A stretch of DNA of 49,355 bases from Tidjanibacter sp. GTDB taxonomy: Bacteria > Bacteroidota > Bacteroidia > Bacteroidales > Rikenellaceae. The DNA lies in contig JAGBGK010000001.1 in NCBI GenBank assembly GCA_017936005.1, positions 1 to 49,355 on the forward strand, in the 5' to 3' direction. Below are positions 1 to 49,355 of the stretch, piece after piece; position 1 is the stretch's first letter, and every line of letters begins with the position of its first letter. The notes under the pieces are model-generated. The model saw only the letters and a list, made by a program, of their open reading frames with translations, was not told the origin of the DNA and searched no databases. The position numbers and the translations under genes were made by a program.

Positions 1-192
1 AATGGAAAATGGAAAATTATTCCCTAATTTCCCTAACTTCACGGGTATTAAAAAAGATACCCGAGAAGAGGGTGGGGTACTCCAAAGTCGCAGGTATTAA
101 AAAAGATACCCGTGAAAAAGAAAGGAACAATATTTACTAATTAAGAAAAAGACGGTAGACGGTCGACGGTCGACGGTTGACGGTCGACGTCT
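1..192. repeat. Intergenic repeat mosaic (A/T 9-mers, GGGTAT hairpins, heptamers)
   Basis: No gene is visible. From left to right it holds GGAAAAT-type A/T units (1-20), CCCTAA units (20-38), two GGGTATTAAAAAAGATACCC-type hairpins (about 40-64 and 91-116) and a run of tandem GACGGTC/GACGGTT heptamers (151-190). The same modules recur in the same order at 4.8-5.2 kb and 15.7-16.1 kb, each time ending next to the long hairpin element R3. Confidence 0.85.
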
Positions 193-329
193 AAAAAACG
201 CAAAGTGCGGAGAGAATTTTGTGCCAAACGAGAAAGCGGCCCCGCAGTTTGCTTGCGCAAATGAGGAGCCGCTTATCGAAGTGCGGTGCAAAATTCACCC
301 GCAATCTGCGTTTTTTTCTGCGTTTTTTT
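193..329. repeat. R3 hairpin element, copy a, at the 3' end of ileS
   Basis: A long imperfect inverted repeat. The left arm starts AAAAAACGCAAAG and the right arm ends CTGCGTTTTTTT; the two outer arms pair over about 33 bp including GAATTTTGTGCC with GGTGCAAAATTC. The inner stem is AAGCGGC (234-240) with GCCGCTT (268-274), and the apical loop contains GCAGTTTGC and GCAAATGAGGA. An A-tract on one side and a T-tract on the other mean it can be read as an intrinsic terminator on either strand. It abuts the ileS stop codon, so a terminator or 3'-UTR role is likely (inference). Other copies are at 5171, 16077 and 37328, with a half copy at 37206. Confidence 0.85.
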
Positions 330-3300
330 TTATTTCTTGGTGAGGGCGATTACAAGGGGCTGCTCGTCAAACTCACTCTCCACCACAAAGTCACCCTTGG
401 GCTCGTCCGAGAGTACCACATCAAGAGCCAGAGTCTGCTGACCAATGAAGGCTCCATAGGCCTCAATTGCGCCCACAAGTTCCTCCTTGTGCTCAATCTC
501 CACGGTGATGCGGTCGGTAACCTCCAAGCCGCTGTCCTTACGAGCATTCTGGATGCGGTTGACAAGCTCGCGAGCAACACCCTCCTTACGCAACTCGTCG
601 GTAACGGTCACGTCCAGAGCAACGGTGAGTTTACCCTCGCTTGCCACCAACCATCCGGGCATATCCTCCGAGGTGATGTCAAAGTCGGCAGGGCTGACAA
701 CAACGCTCTCGCCTGCCACTTCGAGGGTTGTTTGGTCGGCGGCCTCGATGGCTGCAATCTGCTCCTGCGAGAAGGTAGCCACGAGTGCTGCCATAGGCTT
801 GGCCAACTTGGCATAGCGAGCGCAGAAGTTCTTGAAGTTGAGTTTGATACGCTTGGTGATGAGTCCCGTAGTGTCGGTAATCAGTTCGATATCCTTCACG
901 TTCACCTCGCCCATAACGAGTCCCTTCACGGCCTCCAACCTACGTCCCATATCGGCATCCAGCACGGGGATGATGACCTTGGTGAGTGGCTGGCGCACCT
1001 TGATACCCACCTTACGGCGGAGAGCCAGCACCATAGAGGAGCTCTTCTGTGCGAGTGCCATCATCTCTTGGAGGTCCTTGTCGATAAGGCTCTCGTCGCA
1101 CACGGGGAAGAGGTTGATGTGCACCGAACCCTCGTGGCGGCCACTCACAGCGTTCAGGTCGGCAAAGAGCCTCTCGCTGTAGAATGGTGCAAAGGGGGCC
1201 GAGAGTTGAGCCACCACCTCCAAGCAAGTGTAGAGTGTCTGGTAGGCAGCGAGTTTATCCTCGCTCATACCGCCACCCCAGAAACGCTTACGGTTGAGGC
1301 GCACATACCAGTTGGACAAGTTCTCGCCCACAAACTCCTGAATGGCCCTTGCTGCGGGCGTGGGGTCGTAGTCGGCAAGCCTCTCGCCCACAAACTTAAC
1401 CAACGAGTTGAGCTCCGAGAGAATCCAGCGGTCAATCTCGGGACGCTCCGCTACGGGCACCTCCTGCTCTGCGCCCGTGAAGCCGTCCACGTTGGCATAG
1501 AGCGAGAAGAAGCCGTATGTATTATATAAGGTACCGAAGTATTTACGCCTAACCTCGTCCACGCCGTCAACGTCGAATTTGAGGTTATCCCACGGCTGCG
1601 AGTTGCTAATCATATACCACCTTGTGGCGTCGGCGCCATATTTGTCCATCACCTCAAAGGGGTCAACGGCGTTACCGAGGCGTTTACTCATCTTGTTGCC
1701 GTTCTTGTCCAGCACAAGGCCGTTGGAGATGATGTTCTTGAATGCCACGCTGTCGAAGAGCATTGTTGCCAGCGCGTGCAAAGTGTAGAACCAACCACGT
1801 GTCTGGTCAACACCCTCGGCGATGAAGTCGGCGGGATATACTTTGAGGAACTCCTCCTTGGTCATCTCAAAGGGGAAGTGCACCTGTGCATAGGGCATTG
1901 CGCCACTGTCGAACCACACGTCAATAAGGTCGCTCTCCCTACGCATAGGCTCGCCCTTGCTCGACACGAGAATGATGTTATCCACATAGGGCCTGTGGAG
2001 GTCAACCTTGGAGTAGTTCTCCTTGGAGTAGTCGCCCACCACGAAGTCCTTGTATGGGTTTTCGGTCATCAGACCTGCCTCTACCGACTTCTCAATCTCG
2101 GCTTTGAGCTCCTCGATGGAGCCGATACACTTCATCTCGGAGTAGTCCTCGGTGGCCCACACGGGGAGTGGAGTACCCCAGAAACGACTCCTCGAAAGGT
2201 TCCAATCAACGAGGCCTTCGAGCCACTTGCCAAACCTACCCGTACCGGTCGATTCGGGCTTCCAATAGATGGTCTTGTTGAGCTCGATGAGCCTATCTTT
2301 CACAGCCGTGGTGCGAATGAACCACGAGTCCAAGGGGTAGTACAACACGGGCTTGTCGGTACGCCAGCAGTGGGGATAGTTGTGGGTGTGCTTCTCAATC
2401 TTGAATACCTTATTGTCGGCTTTCAGACCAACGGCGATATCCACATCCAACGAGGTGTCGGCGTCGGTCAATTTCTCGTCGTAGGCGTTCTTCACAAACC
2501 TACCCTGCCACTCGGCATAGGCCTCCACGTTGACATATTTGGCCACATAGTCGGCATCCAACTCCTCAATGAGGAAGAGCTTACCCTGCTTGTCGACCAT
2601 AGGCTGATTCTTGCCGGCCTTGTCAACGAGGAGCATAGGAGCAATGCCTGCCACCTTGGCCACACGGTCGTCGTCGGCACCAAAGGTGGGCGCGATGTGC
2701 ACGATACCCGTACCGTCGGTGGTGCTCACATAGTCGCCACCAATCACACGGAACGCATCGCCCGTGCCCTCCACGGGTTGCATCCAGGGGATGAGCTGCT
2801 CATAGCGTACACCCTCCAACTCGGCACCCTTCCAGGTGCGCTCCTCCACGGTGTAGGTGCCCTCCATCTTCTTGGTAAAATATGCACCCACAAGCTCCTT
2901 GGCCATAATGACGGTCTGCTTGATGCCCGTGTAGGGGTTCTCGCAGTGCACCTTCACATAGTCGATGGCGGGGCCAACGGCAAGTGCGGTGTTCGAGGGG
3001 AGAGTCCACGGAGTGGTGGTCCACGCCAAGATGTAGAGGTCGCCATCCACACCCTCAAAGAGTTTCTCACTCTCGGCATTGCGCACTACCTTGAATTGGG
3101 CCGTACAGGTGGTATCCTTCACATCACGATAGCAACCGGGCTGGTTGAGCTCGTGGTTGGAGAGGCCCGTACCTGCTGCGGGCGAGTAGGGCTGAATGGT
3201 GAAGCCCTTGTAGAGAAGTCCCTTTTTATAGAGCTCGGAGAGCATCCACCAGAGGGTTTCGATGTACTTGTTGTCGTAGGTGATGTAGGGGTCGTCCATA

Positions 3301-3737
3301 TTCACCCAGTAGCCCATCTGACGGGTGAGCTGCTCCCACTTGCCGGTGAACTCCATCACCGACTCACGACAGGTGCGGTTGTACTCCTCGATGGAGATGT
3401 TAACACCCACATCCTCCTTGCGTATGCCGAGCTTCTTCTCCACGCCGAGTTCTACGGGCAGACCGTGTGTGTCCCAACCGGCCTTGCGGTGTACGAGATA
3501 ACCGCTCTGGGTTTTGTAGCGACAGATAACATCTTTGAGCGTACGAGCCATCACGTGGTGAATGCCGGGCATACCGTTCGCCGAAGGAGGTCCCTCGTAG
3601 AATACGAATGTTGGGTGTCCTTTGCGTGTAGAAATACTCTTGTGGAAGGTGTCGTCGGCATCCCACTTTTTGAGGACTTCGAGCCCCACTTCGGGCAGAT
3701 TCAGTCCCTTGTACTCGTTGAATTTTTTACCACTCAT
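330..3737 (-). CDS. ileS: Isoleucyl-tRNA synthetase
   Basis: Charges tRNA-Ile with isoleucine in the cytoplasm (class I aminoacyl-tRNA synthetase). The HIGH-type motif GIHH is at about residues 58-61 and KMSKR at about 680, and the large editing insertion lies between them. The 1135-residue length fits the long, eukaryote-like IleRS type common in Bacteroidota. The start MSGKKFNEYKG is preferred: the frame is open for 28 more codons upstream, but these would begin at the promoter-like element (3819-3826), so they are probably untranslated leader. No T-box or Ile-rich leader peptide was seen. The stop codon directly abuts the R3 hairpin at 193-329, a likely terminator. No disruption is visible. 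Confidence 0.97.
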   Translation of the reverse strand: MSGKKFNEYKGLNLPEVGLEVLKKWDADDTFHKSISTRKGHPTFVFYEGPPSANGMPGIHHVMARTLKDVICRYKTQSGYLVHRKAGWDTHGLPVELGVEKKLGIRKEDVGVNISIEEYNRTCRESVMEFTGKWEQLTRQMGYWVNMDDPYITYDNKYIETLWWMLSELYKKGLLYKGFTIQPYSPAAGTGLSNHELNQPGCYRDVKDTTCTAQFKVVRNAESEKLFEGVDGDLYILAWTTTPWTLPSNTALAVGPAIDYVKVHCENPYTGIKQTVIMAKELVGAYFTKKMEGTYTVEERTWKGAELEGVRYEQLIPWMQPVEGTGDAFRVIGGDYVSTTDGTGIVHIAPTFGADDDRVAKVAGIAPMLLVDKAGKNQPMVDKQGKLFLIEELDADYVAKYVNVEAYAEWQGRFVKNAYDEKLTDADTSLDVDIAVGLKADNKVFKIEKHTHNYPHCWRTDKPVLYYPLDSWFIRTTAVKDRLIELNKTIYWKPESTGTGRFGKWLEGLVDWNLSRSRFWGTPLPVWATEDYSEMKCIGSIEELKAEIEKSVEAGLMTENPYKDFVVGDYSKENYSKVDLHRPYVDNIILVSSKGEPMRRESDLIDVWFDSGAMPYAQVHFPFEMTKEEFLKVYPADFIAEGVDQTRGWFYTLHALATMLFDSVAFKNIISNGLVLDKNGNKMSKRLGNAVDPFEVMDKYGADATRWYMISNSQPWDNLKFDVDGVDEVRRKYFGTLYNTYGFFSLYANVDGFTGAEQEVPVAERPEIDRWILSELNSLVKFVGERLADYDPTPAARAIQEFVGENLSNWYVRLNRKRFWGGGMSEDKLAAYQTLYTCLEVVAQLSAPFAPFYSERLFADLNAVSGRHEGSVHINLFPVCDESLIDKDLQEMMALAQKSSSMVLALRRKVGIKVRQPLTKVIIPVLDADMGRRLEAVKGLVMGEVNVKDIELITDTTGLITKRIKLNFKNFCARYAKLAKPMAALVATFSQEQIAAIEAADQTTLEVAGESVVVSPADFDITSEDMPGWLVASEGKLTVALDVTVTDELRKEGVARELVNRIQNARKDSGLEVTDRITVEIEHKEELVGAIEAYGAFIGQQTLALDVVLSDEPKGDFVVESEFDEQPLVIALTKK

Positions 3738-3818
3738 AGTATGTTTGATTATGTATTGTTCCGTTTTGATAATGTGTTCTTTGGCTTTGCATTTTTGCAC
3801 ATCTATCCAATTAACCCA

Positions 3819-3826
3819 CAAAAGTA
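3819..3826 (-). promoter_or_regulatory. Promoter -7 element for ileS
   Basis: TACTTTTG on the minus strand matches the Bacteroidota -7 consensus TAnnTTTG exactly. The expected start of transcription is about 3812-3815, giving a leader of about 75 nt to the chosen ATG. No clear TTTG -33 box is seen; the region upstream is A/T repeat. Confidence 0.5.
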
Positions 3827-3835
3827 TGAAAAAAA

Positions 3836-3956
3836 ATGGAAAATTGAAAATGGAAAATTGAAAATTACTCCTCCCCTAAGCTAGGGGAGGTGCCGTAGGC
3901 GGAGGGGTATGCAGACGGTAGACGGTTGTCGGTCGACGGTAGACGGTAGACGTTCT
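3836..3956. repeat. Intergenic repeats: A/T 9-mers, R7 double hairpin, heptamers
   Basis: GAAAATTGAAAAT units (3837-3867) are followed by an R7 double hairpin (3868-3912): CTCCCCTAAGCTAGGGGAG, then GCC-GTA-GGC, then GGAGGGGTATGC. Heptamers of the GACGGTA/GACGGTT type follow (3913-3953). They lie between the DUF6291 gene's 3' end and ileS. Confidence 0.8.
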
Positions 3957-3968
3957 CGCAGAGAACTC

Positions 3969-4742
3969 TCACCTCATCGACTGTATCCATTTTCGCATCG
4001 TGAGGAACGCCGAGCGGTTGGACTGAAAGGCACTCTTGTTGTGCATCTGGGCAGCACACTCCTTGATACGCAGGTCGTTATATTTCGCACGTAGCTCGGC
4101 CAGCTGGCTCGCTGTCATAGGCTCCGAAAATTGCAGCAACGTTGGGGCATACCTACTCGCCCATTTCTCAAAACTTATTAAAACTTTTTCTTCAAGTGTG
4201 AGTGTGGGTGGTTGTGCGGAGGTGCCAACCTCCGCCTGGGAGGCAACTCTTGCCTCCGCTCCTCTCTTGGCATCTACATCATCATCGGTATTGCCCTTGT
4301 CATTTTCATTATCATCTTCATTATCATCATCATTTTCATTTTCATTGTCATTTTCATTTTCATTTTCATTAGCTCCCGCTTTGCTTTCCGTTTGGTTTAC
4401 GCTTGGTTTAGCTTTGCTTTCGGCTTGGTTTGGAGTTGCCTCAGTGGTGGGTACTTCTTGGTCGTTGCTTGTGGTGTCAGCCTTATGTCCACGGCCACCT
4501 TTGACACCGTTGGCATAGCGTCGGTTGTTGGCTTCGAGGTTGGGCATAAAGGCCATAATGAGCAATCGGGCACAGAGCGACATATCCTCTGTGTCGGGTG
4601 TTGTGCCGTTGAGCGAATACTCCATAATGGCCTTATAGACTGCTAGTTGGTCGTCGGCAGGGAGCAACGAGATGGCCTCGTAGTAGGAGCGATAGAAGGT
4701 GAAACCCTTGCGCTCTTGGGAGGGTTGAATGGTGGTGTTCAT
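3969..4742 (-). CDS. DUF6291 domain protein with acidic low-complexity linker
   Basis: 257 residues. The N-terminal part (about 10-95; ERKGFTFYRSYYEAI, LPADDQLAVYKAIMEY, MAFMPNLEANNRRY) matches my recollection of the DUF6291 family, which is frequent in Bacteroidota prophages and conjugative elements. A linker (about 100-170) is extremely rich in Asn, Glu and Asp, encoded by near-perfect TCATTT hexamers. A C-terminal helical segment (about 190-257; FEKWASRYAPTL, MRKWIQSMR) could be a DNA- or protein-binding tail. It has its own -7 promoter element at 4785. The biochemical role is unknown; a replication-initiation-like origin from a mobile element is possible but unproven. No other mobile-element genes sit nearby. 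Confidence 0.75.
   Translation of the reverse strand: MNTTIQPSQERKGFTFYRSYYEAISLLPADDQLAVYKAIMEYSLNGTTPDTEDMSLCARLLIMAFMPNLEANNRRYANGVKGGRGHKADTTSNDQEVPTTEATPNQAESKAKPSVNQTESKAGANENENENDNENENDDDNEDDNENDKGNTDDDVDAKRGAEARVASQAEVGTSAQPPTLTLEEKVLISFEKWASRYAPTLLQFSEPMTASQLAELRAKYNDLRIKECAAQMHNKSAFQSNRSAFLTMRKWIQSMR
4302..4371 (-). repeat. TCATTT hexamer microsatellite inside the DUF6291 gene
   Basis: About 70 bp of near-tandem CATTTT/CATTAT hexamers encode the Asn/Glu/Asp-rich linker. Six-base units keep the frame, so slippage would change linker length without inactivating the gene. Confidence 0.85.
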
Positions 4743-4784
4743 AATGGTATTTTTTGAGTTGTGTTGGGGATTTTTATTCTACTA

Positions 4785-4792
4785 CAAAGATA
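4785..4792 (-). promoter_or_regulatory. Promoter -7 element for the DUF6291 gene
   Basis: TATCTTTG on the minus strand, an exact TAnnTTTG match, lies about 43 bp upstream of the ATG. A TTTG is present further upstream but only 12 bp away, so the -33 box is uncertain. Confidence 0.5.
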
Positions 4793-4842
4793 CAACACAA
4801 AGTGCAAAAAAGTTTCTACATTTATTGAACTATTTGATTATC

Positions 4843-5170
4843 AGTGTCTAACGTCCAACGTCAATCGTCTAACGTCGACCGACAATTAAAATTGAGAATT
4901 GAAAATGGAAAATTATTCCCTAAACTCACTAACCTCACGGGTAACAAAAAAGCAACCCGTGAAAAAGGTGGGGCACCTCCGAGGTCTTGGGTATTAAAAA
5001 AGATACCCGAGGGCAAGAAAGAGCGGAAAGGGCACCAAAGGGCGGAAAGGGCAGAAAGAGCAGAAAGAGCAAGACATTAAGGGCCCTAAGGTCTTTAAGG
5101 CCCTTAAAAAAGACGTTGGACGTTAGACCTTAGACGTTGGACTGTTATCGGTCGACGGTCGACGGTCGAC
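4843..5170. repeat. Intergenic repeat mosaic between qmcA and the DUF6291 gene
   Basis: No gene is seen. Modules in order: heptamers in ACGTC orientation (4847-4885), A/T 9-mers (4886-4917), CCCTAAACTCACTAA, a GGGTAAC/GCAACCC hairpin (4938-4962), a GGGTATT/GATACCC hairpin (4988-5009), GCGGAAAGGGCAGAAAG units (5015-5073), an inverted repeat TTAAGGGCC/GGCCCTTAA (5078-5106), and heptamers in GACGG orientation (5111-5170). The GGGTATT hairpin plus GCAGAAAG block recurs almost unchanged at 49.26-49.36 kb. Confidence 0.85.
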
Positions 5171-5297
5171 AAAAAACTAATTATCTCGGAGGAAATTTTG
5201 TGCCAAACAAGAAAGCGGGCCCGCAGTTTACTGAACGTAAATGAGGAGCCCGCTTATCGCAGTGCGGTGCAAAATTTACCCGAGAGAATTAGTTTTT
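5171..5297. repeat. R3 hairpin element, copy b, overlapping the qmcA stop
   Basis: The outer arms are AAAAAACTAATT and AATTAGTTTTT, different from the CGCA/TGCG ends of other copies but still complementary. The middle arms AAATTTTGTGCC and GGTGCAAAATTT pair. The inner stem is AAGCGGGC (5213-5220) with GCCCGCTT (5248-5255). The apical loop GCAGTTTACT...ACGTAAATGAGGA is conserved. The right arm contains the last codons and stop of qmcA (PKN-stop), so the left arm is an inverted copy of that gene's 3' end. Probable terminator of the tnaA-qmcA operon (inference). Confidence 0.85.
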
Positions 5298-6269
5298 AGG
5301 GAACAAATCCTTAATTCCTCCCAACGAACCCAACACCGACGAAGCCTCATAGGGCATATAGACGGTCTTGCTGTCCTGACCGCTGGCCATCTCTTTGAGA
5401 GTCTCGATGTACTTCACTGCCAATAGGTAGGTTGCAGGGTCGGTCTTGGTGTTGGAGATTGCCTCGCTCACCTTGCGGATAGCCTCGCTCTCGGCGTTTG
5501 CTTGGAGCACCTTGGCCTCAGCCTCACCCTGTGCTTTGAGAATCTGTGCCTCCTTCTCGGCAGCAGCGTAGTTGATTTGCGACTGCTTCTCGCCCTCCGA
5601 TTGGAGAATGGCCGATTGTTTCTCACCCTCGGCACGCAAGATTTTGGCCCTACGCTCACGCTCGGCCTGCATCTGCTGCTCCATAGCGTTGCGCACGCTG
5701 GCAGGAGGAGTGATGTCCTGCAACTCCACACGGTTGACCTTCACGCCCCACTTATTGGTGGCCTCGTCCAACACGTTACGCAGCTTGGCGTTGATGGTAT
5801 CACGAGAGGTGAGGGTTTCGTCAAGTTCGAGTTCACCGATAACGTTACGAAGAGTGGTCTGTGTGAGTTTCTCGATAGCATTGGGGAGGTTGTTAATCTC
5901 ATAGACAGCCTTCACGGGGTCCACAATCTGGAAGTAGAGCAGTGCGTTGATGCGGGTGGTTACGTTGTCTTTGGTAATCACGTTCTGCTCGGGGAAGTCG
6001 TAGACCTGCTCACGAAGGTCAATATGCGGAGTCTCGGAGATACGCACCCACGAGTTGCCGGCCATATCCTGACGCACGCTGCGGATGCAAATCTTGCGAG
6101 GTTTTTCGAGGATGGGCCACACGATGTTGATACCCGACGAGAGGGTTTTGCAATACTTACCCAGACGCTCAATGATGAATGTTTCCGACTGCTGTACGAT
6201 GGTCAGTCCGGCCAGCACATAAAGCACCGCTACGGCGGCGATTACGGCAATTACTGTTAAAGTTCCCAT
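5289..6269 (-). CDS. qmcA: SPFH/Band 7 membrane scaffold protein (paraslipin/QmcA type)
   Basis: 326 residues. One N-terminal membrane segment (about 5-25) is followed by an SPFH/Band 7 domain (about 30-215: VQQSETFIIERLGKY, VYDFPEQNVITKDNV, ELELDETLTSRDTIN). After it comes a long Ala/Glu/Gln-rich coiled coil (about 180-270, with repeats such as AEGEKQSAILQSEGEKQSQI). These proteins form oligomeric membrane microdomain scaffolds, often beside an NfeD protein and regulating membrane proteases. That pairing is kept here, with nfeD 27 bp upstream. It is the last gene of the six-gene tnaA operon, and its last codons form one arm of the R3 hairpin. The precise role in this organism is unknown. Confidence 0.93.
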   Translation of the reverse strand: MGTLTVIAVIAAVAVLYVLAGLTIVQQSETFIIERLGKYCKTLSSGINIVWPILEKPRKICIRSVRQDMAGNSWVRISETPHIDLREQVYDFPEQNVITKDNVTTRINALLYFQIVDPVKAVYEINNLPNAIEKLTQTTLRNVIGELELDETLTSRDTINAKLRNVLDEATNKWGVKVNRVELQDITPPASVRNAMEQQMQAERERRAKILRAEGEKQSAILQSEGEKQSQINYAAAEKEAQILKAQGEAEAKVLQANAESEAIRKVSEAISNTKTDPATYLLAVKYIETLKEMASGQDSKTVYMPYEASSVLGSLGGIKDLFPKN

Positions 6270-6296
6270 AGTAACGATAGATTTATAGGTTGTTGA

Positions 6297-6725
6297 TTAT
6301 AGTTTCTTGACGGTCAGTATGATGCTCTCTCGGCTCACCACCACCACTTTTGCGCCCTTTTCGATGAGTTCATTACCCTCGCTTTCGGCCTTCCAGTCGT
6401 CGCCATCGATGGCCACACGACCGGTGCCTGCCTGGGGATTAATCTCCTCCGACACGGTAGCCTTACGTCCGATGAGTGCATCGGCATTGGTGGGCACCTC
6501 ATCCACCTTCGAGAGTTTCCTGAGCAGTGGCCTCACGATGAGGAACGAGGCGATGGTGCCAACGATAAACCACACGAGCTGCATCTCGATGATACAACCA
6601 ACAGCTGCGGCAATAGCTGCGGCAGCGGCTCCGATAGCCAAGCAAATCAGAGCGAAGGTGGAGGTGAAAATCTCTCCCACCACCAACAACAGGGCTGCGA
6701 TTGCCCAATAGTGCCAAATCTCCAT
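6297..6725 (-). CDS. NfeD family membrane protein
   Basis: 142 residues: three or so hydrophobic segments in the first 70 residues (YWAIAALLLVVGEIF, LICLAIGAAAAAIAAAVGC, WFIVGTIASFLIVRPLL), then a C-terminal OB-fold domain (about 80-142: LIGRKATVSEEI, GRVAIDGDDWKAES, VVVVSRESIILTVKK). This is the short NfeD form without the N-terminal ClpP-like protease. NfeD proteins pair with SPFH proteins in membrane complexes; here the partner gene qmcA follows after 27 bp. The upstream M64 peptidase gene ends 19 bp away, so these are surely co-transcribed. Confidence 0.92.
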   Translation of the reverse strand: MEIWHYWAIAALLLVVGEIFTSTFALICLAIGAAAAAIAAAVGCIIEMQLVWFIVGTIASFLIVRPLLRKLSKVDEVPTNADALIGRKATVSEEINPQAGTGRVAIDGDDWKAESEGNELIEKGAKVVVVSRESIILTVKKL

Positions 6726-6744
6726 AGTTATAAATGTTTTTAGT

Positions 6745-8055
6745 TTAGTTTAGTCTAATGTCAAGTTCAATTATGTTATATTGTATCATTCTTTCCAATG
6801 CTCTCTCGCAGACGGGGCAGAAGCGGGTGGCTTTGTTGTCCCTCATACGGCACACCACCGCAGGTCGATAGACACCTTTGCTCACATAGTTACCACCCTC
6901 ATAGACACCAACGGTGTAGTTCTTCTCGGCCCTTTTGGTTGGCTCGGTGGGTATGTGCGTACCCTCGGGCAGCATATCGGCCCACTTACTCTCGAAGTCG
7001 GCCAGATTGGTGATGTTCTGCTGCCACGGCTCACGGTCGGCACGCAGGGGGTTCATAGTCAGGTCGTCCTGCTCGTAGAAATACTCGTCTGCAAGGCCGC
7101 CAAAACTGTGCCCGAACTCGTGCACCACCACGGGAGCAAACAATGGGTGGTGTGCGGTGGTGAGGGTGTAGGAGTTGTAGATACCGCCACCGCCATAGGT
7201 GTCCGTGTTGGCCAAAATGATGATGTGTTCCCAAGCGATACCGTCCAGCAGGTCGGCCAGCGCAAAAATATTGGAGGTTGTCAGGTAACGGTCGGTGTAG
7301 AAGGTGTCGAAGTGGGAGCCAACAGCCGTTGTGCGCCACTCGCCGCTGCGAGGTATGCTCACACCGCTATCCTTCGAGGTGCTCTCCACAGCCACAAAGT
7401 TGAACTTATCCTTGTGCGAGGCGAAGGGCTCGTAGGAGAAAATGGCATCCACGGTGGCCTGTGCGTCCCGACGAAAAACGCCCATCTCATTCTCCGTATA
7501 TCCCTCGGCCACGATGACCACGTCAATGGCCTCACGAGGCGAGCCTCCACGATGGAGGTAGGTGTGGGGAGTGGTTGCGGAGGAGTCGGCACGGCGGATG
7601 AGTATGTCGGCAGGGTTGACACGGTAGGTAAGAAGTGCCAACTGCTCCATCTTGGAGTTGGCAAGGCGAAGTGTGATGTCGGCCTCGGCCAAAGGCATAG
7701 GCACTTGGAGCGTGAACTCAAAGGCCTTCCTTATGGTGGCTGCCTCGGGCTGTGTTATCCACTCTTGGAAGAGGCTCGAAAAACTTGTGCAATAGATGAC
7801 CTTGCCCGTAGCCACATCGGTCATTGTTAGTTGTCCGTCGCCCTCGATGGGTAGTTCTCCCAGATTGACACGTCTGCCAAACCACCCGTCGCTACTCGAC
7901 AACTCACGAACAAAGAGATTCTGCTCGGTGGCAGAGCCCGCAAAGATGTAGTCCACACGTAGGGTGCCGTCGGCAAAGAACTCCTCAAAGGTTTGGGCCC
8001 GGAGCCCTCCGATGGCAACAAAGAGTGCCGTGCAGAGTGTTAGCAGTTGTTTCAT
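6745..8055 (-). CDS. Secreted M64 family zinc metallopeptidase
   Basis: 436 residues with an N-terminal signal peptide (MKQLLTLCTALFVAIGG, cleavage likely near LRAQ). An N-terminal beta domain (about 25-160) is followed by the peptidase domain with EAIDVVIVAEGYTENEM, NTDTYGGGGIYN and the zinc motif HEFGHSFGGLADEY. His, Glu and His of HExxH and the following acidic ligand region are intact. M64 is the family of the Clostridium ramosum IgA peptidase, but Bacteroidales homologues are common and their substrates mostly unknown, so an IgA-cleaving role cannot be claimed. It lies between rlmH and nfeD in the tnaA-led operon (gaps 22 and 19 bp). Confidence 0.93.
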   Translation of the reverse strand: MKQLLTLCTALFVAIGGLRAQTFEEFFADGTLRVDYIFAGSATEQNLFVRELSSSDGWFGRRVNLGELPIEGDGQLTMTDVATGKVIYCTSFSSLFQEWITQPEAATIRKAFEFTLQVPMPLAEADITLRLANSKMEQLALLTYRVNPADILIRRADSSATTPHTYLHRGGSPREAIDVVIVAEGYTENEMGVFRRDAQATVDAIFSYEPFASHKDKFNFVAVESTSKDSGVSIPRSGEWRTTAVGSHFDTFYTDRYLTTSNIFALADLLDGIAWEHIIILANTDTYGGGGIYNSYTLTTAHHPLFAPVVVHEFGHSFGGLADEYFYEQDDLTMNPLRADREPWQQNITNLADFESKWADMLPEGTHIPTEPTKRAEKNYTVGVYEGGNYVSKGVYRPAVVCRMRDNKATRFCPVCERALERMIQYNIIELDIRLN

Positions 8056-8077
8056 AGTCTTTCTCTATTCCAATTTT

Positions 8078-8551
8078 CTATTTGTGGTGATAGGGCTCAT
8101 TGTTGATGATTGTGAATGCTCGGTAGAGCTGCTCGGCAAAGATGGCCCTCACAATTTGGTGCGAGAAGGTCATCTTGGAGAGAGCAATGAGGCTGTCGGC
8201 CCTATCGTAGACCTCCTGCGAGAAACCATAGGGGCCGCCTATCACAAACACCAATCTCTTGCAGCCACTTGCCATCCTCTTCTGCAACCACGCAGCCCAC
8301 TCCTCGGAGGTGTACTCACGCCCACGCTCGTCCATCAGCACCACATAGTCGGAGGTCTGCAACATACGCAGAATGGCCTCGCCCTCCGCCTTCTTCTGCT
8401 GCGCCTCGCTCAGCGAACGGGTGTTACGCACGTCGGGGATGGTGGTGATACCAAAGCGGGTGTAGTGGCCCACACGCCCCTTGTAGTCCTCCACAAGGCG
8501 CGCCACCTCAACCGAATCGGTCTTACCTATGACAATCAACTCAACGTTCAC
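8078..8551 (-). CDS. rlmH: 23S rRNA (pseudouridine-1915-N3)-methyltransferase
   Basis: 157 residues, the usual size of this SPOUT methyltransferase. It methylates pseudouridine 1915 in helix 69 of 23S rRNA on assembled ribosomes using S-adenosylmethionine. Family hallmarks are LDERG-like VLMDERGREYTSEEWA, the SAM-knot segment VFVIGGPYGFSQEV and the C-terminal LSKMTFSHQIVRAIFAEQLYRAF with HY-like ending EPYHHK. It lies 22 bp upstream of the M64 gene and 25 bp downstream of the GH2-like gene; the latter spacer itself contains A/T 9-mer repeats (AATTTTGAATTTTGAATTC). Confidence 0.96.
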   Translation of the reverse strand: MNVELIVIGKTDSVEVARLVEDYKGRVGHYTRFGITTIPDVRNTRSLSEAQQKKAEGEAILRMLQTSDYVVLMDERGREYTSEEWAAWLQKRMASGCKRLVFVIGGPYGFSQEVYDRADSLIALSKMTFSHQIVRAIFAEQLYRAFTIINNEPYHHK

Positions 8552-8576
8552 AGAGGCAATTTTGAATTTTGAATTC

Positions 8577-9932
8577 TTAATTTTGAATTTTTATATCCGT
8601 GTTCCAATCGCCGTCGCGATAGATTACGGGCCTCTCCTTCTCCACGCTCTTGAACCACTCGTAGCACTTGTACATATTGTAGCCGCCACCCGAAGGTGCA
8701 CCCAGACTCCATGCAATGATGCAGGGGTGGATGCGTGTGCGGTAGAAGGAGGCCTTCTGTCGCTCCAAAAACTCCGGCAACCAGCGAGGATTGTTGGTAA
8801 GGGACCCCTTACGGCTCACATCGCCACCCATAGGGTTAGTGTTGATGTTGGCCTGCTCTATCACATACATACCTATCTGGTTGCACAGGTCGTAGAACCA
8901 CACCGGCTGGGGATAGCCCACACAGATGGTGTTGTAGCCCTCCTTTTTGAGGTGTTTGATGTCGGCCTCTGTCTGCTTACGCACGGGGGTAGCATTATAG
9001 GCCACGGTGCGCAGGTCGATGGGTTTACCATTGCGGTAGATGTGCTCGCCATCGAAGGTGGTGCGCCCAAAGCCCACCTTCAAATTGAGGTACTCGGTCA
9101 TAATACGCCCCCTCTTGGTGTAGATTGTAACATCATACAACTTGGGACTCTCGGCACTCCACAAGCGTTCCGTAGCACCATAGATGTTGGTTTGGAAGTG
9201 GACGGTGTCGGTCTTACCATAGGGCACCTCTATCTCCCTCAGGTCGTAGTATTTGAGCTCCTTTTCGGGCGAGTAGATGTCGTAGCCCACCGAGAGTGTT
9301 TCGGTACGGCGGGATGAACTCACCACTACGTCCAAGTTGAGCACTCCGTGTTTGCCACCCTCATCGGGCACAGCACGCACCAACACATCGTGAATCCTCA
9401 CGGGAGGTTGCGAGTAGACGAATAGGTTCTCTGTCGCATTAGGCTCCACCATCTCCGCAGGCCTACGGTCGGGCTCCACAGGGCTGACAATGGAGATGCG
9501 TGTTACTCCGTCGGCAAGGTAGGAGGAGATGAGAAATTCGGCAGGCGCACGGTCGTCCCTTGCTGCGCCCACCCTCTTGTCGTTCACATAGACCACTCGC
9601 TCGGCAGAGCCACCCTCGGTGTGAAGGAACACATCCCTATCACGCCAAGCAATGGGCAGGTCGACCTCGTAGTTGCGGCGCACACAAGGTGTACCCTTGT
9701 CGCTCTCCACAGCCACAGCATCCACCATACGATACTCCAACGGAATGTAGTATCGCTCGGCAGTGCGGTCGCCCTTCTCGGCAAGGTTGCGTGTGGAGTA
9801 GGTGATGAACTCGGTGCGGCGAGGAGCCACATTTTGGTAGTCAAACTCGGAGGCCTTTCGCTTGGGCATTTGCGCCCACGCACCAATGGTCATCAACAAC
9901 ACCACACTTGCGGTAAACAATTTTCTCATCAT
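8577..9932 (-). CDS. Secreted GH2-like protein lacking the catalytic Asn-Glu (probable pseudoenzyme)
   Basis: 451 residues with a signal peptide (LFTASVVLLMTIGAWAQ). Residues about 40-290 resemble the sugar-binding and immunoglobulin-like domains of glycoside hydrolase family 2; about 295-451 resemble the start of its TIM barrel (FDGEHIYRNGKPIDLRTVAYN, DIKHLKKEGYNTICVGYPQP, FYDLCNQIGMYVIEQANINT). In active GH2 enzymes the acid/base Glu sits in a W-S-L-G-N-E context. Here, at about residue 410, the motif reads WSLGAPSGGG, so Asn and Glu are both replaced, and the protein stops before the region that would carry the nucleophile Glu. Binding or structural roles are more likely than hydrolysis. 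It is in the tnaA operon, 22 bp downstream of tnaA. Confidence 0.85.
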   Translation of the reverse strand: MMRKLFTASVVLLMTIGAWAQMPKRKASEFDYQNVAPRRTEFITYSTRNLAEKGDRTAERYYIPLEYRMVDAVAVESDKGTPCVRRNYEVDLPIAWRDRDVFLHTEGGSAERVVYVNDKRVGAARDDRAPAEFLISSYLADGVTRISIVSPVEPDRRPAEMVEPNATENLFVYSQPPVRIHDVLVRAVPDEGGKHGVLNLDVVVSSSRRTETLSVGYDIYSPEKELKYYDLREIEVPYGKTDTVHFQTNIYGATERLWSAESPKLYDVTIYTKRGRIMTEYLNLKVGFGRTTFDGEHIYRNGKPIDLRTVAYNATPVRKQTEADIKHLKKEGYNTICVGYPQPVWFYDLCNQIGMYVIEQANINTNPMGGDVSRKGSLTNNPRWLPEFLERQKASFYRTRIHPCIIAWSLGAPSGGGYNMYKCYEWFKSVEKERPVIYRDGDWNTDIKIQN

Positions 9933-9954
9933 ATCCTCTCTCTTGTAGGTAGTT

Positions 9955-11337
9955 TTATTCTTCGATTTTTTCGAGTTTCACGGTGAAGTGGCGCAGGATG
10001 GGAGCCTCCTCCACAATCTTGTAGCCGTGAGTAATCTTGTCGGCCCTCGACTTGATATTCTTCAAGGCGGCTGCAATCACTGCCATATGGTTGTCGGTAT
10101 AGACACGGCGAGCGATAGCCAAGCGGGTGAGTTCGAGGTCGCTGTAACGGTTCTCACGAGTCACGGGGTCACGGTCGGCCAAGATGGAGCCAATCTCGCA
10201 GCCACGCACACCTGCCTCCAAGTAGAGCTCTACGGCCAGAGTCTGAGCCACAAACTCCTCTTTGGGCACATTGGGAAGGAGTTTCTTGGCGTCCACAAAG
10301 ATTGCGTGACCACCGGCGGGACGCTGGTAGGGAATACCATAGCGGTCGAGGAGCTTACCCAGATAGGCCACCTGACGCATACGAGCGTCGAGCTGCTCAA
10401 ACTCGGTGTTCTCGTCGAGGCCCACAGCCAGAGCGTTCATATCACGACCTGCCAAACCGCCATAGGTTACAAAACCCTCATACATAATGCAATAGCGTTT
10501 GGCAAGGTCAAACTCCTCCTGTGTACGCATAGCGCAGAAGCCACCCATATTCACCATACCGTCTTTCTTTGCCGAGATGGTCATCAGGTCGGCATAGGAG
10601 TACATCTCCTTAACGATCTGCTTGATGGTCTTATTACCATAGCCCGCCTCGCGTTTCTTGATGAAATATGCGTTCTCGGCAAAGCGTGCCGAGTCAATCA
10701 GCAACTTCACACCATAGCTGTGGCAGAGTTCCGAAGTCTCACGGATGTTTTTCATCGACACGGGCTGACCACCTGCGGTGTTGTTGGTGATGGTCAAAAC
10801 GCAGAAAGGAATCCTCTCTTTGGGATATTTATCCAACACTGCACGCAGTTTGTCGAGGTCAATCTCGCCCTTGAAGGGAATCTCCAATTGGGTATCTTTG
10901 GCAGCGTCGATGGTGCAATCGATAGCGGTTGCTTTGCGCGACTCGATGTGTCCTTTGGTGGTGTCGAAGTGTGAGTTGCCGGGGACAATATCTCCATCCT
11001 TCACCAAGCCGGAGAAGAGCACGTTTTCGGCAGCACGGCCCTGGTGTGTGGGCAGGAAGTAGTCGAAACCGAAAATGTTCTTAACGGCTTTTTTGAGGTT
11101 GAAATAGGAGCTTGCACCTGCGTAACTCTCATCGCCGGTCATAATGGCAGCCCACTGCTGGTCGCTCATTGAGCCTGTGCCCGAGTCGGTCAGAAGGTCG
11201 ATAAACACCTGGTCGGAGGTGAGGTTGAAGAGGTTGTAGTGTGCCTCCTTAATCCACTTCTCCCTTTGGCGACGAGTGGAGGGTTTGATTGCTTCAACCG
11301 CTTTGATGCGATAGGGTTCAGAGTAAGGTAGTTTCAT
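9955..11337 (-). CDS. tnaA: Tryptophanase (tryptophan indole-lyase)
   Basis: 460 residues, normal length. This PLP enzyme cleaves tryptophan to indole, pyruvate and ammonia. Recognised from KLPYSEPYRIKAVEAIKPS at the N-terminus, NLTSDQVFIDLLTDSGTGSMS, FLPTHQGRAAENVLF, VLTITNNTAGGQPVSM and the PLP-lysine segment MTISAKKDGMVNMGG (about residue 257). It heads a six-gene operon with GH2-like, rlmH, M64, nfeD and qmcA, all separated by 19-27 bp. Upstream lie a good promoter (11460-11492), a possible short leader peptide ending in Trp (11412-11438) and a hairpin (11397-11417), which suggests tryptophan-responsive control (inference). The start ATG has no Shine-Dalgarno, as usual in this phylum. Confidence 0.97.
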   Translation of the reverse strand: MKLPYSEPYRIKAVEAIKPSTRRQREKWIKEAHYNLFNLTSDQVFIDLLTDSGTGSMSDQQWAAIMTGDESYAGASSYFNLKKAVKNIFGFDYFLPTHQGRAAENVLFSGLVKDGDIVPGNSHFDTTKGHIESRKATAIDCTIDAAKDTQLEIPFKGEIDLDKLRAVLDKYPKERIPFCVLTITNNTAGGQPVSMKNIRETSELCHSYGVKLLIDSARFAENAYFIKKREAGYGNKTIKQIVKEMYSYADLMTISAKKDGMVNMGGFCAMRTQEEFDLAKRYCIMYEGFVTYGGLAGRDMNALAVGLDENTEFEQLDARMRQVAYLGKLLDRYGIPYQRPAGGHAIFVDAKKLLPNVPKEEFVAQTLAVELYLEAGVRGCEIGSILADRDPVTRENRYSDLELTRLAIARRVYTDNHMAVIAAALKNIKSRADKITHGYKIVEEAPILRHFTVKLEKIEE

Positions 11338-11396
11338 AGTTTTTAGGTTTTTAGTTATTGGTCATTAGCTGTATAACATTTCATTCCACTTGATTG

Positions 11397-11417
11397 TGGT
11401 AACCTTTGGGGTTACCA
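11397..11417 (-). promoter_or_regulatory. Hairpin in the tnaA leader overlapping the leader-peptide Trp-stop codons
   Basis: TGGTAACC and GGTTACCA form a perfect 8-bp stem with a 5-nt loop. On the transcript the 5' arm consists of the TGG and TAA codons of the small leader reading frame plus two bases. A ribosome held on those codons would prevent the stem from forming. There is no T-tract after it, so it is not a simple intrinsic terminator. Confidence 0.6.
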
Positions 11418-11438
11418 TTCGTTGCCATTCATCGTCAC
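11412..11438 (-). CDS. Candidate tnaA leader peptide ending in Trp (MTMNGNEW)
   Basis: A reading frame of eight codons in the tnaA 5' leader: GTG start, or ATG two codons later, with TGG as the last codon before TAA. AAGGAG (11446-11451) lies 7 nt before the GTG, an ideal Shine-Dalgarno in a phylum that rarely uses one. The predicted transcription start (about 11454-11457) is just upstream of it. The E. coli tna operon also uses a Trp-containing leader peptide (TnaC), but this one is far shorter and lacks TnaC's Trp-x11-Pro layout. It may be chance; expression is untested. Confidence 0.4.
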   Translation of the reverse strand: MTMNGNEW

Positions 11439-11459
11439 TGCGACACTCCTTGCAACCTA

Positions 11460-11492
11460 CAAAAATAACAAATTTTAGTTGAAATAAGCAAA
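11460..11492 (-). promoter_or_regulatory. Promoter of the tnaA operon
   Basis: On the minus strand TTTG (11489-11492), 21 bp, then TATTTTTG (11460-11467) fit the Bacteroidota TTTG/TAnnTTTG consensus well. The leader to the tnaA ATG would be about 115-120 nt. Confidence 0.65.
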
Positions 11493-11512
11493 AATAAGTG
11501 CCTTTTTCTTGC

Positions 11513-11548
11513 TTTGCAGAAAAATTTCGAAAAGAATGTGTACATTTG
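11513..11548 (+). promoter_or_regulatory. Promoter of asnS
   Basis: TTTG (11513-11516) and TACATTTG (11541-11548), an exact -7 match, with a slightly long 24-bp spacer. Transcription would start near 11553, giving a leader of about 110 nt. This promoter and the tnaA promoter are divergent within about 100 bp. Confidence 0.55.
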
Positions 11549-11560
11549 CGATTGCATTGT

Positions 11561-11626
11561 ATGCAACCGCTCGGCAAGGGAGCGGAAGAATTGTACGGAA
11601 ACCGGCAGAAATTGTCCGAGAACTGA
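11561..11626 (+). CDS. Candidate asnS leader peptide ending in Asn
   Basis: An ATG-started frame of 21 codons (begins [11 protein letters not shown], ends RQKLSEN) sits in the asnS 5' leader just after the predicted transcription start. It has two AAC Asn codons, one of them the last before TGA. Inside it CCGCTC (11567-11572) and GAGCGG (11580-11585) form a hairpin. Asn codons before a gene for Asn-tRNA charging suggest attenuation, but two Asn in 21 codons is weak evidence. Confidence 0.25.
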
Positions 11627-11661
11627 TAGGAACAGTCCGAAAAACCGATAAAAACAGAGAT

Positions 11662-13047
11662 ATGAAAAAAGTGAGAATTTCCGATTTGCTCGCCCTCACC
11701 CCCGAGGGACAGAGCGTGAGTGTCAAAGGTTGGGTACGCACCAAGCGTGGCAACAAAAACGTGGCTTTCATCGCCCTCAACGACGGCTCCACCATCAACA
11801 ACATCCAGATTGTTGTGGATATGGCCTCGGCCGATGAGGAGCTCTTGAAGGATGTTACCACCGGTGCTTGTGTGTGCGTCGAGGGTAGGCTTGTGGAGTC
11901 GGTAGGCTCGGGCCAGCCCGTGGAGGTACAGGCCGACAAGATTGAGATTTACGGCAAGGCCGACAGCACCTATCCCCTCCAAAAGAAGGGACACTCGATG
12001 GAGTTCCTCCGTGAGATTGCCTACCTGCGTCCCCGCACCAACACCTTTGGTGCCGTGTTCCGCATCCGCCACGCTATGGCCTACGCAATCCACAAATTCT
12101 TCAACGACAAGGGTTTTTATTATTGGCACACACCGCTGATTACCGCTTCGGATTGTGAGGGTGCAGGTGCTATGTTCAACGTAACCACTATGGACCTCAA
12201 CAACGTTCCCAAAACCGAGGATGGCGCAGTGGACTACTCACAGGACTTCTTCGCACGCCAGACCGCACTCACCGTGAGTGGACAGTTGGAGGGCGAGCTC
12301 GGAGCACTTGCGTTGGGCCAAATCTACACCTTCGGCCCCACCTTCCGTGCCGAGAACTCCAACACTCCACGCCACTTGGCCGAGTTCTGGATGATTGAGC
12401 CCGAGATGGCCTTCTACGACTTGGAGGACAATATGGCTCTGGCCGAGGAGTTCATCAAATACTGCGTTCAGTATGCGCTGGACAACTGTATGGACGACCT
12501 CACCTTCCTGAACAATATGTTCGACAAGGAACTAATTGAGCGTCTGAGGGGTGTTGTTGCCTGCGACTTCGTAAGGCTCGACTACACCGAGGGTATCCGC
12601 ATCCTCGGCGAGAGTGGCAAGAAGTTCGAGTTCCCCTGCACTTGGGGTTGCGACCTCCAAAGCGAGCACGAGAGGTACCTCGTGGAGGAGTACTTCAAGA
12701 AGCCCGTCATCCTCATCAACTATCCGAAGGAGATTAAGTCGTTCTATATGAAGCAGAACGAGGACGGCAAGACCGTGCGTGCGATGGACGTTCTGTTCCC
12801 CAAGATTGGCGAGATTATCGGTGGTAGCGAGCGTGAGGCCGACTATGAGAAACTCAACGCCATCATTGAGGAGAGGGGTATGAGCAAGGAGACCTTGTGG
12901 TGGTACCTCGACACTCGTCGTTGGGGCTCGGCTCCCCATAGTGGCTTCGGCCTCGGCTTCGAGCGTCTGCTGCTCTTCGTTACGGGTATGGCCAACATCC
13001 GTGATGTTATCCCCTTCCCCCGCACTCCCAAGAACGCAGAGTACTAA
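11662..13047 (+). CDS. asnS: Asparaginyl-tRNA synthetase
   Basis: 461 residues from ATG at [16 protein letters not shown]; the frame is open upstream, but that part is leader. Class II synthetase that charges tRNA-Asn. An N-terminal OB-fold anticodon-binding domain (about 10-110: [22 protein letters not shown]) is followed by the catalytic core with motif 2 ([20 protein letters not shown]) and motif 3 ([21 protein letters not shown], then PFPRTP). Its presence implies direct Asn charging rather than sole reliance on the GatCAB amidotransferase route. Heptamer repeats begin directly at the stop codon. Confidence 0.97.
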
Positions 13048-13048
13048 C

Positions 13049-13187
13049 GTCGACCGTCAACCGTCAACCGTCAACCGTCTTTTTTGGGCGGTTGGCGGTA
13101 GGAGGTTAAAAATATCAACGGCTAACAGCTAACAGCTAACAGCTAACAACCAACAGCTAATGGCTAATGGCTAACAGCTAACAGCTT
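13049..13187. repeat. Heptamer run and CAGCTAA octamer run between asnS and rpoN
   Basis: ACCGTCA/ACCGTCG heptamers (13049-13080) follow the asnS stop with no gap. A second family, near-tandem AACAGCTA/AATGGCTA octamers, occupies about 13118-13187. The octamer family recurs in reverse orientation after the GH97 gene at 27541-27572. The gap from the octamers to rpoN holds nothing else recognisable. Confidence 0.85.
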
Positions 13188-13253
13188 AAATAAACGAAGA
13201 ACACCGTACACTACACACAGAAATTTTACGTTAAACATTAAAATCAAGTAGTT

Positions 13254-14681
13254 ATGAGTTCATCGTTTCGTCAACAGCAACTTCTCCGACTCCAACAGAA
13301 GTTGTCGCCCCAACAAATCCAAATGATTAAACTGCTCGAATTGCCCTCCATGCAACTCGAACAGCGCATCAAGCAGGAGATCGAGGAAAACCCCGTCCTC
13401 GAAGAGGAGCGCACCTCCGAGAGTGGCGAAGAGCAAGAGCCCAAGGAGATATCCGTTGACGACTACCTCAAAGAGGACGACACCCCCGCCTATAAACTCC
13501 ACGCCAACAACTTCTCCAAAGACGACAAACAACGCACCGTTTACATCAGTGGCGGACAGTCGTTGCAGGAGTCGTTGGAGGAACAGCTCGGCTACAAGGA
13601 GCTGTCATCCCGCGATTTTGCCATAGCAAAATATCTCATCGGCAGCCTCGATGGGGATGGTTACCTGCGCAGGGACCTCGTGTCGGTGTCGGACGACATT
13701 GCCTTCACCATAGGCCTCGACATAAGCGTCGAGGAGTTGGAGCGTATCCTGCGTGTGGTGCAGGAGTTGGAGCCCTCGGGTGTGGGGGCACGCAATCTCC
13801 AAGAGTGCCTACTGTTGCAACTCGACTCCATCGCACCCCTCAACGAGGAGCAGCTGTTGGCCCGTAGGATTTTGGAGAACCACTTCGACGACTTTGCAAA
13901 GAAACACTATGATAAGTTGCTTGCTCGTTTGGGCGTGAGCAAAGATGAATTTGCGGATGCCATTGAGGAGATACGCCACCTGTCGCCCAAGCCGGGCAAT
14001 ATGTATGGCGATGCGCCCGACGACGCTGCCCCCTATGTGGTGCCCGACTTTCTGCTGGACTACCACGACGGAGAGTTTAACCTTCGCCTTAACTCCTACA
14101 ACATCCCCGAATTGAAAGTAAACCGTCGTTATATGGAGATACTGCGCTCTTCGGTGGCAGGCGGTATGACGGGCGAACAGGACGAGGAGGCGCTAAAATT
14201 TGTACGCAGTAAGATTGAGTCTGCCAAGTGGTTCATCTCGGCCATCAAACAACGCCACGACACACTCTTGGCTACAATGACCGAGATTTTCGAATTCCAA
14301 AAGGACTATTTCATCGATGGCGACCCCAAGAGGCTCAAACCTATGATTTTGAAGGACATTGCCGACCTCACAGGGTTGGATGTTTCGACCATATCGAGGG
14401 TAGTGAACAGCAAGTATGTGCAGACCCACTTTGGAGTGATTCCGCTCAAAAGCCTCTTCTCGGAGGCGATGCAGACCGATAGTGGCAAGGAGGTGTCGAG
14501 CCACGAGATCAAACAGATTATCTCGGAGTGTATCGAGGGCGAGGACAAGCACGACCCGCTCACGGACGAAACCCTTATGAATATCCTCAACGAGCGTGGC
14601 TACCACATTGCACGTCGCACGGTGGCCAAGTATCGCGAAATGCTCAAAATCCCCGTAGCCCGCCTGCGTAGGCAACTGTAA
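13254..14681 (+). CDS. rpoN: RNA polymerase sigma-54 factor
   Basis: 475 residues, normal length. Directs RNA polymerase to -24/-12 promoters that need AAA+ activators. The Gln/Leu-rich region I (RQQQLLRLQQKLSPQQIQMIKLLE) is followed by an acidic region II (about 45-75), the core-binding domain, a helix-turn-helix region (about 365-400: ADLTGLDVSTISRVVNSKYV) and the RpoN box ARRTVAKYRE near residue 460. It is single; no cognate activator gene is in the window. It converges with prmA on a shared bidirectional terminator at 14721-14765. Confidence 0.97.
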   Translation: MSSSFRQQQLLRLQQKLSPQQIQMIKLLELPSMQLEQRIKQEIEENPVLEEERTSESGEEQEPKEISVDDYLKEDDTPAYKLHANNFSKDDKQRTVYISGGQSLQESLEEQLGYKELSSRDFAIAKYLIGSLDGDGYLRRDLVSVSDDIAFTIGLDISVEELERILRVVQELEPSGVGARNLQECLLLQLDSIAPLNEEQLLARRILENHFDDFAKKHYDKLLARLGVSKDEFADAIEEIRHLSPKPGNMYGDAPDDAAPYVVPDFLLDYHDGEFNLRLNSYNIPELKVNRRYMEILRSSVAGGMTGEQDEEALKFVRSKIESAKWFISAIKQRHDTLLATMTEIFEFQKDYFIDGDPKRLKPMILKDIADLTGLDVSTISRVVNSKYVQTHFGVIPLKSLFSEAMQTDSGKEVSSHEIKQIISECIEGEDKHDPLTDETLMNILNERGYHIARRTVAKYREMLKIPVARLRRQL

Positions 14682-14720
14682 GTGTTGGGGAGGGGAGAAA
14701 ATGATGCCCCACATAAAAAC

Positions 14721-14765
14721 AACAAAGCGGTCAACCTCCAAAAAAAGGTTGACCGCCTTGTTTTA
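14721..14765. terminator. Bidirectional terminator between rpoN and prmA
   Basis: GCGGTCAACCT (14727-14737) and AGGTTGACCGC (14746-14756) form a perfect 11-bp stem with an 8-nt loop. It is flanked by AAAACAACAAA on the left and CTTGTTTTA on the right, so it can act for both convergent genes. Confidence 0.9.
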
Positions 14766-14776
14766 TCACCACGCCT

Positions 14777-15601
14777 CTACTTGCGTGTTACCACCGCTGC
14801 CCAGCCATCTTTTAGGTCACAGCCCACATAGGTTAGGCCCAACTCCTCGGCACGAGCACGAATGGTGGGGATGTCGCCCTCCAAAATGCCACTCATGATG
14901 AGCTCGCCGCCCTCATTGAGCGCCTCCACATAGTGGGGCATATCGGCCAGCAGAATGTTACGGTTGATGTTGGCCAGGATGGTGTCGTAGCTCTTTCCAC
15001 GAATTGCGCTCACATCGCCCAGGTGGACAGCAATCTTCTCGGCCACACCATTCACGCCACAATTCTCGGTGCAGTTTTCGTAGGCCCACTCGTCAATATC
15101 CACAGCATCCACTCTCTCGGCGTTGCACTTGGCGGCAATGATGGCCAACACGCCCGTACCGCAACCCATATCCAAGACACTCTTGCCCGTAAAATCACGC
15201 CCTGCAACCGCACGACTCATCAGGTAGGTGGTGGCGTGGTGTCCCGTACCGAACGACATCTTGGGGGTGATGACAATGTCGAAACGGAAGTTGGGATAGG
15301 GGTCGTGAAATGGTGCACGAATAGCCACTACATCATCCACCTCAACGGGCGGGAAGTTACTCTCCCACAAGGCGTTCCAATTTTGCGACTCGATGACGAT
15401 ATAGCGGTGCTCGCCCACCCCATAGTGTGCCAACAGAGCCTCCACTCGGTCGTAGCAATCGGCCATTCGCTCTTGTGGGATGTAGGCTTTCAGCAGGTCG
15501 GGCTCGGTTGCGAAACTCTCAAAGGGATAGTCTGCCAACTCGGCAACCAGAATCTCCGCCAACTCGTCGTTGCAGAATATGTTCAACTCAACGTAATTCA
15601 T
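14777..15601 (-). CDS. prmA: Ribosomal protein L11 methyltransferase
   Basis: 274 residues. Methylates lysines and the N-terminus of ribosomal protein L11 with S-adenosylmethionine. The SAM-binding motif VLDMGCGTGVLAIIAAK (about 140-155) with the acidic end of strand 2 (VDAVDIDEWAYENC), the PrmA-typical TPKMSFGTGHHATT (about 110-125) and ILANINRNILL (NPPY-equivalent NINR) are all present. The N-terminal domain is shorter and more diverged, as in other Bacteroidota. A weak -7 match (TATCTTCG) lies about 55 bp upstream. Single gene, convergent with rpoN. Confidence 0.95.
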   Translation of the reverse strand: MNYVELNIFCNDELAEILVAELADYPFESFATEPDLLKAYIPQERMADCYDRVEALLAHYGVGEHRYIVIESQNWNALWESNFPPVEVDDVVAIRAPFHDPYPNFRFDIVITPKMSFGTGHHATTYLMSRAVAGRDFTGKSVLDMGCGTGVLAIIAAKCNAERVDAVDIDEWAYENCTENCGVNGVAEKIAVHLGDVSAIRGKSYDTILANINRNILLADMPHYVEALNEGGELIMSGILEGDIPTIRARAEELGLTYVGCDLKDGWAAVVTRK

Positions 15602-15685
15602 AACTTGTGTCTGTTTGTTTTGCGTGGCAAAGGGCCACTATTGGTTTGCTCCCTGCGAAGATACGAAGAAATTTTGTTAAATCAA

Positions 15686-16076
15686 AAGGCAGAAAGAGCA
15701 GAAAGAGCAGAAAGGGACTTTCACTAAACTCACTACGCTCCTTAAATTCCCTAAACTCACGGGTATTAAAAAAGATACCCGAGAAAAAGAAAGGGCTGAA
15801 TGGGCACCAAAGGGCGGAAAGGGCAGAAAGGGCAAAAAGAGCAGAAAGGGCAGAAAGGGAATGGAAAATTCAAAATTCTCCTTCTCCTTAAACTCCTTAA
15901 ATTCCCAAAACTCTCGGGTAACAAAAAAGCAACCCGTGAAAAAGGTGGGGCCCCTCCGAGGTCTTGGGTATTAAAAAAGATACCCGTGAAAAAAGCTGCT
16001 CCCCTAAGTTAGGGGAGGTGGTCGAAGACCGGAGGGGTATGCTGACGGTTGACGGTCGACGGTTGTCGGTCGACGT
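15686..16076. repeat. Long intergenic repeat mosaic between rluD and prmA
   Basis: No gene is seen. It contains GCAGAAAGA units (15689-15718 and 15808-15860), CTAAACTCACTACGCTCC-like units (15724-15752), GGGTAT-type hairpins (15759-15783, 15916-15940, 15966-15990), an A/T 9-mer block (15861-15879), an R7 double hairpin (15998-16042: CTCCCCTAAGTTAGGGGAG, then GGTC-GAA-GACC) and heptamers (16043-16076). R3 copy c follows directly. Confidence 0.85.
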
Positions 16077-16202
16077 AAAAAAAACGCAAAGAATTAGGCG
16101 AGTTCAAGGCGCACAAGAAAACGCCCCCGTAGTTTGCTGACGCAAATGAGGAGGGCGTTTATCGCAGTGCAACGCAGAAATCGTCAATTATCTGCGTTTT
16201 TT
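16077..16202. repeat. R3 hairpin element, copy c, overlapping the rluD 3' end
   Basis: The left arm starts AAAAAAAACGCAAAG; the right arm ends ATCTGCGTTTTTT. The inner stem AAACGCCC (16119-16126) pairs with GGGCGTTT (16153-16160), a different stem sequence from copies a, b and e. The apical loop GTAGTTTGCTGACGCAAATG is the conserved core. The right arm supplies the last five codons (KNADN) and stop of rluD. Confidence 0.85.
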
Positions 16203-17251
16203 GCATAGGAGTCCCACTTGTTAAGCACCGCCCGAAAATCCTCCGGCAACTCCGAGTCGAAATAGACCTCCTGCTTGGTGGCAGGGTGTATGAAACCCAA
16301 ACAACGAGCGTGGAGTGCGTGGCGAGGCATCAGCTCAAAGCAGTTCTCCACGAATTGTTTATACTTGCTAAATGTGGTACCCTTCAATATGCGGTCGCCA
16401 CCATAGCGTTCGTCGTTGAACAGCGGGTGGCCGATGTGTTGCATATGTACACGAATCTGGTGGGTACGGCCCGTTTCGAGTCGGCACTCTATGAGGGTAA
16501 CATAGCCATAGCGGCGCAGCACCTTATAGTGGGTTACGGCGTGTTTGCCATAGTCGCCGTCGGGGTAGGCAGCCATATTCATAGGGTCGGTCTTACTACG
16601 TCCCACGTGGGCCACCACCGTACCCTCGTCCTCCTCGAAGTTGCCCCACACAAGGGCCAGATAGCGACGGGTGATGGTGTGCTCGAAGAATTGGTGGGCA
16701 AGGAATGCGTGGGCATACTCCGTTTTGGCCACCACAAGCAAGCCCGAGGTGTTCTTGTCGATGCGGTGAACAAGGCCCGCACGGATGTCGCCACTACCCT
16801 CTTTGAACAACTCCGTACCCTGCAAGTGCCACGCAAGGGCATTCACAAGCGTACCGTCCCAGTTACCGTGGCCGGGGTGGACAACCATACCTGCACGCTT
16901 GTTGACCAACAAGAGGTGTTCGTCTTCGTAGATAATTTCGATGGGAATATCCTGCGGAATGAGCGTTGTATCTCGCTTGGGATAGGGCATCACGATAGAG
17001 ATGCGTTCCAAGGGTTTCACCTTATAGCTCGACTTCACGGGTTTACCGTCCACGAGTATGTTGCCACAATCGGCAGCGGCCTGTATGCGGCTACGGCTAC
17101 ACGCCTCCATATGGGTTGCCAGATAGCGGTCAATGCGCATCAGCGATTGTCCCTTGTCGACCGTGAGAGCAAAGTGTTCGAAGAACTCCTCCTGCTCGTC
17201 GCCCTCCTCACGTGGGGGAGGTGTGTAGTTATCAAAGGCGTGTGATTTCAT
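16184..17251 (-). CDS. rluD: RluA-family 23S rRNA pseudouridine synthase (RluD type)
   Basis: 355 residues. An S4 RNA-binding domain (about 35-90: MRIDRYLATHMEACSRSRIQ, NGKPVK-like DGKPVKSSYKV) is followed by the pseudouridine synthase domain. The catalytic Asp lies in HRIDKNTSGLLVVAKT (about residue 168), with LVWGNFEEDEG and TGRTHQIRVHMQHIGHPLFND. RluD makes pseudouridines 1911, 1915 and 1917 in helix 69; position 1915 is the one methylated by RlmH, whose gene is 8 kb away. It sits 34 bp downstream of the PASTA gene, a pairing I recall as common in Bacteroidota. The last five codons lie in the R3 repeat. Confidence 0.93.
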   Translation of the reverse strand: MKSHAFDNYTPPPREEGDEQEEFFEHFALTVDKGQSLMRIDRYLATHMEACSRSRIQAAADCGNILVDGKPVKSSYKVKPLERISIVMPYPKRDTTLIPQDIPIEIIYEDEHLLLVNKRAGMVVHPGHGNWDGTLVNALAWHLQGTELFKEGSGDIRAGLVHRIDKNTSGLLVVAKTEYAHAFLAHQFFEHTITRRYLALVWGNFEEDEGTVVAHVGRSKTDPMNMAAYPDGDYGKHAVTHYKVLRRYGYVTLIECRLETGRTHQIRVHMQHIGHPLFNDERYGGDRILKGTTFSKYKQFVENCFELMPRHALHARCLGFIHPATKQEVYFDSELPEDFRAVLNKWDSYAKNADN

Positions 17252-17285
17252 TCTCTGTTGTTGCTAAACTATTATCATTCACGAC

Positions 17286-18119
17286 CTATTTCACATCCTC
17301 TACGGCTCGGAGCCACACCGACACCTCACGGCCCATACGGGCTTCGGTCTCAGGCTCCGGATACTGACGATAAACCCTTGCGGAGTTCTGACCCGCCATA
17401 TTGAGTGTGCCCTCAAACTCCACAGCTCCGAGGTTGAAGCCGTGGTCCCAGAGCATATTTTTCACCTCACGAAGAGTCATACCCGCAAGGTCGGGAATGG
17501 GCTCGTGGTGGTTGTCGCTACGTCCCACAACGAGGGTTATCTTGGAGCCAATGGGAGCCAACACCACCGAGTCGGCCTTCATCTTCTCGCCCCTAAACTT
17601 CTGGTCCAGAACGTAGTTGTTGGCCAAGTCGCTCACATATTCGAGGCGGTCTATTTCGAGTCCTGCGGCCAGCAGGTTGCTCTTGGCCTGACGGAGCGAG
17701 TAGCCCGCAACGTAGGGTATCTCCACCGATTTCTGTTTGGAGGCGTTGATGGTGACATAGATTTTCCTTCCACTCTTCACCTTGTCCTTACCGGCCGAAG
17801 GCCTCTGTTCGAGGATAACACCTCCGGCATACATAGGCACATAGAGCGAGTCGTTGACGATGATTTCCAAACGTCCCTTGCGAGCCAGCCCCTCGGCTTG
17901 TTCGAGGTTAGTACCCACAAAGTTGGGTACATCCTTGTTGCTACCGTGGCGGGTGATGATGGCCAGCAGAAGGTTAGACACAAAGAGGACAATGATAAGT
18001 AGACTGACGGCAATGACAATGTTGCGTACCAACGCACGGGCCACACTCGGCTCTGCCTTCTTAGTGGATGGTTTCTTCTTGGGTGCAACCTTTTTGGGTG
18101 CAGTAGGTTTGGTATTCAT
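17286..18119 (-). CDS. Membrane-anchored PASTA-domain protein
   Basis: 277 residues from MNTKPTAPKKVAPKKK. The frame stays open 43 codons further upstream, but that stretch is repeat DNA, so this ATG is chosen. A short Lys/Pro-rich cytoplasmic tail is followed by one membrane segment (about 32-55: VIAVSLLIIVLFVSNLLLAII) and three PASTA domains (about 60-125, 130-200 and 205-275). PASTA domains bind peptidoglycan or muropeptides in Firmicutes and Actinobacteria kinases and PBPs. Here there is no kinase or transpeptidase domain, so a cell-wall-linked periplasmic role is inferred only. Operon with rluD. Confidence 0.88.
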   Translation of the reverse strand: MNTKPTAPKKVAPKKKPSTKKAEPSVARALVRNIVIAVSLLIIVLFVSNLLLAIITRHGSNKDVPNFVGTNLEQAEGLARKGRLEIIVNDSLYVPMYAGGVILEQRPSAGKDKVKSGRKIYVTINASKQKSVEIPYVAGYSLRQAKSNLLAAGLEIDRLEYVSDLANNYVLDQKFRGEKMKADSVVLAPIGSKITLVVGRSDNHHEPIPDLAGMTLREVKNMLWDHGFNLGAVEFEGTLNMAGQNSARVYRQYPEPETEARMGREVSVWLRAVEDVK

Positions 18120-18149
18120 ATCTTTGTTTTTTTTAGCAATCAGCAACTT

Positions 18150-18342
18150 TTTTAAGGGCCTGCCTTTTTCACGGGTATCTTTTTTAATACCCAAGACTTC
18201 GGAGAGGCCTGCCTTTTTCACGGGTTGCTTTTTTGTTACCCGTGCCATCCGACCACTCCTCCCCTACGAAAGGGGAGCAGCTTTATTTCTTCACGGGTTA
18301 CGTTTTTGTTACCCGTGAGTTTAGGGAATATTTTTCAATTTT
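18150..18342. repeat. Intergenic repeats upstream of the PASTA gene
   Basis: Three hairpins of the GGGTAT/GGGTAAC family (about 18171-18193, 18219-18243 and 18292-18318) are separated by fragments of other modules, including CTCCCCTACGAAAGGGGAG-like 18255-18273. No promoter stood out among them. Confidence 0.75.
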
Positions 18343-18471
18343 CGCAAATGCGAGTAAGCGAGAGCAGAGGCTGCTCGCAGACTTTGCCGAGCGGGAGCAT
18401 TTTAGACAAAATTCATTTTGTCAATTTTCAATTTTATTAGTCGGTTGACGGTCGACGGTTGACGGCGACGG
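18343..18471. repeat. R8 element (short form) plus heptamers after the sigma-factor gene
   Basis: R8 begins CGCAAATGCGAGTAAGCGAG and ends AGCATTTTAGACAAAATTC plus ATTTTGTCAATT (18343-18425), with a terminal hairpin GACAAAAT/ATTTTGTC. It is followed by A/T units and GACGGTC heptamers (18442-18471) that run into the sigma gene's stop codon. Longer R8 copies are at 22971 and 30558. Confidence 0.8.
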
Positions 18472-19047
18472 TCATTGATTGGCAATCAGTTTGCACAATC
18501 GCTCCCTTGCTCGGTGTATTTGTGTTTTGACCGTACCGATAGGCAGGCCCATATGTGCGGCAATCTCCTCGTATGAATATTCCCTCACAAATCGCAGTTC
18601 GACCATCTGGCGATACTTCTCGGGCAACTCGGCCATACAGCGCTCCAATTGCACGGTGTGTTGTGCGCTGATGATGCGCTCCTCGGGACTCTCGGCGTTA
18701 TCCAGCGACACAAACGACGTGGTTGATGTGCCTTTGAGCGAGTCGAGCGAGAGGTCGTCCCTACGGCGGCGCACATAGTCAATAAAGTTGTTGCGCGCAA
18801 TGGTGTAAATCCACTGCCCGAAGGTGAACTTCGAGTCATACTTCTCCAAGTTGACATAGACCTTCACAAAGGTCTCCTGCATTAGGTCGGAAGCGTCGTC
18901 GGTATTACCACCCGTGCGCTGCAAGCACAGGTTGTAGATGCCGTCGCGGTAGCGTTTGAAGAGGGTTTCAAAGGCCACCGAGTCGCCATCCAGCGCAAAG
19001 GTCACAAGTTGCGCGTCGGAGAGGATTATGTATTTTTCGAGTTCCAC
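18472..19047 (-). CDS. ECF (sigma-70 family) RNA polymerase sigma factor
   Basis: 191 residues using a GTG start (VELEKYIILSDAQLV); no ATG is available between the end of the upstream gene and the conserved domain. Region 2 (about 25-95: FETLFKRYRDGIYNLC, DASDLMQETFVKVYVNL, FGQWIYTIARNNFIDYVRRRRDD) and region 4 (about 130-190: LPEKYRQMVELRFVREYSYEEIA and MGLPIGTVKTQIHRARERL) are complete. The start lies inside the 3' end of the glycosyltransferase-like gene (22-bp overlap), implying coupled translation. No anti-sigma gene is adjacent, so its trigger cannot be named. Confidence 0.93.
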   Translation of the reverse strand: MELEKYIILSDAQLVTFALDGDSVAFETLFKRYRDGIYNLCLQRTGGNTDDASDLMQETFVKVYVNLEKYDSKFTFGQWIYTIARNNFIDYVRRRRDDLSLDSLKGTSTTSFVSLDNAESPEERIISAQHTVQLERCMAELPEKYRQMVELRFVREYSYEEIAAHMGLPIGTVKTQIHRARERLCKLIANQ

Positions 19048-20198
19048 TTGTGTTTCTTTGGAGTAAATAGTTGTTTCACCCCCCGTGCCCACTCTTTGGC
19101 AGGGGCCACAAAGTCGTAGAGAGGATACACGGCCAACGGAGCCCTGTCGGAGAGCCTGCGGGCAGTACGTGCCGCAATGAGCATAGCCACCACCTCCCTG
19201 ACGACAAATAGTCCCAGAGCCACATATCCCGCCACACTCGGCAAGAAGAGTGCCACAGCGAGTGCCGAGAGGAAAAACAGCGCCCTTGTCCACAACTCCG
19301 CACCCATAGCAAACCTCACGCGCAGAGGATAGTGGCGGTAGGTGATGGCACGCCTCGTGCGCTCCTCCTTCCACCACCCCGGCCACACACGCCTATTCAT
19401 CGTGGCGGGGCCGCCAAGCACAACGGAGGTGTTCTTCTTTGTGGCAATCTTGGGCACAAAGAGGTCATCCTCGCCGGCATTGAGGTTGAGGTGGTTGAAG
19501 CCTCGTGCGTCGTAGTATGCTTTTTTGGTGAAGCCCAAGTTGGAGAGGACTCCACGCCAGGGGTGTCCCTTGACAGCGTCGGCAATCCATCGTGCCGAAA
19601 GCATTAGGTTTGCCACCCTGATGGTACGGTGGCCTGCTCCATTGAACGGCAACAGCGACGTGTAGCCCAGCACCACATCGTGGTCCACAAAACCTCGTGC
19701 AAACATATCGGCCCAACGCTCCGAGCGAGGGGTACAGGTGGGCAGTGTGAAGACAAGGTTGTCGTACTTTGCAGCCTTGATGCCCACGTTGAGGGCCATC
19801 TTGGTCGATATGGGACAGTGTGGCACCACCTTCATAATGGTCGAAGAGAGTCGTGGGTTGGTGATTTTGAGTAGTTTGATGTGCTCGGTGAAATCCTCGT
19901 TGCCGGTCACGTTCACCAACACCACCTCGTATGGGTTGTGCCTCTGTGCAAGGAACACGGGTAGCGACTCGTCCAGAAATCGGAAGTCGGCCTCAAAGAG
20001 GGGGACAATCACCGATATACCCACCTTGTCGGCTTCGGGCGATGGGGCGGGATTGCGATAGGAGGCGATGCGACCATAGTGGGCACAGAGGATGCACAGC
20101 TGCACCACAAAGGCAACAGCCAGCACACCCAACGCCACAAGGCTCTGCCACAGGTAGCCCTCAACCACAAAATTGCCCAAAAAACCCAAGTCGTTCAT
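19026..20198 (-). CDS. Membrane GT2-like glycosyltransferase with altered DxD motif
   Basis: 390 residues. One N-terminal membrane segment (about 15-38) is followed by a GT-A fold (ISVIVPLFEADFRFLDESLPVFLAQ, YEVVLVNVTGNEDF, NVGIKAAKYDNLVF) and two C-terminal membrane segments (about 305-360). The usual DxD metal/sugar-nucleotide motif at the end of the first half is replaced: the sequence reads VFTLPTCTPRSERW (about residue 150). A later acidic GEDDLFV (about 241) is kept, as is the ERTRRAITYRHYP region. Its activity is therefore uncertain. It overlaps the ECF sigma-factor gene; a promoter -7 element is at 20244. Products of such genes usually modify surface glycans. Confidence 0.82.
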   Translation of the reverse strand: MNDLGFLGNFVVEGYLWQSLVALGVLAVAFVVQLCILCAHYGRIASYRNPAPSPEADKVGISVIVPLFEADFRFLDESLPVFLAQRHNPYEVVLVNVTGNEDFTEHIKLLKITNPRLSSTIMKVVPHCPISTKMALNVGIKAAKYDNLVFTLPTCTPRSERWADMFARGFVDHDVVLGYTSLLPFNGAGHRTIRVANLMLSARWIADAVKGHPWRGVLSNLGFTKKAYYDARGFNHLNLNAGEDDLFVPKIATKKNTSVVLGGPATMNRRVWPGWWKEERTRRAITYRHYPLRVRFAMGAELWTRALFFLSALAVALFLPSVAGYVALGLFVVREVVAMLIAARTARRLSDRAPLAVYPLYDFVAPAKEWARGVKQLFTPKKHKWNSKNT

Positions 20199-20243
20199 TG
20201 CTTTGCTGTGTAATTTCTACGCTCTTACTACGTAAACATTTTG

Positions 20244-20251
20244 CAAATATA
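20244..20251 (-). promoter_or_regulatory. Promoter -7 element for the GT2-like/sigma-factor operon
   Basis: TATATTTG on the minus strand, exact TAnnTTTG, gives a leader of about 40 nt. No clear -33 box. Confidence 0.5.
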
Positions 20252-20377
20252 GCAAAAATTTCCATTCTACCATCTCCTCTGCGGGGTATTGTTTCCCCAC
20301 CTAAGCCCCACTACATTTTCCACAACATCTCAGCCTTTTCAGACACCAGCCACACAAGTAAAAAAGATAACATAAAA

Positions 20378-20409
20378 TTTGCTTTTTTTGTTTGATTTTC
20401 TTATACTTG
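20378..20409 (+). promoter_or_regulatory. Promoter of the outer-membrane barrel gene
   Basis: TTTG (20378-20381), 20 bp, then TATACTTG (20402-20409). Spacing is ideal and the -7 box has one mismatch. Transcription would start about 20 bp before the chosen ATG at 20436. Confidence 0.6.
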
Positions 20410-20435
20410 TGAACAAAATCATCATTCTTTCCATT

Positions 20436-22895
20436 ATGAAACGTATTTTCTTATTCATAATATTGTTGTTCGGCAGTGTTACCGGTGTGTTCGCTGCCGA
20501 ACACATCTTGCAAGGATGTGTGGTGGACTCCACCTCGAAGAATGGCGTGGGTTATGCAACCGTAGTTCTTACAGATGGGGATGGGAAAGGAGTTTCTGCT
20601 GTAGCTGCCAATAAGGACGGTGTCTTTATGTTGCGCTACAACAAGGAAGGTTTGTACAAGTTGACTATTTCGGCCGTGGGTTACACAACTCATGAAAAAG
20701 AAATTAAGTTAAACAGAAATGACAAGCAACTTAATTTTGGCAACATCGCTCTCCAAGCGGGTGTAGAGATTGAGGGTATCACCGTCAAACCACTCGTCGT
20801 GGAGAAAGAAGACCGCATTATCTACAACGTAAAGGCAGACCCCGAGGCTAAATATCGCAAGATGTCAACCATTATGGCAAAAGTCCCAGGCCTTGATAAT
20901 GGCGGATATCGTAGAACCTTACGATATAATAGACGACATATCCAAGACATATACATCAATGGCAAACCCGAAACTCTCATTTCGGCAATGCGTCAATATA
21001 CAATGGATTTCATTGGTGCAGCCGTAATGGACGAGATTGAGGTGATTATGCCTCACTCGGCCGAGTATGGCAACACGGGTGTCATTATCAACATCAAGAC
21101 CAACCAGCCACTACCAATTGGCTTTGCAAGTGAATTGGGTGGTGATGCAACCCCAAAAGATGGAAGATATAACGCCGACATTGATGCCGCTGTCAAACCA
21201 AGCAGGCATCTATCTTTTGGTGTTAAGTACAAGTATTCGCTCACCCATTCGCCAACACTCCAAAAAAAATCACGTGCGGAATATCTCGGCGCGGAGGGCG
21301 GTGCACCGCTCTACACCCAATACAACAATGCCGCCGACAGCACAAGAGGACAGACACACACCATAGGGTTGGATAATCATGGTGGTTGGGGCAACAAAGG
21401 AGATTATTCGATAAGGTTTCAAGGTAGTTTTGCCGACCAAAACCGATACAGCTATTCGGAATCGTGGCGTACGGATGCAACCACGGGAGCCATATCCAAC
21501 AATCAACTCTCCAACTCCCGAAGCAACTCTTCTTCACCACTCAATCTGACGGGAAAAATAGATGTCGGACTCCCGATACAAATCCAAAAGTCCTCCATCA
21601 GGTTCAGAGCAGATTACACCCACAACGAGAGCACAACCGACTCGTGGGTAGACTCCGACTATGCCGACAAGTCTACACTCATAACACACAGCAGTAGTAG
21701 CACACAGCAAGACCAATTAAATGCCCGTCTACAAACAGCATTCATAATCTCGGACAACCCCAAAAATCCCTACCCGAATATAACGATTGCTGCAACCTAT
21801 TCCTGGCGACGCTACGACAACCACTCCCTCTATGAGAGTTCACAAAACGGAGGCGTTTTCATACAAAACCCCAACGACGGTTTGTTCTATAATCAAAATA
21901 TCGCAGGAGTCGAAATACGCAGTGCTTTTAAACCAAAATCAAAAACATTTGGAGCTGTAACATTCTTGGCTCGTGCGATGTACGATCATACTACGGGTAT
22001 ATATCGTAACACAGGGAATACACCGCTGGATTACAACATATTGAATTGGAGTGCTACTAGCGGTTTTTCCGTTCAAAGAGGTCCTCTACCTTTTAATGTT
22101 TCACTGTCTGCTCACCCTATGCAACCATCCTTCTCGTTGCTCAACCCATACGTGAACGACAGCAACCCGATGCACCTACGTTATGGTAACCCACACTTGC
22201 GTCCCGAAATGAACTATTCGGCAAACATTTCTTGGACATCGAGAAACTTTATAACAAAACTCACTCCACGTTGGATGAGCATCGGAATGCCAACATACCG
22301 ATTCACTTACGTCGATAACTCCATCAACCCCATAACGGAGATGAGGGAGGACGGTGTAACGGTGAGCACCTACGACAACTTCGGCAACGAGCAACGACAC
22401 GAAGTGAGAGGCGGAATAGATATCCGTCCCTTCAAGCGTGCAAACATTGGTTTGGATGGCACATTCACCTCTGCCACCTACAACATCTCCGAGGGGTACA
22501 GCAACACCATTAACACCTTCACTTGGTCGGCCTCGGCATCCTACAACTTCCGCAAAAACAAGTGGTTTGACAATACAAGTATCAGCGCCTCCTACTCGGC
22601 ACGCCCCACGGCAGCCGTTGCACAGGCAGTGGACTACGGATACTACCACTCGCTGGGTATCTCATTCAGAACCGACATCCCCAAAATTAAAGCGGGACTT
22701 TCGGTGCGTGTGGGCGACATTCTGCACGGCCACAAATTTGTGGAGAGCACCATCCGCTCAGGCACATTCATCCGCCACAGTTCCAACGAGGTACTCGGTC
22801 GCTCCATCAACATCTCGGCCTACATCCGTTTCGGCAAATTCCGCCGAGCACAAGGCGAGGTGGATGCTCCGGAGAGCAGCCTGAAAAGTTTTTAG
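20436..22895 (+). CDS. Outer-membrane beta-barrel protein, TonB-receptor-like
   Basis: 819 residues from ATG at MKRIFLFIILLFGS; 19 upstream in-frame codons would fall inside the promoter. Signal peptide (about 1-20), a carboxypeptidase-regulatory-like beta sandwich (about 25-110: GCVVDSTSKNGVGYATVVL), then a plug-like region (about 115-235: ITVKPLVVEKEDRIIYNV, MAKVPGLDNGG, IYINGKPETL, IEVIMPHSAEYGNTGVIINI) and a barrel of about 580 residues ending IRFGKF before a short tail. It fits the outer-membrane barrel group common in Bacteroidota (OMP_b-brl type). It is not paired with a SusD. Codons look more A/T-rich than in neighbours (visual impression), possibly from transfer. The ligand is unknown. 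Confidence 0.82.
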   Translation: MKRIFLFIILLFGSVTGVFAAEHILQGCVVDSTSKNGVGYATVVLTDGDGKGVSAVAANKDGVFMLRYNKEGLYKLTISAVGYTTHEKEIKLNRNDKQLNFGNIALQAGVEIEGITVKPLVVEKEDRIIYNVKADPEAKYRKMSTIMAKVPGLDNGGYRRTLRYNRRHIQDIYINGKPETLISAMRQYTMDFIGAAVMDEIEVIMPHSAEYGNTGVIINIKTNQPLPIGFASELGGDATPKDGRYNADIDAAVKPSRHLSFGVKYKYSLTHSPTLQKKSRAEYLGAEGGAPLYTQYNNAADSTRGQTHTIGLDNHGGWGNKGDYSIRFQGSFADQNRYSYSESWRTDATTGAISNNQLSNSRSNSSSPLNLTGKIDVGLPIQIQKSSIRFRADYTHNESTTDSWVDSDYADKSTLITHSSSSTQQDQLNARLQTAFIISDNPKNPYPNITIAATYSWRRYDNHSLYESSQNGGVFIQNPNDGLFYNQNIAGVEIRSAFKPKSKTFGAVTFLARAMYDHTTGIYRNTGNTPLDYNILNWSATSGFSVQRGPLPFNVSLSAHPMQPSFSLLNPYVNDSNPMHLRYGNPHLRPEMNYSANISWTSRNFITKLTPRWMSIGMPTYRFTYVDNSINPITEMREDGVTVSTYDNFGNEQRHEVRGGIDIRPFKRANIGLDGTFTSATYNISEGYSNTINTFTWSASASYNFRKNKWFDNTSISASYSARPTAAVAQAVDYGYYHSLGISFRTDIPKIKAGLSVRVGDILHGHKFVESTIRSGTFIRHSSNEVLGRSINISAYIRFGKFRRAQGEVDAPESSLKSF

Positions 22896-22917
22896 GCATC
22901 ATCATTAACACCAATAC

Positions 22918-22956
22918 AAAGCGTGTATCCTCAAAGCCAGGACACACGCTTTTTCG
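22918..22956 (+). terminator. Terminator after the outer-membrane barrel gene
   Basis: AAAGCGTGTATCCT and AGGACACACGCTTT form a stem with one mismatch, followed by TTTTTC; it starts 22 bp after the stop. Confidence 0.85.
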
Positions 22957-22970
22957 TTATTTTCCATTCC

Positions 22971-23109
22971 CGCAAATGCGAGTAAGCGAGAGCGGAGGCC
23001 ACTTGCAAGCATCCTAAGGCTCAAAAGAGTGCAGACCTAACATCTACACAAAGCAGGCAACGCCTGTGCAGAGCGAGAGCATTTTAGACAAAATTTTATT
23101 TTGTCAATT
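22971..23109. repeat. R8 element (long form) upstream of tgt
   Basis: Starts CGCAAATGCGAGTAAGCGAG, contains ACATCTACACAAAGCAGGC plus AACGCCTGTGC with an internal CAGGC/GCCTG hairpin, and ends GACAAAATTTTATTTTGTC. It carries an extra segment absent from the 18343 copy and shared with 30558. Confidence 0.8.
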
Positions 23110-23117
23110 CTATTCGC

Positions 23118-23125
23118 TATTTTTG
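23118..23125 (+). promoter_or_regulatory. Promoter -7 element of tgt
   Basis: TATTTTTG, exact TAnnTTTG, ends 4 bp before the tgt ATG, so the mRNA may be leaderless or nearly so. Confidence 0.5.
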
Positions 23126-23129
23126 CGTT

Positions 23130-24260
23130 ATGAAATTTACACTCCAACATACAGACACCGCAACGAAGGCTCGTGCGGGACTCATCGAAACAGCACACGG
23201 CAACATCCAAACGCCCATATTTATGCCCGTAGGCACTGCCGCCACGGTGAAGGGTATCTTCCATAGGGACCTCCGAGAGGACGTGGAGGCCCAAATCATC
23301 CTGGCCAACACTTACCACCTCTATCTCCGTCCCGGAATGGAGATAATAGAAAAGGCCGGTGGCGTGCATAAGTTCAGCACTTGGGACCGTCCGATGCTCA
23401 CGGATAGTGGTGGTTTTCAGGTCTTCTCGCTCGCAGCACGCAGGAAGATTACCGAGGAGGGAGTGAGGTTTTCGAGCCACATCGACGGCTCAAAGCACAT
23501 CTTCACCCCCGAAAGCGTCATCGACACCGAGCGCACCATTGGTGCCGACATTATGATGGCCTTCGACGAGTGTCCCGACGGCAGGAGCGACTATCGCTAC
23601 TCGGCACGCTCGTTGGCTATGACACAGCGTTGGCTCGACAGGTGTTTCAACCAATATGAGCGAACTGCGCCAAAGTATGGCTATCACCAATCCCTCTTCC
23701 CCATCGTGCAGGGTTGCACCTATCCCGACCTGAGGGCTTCGGCTGCGGAGTTCGTAAAGCAGTACAACGCCGATGGTTATGCCATTGGTGGCCTTGCGGT
23801 GGGCGAGCCCGCGCCGGTGATGTATGAGATGATTGAGGTGGTCAACGCCATCCTCCCCACCGACCGTCCACGCTACCTTATGGGTGTGGGTACACCCATC
23901 AACATCTTGGAGGCCATCGAGAGAGGTGTGGATATGTTCGACTGCGTGATGCCCACCCGCAATGGTCGCAACGGTATGCTCTTCACCTCGGAGGGTATCA
24001 TCAACATCCGCAACGAGAAGTGGAAAGATGACTTCTCGCCCATCGACCCCAATGGTAAGAGTTTTGTGGACACGCTCTACTCGAAGGCCTACCTGCGACA
24101 CCTGAGCGTGTCGGGCGAAATGATGGCCGCACAGATATCCTCGCTCCACAACGTAGCCTTCTACCTATGGTTGGTTGGCGAAGCCCGCAAGCACATCATC
24201 GAGGGCGATTTCAAGCCATGGAAGGAGGAAATGGTTATCAAGCTTGCAAGAAGATTATAG
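23130..24260 (+). CDS. tgt: tRNA-guanine(34) transglycosylase
   Basis: 376 residues. Exchanges guanine 34 for preQ1 in tRNAs with GUN anticodons, a step of queuosine synthesis. Catalytic motifs are intact: TDSGGFQVFSL (about 90-100, general Asp), GGLAVGEP, and the nucleophile Asp region GVDMFDCVMPTRNGRNG (about 265-285). The C-terminal zinc site, normally C-x-C-x2-C followed by His, is missing: about residues 306-326 read DPNGKSFVDTLYSKAYLRHL, and the later His in SSLHN alone remains. Bacteroidota Tgt sequences I recall share this loss, so it is probably a lineage trait, not decay. It is followed after 39 bp by lptF. Confidence 0.96.
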   Translation: MKFTLQHTDTATKARAGLIETAHGNIQTPIFMPVGTAATVKGIFHRDLREDVEAQIILANTYHLYLRPGMEIIEKAGGVHKFSTWDRPMLTDSGGFQVFSLAARRKITEEGVRFSSHIDGSKHIFTPESVIDTERTIGADIMMAFDECPDGRSDYRYSARSLAMTQRWLDRCFNQYERTAPKYGYHQSLFPIVQGCTYPDLRASAAEFVKQYNADGYAIGGLAVGEPAPVMYEMIEVVNAILPTDRPRYLMGVGTPINILEAIERGVDMFDCVMPTRNGRNGMLFTSEGIINIRNEKWKDDFSPIDPNGKSFVDTLYSKAYLRHLSVSGEMMAAQISSLHNVAFYLWLVGEARKHIIEGDFKPWKEEMVIKLARRL

Positions 24261-24282
24261 TGGGAATTCTAAATTGTTTTGC

Positions 24283-24290
24283 TACTTTTG
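24283..24290 (+). promoter_or_regulatory. Promoter -7 element before lptF
   Basis: TACTTTTG, exact TAnnTTTG, 9 bp before the ATG. It would give an almost leaderless mRNA in addition to any read-through from tgt. Confidence 0.4.
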
Positions 24291-24299
24291 TAGTCAAAT

Positions 24300-25433
24300 A
24301 TGAATAACGAACAAAGCAATATAAAACGTCGCAAGAGCCTTTGGCCGGGATTTAAGTTGATTGATGGCTACATCACCCGCAAGTTCCTCGGCACGTTTTT
24401 CTTTGCCATTGCGCTGATTATCATCATCGTGGTGGTGTTTGATGCTGTGGAGAAGATTGACGACTTCATCGAGATGAAAGCACCCTTGGAGCGTATCATC
24501 TTCGGCTACTATGTCAACTTCATTCCCTATTTCATCAACCTCTTCTGCGGCCTTTTCACTTTCATTGCCGTAATATACTTCACCTCGCAGATGGCCGGGC
24601 GCACCGAAATTACCGCCATACAATCGGCCGGTGTTAGTTTCCGCCGCCTGCTGTGGCCATATTTTGTGTCGGCAATGGTCATCTCGGGCGTGTCGCTCTA
24701 CCTCAACTTGGAGGTCATACCCGTGGCCAACGAAAAGAGGGTGGAATTTGAGGGTAAGTATCTACGCAAAAACCGCCACCAGCAGTTTGAGCCCAACATC
24801 TACCGACAGATTGAGCCCGGCACGTTTGTCTATGTGCGTAACTTCAACGGCACATCCAATCGCGCTTCGTTTATGAGTATCGAGCGTTTTGAGGGGAGCA
24901 AGATTGTCGAGTCGTTGGAGGCTGCCGACATCCGCTACAACGAGGAGAACGGACATTGGACCGCACCAAAATATGTTACCCACCACTTTGTGGGCGAGGA
25001 CGACATCTTCGAGCGACACGAGAAGTTGGACACCCTTATCAACCTCTCCAAGATGGAGTTGGGCAAGGTGGAGAACCTCATAACCACAATGAAGATTGGC
25101 GAGCTCAACGAGTTCATCGACCAGCAGAAAGCCAAAGGCTCGGATATGATTGGTATCTTCGAGGTGGAGCGACACAAGAGGTATTCTTATCCCGCTTCGG
25201 TGTTCATCCTCACTGTCATCGGTGTATCGCTCTCGGCACGCAAGATGCGTAGCGGTACGGGCGTAAACATCGGTATTGGTGTAATCTTGTGCTTCACCTA
25301 CATTATGTTGGGCCGAGTCTTTGAGGAGATTGCCAAAGGCAGTCAGGGGTGGGTGTCGACCTTTATGGTGTGGCTCCCCAACCTCATCTTCTTCATCATT
25401 GCCGCCTACCTCTACCGTAAGGCACCAAAATAG
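24300..25433 (+). CDS. LptF/LptG family lipopolysaccharide export permease
   Basis: 377 residues. Inner-membrane permease of the LptB2FG-type transporter that extracts LPS from the inner membrane. Three membrane segments lie at the N-terminus (about 25-45, 65-90, 105-125; FFAIALIIIIVVVFDAVEKI, FIPYFINLFCGLFTFIAVIYF), a periplasmic beta-jellyroll domain lies in the middle (about 135-265) and three segments at the C-terminus (VFILTVIGVSLSARKM, GIGVILCFTYIMLGRVFEEIA, WLPNLIFFIIAAYLY). The tgt-lptF/G order is one I recall from other Bacteroidales. LptF and LptG cannot be told apart from sequence alone here. Heptamer repeats start at the stop codon. Confidence 0.92.
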   Translation: MNNEQSNIKRRKSLWPGFKLIDGYITRKFLGTFFFAIALIIIIVVVFDAVEKIDDFIEMKAPLERIIFGYYVNFIPYFINLFCGLFTFIAVIYFTSQMAGRTEITAIQSAGVSFRRLLWPYFVSAMVISGVSLYLNLEVIPVANEKRVEFEGKYLRKNRHQQFEPNIYRQIEPGTFVYVRNFNGTSNRASFMSIERFEGSKIVESLEAADIRYNEENGHWTAPKYVTHHFVGEDDIFERHEKLDTLINLSKMELGKVENLITTMKIGELNEFIDQQKAKGSDMIGIFEVERHKRYSYPASVFILTVIGVSLSARKMRSGTGVNIGIGVILCFTYIMLGRVFEEIAKGSQGWVSTFMVWLPNLIFFIIAAYLYRKAPK

Positions 25434-25530
25434 ACCGTAGACCGTCTACCGTCTACCGTCTACCGTCTACCGTCTACCGTCAACCGACGACCGACGACCG
25501 ACGACCGTCAACCGACAACCGACGACCGAC
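25433..25530. repeat. Longest heptamer array, directly after the lptF stop
   Basis: About 14 near-tandem 7-mers of types ACCGTCT, ACCGTCA and ACCGACG begin inside the stop codon's last base. The array shifts from CTACCGT to CGACCGA units along its length, suggesting local expansion. Confidence 0.9.
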
Positions 25531-25561
25531 ATTTCGATTACATCCTAAACTATAAACCCGT

Positions 25562-27547
25562 ATGAAACAATTTCTTTCCCACTTCGCACTATTGTTGGCA
25601 GTGGTGGTGTGTTCGTCCACAGCCGCAATGGCCAAAGAGTACACACTGCAAAGCCCTTCCAAGAGGCTCTCTGTTGTTGTTGACGTGGCCGAGCAAATCC
25701 ACTACCGAGTGTTGGTGGATGAAACCGAAGTGATTGCCCCCTCGCGCATTGCGCTCCGCCTTGCCGACGGCACCATCTTGGGCGACAATGCCAAGGTGAG
25801 AAAAACACAAAAAGGTGCGGTAAATCAAACCATTGCGGCCCCCTTCCACCGCAACCCACAGGTGGACGATACCTACAACCACCTCACCTTGCAGATGCGT
25901 GGCGGGTGGTCGTTGGAGTTCAGGGCCTACGACGAGGGCGTGGCCTATCGTTTCTGCACCAATCTGAAAGGAGAAATATCCGTTGCCGAGGAGGTGGTGG
26001 AGTGGCAAATGAGCCAAGATTGGCCTCTGGTCATCCCCTACTGCCGTCCGAGGGGCGACAAGTATGAGAGCTCGTTTGAGAGCCAATACACTTGGGAGCC
26101 CACATCCAAAGCCAAGGAGCACAATGAGTTGGCCTTCCTCCCCGTGTTGATTGACGTGGAGGAGAAGGGCAAACTGCTGCTTATGGAGGCCGACGTGGAG
26201 GACTACCCCGGATTGTTCGTAAGCGCCACCACCGAGGGACTCGGTCTGAAAGGCATTGCCACACCTCTGCCCACCGACTTCCGCAAGAACAACACCGGTG
26301 CCAAACGTGCCAATGGCTACCACACCGACCTTGTGGCCACAACCTCCGGTACCCGCACCTTCCCGTGGCGCATTGTAGCGTGGGCCGAGCAGGATAGGGA
26401 CCTCCCCACCAACGATATGGTCTACCGCCTCGGTGCACCCTCACGTTTGGAGGACACGAGTTGGATCAAGCCCGGCCGTTCGGCTTGGGAGTGGTGGAGT
26501 GGCAACCGCCTGACGGGTATCGATTTCAGGGTTGGCATCAACACCGAGACCTACAAATACCACATCGACTTTGCGGCCAAATATGGTCTGGAATACATCC
26601 TCGTGGATGCAGGCTGGTACAAAGGCTTCGACCTGCTGGCAACCATCGACGGTTTCGACATTGAGGCCATCTGCCGCCACGCCGAAGAGAAAGGTGTAGG
26701 AGTGATTCTGTGGGCCGTTGGCAACCTCTTGGTGGAGCAGGCCGAGGAGGTGTGTGCCCACTATGCAGCATTGGGTGTGAAGGGTTTCAAGGTGGACTAC
26801 TTCGACGCCCACGACCAGACCACCGTGAGGGACATCTACCGCATTGCCGAGGTGTGTGCCAAGTATAAGATGGTGGTAGATTATCACGGAATGTACAAGC
26901 CGACGGGATTAAGCCGTACGTGGCCCAATGTGATTAACTACGAGGGTGTCTATGGCTTGGAGCAACTCAAATGGACCGACGGCAGCAAGGTGGATATGCC
27001 TCGCAACGACGTTACCATCCCCTTCATCCGTATGGCCGCAGGCCCTATGGACTACACGCAGGGCGCAATGATTAACGCCTCGAAGGCAGACTTCCGCCCC
27101 ATACGCCACCGCCCGATGAGTCAGGGTACAAGGGCCCACCAGGTGGCAACCTATGTAGTATTCGATGCACCCTTTGTGATGCTCACCGACACCCCGTCCA
27201 ACTACTTGGCCGAGGACGAAACAACCCGTTTCATTGCCGCCATCCCCGCCACGTTTGACCACACGGAGGTTGTGTGTGGCAAGGTGGGCGACTACATTGT
27301 TACGGCTCGCAGGAGTGGTGAAAAGTGGTATCTGGGTGGTTTGACCTCGTGGGAGGGCCGCACGATTGACATTCCACTCGACTTCCTGGGCGAAGGTGAG
27401 TGGAAGGCAGAGCTGTTCCTCGACGGAGTGAACGCCGACCTTACGGGTACCGACTACCGCATCGAAAAACAGACCATCAAGAGTGGCGACACCCTCTCGG
27501 TAGAGATGAAGAGCGGTGGTGGTTTTGCAGCAATCGTGAGCCGTTAG
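25562..27547 (+). CDS. Secreted GH97 family glycoside hydrolase (probably retaining)
   Basis: 661 residues, typical for GH97. Signal peptide (1-24, AVVVCSSTAAMA-KEY), N-terminal beta-sandwich (about 28-285, LQSPSKRLSVVVDV), then a TIM barrel (about 290-560: SAWEWWSGNRLTG, YILVDAGWYKG, GVKGFKVDYFDAHDQ, VVDYHGMYKPTGLSRTWPN, MPRNDVTIPFIRMAAGPMDYTQGA) and a C-terminal beta domain. The Asp in FKVDYFD (about 411-414) aligns by position with the nucleophile of the retaining alpha-galactosidase branch of GH97 rather than the inverting SusB branch. It acts on alpha-linked sugars in the periplasm or at the surface; no susCD pair is nearby, so the substrate is open. Confidence 0.94.
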   Translation: MKQFLSHFALLLAVVVCSSTAAMAKEYTLQSPSKRLSVVVDVAEQIHYRVLVDETEVIAPSRIALRLADGTILGDNAKVRKTQKGAVNQTIAAPFHRNPQVDDTYNHLTLQMRGGWSLEFRAYDEGVAYRFCTNLKGEISVAEEVVEWQMSQDWPLVIPYCRPRGDKYESSFESQYTWEPTSKAKEHNELAFLPVLIDVEEKGKLLLMEADVEDYPGLFVSATTEGLGLKGIATPLPTDFRKNNTGAKRANGYHTDLVATTSGTRTFPWRIVAWAEQDRDLPTNDMVYRLGAPSRLEDTSWIKPGRSAWEWWSGNRLTGIDFRVGINTETYKYHIDFAAKYGLEYILVDAGWYKGFDLLATIDGFDIEAICRHAEEKGVGVILWAVGNLLVEQAEEVCAHYAALGVKGFKVDYFDAHDQTTVRDIYRIAEVCAKYKMVVDYHGMYKPTGLSRTWPNVINYEGVYGLEQLKWTDGSKVDMPRNDVTIPFIRMAAGPMDYTQGAMINASKADFRPIRHRPMSQGTRAHQVATYVVFDAPFVMLTDTPSNYLAEDETTRFIAAIPATFDHTEVVCGKVGDYIVTARRSGEKWYLGGLTSWEGRTIDIPLDFLGEGEWKAELFLDGVNADLTGTDYRIEKQTIKSGDTLSVEMKSGGGFAAIVSR

Positions 27548-27577
27548 CCGTTAGCTGTTAGCCATTAGCCTTCAAAC
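27541..27577. repeat. TTAGCC/TTAGCTG octamer units at the GH97 3' end
   Basis: CCGTTAGCCGTTAGCTGTTAGCC-type units overlap the GH97 stop codon. This is the reverse complement of the CAGCTAA family at 13118-13187. Confidence 0.75.
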
Positions 27578-27601
27578 AGCATAGGTTTTAACCGACTTTT
27601 T

Positions 27602-27636
27602 CACGGGTAACATTTTCGTTACCCGTGTTTTTTTTT
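27602..27636 (+). terminator. Terminator after GH97 built from a GGGTAAC hairpin
   Basis: CACGGGTAAC (27602-27611) and GTTACCCGTG (27618-27627) form a perfect 10-bp stem with a 6-nt loop, then nine T. It is the same hairpin family that appears without a T-tract elsewhere, showing that at least one copy works as a terminator. The rest of the gap to 27858 holds only a weak -7 match TATTTTCG at 27811-27818. Confidence 0.9.
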
Positions 27637-27857
27637 GCGGAGAGGTTTTTTTGCTTTCGGCATCGTAGAGTAATAGCAACATGGGACAAAAGATAATGCA
27701 CGGTAAAACAACGTGTTGCAACTCTCCACTCCCTACATACGGTACAAAATCACACCATTGGGCAGCGGAGCATTTTGGAGGCCTTGCATCCCCCATTTAT
27801 CGTTTGGTCCTATTTTCGCACGTTCAAAAAAAATGAAACAAGCATAAATTCATCTCT

Positions 27858-29537
27858 ATGGTCAAGGAAAACCTCATCAAAATGTATCAGGAGAGTTTCC
27901 GCAACAATGCCGAACTCCCTGCACTGACAGACTACTTTAAAAAAGAGACCCTCTCATACTACACCCTCGCAACCCTCGTTGCAAAAAACCACCTCGTGTA
28001 TGAGAAATATGGCATCAAGGCAGGCGACAAAATCGCCCTCATTGGTCGCAACACCCCCAAATGGGTGAGCATCTACGCCTCCACCCTTACCTATGGCGCA
28101 GTGATTGTCCCCATCTTGCAGGACTTCAACCCCATCGACGCCACCAACATCATCAACCACTCCGACTCGCGCATCCTCTTCCTGAGCGTGGACTATTGGA
28201 CCAAACTCGACCCCGAGAAGTTCGAGCAGTTGGAGGCAGTGGTTGACTACGAAACAATGAATGTTCTCTGGGAAAAAGAGGAGGGCACCATCAGCAACCT
28301 CTACAACAACATCGAGACTCTCTTTGCCGAGCGTTACCCCAAAGGTTTCTCCACCGAGGATATCATCTATCCCGAGGTAACCAACGACAAGGTGTGCATC
28401 ATCTCCTACACCTCCGGTACCACCGGCCTCAGCAAGGGTGTGATGCTCACCGTGAACAACGTAACCGCCAATGTGGCTTTCGCCATTGAGTACAAGTTCC
28501 ACTATCGCGGCTCGCGTGTGTTGGGCATCCTGCCTCTGGCCCACGCCTTTGGTTGTGCATTCGATATGCTCACCCCTCTGGCTACCGGTTCACACATCAC
28601 CCTGCTGGGTAAATTGCCCGCAGCCCCCATCCTCTTGAAGGCACTCAAAGATGTGAAGCCCGACCTGCTCCTCACCGTACCTCTACTGATTGAGAAGATT
28701 GTGAAGGGTAAGGTTATGCCGACACTCGAAAAGCAGCCCGTAAAGACGCTCGTCAAGATTCCCTTGCTCAACCAGATTGTTTACAAGAAGGTACGCACAC
28801 AGCTGATGGAGGCCTTTGGTGGCGCACTCACGGAGTTGATTATGGGTGGCGCAGCCCTCAATAGCGATGTTGAGAAGTTGCTCAAAAAAATCAACCTCCC
28901 CTACACCGTGGGCTATGGTATGACCGAGACCGCACCTCTCATCTGCTATGCACACCACACGGTTTACAAATCGCTCTCGTGCGGTAAGTTGGTGGAGGGT
29001 ATGCAGATGAAGATTGACTCGGCCGACCCCTACAACATCCCCGGCGAGATTTGCGTCAAGGGCGAGAACGTAACTGTTGGTTACTACAAGAACCCCGAGG
29101 CCACAGCCGCCGCTATCGATGCCGAGGGTTGGTTCCACACAGGCGATATGGGCGTGGTGGACAAAGATACCAACTGCTTCATCCGTGGACGTTGCAAGAC
29201 TATGATTCTCTCCAACAACGGTCAGAACATCTACCCCGAGGAGATTGAGGCCAAACTCAACAACCTCGAAGCCGTTGTGGAGTCGCTCGTATATCAGGAG
29301 GAGGGCGGTAAGCTCACAGCTCTCGTTGTGCCCAACTACGAGATGGCACAGAAGAACGGTTGGAGCACCACCAAACTCAAAGAGGTGATGGCCGAAAACC
29401 TCACCGAACTCAACAAGTTGGTAGCCGCCTACGAGAAAGTATCGGCAATCAAACTCTGCGAAAGCGAATTTGAGAAAACACCCAAGAAATCAATCCGTCG
29501 CTATCTGTATCCCGCAGCAGCAAAGATTGTTTCGTAG
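27858..29537 (+). CDS. AMP-binding long-chain acyl-CoA synthetase
   Basis: 559 residues. Activates fatty acids through acyl-AMP to acyl-CoA. Adenylation motifs are complete: the P-loop SYTSGTTGLSKGVML (about 182-196), GYGMTETAPLICY (about 350-362), GWFHTGDMGVVDKD and the hinge IRGRCKTMILSNNGQNIYPEEIE (about 440-462), with the catalytic Lys of the C-terminal domain in KTPKKSIRRYLY. No membrane segments are seen, so it is cytoplasmic or peripheral. Its 3' end overlaps the convergent HPr-kinase-like gene by 37 bp. Confidence 0.94.
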   Translation: MVKENLIKMYQESFRNNAELPALTDYFKKETLSYYTLATLVAKNHLVYEKYGIKAGDKIALIGRNTPKWVSIYASTLTYGAVIVPILQDFNPIDATNIINHSDSRILFLSVDYWTKLDPEKFEQLEAVVDYETMNVLWEKEEGTISNLYNNIETLFAERYPKGFSTEDIIYPEVTNDKVCIISYTSGTTGLSKGVMLTVNNVTANVAFAIEYKFHYRGSRVLGILPLAHAFGCAFDMLTPLATGSHITLLGKLPAAPILLKALKDVKPDLLLTVPLLIEKIVKGKVMPTLEKQPVKTLVKIPLLNQIVYKKVRTQLMEAFGGALTELIMGGAALNSDVEKLLKKINLPYTVGYGMTETAPLICYAHHTVYKSLSCGKLVEGMQMKIDSADPYNIPGEICVKGENVTVGYYKNPEATAAAIDAEGWFHTGDMGVVDKDTNCFIRGRCKTMILSNNGQNIYPEEIEAKLNNLEAVVESLVYQEEGGKLTALVVPNYEMAQKNGWSTTKLKEVMAENLTELNKLVAAYEKVSAIKLCESEFEKTPKKSIRRYLYPAAAKIVS

Positions 29538-30403
29538 GATAGACGTGCTGCCCCTTCGTCGGGCAGACATTCAAGCATAAAGATAGGTTTTGTGGCAACT
29601 ATCTTGGAGAGGGCATCGCAAATGTGGTCGAGTGCCCTCTCTTCTTTTTGCAGAGTGGGCAATGTCGATGGCAACAAAGCTCCAAAGGCGGCAATCTTGT
29701 GTAGCCTTTTTATCTGATTATAGGGAGCCTGTCGCAAGCGCAGGAATGCTCCCAGCGGATAGCTCTCCTGCTTCCACACACAACCCTTGCCGCTCCACGG
29801 CGAGCCAAACACCCTCACCTCACCATCGGGCATAACTCTCACCACAGGCCCATCGTCGTTGAGCCTCTCGGTGCCTTCGATGTGTTCGAGCCAAAGGCGT
29901 GTGTGGGTACTCTTGCCCGTACCACTCTCGCCCAAGCACATCACCGCAAGGCCATCCTTCACAATCACCGAGGAGTGGATGAGCAGTGTATCATAGGAGT
30001 GTGTGGCGAAGGAGTAGGCAAAAACCATTGCGTGGTCGAAGATAACCCCATTGGGGCGTCCGCCATCGGCAAAAAGGTCGGCGTAGAAAGTATAGACAGG
30101 GCCCTCTTCGGCACGCTCTCGGGGGCAGACAATGGTTGCCTGCTTACCCCTGCAACGCAACGTGAGTCGATACTCGTCGGCATAGATGCGTAGTGTGCAA
30201 TCGCCCTCTTGGAGGTCGTAGTCGAAAGTGGTCAGCGGCTCGTCGGCACGTGGCACCACGGGGCGGTCCACCACCACGCGAAAGAGCGTACCTTCCGCAT
30301 TGTCGTCCACCCTGAAAGGGGCAAAGTTGAGTCCTATCGATATGGGATGCTCCGAAACCTCCCTTGTGAGTTCAAATATGTGTTCTGCTACCGAATAAAA
30401 CAT
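29501..30403 (-). CDS. HPr-kinase-like P-loop protein of the PqqD/S26/ABC cassette
   Basis: 300 residues. A variable N-terminal half (about 1-140) is followed by a P-loop kinase domain like that of HPr kinase/phosphorylase C-terminal regions. Walker A GESGTGKST is at 158-166, followed by HTRLW, and LNDDGPVVRV at 181-190 resembles the HPrK acidic motif. HPrK-like proteins of this shape occur in lasso-peptide and other RiPP clusters, where some phosphorylate the precursor peptide; true HPr kinase has an N-terminal domain not seen here. It is downstream of the PqqD-like gene on the same strand, though 477 bp of repeats intervene. Its substrate is unknown. The 3' end overlaps the acyl-CoA synthetase gene. 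Confidence 0.8.
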   Translation of the reverse strand: MFYSVAEHIFELTREVSEHPISIGLNFAPFRVDDNAEGTLFRVVVDRPVVPRADEPLTTFDYDLQEGDCTLRIYADEYRLTLRCRGKQATIVCPRERAEEGPVYTFYADLFADGGRPNGVIFDHAMVFAYSFATHSYDTLLIHSSVIVKDGLAVMCLGESGTGKSTHTRLWLEHIEGTERLNDDGPVVRVMPDGEVRVFGSPWSGKGCVWKQESYPLGAFLRLRQAPYNQIKRLHKIAAFGALLPSTLPTLQKEERALDHICDALSKIVATKPIFMLECLPDEGAARLSYETIFAAAGYR

Positions 30404-30557
30404 AATGAGAATTGAAAATGGAAAATTGAAAATTGAAAATTGAGGTGTGCCTACGGCACGGGTATTAAAAAAGATACCTTAAACTCCTTAAAATCACTAA
30501 ACTCCCTAAATCCCCCGAGTATTAAAAAAGATACCCGGATTAGAATGGAGAATTGAG
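30404..30557. repeat. Repeat mosaic upstream of the HPrK-like gene, part 1
   Basis: A/T 9-mers (30411-30441), GTGCC-TAC-GGCAC hairpin (30448-30460), GGGTATTAAAAAAGATACC (30461-30479), CTCCTTAAA/CTCCCTAAA units (30483-30512) and GAGTATTAAAAAAGATACCC (30519-30538). Confidence 0.8.
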
Positions 30558-30695
30558 GCAAATGCGAGTAAGCGAGAGCAGAGGGTGCTTGCCTGCATCC
30601 AAAGGCTCAAAGGTGTGCATACCTAACATCTACACAAAACAGGCAACGCCTGTGCCGAGCGAGAGCATTTTAGAGCAAGCGAAGCTTGGTCAATT
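30558..30695. repeat. R8 element (long form) with altered terminal hairpin
   Basis: Same layout as 22971-23109, but the terminal hairpin is GAGCAAGC-GAA-GCTTGGTC instead of GACAAAAT/ATTTTGTC. The stem is thus mostly kept with different bases. Confidence 0.8.
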
Positions 30696-30880
30696 GAGAA
30701 TTGAAAATTACTTACCCCCTAAATTCCCTAAGGGCTTTAAGGGCAATAGGGGCAGAAAAGGAAATGAAAAAACTCTGCGCCAACGGCGCACCCTAATTTC
30801 CCATTTTCAATTTTCAATTTTCAATTTTAATTGTCGGCCGACGGTTGACGGTCGACGGTCGACGGTTGACGGTTGACGGT
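30696..30880. repeat. Repeat mosaic downstream of the PqqD-like gene, part 2
   Basis: A/T 9-mers, CCCTAAGGGCTTTAAGGGC, a TGCGCC-AAC-GGCGCA hairpin (30766-30780), more A/T units (30797-30832) and GACGGTC heptamers (30834-30880) reaching the PqqD-like stop codon. No small precursor-peptide gene was found on either strand. Confidence 0.8.
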
Positions 30881-31147
30881 TTACTCCACCAAGTCGGCTT
30901 TGGCGAGCGATGCAATCCACGCCTCGGCATCCTTCAATGCCACCTCACGCTCCACCTCATACTCGCCAACGAGCAGGTCAGCCACCTTCTCGGCATCAAA
31001 CTCCACCCCCTGCAACTGCTCCCAGAGCCACTCGCTGGTGGGGTTGAGCGAAATGATGGTTGTCATCTTCACATTCTGCTCGCCCATACGGACAATCACA
31101 CTCTCGCCCGCAATCTTGCGTACCTTGCAATTTGATTTCAGTTTCAT
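30881..31147 (-). CDS. PqqD-like peptide-binding protein (RiPP recognition element type)
   Basis: 88 residues, standard for a stand-alone PqqD. It starts with a beta-hairpin (KSNCKVRKIAGESVIVRMGEQ, about 4-24) and continues with a winged-helix-like helical part containing the PqqD signature LNPTSEWLWEQLQG (about 34-47) and DAEKVADLLVGEYEVE. PqqD-fold proteins bind the leader region of precursor peptides and deliver them to modifying enzymes. The start codon is 1 bp from the end of the S26-like gene, so translation is almost certainly coupled. No radical-SAM or cyclase partner is in the window. Confidence 0.88.
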   Translation of the reverse strand: MKLKSNCKVRKIAGESVIVRMGEQNVKMTTIISLNPTSEWLWEQLQGVEFDAEKVADLLVGEYEVEREVALKDAEAWIASLAKADLVE

Positions 31148-31148
31148 T

Positions 31149-31607
31149 CTATCCTATTAGTTTACGTTTAATATCCACAGCCATCGTGCGCAACATCTTG
31201 ACCATCAGGCTCCACACACTGCGCACCCTCCAACGGCACGAGCCATACGAGAAGCCACCCTTGCCGCCGAGCCTAACGCTGCTCACCCACGCCACAACAT
31301 CCTCCGTAGTGGCCCTCTCGGTGATGCGATAGTTGCCATCGCCCTCTATCACAAGGCCACCATCGGCCCCCACCCTGCGCACTCGGTGGAGAACGTGTCG
31401 CCCTTTGTGTCGGAACAGCACAACCATACCTTTCCTAATCTCCACACCCTCAATGGGCGAGAGTACCACCACGTCCCTCTCGTTACGCACAAAGGGCCTC
31501 ATACTGAACCCCTTGACACGCAACTCCACACTCCTACCCTCTCGCAGAAATTCCTCTGCGGAGGCAAAAAAGAGGTCGTTGGCTATTTGTTTGGTTGGCA
31601 TATTCAT
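31149..31607 (-). CDS. S24/S26-like peptidase with Ser-His dyad, no membrane anchor
   Basis: 152 residues. A signal-peptidase-like fold: GFSMRPFV carries the nucleophile Ser35, and VLFRHKGRHVLHRVRRV places His74 where bacterial type I signal peptidases have Lys. The Ser-His arrangement is that of archaeal and ER-type (S26B) enzymes. There is no N-terminal membrane segment, unlike real signal peptidases; the C-terminus is basic and amphipathic. It could mature a peptide before or during export by the neighbouring ABC protein (36 bp upstream), with the PqqD-like gene 1 bp downstream. The substrate is unknown. Confidence 0.82.
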   Translation of the reverse strand: MNMPTKQIANDLFFASAEEFLREGRSVELRVKGFSMRPFVRNERDVVVLSPIEGVEIRKGMVVLFRHKGRHVLHRVRRVGADGGLVIEGDGNYRITERATTEDVVAWVSSVRLGGKGGFSYGSCRWRVRSVWSLMVKMLRTMAVDIKRKLIG

Positions 31608-31615
31608 ACTTATTA

Positions 31616-31640
31616 GTCGACCGTCAACCGTCGACCGTCA
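31616..31640. repeat. Heptamers in the gap between ABC and S26-like genes
   Basis: GTCGACCGTCAACCGTCGACC-type units fill the 35-bp spacer between the ABC stop and the S26-like start. Confidence 0.85.
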
Positions 31641-31642
31641 AT

Positions 31643-33352
31643 TTACAATTCTATCACCCTATCGCAGAACTCCAAAGTCTTGGGATTGTGGGAGATGAAG
31701 AGTATGGTCAGGTTGTGGTCGGCCTTCGACAGACCCGCCACAGCATCCACAATCTCCCTCTCCGTAGCCTCGTCCAGAGAGCTTGTTGCCTCGTCAAACA
31801 TCAGCACCGAAGCCTCCTTATACAACGCTCTGGCAATGCCGATACGCTGACGCTGGCCACCCGACAGTCGGCATCCAGCCTCACCCGTAATGGTATCAAC
31901 CCCCTCGGGCAGGCTCTCCACAAGGTCGCTCAACTGCGCCGTGGCTATCACCCTGCGAAGTCTTTCGTGGTCAATCTTCCCCTTCTCAACACCAAAAGCA
32001 ATGTTCTCCGCAATGCTCACATCGGGGATGAAGAGGTCTTGCGAAACATAGGCTATATTGTTCTGCCACTTGCGCCTCAACTCGGGCGTGTCGATGGCAA
32101 CACCATCCACCACAAGTGCGCCCTGCTGCGGTTGGTAGAGGGCTGCAAGAATGTTGAACAGGGTGGTCTTACCCTTACCCGAAACACCCTGAATACCAAC
32201 CTTTTCGCCCTTGTGGATGGTGAGTGAAAAATTCTCAACTATGGGGCTACCCTCGCTGTATGCAAACTCCACATTTTGGAGCTCAATGGTCTGTCCAAAG
32301 GGCAACTTCTCGGTTGTCTGCGAGGTCTGTTGGGGCTTGTGGGAGAGTTCCTCGGAGAGCAGGTCCACAACAAATTGGTTGCGCTTAAACTCGCTCCAAC
32401 TGCCCACAATGCGACTAATGGAGGGCACAATGCGGTAGGCCGCCACAGCAAAGACTCCCAAAAAGAGTTTCAGCGAAGAGACCGTCTGGCCCGCCAACAG
32501 CCCCACAACGATAACCGTAACAACACCCAGCACCAGCGAAAACTCAATGACGTGGCTCGACGAGGCACGCATCAACATCGCACGCAGGGAGTAGTGTCGC
32601 AGGCTCTCGATGCCTCGTGCAAAACGTGCTGTAATATAGGGTTTTGCTCCTGCAATCTCAATGTCGGCATATCCCCTCAGGGCCTCATACATCGTCTTGT
32701 TTTGGGCCACTTGGAGTCGGTTTTCCTCTCGGCCATTCTCGGCCATACGCTTGCGTATGATGCGGGAGTAGACAAGTGCCACGGGGACAAACACCGCCAC
32801 CGCAAGGAGCACAATCAGCGGATTGTAGAGGCTCAACAGCACCAACAACACAGCCACTACGACCAACTCCGTGAGGATACCCAGCAGGGGACTAACGATG
32901 CCGTTGGCAAAGCGGTGGCACATAGCATTGACGTTGTTGATGAGAGTGGTGGTGTGGTGGGAGCGCACAAAGAGCAACCCACGCGAGAGGTAACTATCAT
33001 ACATCCTCTGCGAGAGGTCGGCAAAGAGGCGCATCATATATCGGCCCCTGACCTGCCCGAGAGCCACACTGCACACCCCTTTGAGCGCGATGAGCAGCAA
33101 CACTGCGCCACACACGGCCACAATGAAAGCCCTCTCCGAAGTGAAGCCCACAGCGTTGTAGATAGCGGCAAAGATGGGGGTGTTGACAAGGAAGTTCTCG
33201 TCCAACACCACCAGCAATACCGACACCAACGCCGCAATGCCCACCAAGTCAATCACAGCCGAACAGAGGGCTGTGAGCAACATCAGTGGCAAACCACGAC
33301 GCTTGTCGCTCGGTATTAGGTTGTATATCTTCTTTGCTATCATCATATTCAT
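31643..33352 (-). CDS. ABC transporter, fused permease and ATPase (exporter type)
   Basis: 569 residues. Six-helix ABC exporter domain (about 1-330; segments such as LPLMLLTALCSAVIDLVGIAALVSVLLVVL and VVAVLLVLLSLYNPLIVLLAVAVFVPVALVY), then an ATPase domain (about 350-569). Walker A is GVSGKGKTT (about 388-396), signature LSGGQRQRIGIARAL, Walker B VLMFDEATSSLDE, and the switch His is in ILFISHNP. There is no N-terminal C39 peptidase domain, so if it exports a peptide, cleavage would come from the neighbouring S26-like protein (inference). It is first in the cassette; a -7 element lies 229 bp upstream, with repeats in the leader. Confidence 0.93.
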   Translation of the reverse strand: MNMMIAKKIYNLIPSDKRRGLPLMLLTALCSAVIDLVGIAALVSVLLVVLDENFLVNTPIFAAIYNAVGFTSERAFIVAVCGAVLLLIALKGVCSVALGQVRGRYMMRLFADLSQRMYDSYLSRGLLFVRSHHTTTLINNVNAMCHRFANGIVSPLLGILTELVVVAVLLVLLSLYNPLIVLLAVAVFVPVALVYSRIIRKRMAENGREENRLQVAQNKTMYEALRGYADIEIAGAKPYITARFARGIESLRHYSLRAMLMRASSSHVIEFSLVLGVVTVIVVGLLAGQTVSSLKLFLGVFAVAAYRIVPSISRIVGSWSEFKRNQFVVDLLSEELSHKPQQTSQTTEKLPFGQTIELQNVEFAYSEGSPIVENFSLTIHKGEKVGIQGVSGKGKTTLFNILAALYQPQQGALVVDGVAIDTPELRRKWQNNIAYVSQDLFIPDVSIAENIAFGVEKGKIDHERLRRVIATAQLSDLVESLPEGVDTITGEAGCRLSGGQRQRIGIARALYKEASVLMFDEATSSLDEATEREIVDAVAGLSKADHNLTILFISHNPKTLEFCDRVIEL

Positions 33353-33353
33353 T

Positions 33354-33580
33354 GTCTAACGTCCAACGTCAACTGTCGACCGTCGACCGTCAACCGTCAA
33401 CCGTCATTTTTTTTATTCCCTTTCTGCTCTTCCTGCCCTTCCTTGCCCTTAAACAGACCTCTCTGGCACTTTGTGCCATCTCCCCTAACTTAGGGGAGAA
33501 CAACAGACGCCCCCGCCTTTCAGGCACCCCCCCTCTAACTCAGAGGGGGAGTAATTTTCCATTTTCAATTTTCAATTTCA
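33354..33580. repeat. Repeats in the leader of the ABC cassette
   Basis: Heptamers (33354-33406), GCCCTTCC-like units, an R7 double hairpin in reverse orientation (33452-33552: GGCAC-TTT-GTGCC, CTCCCCTAACTTAGGGGAG, GCC-TTTCA-GGC, CCCCCTCTAACTCAGAGGGGG) and A/T 9-mers (33556-33580). Confidence 0.8.
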
Positions 33581-33588
33581 CAAAGATA
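33581..33588 (-). promoter_or_regulatory. Promoter -7 element of the ABC cassette
   Basis: TATCTTTG on the minus strand, exact TAnnTTTG. It would give a 220-nt leader made of repeat modules. No clear -33 box. Confidence 0.45.
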
Positions 33589-33636
33589 CGCTTTTGTTTG
33601 GATAAACCCACCATTCGTCGGGTAAAATCGCAAGGG

Positions 33637-33653
33637 CACATATAAAATATGTG
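33637..33653. promoter_or_regulatory. Inverted repeat, possible operator, upstream of the nuclease locus
   Basis: CACATAT-AAA-ATATGTG is a perfect 7+7 inverted repeat ending 7 bp before the -33 box of the strong promoter at 33661, a usual place for an activator. Confidence 0.45.
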
Positions 33654-33660
33654 TAGGTGC

Positions 33661-33691
33661 TTTGTCTTTTAGGAAAAAAACAATACTTTTG
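33661..33691 (+). promoter_or_regulatory. Canonical promoter of the surface nuclease locus
   Basis: TTTG (33661-33664), 19 bp, TACTTTTG (33684-33691): a perfect match to the Bacteroidota consensus in both boxes and spacing, the best promoter in the window. The leader would be about 60 nt. Confidence 0.75.
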
Positions 33692-33754
33692 CGCACGCTG
33701 AAATACTAAACAAAAACATATAAACATTTCTAACAATCAAAACCACCAAACATT

Positions 33755-36700
33755 ATGAATTTCAAAAAATTGCTTTTGTTTTTGGTTGCTCCTCTGATGC
33801 TTGCATTTGCAGGCTGCGAGCCCACTCCGCAGGTACAGACCTTCGCAGAGTGCTCGGTTGCTGACGCCGAGGGCAACGCAGTAACAACTATGGCCTTTGG
33901 TGCCGAGCAGGAGAGCGCAACGTTCACCGTTACCGCTACTCGCAGCTGGACCATCACCACCTCTCTCGTATCGCCCGCCGACATCGACGAGTGGTTTGCC
34001 GTGGCTCCCAAGGATTTTGTGAACGCCGACAACTCTTCGCAGAGCAAAGAGATTACCGTTAGCGTGTTTGCAAACGAGGGCGAGGCTCGTACCGCAACCC
34101 TGTCGATTGACTATGGCGACGACAAACCCCTGAACATCACCATTTCGCAGAGTGGCAAAGGCCAGACTGCACTTGGCGAGGAAATTTACTACGACAACTT
34201 CGACAAAGGCACCGCACAGGACAATAGCGGTTGGCCCGCATTGGACGGCTTTGTTAACCCCACCGGTGTTGCTGCCGAGGGTGTAACCTACACCGTTGCA
34301 AACGTACAGGCTCGCTCCAACAGCCCCTCCAACAACAGCCACTCCGGCTACAAAGATGAGGCTTCGGGCGGTAACAACGCATTCTACCGCACCAATGGCG
34401 TGTTGACCATCAACAACATCGACCTCTCCGCACAGGCCTCGAAGGACTACACCCTGACCTTTGGTTGCTACCGTAGCGTTTATGGCGAGCAGGACAACTC
34501 GTTCAAGGCTTCGGAGTTCCACGTATTCCTCTCGGGCGACGGCCAGAAGTGGACCGAGATTACCTACGAGCGCCCTGCTGACGAGGTTAGCAGCTATGGT
34601 ACTTGGAACAAGGCAACTGCAACCTTCTCGCTGAAAGAGAAACCCGCAAAACTGAGCATCCGCTTTGTTTCCGACCTCGCATCGTCGCACCGTTTGGACG
34701 ACGTTAAACTGATGGTTGGTGGCGGCGGCGCAGAGGTTGACCTCGCAAATGGCACCACCAGCGGTGGTGGCAACGACGAGCCCGTTAATCCCGGTGAGTT
34801 AGCAGGTAGCGGTGAGGGTACCGAGGCTTCGCCCTACGATGTGGTGCGCGCTTCCGACATCATTGCCAAAGGCGCTGCAACCTCCACAGCAGTTTACACC
34901 AAGGGTATCATCTCGCAGATTGACGAGGTTAGCACCTCCTATGGTAATGCAACTTACTACATCTCCAACGATGGTAGCAAGACCAACCACCTGGCAGTAT
35001 TCCGTGGTAAATACCTCAACAACGAGAAGTTCACCGCCGCTGACCAGATCAAGGTTGGTGATGAGGTCGTTGTTCTCGGCGTGTTGGAGCTCTACAATGG
35101 CTCGAAAGCTGAGATTACCAACAGCTATATCTTCTCGCACAAACCCGGCGAGGGTGGCGGCACCGTTACCCCCGAGCCCGAACCAGAGCCTACCCCCGGT
35201 GTTGAGATTCCCGAGGGCGCAGTGGTTTGGAACATCGGCGCAGCAAACCAGACTTGGGCTGCCGAGACCGATGCCACCCTTGGCGCAGGTTTCGCTGCAA
35301 CCGTTAACAACCTCAAAGTTGGCTACTACACACACAAATCCGGCAACGCTGTTGTTGCTGCAAAGGATGACCACATCCGCGTCTACAAGACTTCGGCATT
35401 GGTTATCACTCCTCTCGATGGTAGGAAGATTACACAGGTGATTATGTTGTGTACCGACAACGCAAACTACGACGGCAAAATCACATACTACACCTTTGAC
35501 ATGAATGTTTCGGACGGCACCACCGCTGTTGCAAATCAGGATGCTAAGTATATCACTTGGAGCGGTAACACCGACAAGTTTGAGGCTTATGCCGACAATG
35601 GTCAGGTTCGTATCAAGACTCTTGCAGTTGTATTGGACGGCGAGGGTAGCGGCACCGTTACTCCCGAGCCCGAGCCCGAGCCTACCCCTGGTGAGGAGAT
35701 CACCATCCCCGAGCTCTATGCTCTCGCCGATGGTGCGTTGGCTACCGAGAAGGTTATCAACGTGGTTGTTTCGGGCGCAAGCCAGAACAGCTCCTATGGT
35801 ACCGTTTATGTGATGACCCCTGGTTCGACCGCTGCAAAGAATGGCTTCTCGCTCTACAACTCCACATTGGAAGGCAAGTATAAGGTTGGTGATATGCTGA
35901 AAATCACCCTTCCCGCCGGCACCGCCAAGAAGGAGAACTACAAGGGTATGCCCCAGCTTTCGGGTATCACCGATGCCAACATCGTGGTTGTGTCGAGTGG
36001 CAACACTGTGAACAACATCGTTGTTACTGCCGACAAACTTCTCGACTACCTCGGTATGCCCGTGACCATCGAGAATGCAACTGTTGCTGCAAATGGCGTA
36101 TGGTGTACCGCTTCCGCTCACGGCTCGCACAACTTCACCGCAGGTGGCACCGCCTTCACCGTCTATGTGAACAAGCGCGCAACCAACTTCCAGGACGTTG
36201 CCTACAGCGCAGCCACAGGCAACATCAGCGGTATTGCCGTGACCTACAACAACAACTTGCAGATTGCTCCTCGTGATGCAGCCGACGTTCAGGCCTTTGC
36301 AAGCACCGGCGGTGGCACCACCGAGCCCGAGGAGCCCGAGACTCCTACCGAGCCCGAGACTCCCGTTACCGGCGAGTGGGCTGGTCGTGATGACTTCAAC
36401 ACCGTAAATGCCAACTCCTCCTACATTGATCGCCAGACCACCGCTGGTTGGGTTGGTGCCTTCTGCGCAGTTCAGTCTGGCGGAACCGGCGCAAACCCCG
36501 TATTGCCCGACCTGCTCGGTAGCGACACCAACACCCGTGCGTTCTGCATTATGGCCAACTCCACTTCGGTGGGTACCATCACTTCGCCCGTGCTGACCAC
36601 CGGTTGTGGTAAACTCAAATTCACCTATGCCCTCTCGTTCACCGACAAGAACGGTATTGATATGACCGTGGAGATTAAGCAGAACGGTGCAACCGTTAAG

Positions 36701-36877
36701 TCGTTCGCGGTTGTGAACACCACTTGTGTTAAATATGACATCCTCACTTTCGAGGAGGAGGTAAATGTTGCAGGTGATTTCCAGATTGTATTCACCAACA
36801 ATGGTCCCTCGAAAGCTGCAACCGGCAACAAAGACCGCGTATCCATTTGGGATGTAATGTGGACCGCTGCACAGTAA
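33755..36877 (+). CDS. Large multidomain surface lipoprotein (BACON, anchor-J-like, OB-fold domains)
   Basis: 1040 residues. Lipoprotein signal LMLAFAGC with Cys21. Then a BACON-type beta domain (about 30-135), a choice-of-anchor-J-like jelly roll (about 145-330: YYDNFDKGTAQDNSGWP), an OB-fold DUF6359-like domain (about 350-465: SPYDVVRASDIIAKG), a beta domain (about 485-630), a DUF5689-like OB-fold (about 650-850: IPELYALADGALATEKVINV) and a C-terminal jelly-roll-like domain (about 880-1040). Three Glu/Pro linkers (about 469, 633 and 854; the first two share TPEPEPEPTPG) separate modules. No enzyme motif is seen; it probably binds polymer at the cell surface. A strong terminator follows, so it is a single transcript upstream of the nuclease genes. 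Confidence 0.8.
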   Translation: MNFKKLLLFLVAPLMLAFAGCEPTPQVQTFAECSVADAEGNAVTTMAFGAEQESATFTVTATRSWTITTSLVSPADIDEWFAVAPKDFVNADNSSQSKEITVSVFANEGEARTATLSIDYGDDKPLNITISQSGKGQTALGEEIYYDNFDKGTAQDNSGWPALDGFVNPTGVAAEGVTYTVANVQARSNSPSNNSHSGYKDEASGGNNAFYRTNGVLTINNIDLSAQASKDYTLTFGCYRSVYGEQDNSFKASEFHVFLSGDGQKWTEITYERPADEVSSYGTWNKATATFSLKEKPAKLSIRFVSDLASSHRLDDVKLMVGGGGAEVDLANGTTSGGGNDEPVNPGELAGSGEGTEASPYDVVRASDIIAKGAATSTAVYTKGIISQIDEVSTSYGNATYYISNDGSKTNHLAVFRGKYLNNEKFTAADQIKVGDEVVVLGVLELYNGSKAEITNSYIFSHKPGEGGGTVTPEPEPEPTPGVEIPEGAVVWNIGAANQTWAAETDATLGAGFAATVNNLKVGYYTHKSGNAVVAAKDDHIRVYKTSALVITPLDGRKITQVIMLCTDNANYDGKITYYTFDMNVSDGTTAVANQDAKYITWSGNTDKFEAYADNGQVRIKTLAVVLDGEGSGTVTPEPEPEPTPGEEITIPELYALADGALATEKVINVVVSGASQNSSYGTVYVMTPGSTAAKNGFSLYNSTLEGKYKVGDMLKITLPAGTAKKENYKGMPQLSGITDANIVVVSSGNTVNNIVVTADKLLDYLGMPVTIENATVAANGVWCTASAHGSHNFTAGGTAFTVYVNKRATNFQDVAYSAATGNISGIAVTYNNNLQIAPRDAADVQAFASTGGGTTEPEEPETPTEPETPVTGEWAGRDDFNTVNANSSYIDRQTTAGWVGAFCAVQSGGTGANPVLPDLLGSDTNTRAFCIMANSTSVGTITSPVLTTGCGKLKFTYALSFTDKNGIDMTVEIKQNGATVKSFAVVNTTCVKYDILTFEEEVNVAGDFQIVFTNNGPSKAATGNKDRVSIWDVMWTAAQ

Positions 36878-36906
36878 TCGGCCACACGAATACCAAATTC
36901 CGATAG

Positions 36907-36940
36907 ACAAGGCTCCCGATTTCGGGGGCCTTGTTTTTTT
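36907..36940 (+). terminator. Terminator after the large surface lipoprotein gene
   Basis: ACAAGGC (36907-36913) and GCCTTGT (36928-36934) with inner CCGA/TCGG pairs, then seven T. Confidence 0.9.
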
Positions 36941-36951
36941 GTGCACAATTA

Positions 36952-37205
36952 CTCCTCCCCTAAGGTAGGGGAGGTGCCACTTTGTGGCGGAGGGGTATGC
37001 AGACGGTAGACGGTTGACGTTAGACTAAAAAAACAGACCTCACCCGCCTTCGGCACCCTCTCCTAACTTAGGCGAGGGTCATTCATTCTCCCCTAAGTTA
37101 GGGGAGATGGTGCGCAGCACCAGAGAGGTCTGTCTGACGGTTGACGGTAGACGGTCGACGGTCGACGTTAGACGTTGGACGTTAGACCTTAGACGTTGGA
37201 CCGTT
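36952..37205. repeat. R7 double hairpins and heptamers
   Basis: R7 copies at 36952-37000 (CTCCCCTAAGGTAGGGGAG then GCCAC-TTT-GTGGC) and 37044-37131 (CTCTCCTAACTTAGGCGAG; CTCCCCTAAGTTAGGGGAG then GGTGC-GCA-GCACC), with heptamers at 37001-37026 and 37135-37203. Confidence 0.85.
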
Positions 37206-37327
37206 AAAAAAACGCAAAGTGCGAGGGGAATTTTGTGCCAAGCAAGAAGGCGAGTCCGCAGCAGCCACAGGCTGTTTTGTGTAGATGATAGGTAGTAACT
37301 CTTTCAAACGTCAGCAAGCCCCACAAC
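37206..37327. repeat. Half R3 element (copy d) joined to an inverted R8 fragment
   Basis: The left half of R3 (AAAAAAACGCAAAGTGCGAG to AGTCCGCAG, 37206-37260) stops at the apical loop. It continues into CACAGGCTGTTTTGTGTAGATG, which is the reverse complement of the inner part of the long R8 form. The remaining bases to 37327 are unassigned. Confidence 0.7.
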
Positions 37328-37455
37328 AAAAAAACGCAAAGTGTGCGGCAAATGCAAGGCACACAAGAAAACCACCCCGCAGTTTACTAAACGTAAATGA
37401 GGAGGTGGTTTATCGCAGTGTAACGCAGCAGTTGCCGTGCAATCTGCGTTTTTTT
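37328..37455. repeat. R3 hairpin element, copy e
   Basis: Outer arms AAAAAAACGCAAAG and AATCTGCGTTTTTTT; the inner stem AAACCACC (37369-37376) pairs with GGTGGTTT (37414-37421), again with its own sequence. The loop GCAGTTTACTAAACGTAAATG is conserved. Here it sits just upstream of a plus-strand gene rather than after a minus-strand one. Confidence 0.85.
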
Positions 37456-37474
37456 ATACGTGCGCGCGCACGTA
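37455..37474. promoter_or_regulatory. Alternating purine-pyrimidine palindrome upstream of the first NUC gene
   Basis: TACGTGCGCGCGCACGTA (37457-37474) is a perfect 18-bp palindrome; with the preceding TA it gives 20 bp of strict pyrimidine-purine alternation, a Z-DNA-prone sequence. It lies about 17 bp before a -7-like TACCTTTA (37491-37498), where a -33 box or operator would be. Confidence 0.55.
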
Positions 37475-37551
37475 ATTCAAATAAAATACGTACCTTTACG
37501 CCCTAATGGCCACCGTGCTAAACACGGGCTAAACATTTGAAACAAATTACT

Positions 37552-38733
37552 ATGTTGATAAGACTCATACGACACATCGCAACTCTCGTGGCACTCGTGG
37601 CTCTCTCGTTGGGAGCTGCCTGCACTCCGGCATACACCCCACAGCCCAACGGCGTGTCGTTCAGCACGGGCGAAACCGTTGCGCACACCACCACACAGCA
37701 GTTCTTGTCCATCGCCTCGGAGTATGCGTGGACCATCGAAATCAACTACCTCTCACCCGAAGGCGCAGAGGGTTGGTGCTCGCTGAGCAAAACAAGCGGC
37801 GAGGGCAACGAGAATGTCATTATGTCGTTCGGAAAGAACCCCCTCAAAGAGAGCCGTTCGCTATCGTTGAGCGTTAAGTTCCCACGCGAGAGCATCGACC
37901 TCATATTCACCCAACTTGCCGAGGGAGAGAAGCCGGAGCCCGACATCACCACCACTCCCAAGTGGCTCGAACTACCCGCTTTCACTCCCGACAACGAGGA
38001 AAGAGTCTATTTTTCCAAACATATGCTCCCCTCGTCGGGCAACAAAGAGCGTAGTTTCTCGGTACTCTACGACACCGAAATCTACCACCCCTATTGGGTT
38101 GCATACCCTTTGTGCAGGGGTAACATCAGAGGTAACGGACAGAGGGTTGACGAGTGGGGTATTATGGACCCCAACATCCCCAACGACAAGCAACTCTATA
38201 TGAGTAGCTCCTACTATGGCTCCTACGACCGAGGACATATGCTCCCTTCGGCCAGCCGATTGGGCTCCGATGCAGACAACCGCCAAACCTTCTATCCGAC
38301 CAATATGAGCCCACAGCTCGCAGGCCTCAACCAGAAAAAATGGGCCTCCATTGAGGGACAGGTGCGCAATTGGGGCGAGAGTTGCGACACTCTCTATGTG
38401 GTTACGGGTGCCGTGTTCCGCACCGTGGGTGGCAACGAAAGCGTAAACACCACCTCGTGCCGTAGCGATAGTGGCAAGCAGGTATCCATCCCCAACTACT
38501 ACTACAAGGCCCTTCTCCAAAGGCGAGGTACGGGGGCAAGCAGTTCCTATCAGACCTTGGCCATATGGGTACCCCACAAGGCTGCAACAGGCAACGTTAC
38601 CAAGAGCGACCTTATAACCATCGACCGCTTGGAGGAGCTCACAGGAATTGACTTCTTCCACAACCTCGACGACACCACCGAGCAGAGGGTGGAGAGTTAC
38701 TACGACCTCACCTATTGGAGCGGAATCAATTAG
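37552..38733 (+). CDS. Secreted lipoprotein DNA/RNA non-specific endonuclease (NUC family), first copy
   Basis: 393 residues from ATG; an in-frame TTG lies 15 bp upstream but is less likely. Lipoprotein signal (LVALSLGAAC). A BACON-like domain (about 30-125: GVSFSTGETV, IFTQLAEG) precedes a beta-beta-alpha-metal NUC domain (about 150-385). The catalytic motif YDRGHMLPSASR (about 224-235) has the general-base His, and FYPTNMSPQLAGLN provides the metal-binding Asn. Such enzymes (Serratia nuclease fold) cut single- and double-stranded DNA and RNA. It lies in tandem with a second copy 72 bp downstream. The lipid anchor suggests action at the outer surface or in the periplasm. Confidence 0.9.
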   Translation: MLIRLIRHIATLVALVALSLGAACTPAYTPQPNGVSFSTGETVAHTTTQQFLSIASEYAWTIEINYLSPEGAEGWCSLSKTSGEGNENVIMSFGKNPLKESRSLSLSVKFPRESIDLIFTQLAEGEKPEPDITTTPKWLELPAFTPDNEERVYFSKHMLPSSGNKERSFSVLYDTEIYHPYWVAYPLCRGNIRGNGQRVDEWGIMDPNIPNDKQLYMSSSYYGSYDRGHMLPSASRLGSDADNRQTFYPTNMSPQLAGLNQKKWASIEGQVRNWGESCDTLYVVTGAVFRTVGGNESVNTTSCRSDSGKQVSIPNYYYKALLQRRGTGASSSYQTLAIWVPHKAATGNVTKSDLITIDRLEELTGIDFFHNLDDTTEQRVESYYDLTYWSGIN

Positions 38734-38805
38734 GCCACCGCAACAAGGATGCAGATACAACACTACAAAACAAACAACCACAAAACCACAAACAATACAC
38801 AATTA

Positions 38806-40092
38806 ATGAAACAACTTCGTTACTTCTTGATTTTGGCCATCGCCGCACTCTCCTTCGCGTGCGAGGAGTTGAACGAGCAGCCCAACAATGGAAAGTACAT
38901 CAATGTGGAAACAACCCTCTTGGAACTCACACACACCAAAGGCTCGTTTAAGATTAGCGTTGAGAGCAACACCTCGTGGGTGGCAACATCCTCCGCCGAG
39001 TGGCTCACAGTATTTGGAGCCAACGAGTGTAGCGGCTCGGGAGAGGTAATGTTCTCCTACACGGCCAACACCTCCGACAAATCGCGCAACGCGAAGATTG
39101 AGATTGCTCCAAAGGTGGCCGGCGAAGCATCGACCTACCCCATCTTGGTGTCGCAGAAAGGTGTAAGCCAGAGTGGCAATGATGACGACAACACGGGAGG
39201 CAATGACAATACGGGTGGTGATGATAACACAGGTGGCGACAATACCGGTGGCGACAATACCGGTGGCGACAATACCGGTGGTGATGACAACACCGGAGGC
39301 AACACGGACGGTGGCCTCGTAACCAACGGTGGCACTCCCCACGCAGGCTGGGCCGAGTTGCCCGCCGAGGAGAGCAACTCCGACTACTACTATGCCTACC
39401 ATATGCGTGCCGACAAAGGCACACAGCGCAACTTCTCGGTTTGTTACAGTGCCGAGATGGGTTGCCCCGTGTGGGTTGCAGCCCCCATCCACAAGTGCTA
39501 CTGTGGTAGTGGCAGGTCGGAAAACTATGCTCCCGACCCCGTAATCCCAGCAAGTGTGCAGAAGAATGCCGACAGAGCAGGCGACACCAACAAGGGCAAC
39601 TGGATGAACCGAGGACATATGCTCGCATCCAATATGCGTAACGTTACCGCTACGACCAACCAGCAGGTCTTCTACTACTCCAACATCGCTCCGCAGGATG
39701 GTACCAATTTCAACACCGGCGGCGGTTGGTGGAACAATATGGAGGATATCGAGAAGAACGAATTTATGTGTTCCGACACCCTCTACACCGTCAATGGTTG
39801 CCATTGGACCAACAAAAACGAGACCTTCGGAGGACGAGTGGTACCGACACACTTCTACAAGGTGTTCCTGCGCACCAAGAGTGGCAACAGTGGCAAGTGG
39901 GTGGTGAACTGCTCGAAGGGCGAGTTGCAATGTGTGGCTTTCTATGCATCCCACTACGTTGGCAAAGTTACCCCCTCCCGCAGCCATATGATTAGCGTGG
40001 CGGAGTTGGAGCGCATCACGGGCCACACCTTCTTCCCCAACGTGCCCAACGCACCAAAGGATACCTTCAACCCAAGCGATTGGGGAATGTAA
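38806..40092 (+). CDS. Secreted lipoprotein DNA/RNA non-specific endonuclease (NUC family), second copy
   Basis: 428 residues from ATG at MKQLRYFLILAIAALSFAC (lipoprotein signal, Cys19). BACON domain (about 28-122: FKISVESNTSWVATSSAEWL), then a Gly/Asn/Asp-rich spacer (about 125-170, DNTGG units), then the NUC domain (about 180-425). The catalytic segment reads MNRGHMLASNMR (about 266-277): the usual DRGH has Asn in place of Asp, while the His base and the downstream metal Asn (YYSNIAPQ) remain. It is a diverged tandem paralogue of the preceding gene, perhaps with different substrate preference. The gap to the next gene (151 bp) holds repeats. Confidence 0.9.
   Translation: MKQLRYFLILAIAALSFACEELNEQPNNGKYINVETTLLELTHTKGSFKISVESNTSWVATSSAEWLTVFGANECSGSGEVMFSYTANTSDKSRNAKIEIAPKVAGEASTYPILVSQKGVSQSGNDDDNTGGNDNTGGDDNTGGDNTGGDNTGGDNTGGDDNTGGNTDGGLVTNGGTPHAGWAELPAEESNSDYYYAYHMRADKGTQRNFSVCYSAEMGCPVWVAAPIHKCYCGSGRSENYAPDPVIPASVQKNADRAGDTNKGNWMNRGHMLASNMRNVTATTNQQVFYYSNIAPQDGTNFNTGGGWWNNMEDIEKNEFMCSDTLYTVNGCHWTNKNETFGGRVVPTHFYKVFLRTKSGNSGKWVVNCSKGELQCVAFYASHYVGKVTPSRSHMISVAELERITGHTFFPNVPNAPKDTFNPSDWGM
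39180..39315 (+). repeat. Tandem GGTGGCGACAATACC 15-mers inside the second NUC gene
   Basis: About seven in-frame units encode DNTGG repeats in the spacer between BACON and NUC domains; three central units are identical, which suggests recent expansion. Confidence 0.9.
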
Positions 40093-40243
40093 GGGGGAAT
40101 TGAGAATTCAAAATTCAAAATTCAAAATTTCCCCAATTCACTAAAGTCCCTAAAGCCCTTAAGGGCCTCAAGGAAAAACCTCAGCAACCCGGGTATTAAA
40201 ATAAGATACCCAAGAGATTGACAATTGAACAATTGAAAATTAT
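40093..40243. repeat. Repeats between the second NUC gene and the EEP gene
   Basis: AATTCAAAATTCAAAATTC units (40107-40130), CACTAAAGTCCCTAAAGCCC units, a GGGTATTAAAATAAGATACCC hairpin (40191-40211) and further A/T units up to the ATG. Confidence 0.8.
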
Positions 40244-41293
40244 ATGAAACGTAACCTTTTTGTGATTAGTGTGGTGGTGGCATTGTTCGTGTCGCTCACC
40301 AACGCCTCGGCCCAGAGCAAGCGCTACACCGTGTTGTTCTACAATGTGGAGAACCTCTTTGACACTATTCAGGACCCCACAATCTACGACACCGAGTTTA
40401 TCCCCAGCGGTGTGAAACAGTGGAACTCGGCCAAGTACTACAAGAAACTCGACAACCTCGAAAAGGTGTTCTACTCCATCACCGAGCAGAACCGTTCCTA
40501 CCCCACCGTTATCGGTGTGAGTGAGGTGGAGAACCGCAACGTATTGGAGGACATCGCCTCATTGCCCAAGCTCCAAAGGGCCAACTACCAGATTTGCCAC
40601 TACGACGGCCCCGACGCCCGTGGTGTGGATGTGGCTTTCTTCTACCGCCCCGACCAATTCAAGTATGAGGGTAGCGAGAGTATCAAAGCCAAAATCCCCG
40701 GTGCAAGGCCCAACTTCCGTACCCGCGACCTGTTGGGTATGTGGGGCACCATTGACGGCGAGCCCTTCTACTTTATGGTGAGCCACTGGCCCAGCCGTAG
40801 GGGTGGTCAGGCACAATCGGCATTCCTGCGTGAGGGCCTGGCTGCACAGATTAAGGGCATTGCCGACTCGGTAAGGAGAGCCAACCCCAAGACCAAATTT
40901 GTGGTGATGGGCGACTTCAACGACGACCCCGGCGACAAGAGCGTTTCGGAGTGCCTCGGTGCTAAACTCAAAAAGGAGAAACTTAAAAAAGGCGACCTGT
41001 GGAGTCCCTATTGGCAGATGCACAAAGACGGCTACGGTACGTTGGTCTACAACGACCTGTGGAATTTGTTTGACAACATCGTTGTGAGCGAGAACATCGC
41101 CAATCCCGCACAGGGCGAGTTGGGTATCTGGAAACCCAAGAAAGCAGAGTATTACGGCAACATCTTCAAGGGCGAATTCCTCTTCCAGAAGGAGGGACAA
41201 TACAAGGGCTACCCCCTGCGTACCTATGTGGGTAACAACTTCCAGGGCGGCTTCTCGGACCACCTTCCCGTCTACATCTTCCTTGTGAAATAA
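40244..41293 (+). CDS. Secreted endonuclease/exonuclease/phosphatase (EEP) family protein
   Basis: 349 residues. Signal peptide (about 1-23, LTNASAQ). All EEP motifs are visible: LFYNVENLFD (metal Asn), GVSEVENRNVLEDI (metal Glu), RGVDVAFFYRPD, VSHWPSRRGG (His), VVMGDFNDDPGD (Asp/Asn) and GGFSDHLPVYI (Ser-Asp-His). The fold includes DNase I-like nucleases and phosphodiesterases or phosphatases. A secreted form among two NUC nucleases is best read as a second-step nuclease or phosphodiesterase acting on the released fragments (inference). The TonB receptor gene follows after 88 bp, a possible operon. Confidence 0.92.
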   Translation: MKRNLFVISVVVALFVSLTNASAQSKRYTVLFYNVENLFDTIQDPTIYDTEFIPSGVKQWNSAKYYKKLDNLEKVFYSITEQNRSYPTVIGVSEVENRNVLEDIASLPKLQRANYQICHYDGPDARGVDVAFFYRPDQFKYEGSESIKAKIPGARPNFRTRDLLGMWGTIDGEPFYFMVSHWPSRRGGQAQSAFLREGLAAQIKGIADSVRRANPKTKFVVMGDFNDDPGDKSVSECLGAKLKKEKLKKGDLWSPYWQMHKDGYGTLVYNDLWNLFDNIVVSENIANPAQGELGIWKPKKAEYYGNIFKGEFLFQKEGQYKGYPLRTYVGNNFQGGFSDHLPVYIFLVK

Positions 41294-41381
41294 GAAAAAC
41301 TGTTTGAAATTCAGATAGTTCCCAAGAGAACTCGTGGAAAAACAATAGAACAAAACAAAAGATAAGAACCCAAAAAAGAGT

Positions 41382-44315
41382 ATGAAAAAATTTCTAATGA
41401 CCCTGCTCCTCAGCGCCTGTGTTGCGGCCACCGCATTGGCCCAGACAAAGGTGGGAGCAATCACCGGTAAGGTGGTATCTCGCCAGGGACGCGAGCCTAT
41501 CGAAATGGCTACCGTGACACTTGGTGATAGGACCACAACGACGGCTGCCGATGGTTCGTTCACCTTCGAGAACCTCCCCTATGGCACCGTAACCCTCTCT
41601 ATCGAGGCACTCGGCCACCAGCCTTCGAGCGTAAACGTGAAGGTCGATAGGCCCCACAAAGACCTCGCCTACATCACCTTGGCAGTGGCTTTGGAGAGTG
41701 TGGGCAGCGACTTCTTGGACGACAGCTCCTTTGTGGAGTTCGACAGCGATATGGCCAACGAGTCGCAATCGACTCCCGTGTCGCTCAGCGCATCGAAGGA
41801 TGTCTTCAACAACATCGCAGGCTATAAGTTTGGCGCACTGAGGTTCCGCACCCGTGGTTACGACCAGAACACCGAGATTATCTACCTCAACGGCGTGGAG
41901 ATGACCGACGCTAACAGCGGTAACGGTACTTGGTCGTTGTGGAGCGGTCTGAACGAGGCCACTCGCAACCAAGAGGCCACCTATGCCACCTCGGTTGGTA
42001 CGAGCGGTGTGGGCGGTATCAACGGTACCACCAACATCCTTGCAAGGGCTTCGCAGATGAGGCAGGGCTTCCGCGCAAGTGCTGTGACTTCGAGCGGCTC
42101 CTACCGCTACCGACTGATGACCACCTACACCAGCGGTATGCAGGACAACGGTTGGGCCTATGCTGCAAGTATGTCGGCAAGGTTGGGCGGTAACGACTTC
42201 GTGGAGGGCGTAACCTACAACGCTTGGGCCTATTTCCTCTCGGCCGAGAAGCGCATCAACAATATGCACCAAGTGGCCTTCACCTTCTTTGGTGTTCCCA
42301 CCGAGAGGGGCGCACAGATGGCAGCAACCGATGAGGCTATCGGCCTTGCAGGTTCCTACTGGTACAACCCCAACGTGGGTATGCAGAACGGCAAGTTGCG
42401 CAACGCACGTGTGAGGAGTTACCACGAGCCCGTGGCTATGCTCAACTACTTCTACACCCCCAACGACAAGACCAAAATCACCGCAGCAGCCTCGTTCCGC
42501 TTCGGTCAGAACGGCTATTCGGCTCTCGACTGGAACGGCGCAGCCGACCCCCGTGCCGACTACTACCGCAACCTGCCCAGCTATTGGGACAAGAAGAACG
42601 ACCCTGCACACCGCAACGAGTTGCAGAGGGCTTGGCTGAACAACAGGGAGAAGATGATGTACATCGACTTCGACAAGCTCTACAACGTGAACTACAACTC
42701 CAACCCCGCCAATGGCGACCGTCCTACCTTGCAGCACACCAATCTTGGTGATGGCGTGGAGCAGAGCGTTGCCGGTCAGAACCGTTCGCGCTACATCATC
42801 TCCGAGAGGCACACCGACCAGAGGGACCTCCGTCTGAAATTGCAGATTGACAGGACCATCTCCAATCGTCAGAACATTGTGGGAGGTATTGACATCCGTC
42901 GCAACCGCACCGAGTACTACACCTCGATTAAGGACCTGCTGGGTGGCGACTATTGGGTGAACGTGGACAACTTCGCCGAGAGGGATATCCACGCCGCCGA
43001 GGGACGTAGAGTTGCCATCAACGACCTCACCCGCACCGACAACTACATCGTGCGTGAGGGCGACAAGTATGGTTACGACTACTATGCACACTCCGCAGTT
43101 GGTAAGGTTTGGGGTGCCTACAACCTCCGTATGGGCCACTATCAGTTGGCTCTGGCAGGCGAGGCTTCCACCACCACCTTCTGGCGTGAGGGCCTCTATC
43201 AGAAGGGACTCTTTGAGGACAACTCTCTGGGCGATAGCGAGCACCTGAAATTCTTCGGCTACACCGCCAAGGGTAACTTCATCTATCAGCCCAACGGCTC
43301 GACCAACATCCAGCTGTCGGCTGTGGCACAGCAGAACGCGCCCTACTTCCAGGACGCTTTTGTGTCGCCCCGTACCCGCAACACCATCACTCCCAACCTC
43401 ACCACCGAGAAGGTTATGAGTTTCGACTTTGCATACACCTACAAGGCTCCCTGGATTAACCTCCGTGCAAGTGCATACTACACCACCATCAAGGACCAAT
43501 CGAAGCTTATCAGCTTCTATGACGACGTGTGGGCAGCCTTCTCGAATATGTCGCTCACAGGTATCGATAGCCGCTACTATGGCGTTGAGTTGGGCTTCCG
43601 TATTCCCATCGTGGCCGACTTGGCCGTGTCGGGTGCTGCCAGCATCGGCGACTACACCTACACCTCAAACCCATACTTTACCCAGACTCGTGACAACACC
43701 GCAGCAACTCTGGTGGAGAACGCAAGGGTATATTGGAAGGGTATGAAGGTGGAGAGCACTCCCCAGACCGCCATCAACCTCGGTTTGAACTACAAGACGT
43801 CCAACAATATCTACCTCTCGATTGATGCAGAGTACTTCGACAATATGTATCTCTCGATGAACCCCCTCTACCGTACACTCGGTGCAATGGGTGGTCGTAT
43901 CCGCAAGGACGCTCCCGGCAAGTTCGACAACGTGTGGAGCGACAACGCAACCATTGAGGATATCCTCAGCGCACAATACACCGACCCTGCAAGCGGCCAG
44001 AAAGTGAGCGCTGTTCTCGACGGCGAGGAGGCCAACCTCCGCAGGCTCACCGGTCAGGAGAAGTTTGATCCCGCAATTGTTGTGAATGCCAGCATTGGTA
44101 AGACTTGGTACATTGGCGGTAAGCAGCTCGGTTTCAGCCTCGAAATCAAGAACCTTACCAACACCATCACCAAGACCGGCGGTTTCGAGCAGATGCGACT
44201 CTTCTCGAACGACGAGTATGAGACGACCACGGGTACCCGCTACACTCGTTTCGACTCTAAGTACTTCTACCTCTATGGTACGAACTACTATCTCAACGTC
44301 TACTTCCGCTTCTAA
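41382..44315 (+). CDS. TonB-dependent outer-membrane receptor of the nuclease locus
   Basis: 977 residues. Signal peptide (LLLSACVAATALAQ), carboxypeptidase-regulatory-like domain (about 25-110: ITGKVVSRQGREPIEMATVTL), plug domain (about 120-230: TPVSLSASKDVFNNIAGYKFG, LRFRTRGYDQNTEIIYLNG, GINGTTNI) and a long barrel ending YYLNVYFRF with terminal Phe. It is of SusC-like size but has no SusD; instead the DUF5689 lipoprotein gene follows 35 bp downstream and is surely co-transcribed. From its neighbours it may import oligonucleotides, nucleosides or phosphate esters made by the secreted nucleases (inference). Confidence 0.92.
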   Translation: MKKFLMTLLLSACVAATALAQTKVGAITGKVVSRQGREPIEMATVTLGDRTTTTAADGSFTFENLPYGTVTLSIEALGHQPSSVNVKVDRPHKDLAYITLAVALESVGSDFLDDSSFVEFDSDMANESQSTPVSLSASKDVFNNIAGYKFGALRFRTRGYDQNTEIIYLNGVEMTDANSGNGTWSLWSGLNEATRNQEATYATSVGTSGVGGINGTTNILARASQMRQGFRASAVTSSGSYRYRLMTTYTSGMQDNGWAYAASMSARLGGNDFVEGVTYNAWAYFLSAEKRINNMHQVAFTFFGVPTERGAQMAATDEAIGLAGSYWYNPNVGMQNGKLRNARVRSYHEPVAMLNYFYTPNDKTKITAAASFRFGQNGYSALDWNGAADPRADYYRNLPSYWDKKNDPAHRNELQRAWLNNREKMMYIDFDKLYNVNYNSNPANGDRPTLQHTNLGDGVEQSVAGQNRSRYIISERHTDQRDLRLKLQIDRTISNRQNIVGGIDIRRNRTEYYTSIKDLLGGDYWVNVDNFAERDIHAAEGRRVAINDLTRTDNYIVREGDKYGYDYYAHSAVGKVWGAYNLRMGHYQLALAGEASTTTFWREGLYQKGLFEDNSLGDSEHLKFFGYTAKGNFIYQPNGSTNIQLSAVAQQNAPYFQDAFVSPRTRNTITPNLTTEKVMSFDFAYTYKAPWINLRASAYYTTIKDQSKLISFYDDVWAAFSNMSLTGIDSRYYGVELGFRIPIVADLAVSGAASIGDYTYTSNPYFTQTRDNTAATLVENARVYWKGMKVESTPQTAINLGLNYKTSNNIYLSIDAEYFDNMYLSMNPLYRTLGAMGGRIRKDAPGKFDNVWSDNATIEDILSAQYTDPASGQKVSAVLDGEEANLRRLTGQEKFDPAIVVNASIGKTWYIGGKQLGFSLEIKNLTNTITKTGGFEQMRLFSNDEYETTTGTRYTRFDSKYFYLYGTNYYLNVYFRF

Positions 44316-44350
44316 TGCCCACCCTAAAATAAGAGAGATTATACAGAGAT

Positions 44351-45382
44351 ATGAAAAAGTATATTATAGCAATGACGCTCGCACTTGTGGCACTGACCGC
44401 CTGCGAGCAGCAGTGGGACGACGCGCCCAAATATGAGCCCGCAACCGAGGATAGTATCGGTGAGGGGTATATGTATATGACTGTCAACGACTTCAAGGAT
44501 AAGTATTTCTACAACCACAAGGAAGGTTCGGCACAGCCCTCCAACCTCGTGAAGTCGATTGTTATCCCCGACAAGGTCTATCTGAAAACCAAGGTTATCA
44601 GCTCGGACGAGCTGGGCAACACCTACCGCTCCATCTATCTCCAAGATGCTGCCGGCTATGAGAATGGCGCCATTGAGATTAAGGTTGGCAAGGGCTCGAT
44701 GTACACCATCTACAAGCCCGGCCAGATTATCTACGTTAAGTGCGACGGCCTCCACTTGGGCAACTACCGCTGGATGCTTTCGTTGGGTGGTGCTTCGTCC
44801 GATGCGAAGTACTCCAATGGCTACATCGACATCCAGACCACCATCGACGAGAAAATCCTCGCAGGTGAAATCGTGGGCCTCACCGCTGCCGACACCCTCG
44901 TTATCAACTCCACCAATGTTGCAAGTATCATTGGTAACGACAAGAAGTACCTCGGTACATTGTGCCGCTTCGAGGGTTTGGAGAGCGTGTGGGGTACAGT
45001 GAATCACGACAACTACTCCGCCAGCGACAAGTTCCCCTCGTTCTTGGAGAGTTTGGATGGCGACTACACCAACTATGTGTTCAGCGAGTATAAGGGCCTG
45101 CCCGAATACCCCGATGGTCTGCCCGCAACGTGGGCCTTCTGCTACACCGACAAGGATGGTGTGAACAACTCCTACTACGGCTCGGCCTTGTTCAAATACA
45201 CCGACTCACACCCCTTCATTGTGCGTACGAGTGGCTATTCGAGGTTTGCATTGGAGCCCATTCCTGCCGATGGCGAGATGGTGGATATGACTGCCATTTT
45301 GTGTAAGTATTGTTCGAGCGGTGGTGGTTTTATGAAGTACCAACTGCTGCTCAACAGCTCCGACGACGTTGTGGTAAAATAG
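44351..45382 (+). CDS. DUF5689 domain surface lipoprotein
   Basis: 343 residues. Lipoprotein signal LVALTAC with Cys18. The body (about 35-340) is a tandem OB-fold-like DUF5689 arrangement: VNDFKDKYFYNHKEGSAQPS, KVYLKTKVISSDELGNTYRSIYLQD, AIEIKVG, GQIIYVKCDGLHLGNY, LCRFEGLESVWG. It shares the OB-type module found in the big lipoprotein at 33755. DUF5689 proteins are regularly next to TonB receptors in Bacteroidota, where they may replace SusD as the surface lid. OB-folds commonly bind nucleic acid, which fits the nuclease neighbourhood, but no binding is shown. Confidence 0.88.
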   Translation: MKKYIIAMTLALVALTACEQQWDDAPKYEPATEDSIGEGYMYMTVNDFKDKYFYNHKEGSAQPSNLVKSIVIPDKVYLKTKVISSDELGNTYRSIYLQDAAGYENGAIEIKVGKGSMYTIYKPGQIIYVKCDGLHLGNYRWMLSLGGASSDAKYSNGYIDIQTTIDEKILAGEIVGLTAADTLVINSTNVASIIGNDKKYLGTLCRFEGLESVWGTVNHDNYSASDKFPSFLESLDGDYTNYVFSEYKGLPEYPDGLPATWAFCYTDKDGVNNSYYGSALFKYTDSHPFIVRTSGYSRFALEPIPADGEMVDMTAILCKYCSSGGGFMKYQLLLNSSDDVVVK

Positions 45383-45403
45383 TCTGCAACACTCTCTGAC
45401 ACG

Positions 45404-45438
45404 CAAAAATCCTCTCCCGCTTCGGAGAGGATTTTTTT
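45404..45438 (+). terminator. Terminator of the TonB receptor / DUF5689 operon
   Basis: AAAAATCCTCTCC and GGAGAGGATTTTT form a long stem around CGCTTC, followed by T-rich sequence; it starts 22 bp after the stop. Confidence 0.92.
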
Positions 45439-45588
45439 GTTGTGGTAAATGGTCTGCTTAAAGCTTATTCCCCAAAGTGGAAAATAATATATTTCAAGTT
45501 TGAGCTCCTTTTCTGCCATTTCTGCCCTTTCTGCCCTTTCTACCCTTTGAAATAATTTTAAGGAGAGGCGATTTGTCGTAAAAATTCC

Positions 45589-45596
45589 TATCTTTG
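45589..45596 (+). promoter_or_regulatory. Promoter -7 element before the candidate ncRNA
   Basis: TATCTTTG, exact TAnnTTTG. A TTTG at 45572-45575 is only 13 bp away, shorter than usual, so the -33 box is uncertain. Confidence 0.5.
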
Positions 45597-45601
45597 CACA
45601 A

Positions 45602-45791
45602 GATTACAGAATATGTAATCACAATATTGGATGGCATTTAGGCTATTGCTTTCTCAGTAAAACGACCAAACTATTTACGCATACAAGAAATAGGCACTCT
45701 GAATGCCCACGTCTTTTGGCGTGGGTTGTGCTTATGTATGTATGGTGCTTGGTCGTACCTTCTGAGAATAAGTTACACCCACGTCTTTTTT
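45602..45791 (+). ncRNA. Candidate structured ncRNA (long imperfect rod, 6S-like shape)
   Basis: Just after the promoter-like element is a small hairpin GATTAC/GTAATC (45602-45620). A long hairpin follows: TTCTCAG (45651-45657) with CTGAGAA (45762-45768), ACGACCAA (45662-45669) with TTGGTCGT (45749-45756), GCAC (45694-45697) with GTGC (45728-45731), and CCCACG (45706-45711) with CGTGGG (45720-45725), separated by internal loops. A T-tract (45785-45791) could mark an end. The shape recalls 6S RNA, but sequence identity was not established. RNase P RNA, tmRNA and SRP RNA motifs are absent. No repeat module occurs here, unlike other gaps. From 45792 to 46050 nothing else was recognised. Confidence 0.45.
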
Positions 45792-46051
45792 TGTGCTGTA
45801 ACCCAACGATGTCCACCCGTGGAAGTATGGTTAGGAACAGATATACACAAAACGAGCAAAGACGATGACATCCCCCACAGCAAATAGGGCCACAAGGGCT
45901 GCCCAAAAGGTACAAAACCCCACTCACGGCCCATAGATTTCACTTTCCTATTTTACCCACTTTCTATACACTATTACCCGTCAAATATCGTTTTAGAGAA
46001 TGAAAATGTAAAAAAACGATGCCGAGAGTTACATTTTTGAGGGAAAATCAC

Positions 46052-46059
46052 TATCTTGC
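46052..46059 (+). promoter_or_regulatory. Promoter -7-like element of the M16 gene
   Basis: TATCTTGC is one mismatch from TAnnTTTG. It gives a leader of about 105 nt. Confidence 0.4.
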
Positions 46060-46170
46060 AGTAGAAATGGCCCTATATATAATATAAAGTAAACCCATAG
46101 GGCCCGACAGGATAGGTTAGAATTAGGACACAAAACAGATAAATTAACAAACCAAACAAACTCAACGATT

Positions 46171-48504
46171 ATGTTTAAGAAACTCTTTTCTATTGTTGCC
46201 TTCGTTGCGCTCGGAATTATGGGCGTACAGGCACAGATGAATCCTATGGAGCCACTGCCACAGGACCCCGAACTGCGTAAGGGCGTGCTCGAAAACGGAC
46301 TCACCTACTACATTCGCCACAACGCCAAGCCCGAAAATCAGGCCGATTTCTACATCTACGACAAAGTGGGTGCAGTGCAGGAGGAGGAACACCAGATTGG
46401 TCTTGCCCACTTCTTGGAGCATATGGCCTTCAACGGTACCAAGAACTTCCCCGACAAAAATATGATTAACTACTTGGAGAGCGTGGGTGTGAAGTTCGGT
46501 GCCAACCTCAATGCGTGGACCGCAATGGAGCAAACCCAATATATGATGCAGAGTGTACCCCTCGGCAACCCCGAGGTGGTGGACAATGTGTTGATGATTC
46601 TCCACGATTGGGCATACTATATCTCCCTCGAAGAGGAGGAAATTGACAACGAGAGGGGCGTGATTATCGAAGAGTTGCGCACCCGCAACGATGCCAGCTG
46701 GCGCATCCGTGAGAAGAGCGCACCCTACATCTACGGCCCCACCCGTTATGCAGAGCGCAACATCATCGGTACCATCGAACAACTCCAATCGTTCACCTAC
46801 GACGACATCCGTGATTTCTACCACCGTTGGTACAACACCAAAAACCAATGTATCGTAATCGTGGGCGACTTCGACGTGGACGAGATGGAGCAGAAGGTTA
46901 TCAAACTGATGAGCGACATCCCCGCAGTGGAGAACGCCGAGGAGATTGCCTACATCCCCGTACCCGCAACCGTGGAGCCCCAAATCGGTATCTTCACCGA
47001 CCCCGAGCTCACCGAGACCAGCGTGGAACTCATCGCCCGCAGGGATGCAATGCCCAAGGAGATGAACAACACCCTCGTGTATGAGCTTTACAGCATCCTC
47101 GACAGCTTCGTTTCGAGCATCGTCAACGAGCGTCTGAACGACATCAGCCAGCAGCCCAACGCACCCTTCCTCGGTGCAGGCAACTATGGCGGTAGCATCA
47201 CCCGCTCGATGGACATTATGGAAATCTACGCCTCCGCACGTGAGGGCGAGGCCTTGAAGTCGTTTGAGGCCATCTACACCGAGTATGAGAAAGTACGCCG
47301 CTATGGCTTCACCGTGTCGGAGTTTGAGAGGGCACAGGCCAAGATTATGCGTAGCAACCAGCAGGCCTACGACCGTCGCAACGACCGCCGCCACGGTGAG
47401 TTCGTAAGGCGTTACACCGAGAACTTCGCCAACAACAAGCCCATTTACAGCGCAGAGTTTGAGTGGCAGTTGGACAGCACCCTCATCTCGTCGCTCGACA
47501 TCGCCACCCTCAATCAGTTCGCACAGCAGATGCGTTTCACCCCCACCAACCAGGTGGTGCTCATAAGCCAGCCCGAGAAGGAGGGCCTTGCAGTGCCCAC
47601 CGTTGAGGAGGTGCAGGCTATCATTGCAAAGGTTAATGCTGCCGAGATTGAGGCTCCCAAGGACAACACCGTGAAGAAACCCCTCATCCCCGAGGGCACC
47701 AAGCTCAAAGGCGCAAAAGTTAAAAAGACCGCTACCGACAAGTTTGGTAACACTGTGTGGACCCTGAAAAATGGCGTTAAGGTGGTGTTGAAACCCACCG
47801 ACTTCAAGGCCGACGAAATCCAACTCCACGCAGGCGTGGTGGCTGGTAAGAGCCTCATTGCCGATGAGGATATGGTTATGGCCGACAACATCGACACCTT
47901 CATTGCCTACCAGGGCGTGGGCGAGTTCAGCAAGACCGAGCTCACCAAGCAACTCGCAGGTAAGGCCATCAGTGTTTACCCCTTCGTGGGTGGCTCGATG
48001 CATGGCATCAACGCAATGTGCTCGCCCAAAGATTTGGAGGTTCTCTTCCAGATGCTCTACCTCTATGGCACCTCGCCTCGCTACGATGAGGATGCCTTCA
48101 ACACCGTTAAGGACCAACTCGTGAGTGCCTATGCCAACGTGGAGTCCGACCCCAACTATGCACTCCAAAGGGAGCTCTACAAGTCGCTGTACAGCAAACC
48201 CGACAGGGCCAAAGCGTGGAGCGTAGAGGAGATTAAGAGTCTTAACTTCGAGCAGTACCAGAGGGTTTACAAGACTCTCTTCTCCAACCCCGACGATATG
48301 ACCTACACCATCGTGGGTAACTTCGACGAGGCAGCCATCAAACCCCTCGTGGAGAAGTATCTCGGCTCGCTGCCCAAGACCAAAGGTACACTCACATACA
48401 ACACCGCCAACAGCAACGACTTCCAGACAGGCGACCGCACCAACCGCTTCGCAGTGCCTATGGAGATGCCCAAAACCGGTATCTACTACGTTTTGACCGG
48501 CTAG
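46171..48504 (+). CDS. M16 family zinc peptidase, N-terminal 777 codons (ends at in-frame TAG)
   Basis: Secreted or periplasmic pitrilysin-type peptidase. Signal peptide (about 1-22, GIMGVQAQ). The inverted zinc motif HFLEH is at 80-84, with the third ligand Glu downstream in NERGVIIEELRTRND. Two M16 modules follow, the second starting near FGNTVWTLKNGVKVV. The normal family length is about 940 residues. The frame stops at TAG (48502-48504) within the last domain, after YYVLTG, and continues in the same frame as the next entry. Stop-free, the whole is 941 codons. The truncated product lacks the Arg/Tyr substrate-binding motif. Either a nonsense mutation (AAG to TAG is one change), a sequence error, or split or read-through expression. 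Confidence 0.88.
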   Translation: MFKKLFSIVAFVALGIMGVQAQMNPMEPLPQDPELRKGVLENGLTYYIRHNAKPENQADFYIYDKVGAVQEEEHQIGLAHFLEHMAFNGTKNFPDKNMINYLESVGVKFGANLNAWTAMEQTQYMMQSVPLGNPEVVDNVLMILHDWAYYISLEEEEIDNERGVIIEELRTRNDASWRIREKSAPYIYGPTRYAERNIIGTIEQLQSFTYDDIRDFYHRWYNTKNQCIVIVGDFDVDEMEQKVIKLMSDIPAVENAEEIAYIPVPATVEPQIGIFTDPELTETSVELIARRDAMPKEMNNTLVYELYSILDSFVSSIVNERLNDISQQPNAPFLGAGNYGGSITRSMDIMEIYASAREGEALKSFEAIYTEYEKVRRYGFTVSEFERAQAKIMRSNQQAYDRRNDRRHGEFVRRYTENFANNKPIYSAEFEWQLDSTLISSLDIATLNQFAQQMRFTPTNQVVLISQPEKEGLAVPTVEEVQAIIAKVNAAEIEAPKDNTVKKPLIPEGTKLKGAKVKKTATDKFGNTVWTLKNGVKVVLKPTDFKADEIQLHAGVVAGKSLIADEDMVMADNIDTFIAYQGVGEFSKTELTKQLAGKAISVYPFVGGSMHGINAMCSPKDLEVLFQMLYLYGTSPRYDEDAFNTVKDQLVSAYANVESDPNYALQRELYKSLYSKPDRAKAWSVEEIKSLNFEQYQRVYKTLFSNPDDMTYTIVGNFDEAAIKPLVEKYLGSLPKTKGTLTYNTANSNDFQTGDRTNRFAVPMEMPKTGIYYVLTG

Positions 48505-48996
48505 ATGGAGGTTAACTTGGAGAACAACATCTACCTCTCTGTGCTCGACCAGTTGCTCGACATCCGCTACACCAAGAGTATCCGTGAGGAGAAGGGCGGT
48601 ACCTATGGAGTATCGTGCGGCGGCAGCCTGAGCACCCTGCCCAGCGAGCCCGACTTTATGCTGATGATTGGCTTCGACACCAAACCCGAGATGGCCGACG
48701 AGTTGCGTGATATGCTCCTTCCCGAGATTGAGCGTCTGGCAGCCGAGGGCCCCACCGAAGAGGAGATGGGTAAGATTAAGGAGTATATGGTAAAACAGCG
48801 TGCCGACAACCTCAAACAGAACGGCTCGTGGAAACAGTGGATTACCAACTACCACCTTATGGGCGTGGACTACACCACCGACTATGATGCTATCATCGGC
48901 TCGCTGTCGGCCGAGAAAGTTAAGGCCATAGCCGCCAAGGTTTTGGAGAGTGGCAATGTGCTGAAACTCATTATGGACCCCGCTGTTGCCGAGTAA
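48505..48996 (+). CDS. M16 peptidase, C-terminal 163-codon part after the in-frame TAG
   Basis: Same frame as the preceding part, starting with ATG directly after TAG. It contains the M16 C-terminal domain end: LSVLDQLLDIRYTKSIREEKGGTYGV, where the Arg and Tyr of the R-x5-Y motif for substrate binding lie, then LPEIERLAAEGPTEEEMGKI. The coding quality after the stop looks intact (no frameshift, no further stops, terminator at 49031), so the interruption is recent or tolerated. TAG-ATG adjacency would allow termination-reinitiation and a two-chain enzyme. Other genes here end in TAG (tgt, lptF, the DUF5689 gene), so TAG is a real stop in this genome. Confidence 0.85.
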   Translation: MEVNLENNIYLSVLDQLLDIRYTKSIREEKGGTYGVSCGGSLSTLPSEPDFMLMIGFDTKPEMADELRDMLLPEIERLAAEGPTEEEMGKIKEYMVKQRADNLKQNGSWKQWITNYHLMGVDYTTDYDAIIGSLSAEKVKAIAAKVLESGNVLKLIMDPAVAE

Positions 48997-49030
48997 CCCA
49001 CACGGTTGTAAGGTAACACCGCTTATCAGA

Positions 49031-49058
49031 AAGGCTCCCTTTTTTGGGGGCCTTTTTT
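49031..49058 (+). terminator. Terminator after the M16 gene
   Basis: AAGGCTCCC (49031-49039) and GGGGGCCTT (49046-49054) pair with a small mismatch, then a T-run. Confidence 0.88.
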
Positions 49059-49074
49059 GTATGGGAAGGGAAGG

Positions 49075-49355
49075 GAATTCAAAATTCAAAATTCAAAATT
49101 GAGAGCAGAAAGGGAATGTAGGGAATATAGGGAGAATAGAGAAAATTTCCCTAAACTCCCTAAACTCCCTAAACTCCCTAAAAAAAGACGGTGGGCGTTG
49201 GACGTTAGACCGTAAAAAAACGCAAAGTGCAGTGCAGAATTGAAAATGGAAAATGGAAAATGGAGGTGTGCCTACGGCACGAGTATTAAAAAAGATACCC
49301 GAGGGCAAGAAAGGGCTGAATGGGCACCAAAGGGCGGAAAGGGCAGAAAGAGCAG
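49075..49355. repeat. Intergenic repeat mosaic at the window's right end
   Basis: AATTCAAAATTCAAAATTC units, GCAGAAAGGGAATGTAGGG units, four tandem CTAAACTCC units (49144-49178), heptamers (49183-49213), an R3 left-end fragment (AAAAAAACGCAAAGTGCAG, 49214-49234), A/T 9-mers, a GTGCC-TAC-GGCAC hairpin, a GAGTATTAAAAAAGATACCC hairpin (49282-49301) and GCAGAAAG units (49303-49355). No gene is seen; the window ends inside the mosaic. Confidence 0.85.

Follow-up and report, generated by a model that had tools for sequence, protein, structure and literature searches.

A dispersed, one-stranded hairpin element at gene ends in Tidjanibacter sp. is probably a non-autonomous mobile element related to ERIC

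The stretch of DNA analysed here (the window) is a 49,355-nt contig of Tidjanibacter sp. (placed in Rikenellaceae by NCBI; JAGBGK010000001.1; C29 among the 80 contigs of a 1.97-Mb, 89% complete genome), which carries four full copies and two fragments of a long hairpin element (Table 1). All four full copies had been drawn in an earlier note made from the letters of the window, and a covariance model recovered each of them, with the correction that the first had been drawn 12 nt too long, as 193–329, its real extent being 192–317. The half copies placed by the same note at 37206 and 49214 were likewise found, the former as a left half and the latter as a left end only. Stop codons lie 12 nt before the edge of copy 1 (at 330), 10 nt inside that of copy 2 (5289) and 20 nt inside that of copy 3 (16184), while copy 4, between two plus-strand genes, has no ORF end at its site and is the sole window copy away from any stop codon. 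The copies had been said to point the same way whatever the gene direction; the common orientation stands (plus in 4 of 4 window copies), but three of the four sit at the stop codons of minus-strand genes. Copy 2 has outer arms that differ from those of the other copies (CTAATT/AATTAG), and copy 3 is of the AAGGC/AACGC middle type.

Table 1. Hairpin elements, element fragments and adjoining genes in the window.
Feature	Position	Strand	Evidence or remark
ERIC-like element copy 1	192..317 (core 241-268)	+	covariance model R1, 138.5 bits; core match
ERIC-like element copy 2	5171..5298 (core 5220-5248)	+	R1, 143.4 bits; core match
ERIC-like element copy 3	16078..16203 (core 16126-16153)	+	R1, 126.5 bits; core match
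ERIC-like element copy 4	37328..37455 (core 37376-37404)	+	R1, 116.8 bits
Left-half element fragment	37206..37261	+	cut exactly past the CCGCAG box, then CAGCCACAGGCTG hairpin
Left-end element fragment AAAAAAACGCAAAGTGC	49214..49230 (about)	+	
Class I tRNA synthetase (I/L/M/V type) with DUF5915	330..3821	-	stop codon adjoins copy 1
SPFH/Band 7 protein gene	5289..6269	-	stop codon at copy 2 edge
S4-domain pseudouridine synthase gene	16184..17251	-	stop codon within copy 3
DNA/RNA non-specific endonuclease gene	37537..38733	+	downstream of copy 4

Other repeats share the window. Heptad arrays of the GACGGTY / GTCRACC type occur at 158-190, 3914-3961, 16044-16080, 25430-25535, 30833-30894, 37136-37197 and other places, often immediately to the left of an element; others lie elsewhere, and both orientations are seen. 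Hairpins of the GGGTATTAAAAAAGATACCC type and 9-bp arrays (e.g. CCCTAAACT and AAAGGGCAG) are found at 4917-5009, 15739-15986, 18157-18325 and 49278-49354.

In what follows, the reader strand is the strand on which the earlier note drew the hairpin (the window's plus strand in all four copies), and the R strand is the opposite one. Taken from the outside inwards on the reader strand, the element begins with an A run and an outer stem leading to an internal loop, in which a left box AAGGC (or GTGCC) faces AACGC (or GGTGC). A short stem, a second loop with AAG(A) facing TATCGCA and an inner stem of 7–9 pairs follow; the apical part consists of CCGCAG facing TGAGGA, a TTTRC/GYAAA stem and the loop, and the way back ends in a T run. 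In 59 copies from the same genome the longest A run and the longest T run are each 5.6 nt on average. The first description of the inner stems, the apical motif and the asymmetric internal-loop bases is confirmed. Across copies the stems change wholesale, the boxes hardly at all. In an unfitted MAFFT alignment of 13 own-genome copies, 97.0% of cells were paired and 52 were changed on both sides, versus 14.1 after shuffling and 2–6 with the partner slid. When 55 copies were fitted to the model, 96.9% of cells were paired, 365 were double-changed versus 87.7 (shuffled) and 34–69 (slid), and 31 of 39 pairs changed on both sides with pairing retained; as the copies share ancestry, cells in these alignments are not independent, and the shuffle and slide controls leave some phylogeny in. 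The covariation claimed at the outset thus exceeds both controls in both alignments.

The fold belongs to the reader strand. Isolated helix mismatches on that strand in 201 distinct copies comprised 172 G·T versus 81 A·C and 311 A·G versus 13 C·T, raw counts that are inflated by conserved loop positions. With two paired neighbours required per side and each context counted once, G·T exceeded A·C by 52 to 17, and the unfiltered numbers beyond 34 nt from the core were 52 and 9. By RNA energies the reader strand was the more stable in 191 of the 201 copies and in 53 of 59 own-genome copies (57 of 59 by DNA energies). A gene-sense (3'-UTR) RNA, tried as the functional fold, was set aside in view of these mismatch and stability tests; the folded strand is the reader strand, as RNA or as single-stranded DNA. 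Together, the covariation, the unpaired boxes kept across phyla and the excess of G·T over A·C on the reader strand support the idea of selection on a single-stranded fold, and the retention of the core in lineages without T runs in the outer arms agrees with the suggestion that this fold is more than a terminator needs.

Covariation of this kind might instead arise from hairpin-templated repair, in which one arm is copied from the other and no selection acts on the fold, and whole arms that differ between copies and yet pair are what such copying would leave behind. The internal loops, however, stay asymmetric and conserved, and arm copying would erase a strand bias such as the 52:17 ratio of G·T to A·C. 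This asymmetry goes beyond what arm copying alone would make, and we regard templated repair as an unlikely source of the covariation.

Fourteen exact core matches were found in the genome. A covariance model built from 13 of its copies gave 90 matches at E ≤ 1, reduced to 60 working sites after opposite-strand duplicates and two weak matches on contig C77 had been dropped (one half copy, C45:28673, and one weak match on C12 were kept). The element is dispersed over these 60 sites, 55 of which pass E ≤ 1e-12 in the sequence stretches examined; it spans 127 model positions, and most of the 55 copies are 126–129 nt long. Several truncated copies stop exactly at a box, and 56 copies showed no target duplication above chance. 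Tandem pairs were seen on contigs C13 and C24 of this genome (G000), and about three elements stand in tandem, roughly 150 nt apart, at the secA 3' end of a relative (L264, in G032). Half elements were also noted ahead of a full copy (L086:3809, L093:791 and 5698, L095:7501-7755 and window 37206-37328), several of which break off exactly at the end of AAGGC, GTGCC or CCGCAG, with small hairpins (AGCGTCAGAATGACGCT, CAGCCACAGGCTG) and a repeated spacer coming next.

A covariance model search matched 14 of 30 genomes, the window's own included, at E ≤ 0.001; nine genus relatives had 14–94 matches each, opposite-strand ones counted, and four further genomes had one each. Occupancy at single places was compared at the 3' ends of dnaK and secA, where the core was present in at least 3 of 21 and at least 8 of 22 genus genomes, respectively (own genome included), by a pattern that misses variants (secA of G005 and G013) and copies seen by eye to have decayed (dnaK of G006 and G008). 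Where the native protein end was located, the core always lay 48–57 nt from the stop. The arms at one such place differ greatly between genomes, and in several relatives a plain terminator-like hairpin follows dnaK in place of the element. This comparison shows gain, loss or replacement at one place. Among the matches listed, there was no clean empty site after dnaK or secA in the genus genomes; the change was one of wholesale replacement.

The earlier note had not remarked on the position of the element relative to genes. With genes called by a custom script (in the window's genome as in genomes G005, G016 and G040), an R-strand ORF of at least 80 aa ended at -27 to +23 nt from the element edge at 53 of the 60 sites, and 31 of these 53 gene ends fell at -2 to +5 nt. 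The stop codons, some of them up to 23 nt inside the element edge, were TAA in 37 cases, TAG in 13 and TGA in 3. Seven sites were exceptions: C24:46842 and C13:1 each stand second in a tandem pair, C45:28673 is the half copy and C76:26 faces a contig edge, leaving C50:62, C29:37328 and C1:20032 as true exceptions. In G005 and G016, from whose 47 matches 34 copies were used (12 opposite-strand duplicates and L340:3797 excluded), 28 of the 34 met an R-strand gene end at -16 to +9 by hand count. Among 120 core matches on named genome contigs, 106 had enough flanking sequence; at 72 of these an R-strand ORF of at least 100 aa ended -160 to -10 nt from the core, compared with 34 reader-strand ORFs ending equally close on the other side. 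Eight neighbouring proteins were scanned and proved unrelated, including a tRNA synthetase, a band 7 protein, a pseudouridine synthase, Hsp70, SecA and RNase Y.

Orientation usually follows the direction of replication as judged by GC skew. Fourteen of 15 own-genome contigs with at least two sites bear the element in a single orientation, and in a test in which neighbours were merged and each contig's own gene ends served as the null, 13 of 14 multi-event contigs were unanimous (product of chances about 10^-5.6 for those 13). GC skew on the reader strand was negative at 54 of the 60 own sites and at 32 of 34 in G005/G016. It was negative, too, in 13 of 17 own copies whose neighbourhood codes mostly on the reader strand and, by hand count, in 13 of 13 such copies in G005/G016; copies on one stretch are not independent in these counts. 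Because the skew is negative even where the reader strand carries the coding, orientation tracks GC skew, a proxy for replication direction, beyond local gene direction. Mixed orientation was found on contig C50, along which the skew sign switches together with the orientation, and on two stretches of G005 (L330 and L338), with one positive-skew copy each. A passive cause is possible: loss may be more frequent among copies that place the more stable hairpin on the lagging-strand template. In the Flavobacteriales genome G040, from whose 25 matches the two weakest were left out, 15 of 23 copies had negative skew and none of the 23 had an R-strand gene end on its 3' side at a distance of 50 nt or less. 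As neither regularity holds there, the siting at stop codons and the orientation rule belong to the window's lineage.

Outside the genus, at least 109 stretches of the species collection contain the exact core. Those listed are mostly MAGs labelled Rikenellaceae, Alistipes, Tidjanibacter or Bacteroidaceae, with further occurrences in Cryomorpha, a MAG labelled Draconibacterium, Cytophagales, Flavobacteriales and two Zetaproteobacteria MAGs; a metagenome contig titled Borreliella garinii (L170, DYOB01000031.1), whose label is doubtful, also carries the element. A phage origin is not supported, none of the viral contigs searched having the exact core, and plasmid searches with a window copy and with a Flavobacteriales copy gave no match. 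The more general model R2 found 2 and 5 matches in the Zetaproteobacteria genomes and 73, 142 and 37 in three Bacteroidota MAGs. With strict filters, 33 of 296 genomes spread across the phylum matched at E ≤ 1e-5, 29 of the 33 in family f30. There the element is 142 bp long, with ends GGGCACCTCTA...TAGAGGTGCCC of which GGGCACCTCTA is the terminal inverted repeat, and 16 of 28 copies are flanked by a 4-bp target duplication versus 1.33 expected; the combination of terminal inverted repeats and target duplications that marks a MITE was found in f30 only. No insertion sequence with GGGCACCTCTA ends was found in six 3-kb loci.

Taken together, these observations lead us to consider it probable that the window element is a non-autonomous mobile element (a MITE) of an ERIC-containing superfamily, in a Bacteroidota branch with gene-end position and skew-linked orientation. 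Mobility is supported by the unrelated host genes, the variable occupancy after dnaK and secA, and the terminal inverted repeats and 4-bp duplications of the related family f30. The same evidence bears on the proposal that the hairpin is a host-encoded, non-mobile regulatory RNA tail selected at particular genes. Such a tail would account for the precise stop-codon position and the strong structural constraint; it is nonetheless quite unlikely, given that the eight host genes scanned (Hsp70, SecA, a tRNA synthetase and RNase Y among them) are unrelated, that occupancy varies between relatives and that the related f30 elements have 4-bp duplications.

The stable fold on one strand and its link with GC skew would also suit mobilisation as single-stranded DNA by a Y1 HUH transposase, as in elements of the REP/RAYT or IS200/IS605 type, the lead offered by the earlier note. 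REP/BIME sequences with RAYT are, like the window element, short dispersed intergenic palindromes, but size, terminal inverted repeats and duplications are unlike, and no Y1 transposase tracks the window element. In a search that covered Y1_Tnp and RVT_1, Y1_Tnp gave no match in the window's own, 89% complete genome and matched in only 1 of 20 genus genomes, G007, where the model search had found no element; RVT_1 matched in 3 of the 20 and did not track the element either. Terminal inverted repeats with 4-bp duplications, as seen in family f30, are not expected of IS200/IS605 elements. The folded strand is, moreover, the complement of the presumed lagging-strand template, and a HUH-mobilised element must be judged very unlikely. 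Comparison with Rfam gave no match on the element in the sequence searched (the window and 12 loci at the gathering threshold, one copy at E ≤ 5), the sole match among the 12 loci being an SRP RNA away from any element.

Very unlikely, too, is the reading of the copies as ordinary bidirectional intrinsic terminators that are merely alike. A-run and T-run ends and the plain terminator-like hairpin found after dnaK in several relatives speak for it, but termination has no need of invariant boxes and a 127-nt nested fold, near-identical copies stand behind unrelated genes, and the core is retained without T runs. Integron attC sites share the topology, with a folded antisense strand at the gene 3' end, as here at the stop codon, but most copies lie kilobases apart and form no closely spaced cassette array, and the conserved part is apical and the ends variable, which makes an attC-like recombination site extremely improbable.

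The superfamily assignment of the mobile element grew out of comparison with enterobacterial repeats. A blastn search with an f30 copy matched Escherichia, Salmonella, Klebsiella, Yersinia, Aeromonas and Comamonas records. Identification of the E. coli matches as ERIC was ruled out by the absence of ERIC primer sites; they constitute a separate repeat family, found at this stringency in 5,375 of 5,426 genomes at a median of 5 places per genome. Copies of this second E. coli/Salmonella family (L403, L407-L412) have the same core and are unannotated in the records examined. In E. coli, Salmonella and Yersinia (e.g. between qseE and qseG) the family's core, GAAACCGGAGCGTAC...GTACGTGAGGATTTC, matches model R3 with 38 bits, but its ends are unlike those of the window element. 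We would guess that it is BoxC, which is given as 56 bp in a listing of PMC2267715; E. coli BoxC and MITE types appear in listings of PMC2267715 and PMC3733652. True ERIC, sought by primer sequence, was present in 5,373 of 5,426 E. coli genomes, and of three loci fetched two were the same place. A phage collection held 21 records with the second family and 45 with ERIC. The large records among them come from Salmonella genomes, as contigs; the short ones carry Salmonella or Escherichia phage labels, but their phage origin is doubtful and they may represent host DNA.

ERIC itself was compared with a glocal profile, A3, of 44 non-enterobacterial copies including one from Comamonas (70 selected cores gave 51 sequences for A2, from which broken or odd copies were excluded by eye; 14 of 16 selected f30 cores entered the alignments). 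The published E. coli ERIC consensus, as given by Delihas 2007 (PMC2759123), scored 30.7 versus a mean of 1.5 for shuffles (s.d. 4.3, maximum 16.9) and 1.7 for the opposite strand; Salmonella SeRU-1 scored 25.7 and three genomic ERICs 26.5, 26.1 and 19.9. For each of these five sequences, which are one family and not five tests, none of 200 shuffles scored as high. By contrast, RU-2/YPAL and RU-3, which are likewise described as enterobacterial palindromic mobile repeats in passages of PMC2759123 and PMC2229807, matched at chance only, with 84 and 181 of 200 shuffles as high for the two RU-2/YPAL strands and 152 and 51 for those of RU-3. Covariance model R3 aligned to ERIC in register, boxes included, with 24.0, 19.7 and 16.1 bits, and model R2 gave 18.5–18.7 bits. 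Searched with R3 under strict filters, a whole E. coli record yielded seven matches at E ≤ 10. On inspection, six belonged to the second family and one was ERIC, the latter at E = 5.75 although ERIC occurs at seven places there; a sequence-only nhmmer profile missed ERIC.

The window element resembles ERIC (also IRU or RU-1) in its length of 127 bp, its long imperfect hairpin and its dispersed intergenic copies, with AAGGC left and AACGCAG right boxes and an nGGAG / TGA apical region in register; in two E. coli copies folded, the AAGGC...AACGC strand was again the more stable. It differs in belonging to another phylum, in its CCGCAG/TGAGGA apical part (CCAGGAG/TGACTGG in ERIC), in its mostly A- and T-run ends (TATACCC/GGGTATA in ERIC) and, in the window's genus, in being near-fixed at stop codons in both position and orientation. 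Enterobacterial copies occur in both orientations relative to genes, so ERIC as such has no fixed orientation. The element lacks the classical ERIC primer sites, the best matches differing at 8–9 of 22 bases (L001, L349). Table 1 of PMC2229807 gives ERIC a target-site duplication and TA ends; own-genome copies have no TATACCC-type ends, and no duplication rose above chance among 56 of them. For this reason we speak of an ERIC-like superfamily and not of ERIC in the narrow sense. Common descent of the two is likely from these alignments and scores, the match being modest in absolute terms. A passage of a 2024 review (PMC10969869) places ERIC in Enterobacteriaceae and Vibrionaceae, and among the matches listed in the full-text literature no ERIC-like element is named in Bacteroidota.

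The constant part of the element is a one-stranded fold on the reader strand, with AAGGC / AACGC boxes around an inner stem and, inside that stem, an apical stem of 5 bp flanked by CCGnAG / TGAGGA, whereas the outer arms vary by lineage. In the window's genus most copies, ending in A and T runs, look like intrinsic terminators on both strands and may act as bidirectional transcription terminators and 3'-end hairpins. At nearly all of the roughly 60 sites the element sits where a gene encoded on the G-rich, presumed leading strand has its stop codon, and the stable fold lies opposite the gene-coding strand. Copies may have been moved in trans by a putative host transposase. The 3'-end hairpin might block antisense transcription or shape mRNA decay, by analogy with Yersinia, where, in the part of PMC2229807 (2007-12-12) that concerns ERIC, orientation matters and upstream transcripts are less stable. 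Orientation could be kept by replication, through insertion into single strands or through loss of wrongly oriented copies.

More tentatively, we suggest an old superfamily spanning phyla, of which ERIC is one branch and in which the folded, one-stranded core, carried by successive MITEs with different ends, is the conserved unit; Rikenellaceae would possess a gene-end module of it at leading-strand stop codons, the stable hairpin lying on the leading-strand template or the antisense RNA. This joint reading is possible and no more firmly held than that. If true, the module would act at the meeting of transcription ends and replication, for instance by halting antisense transcription that heads for the gene or by marking the direction of the fork. 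ERIC is widely used in strain typing, and a core common to Bacteroidota, Zetaproteobacteria and a Comamonas plasmid would make its origin testable by comparison, while the conserved boxes would give a defined target for finding a protein reader. Stop-codon position, the link with GC skew and the relationship with ERIC are what this analysis adds to the earlier description, and in Rikenellaceae the position and skew-linked orientation amount to a positional rule of unusual clarity for a bacterial repeat.
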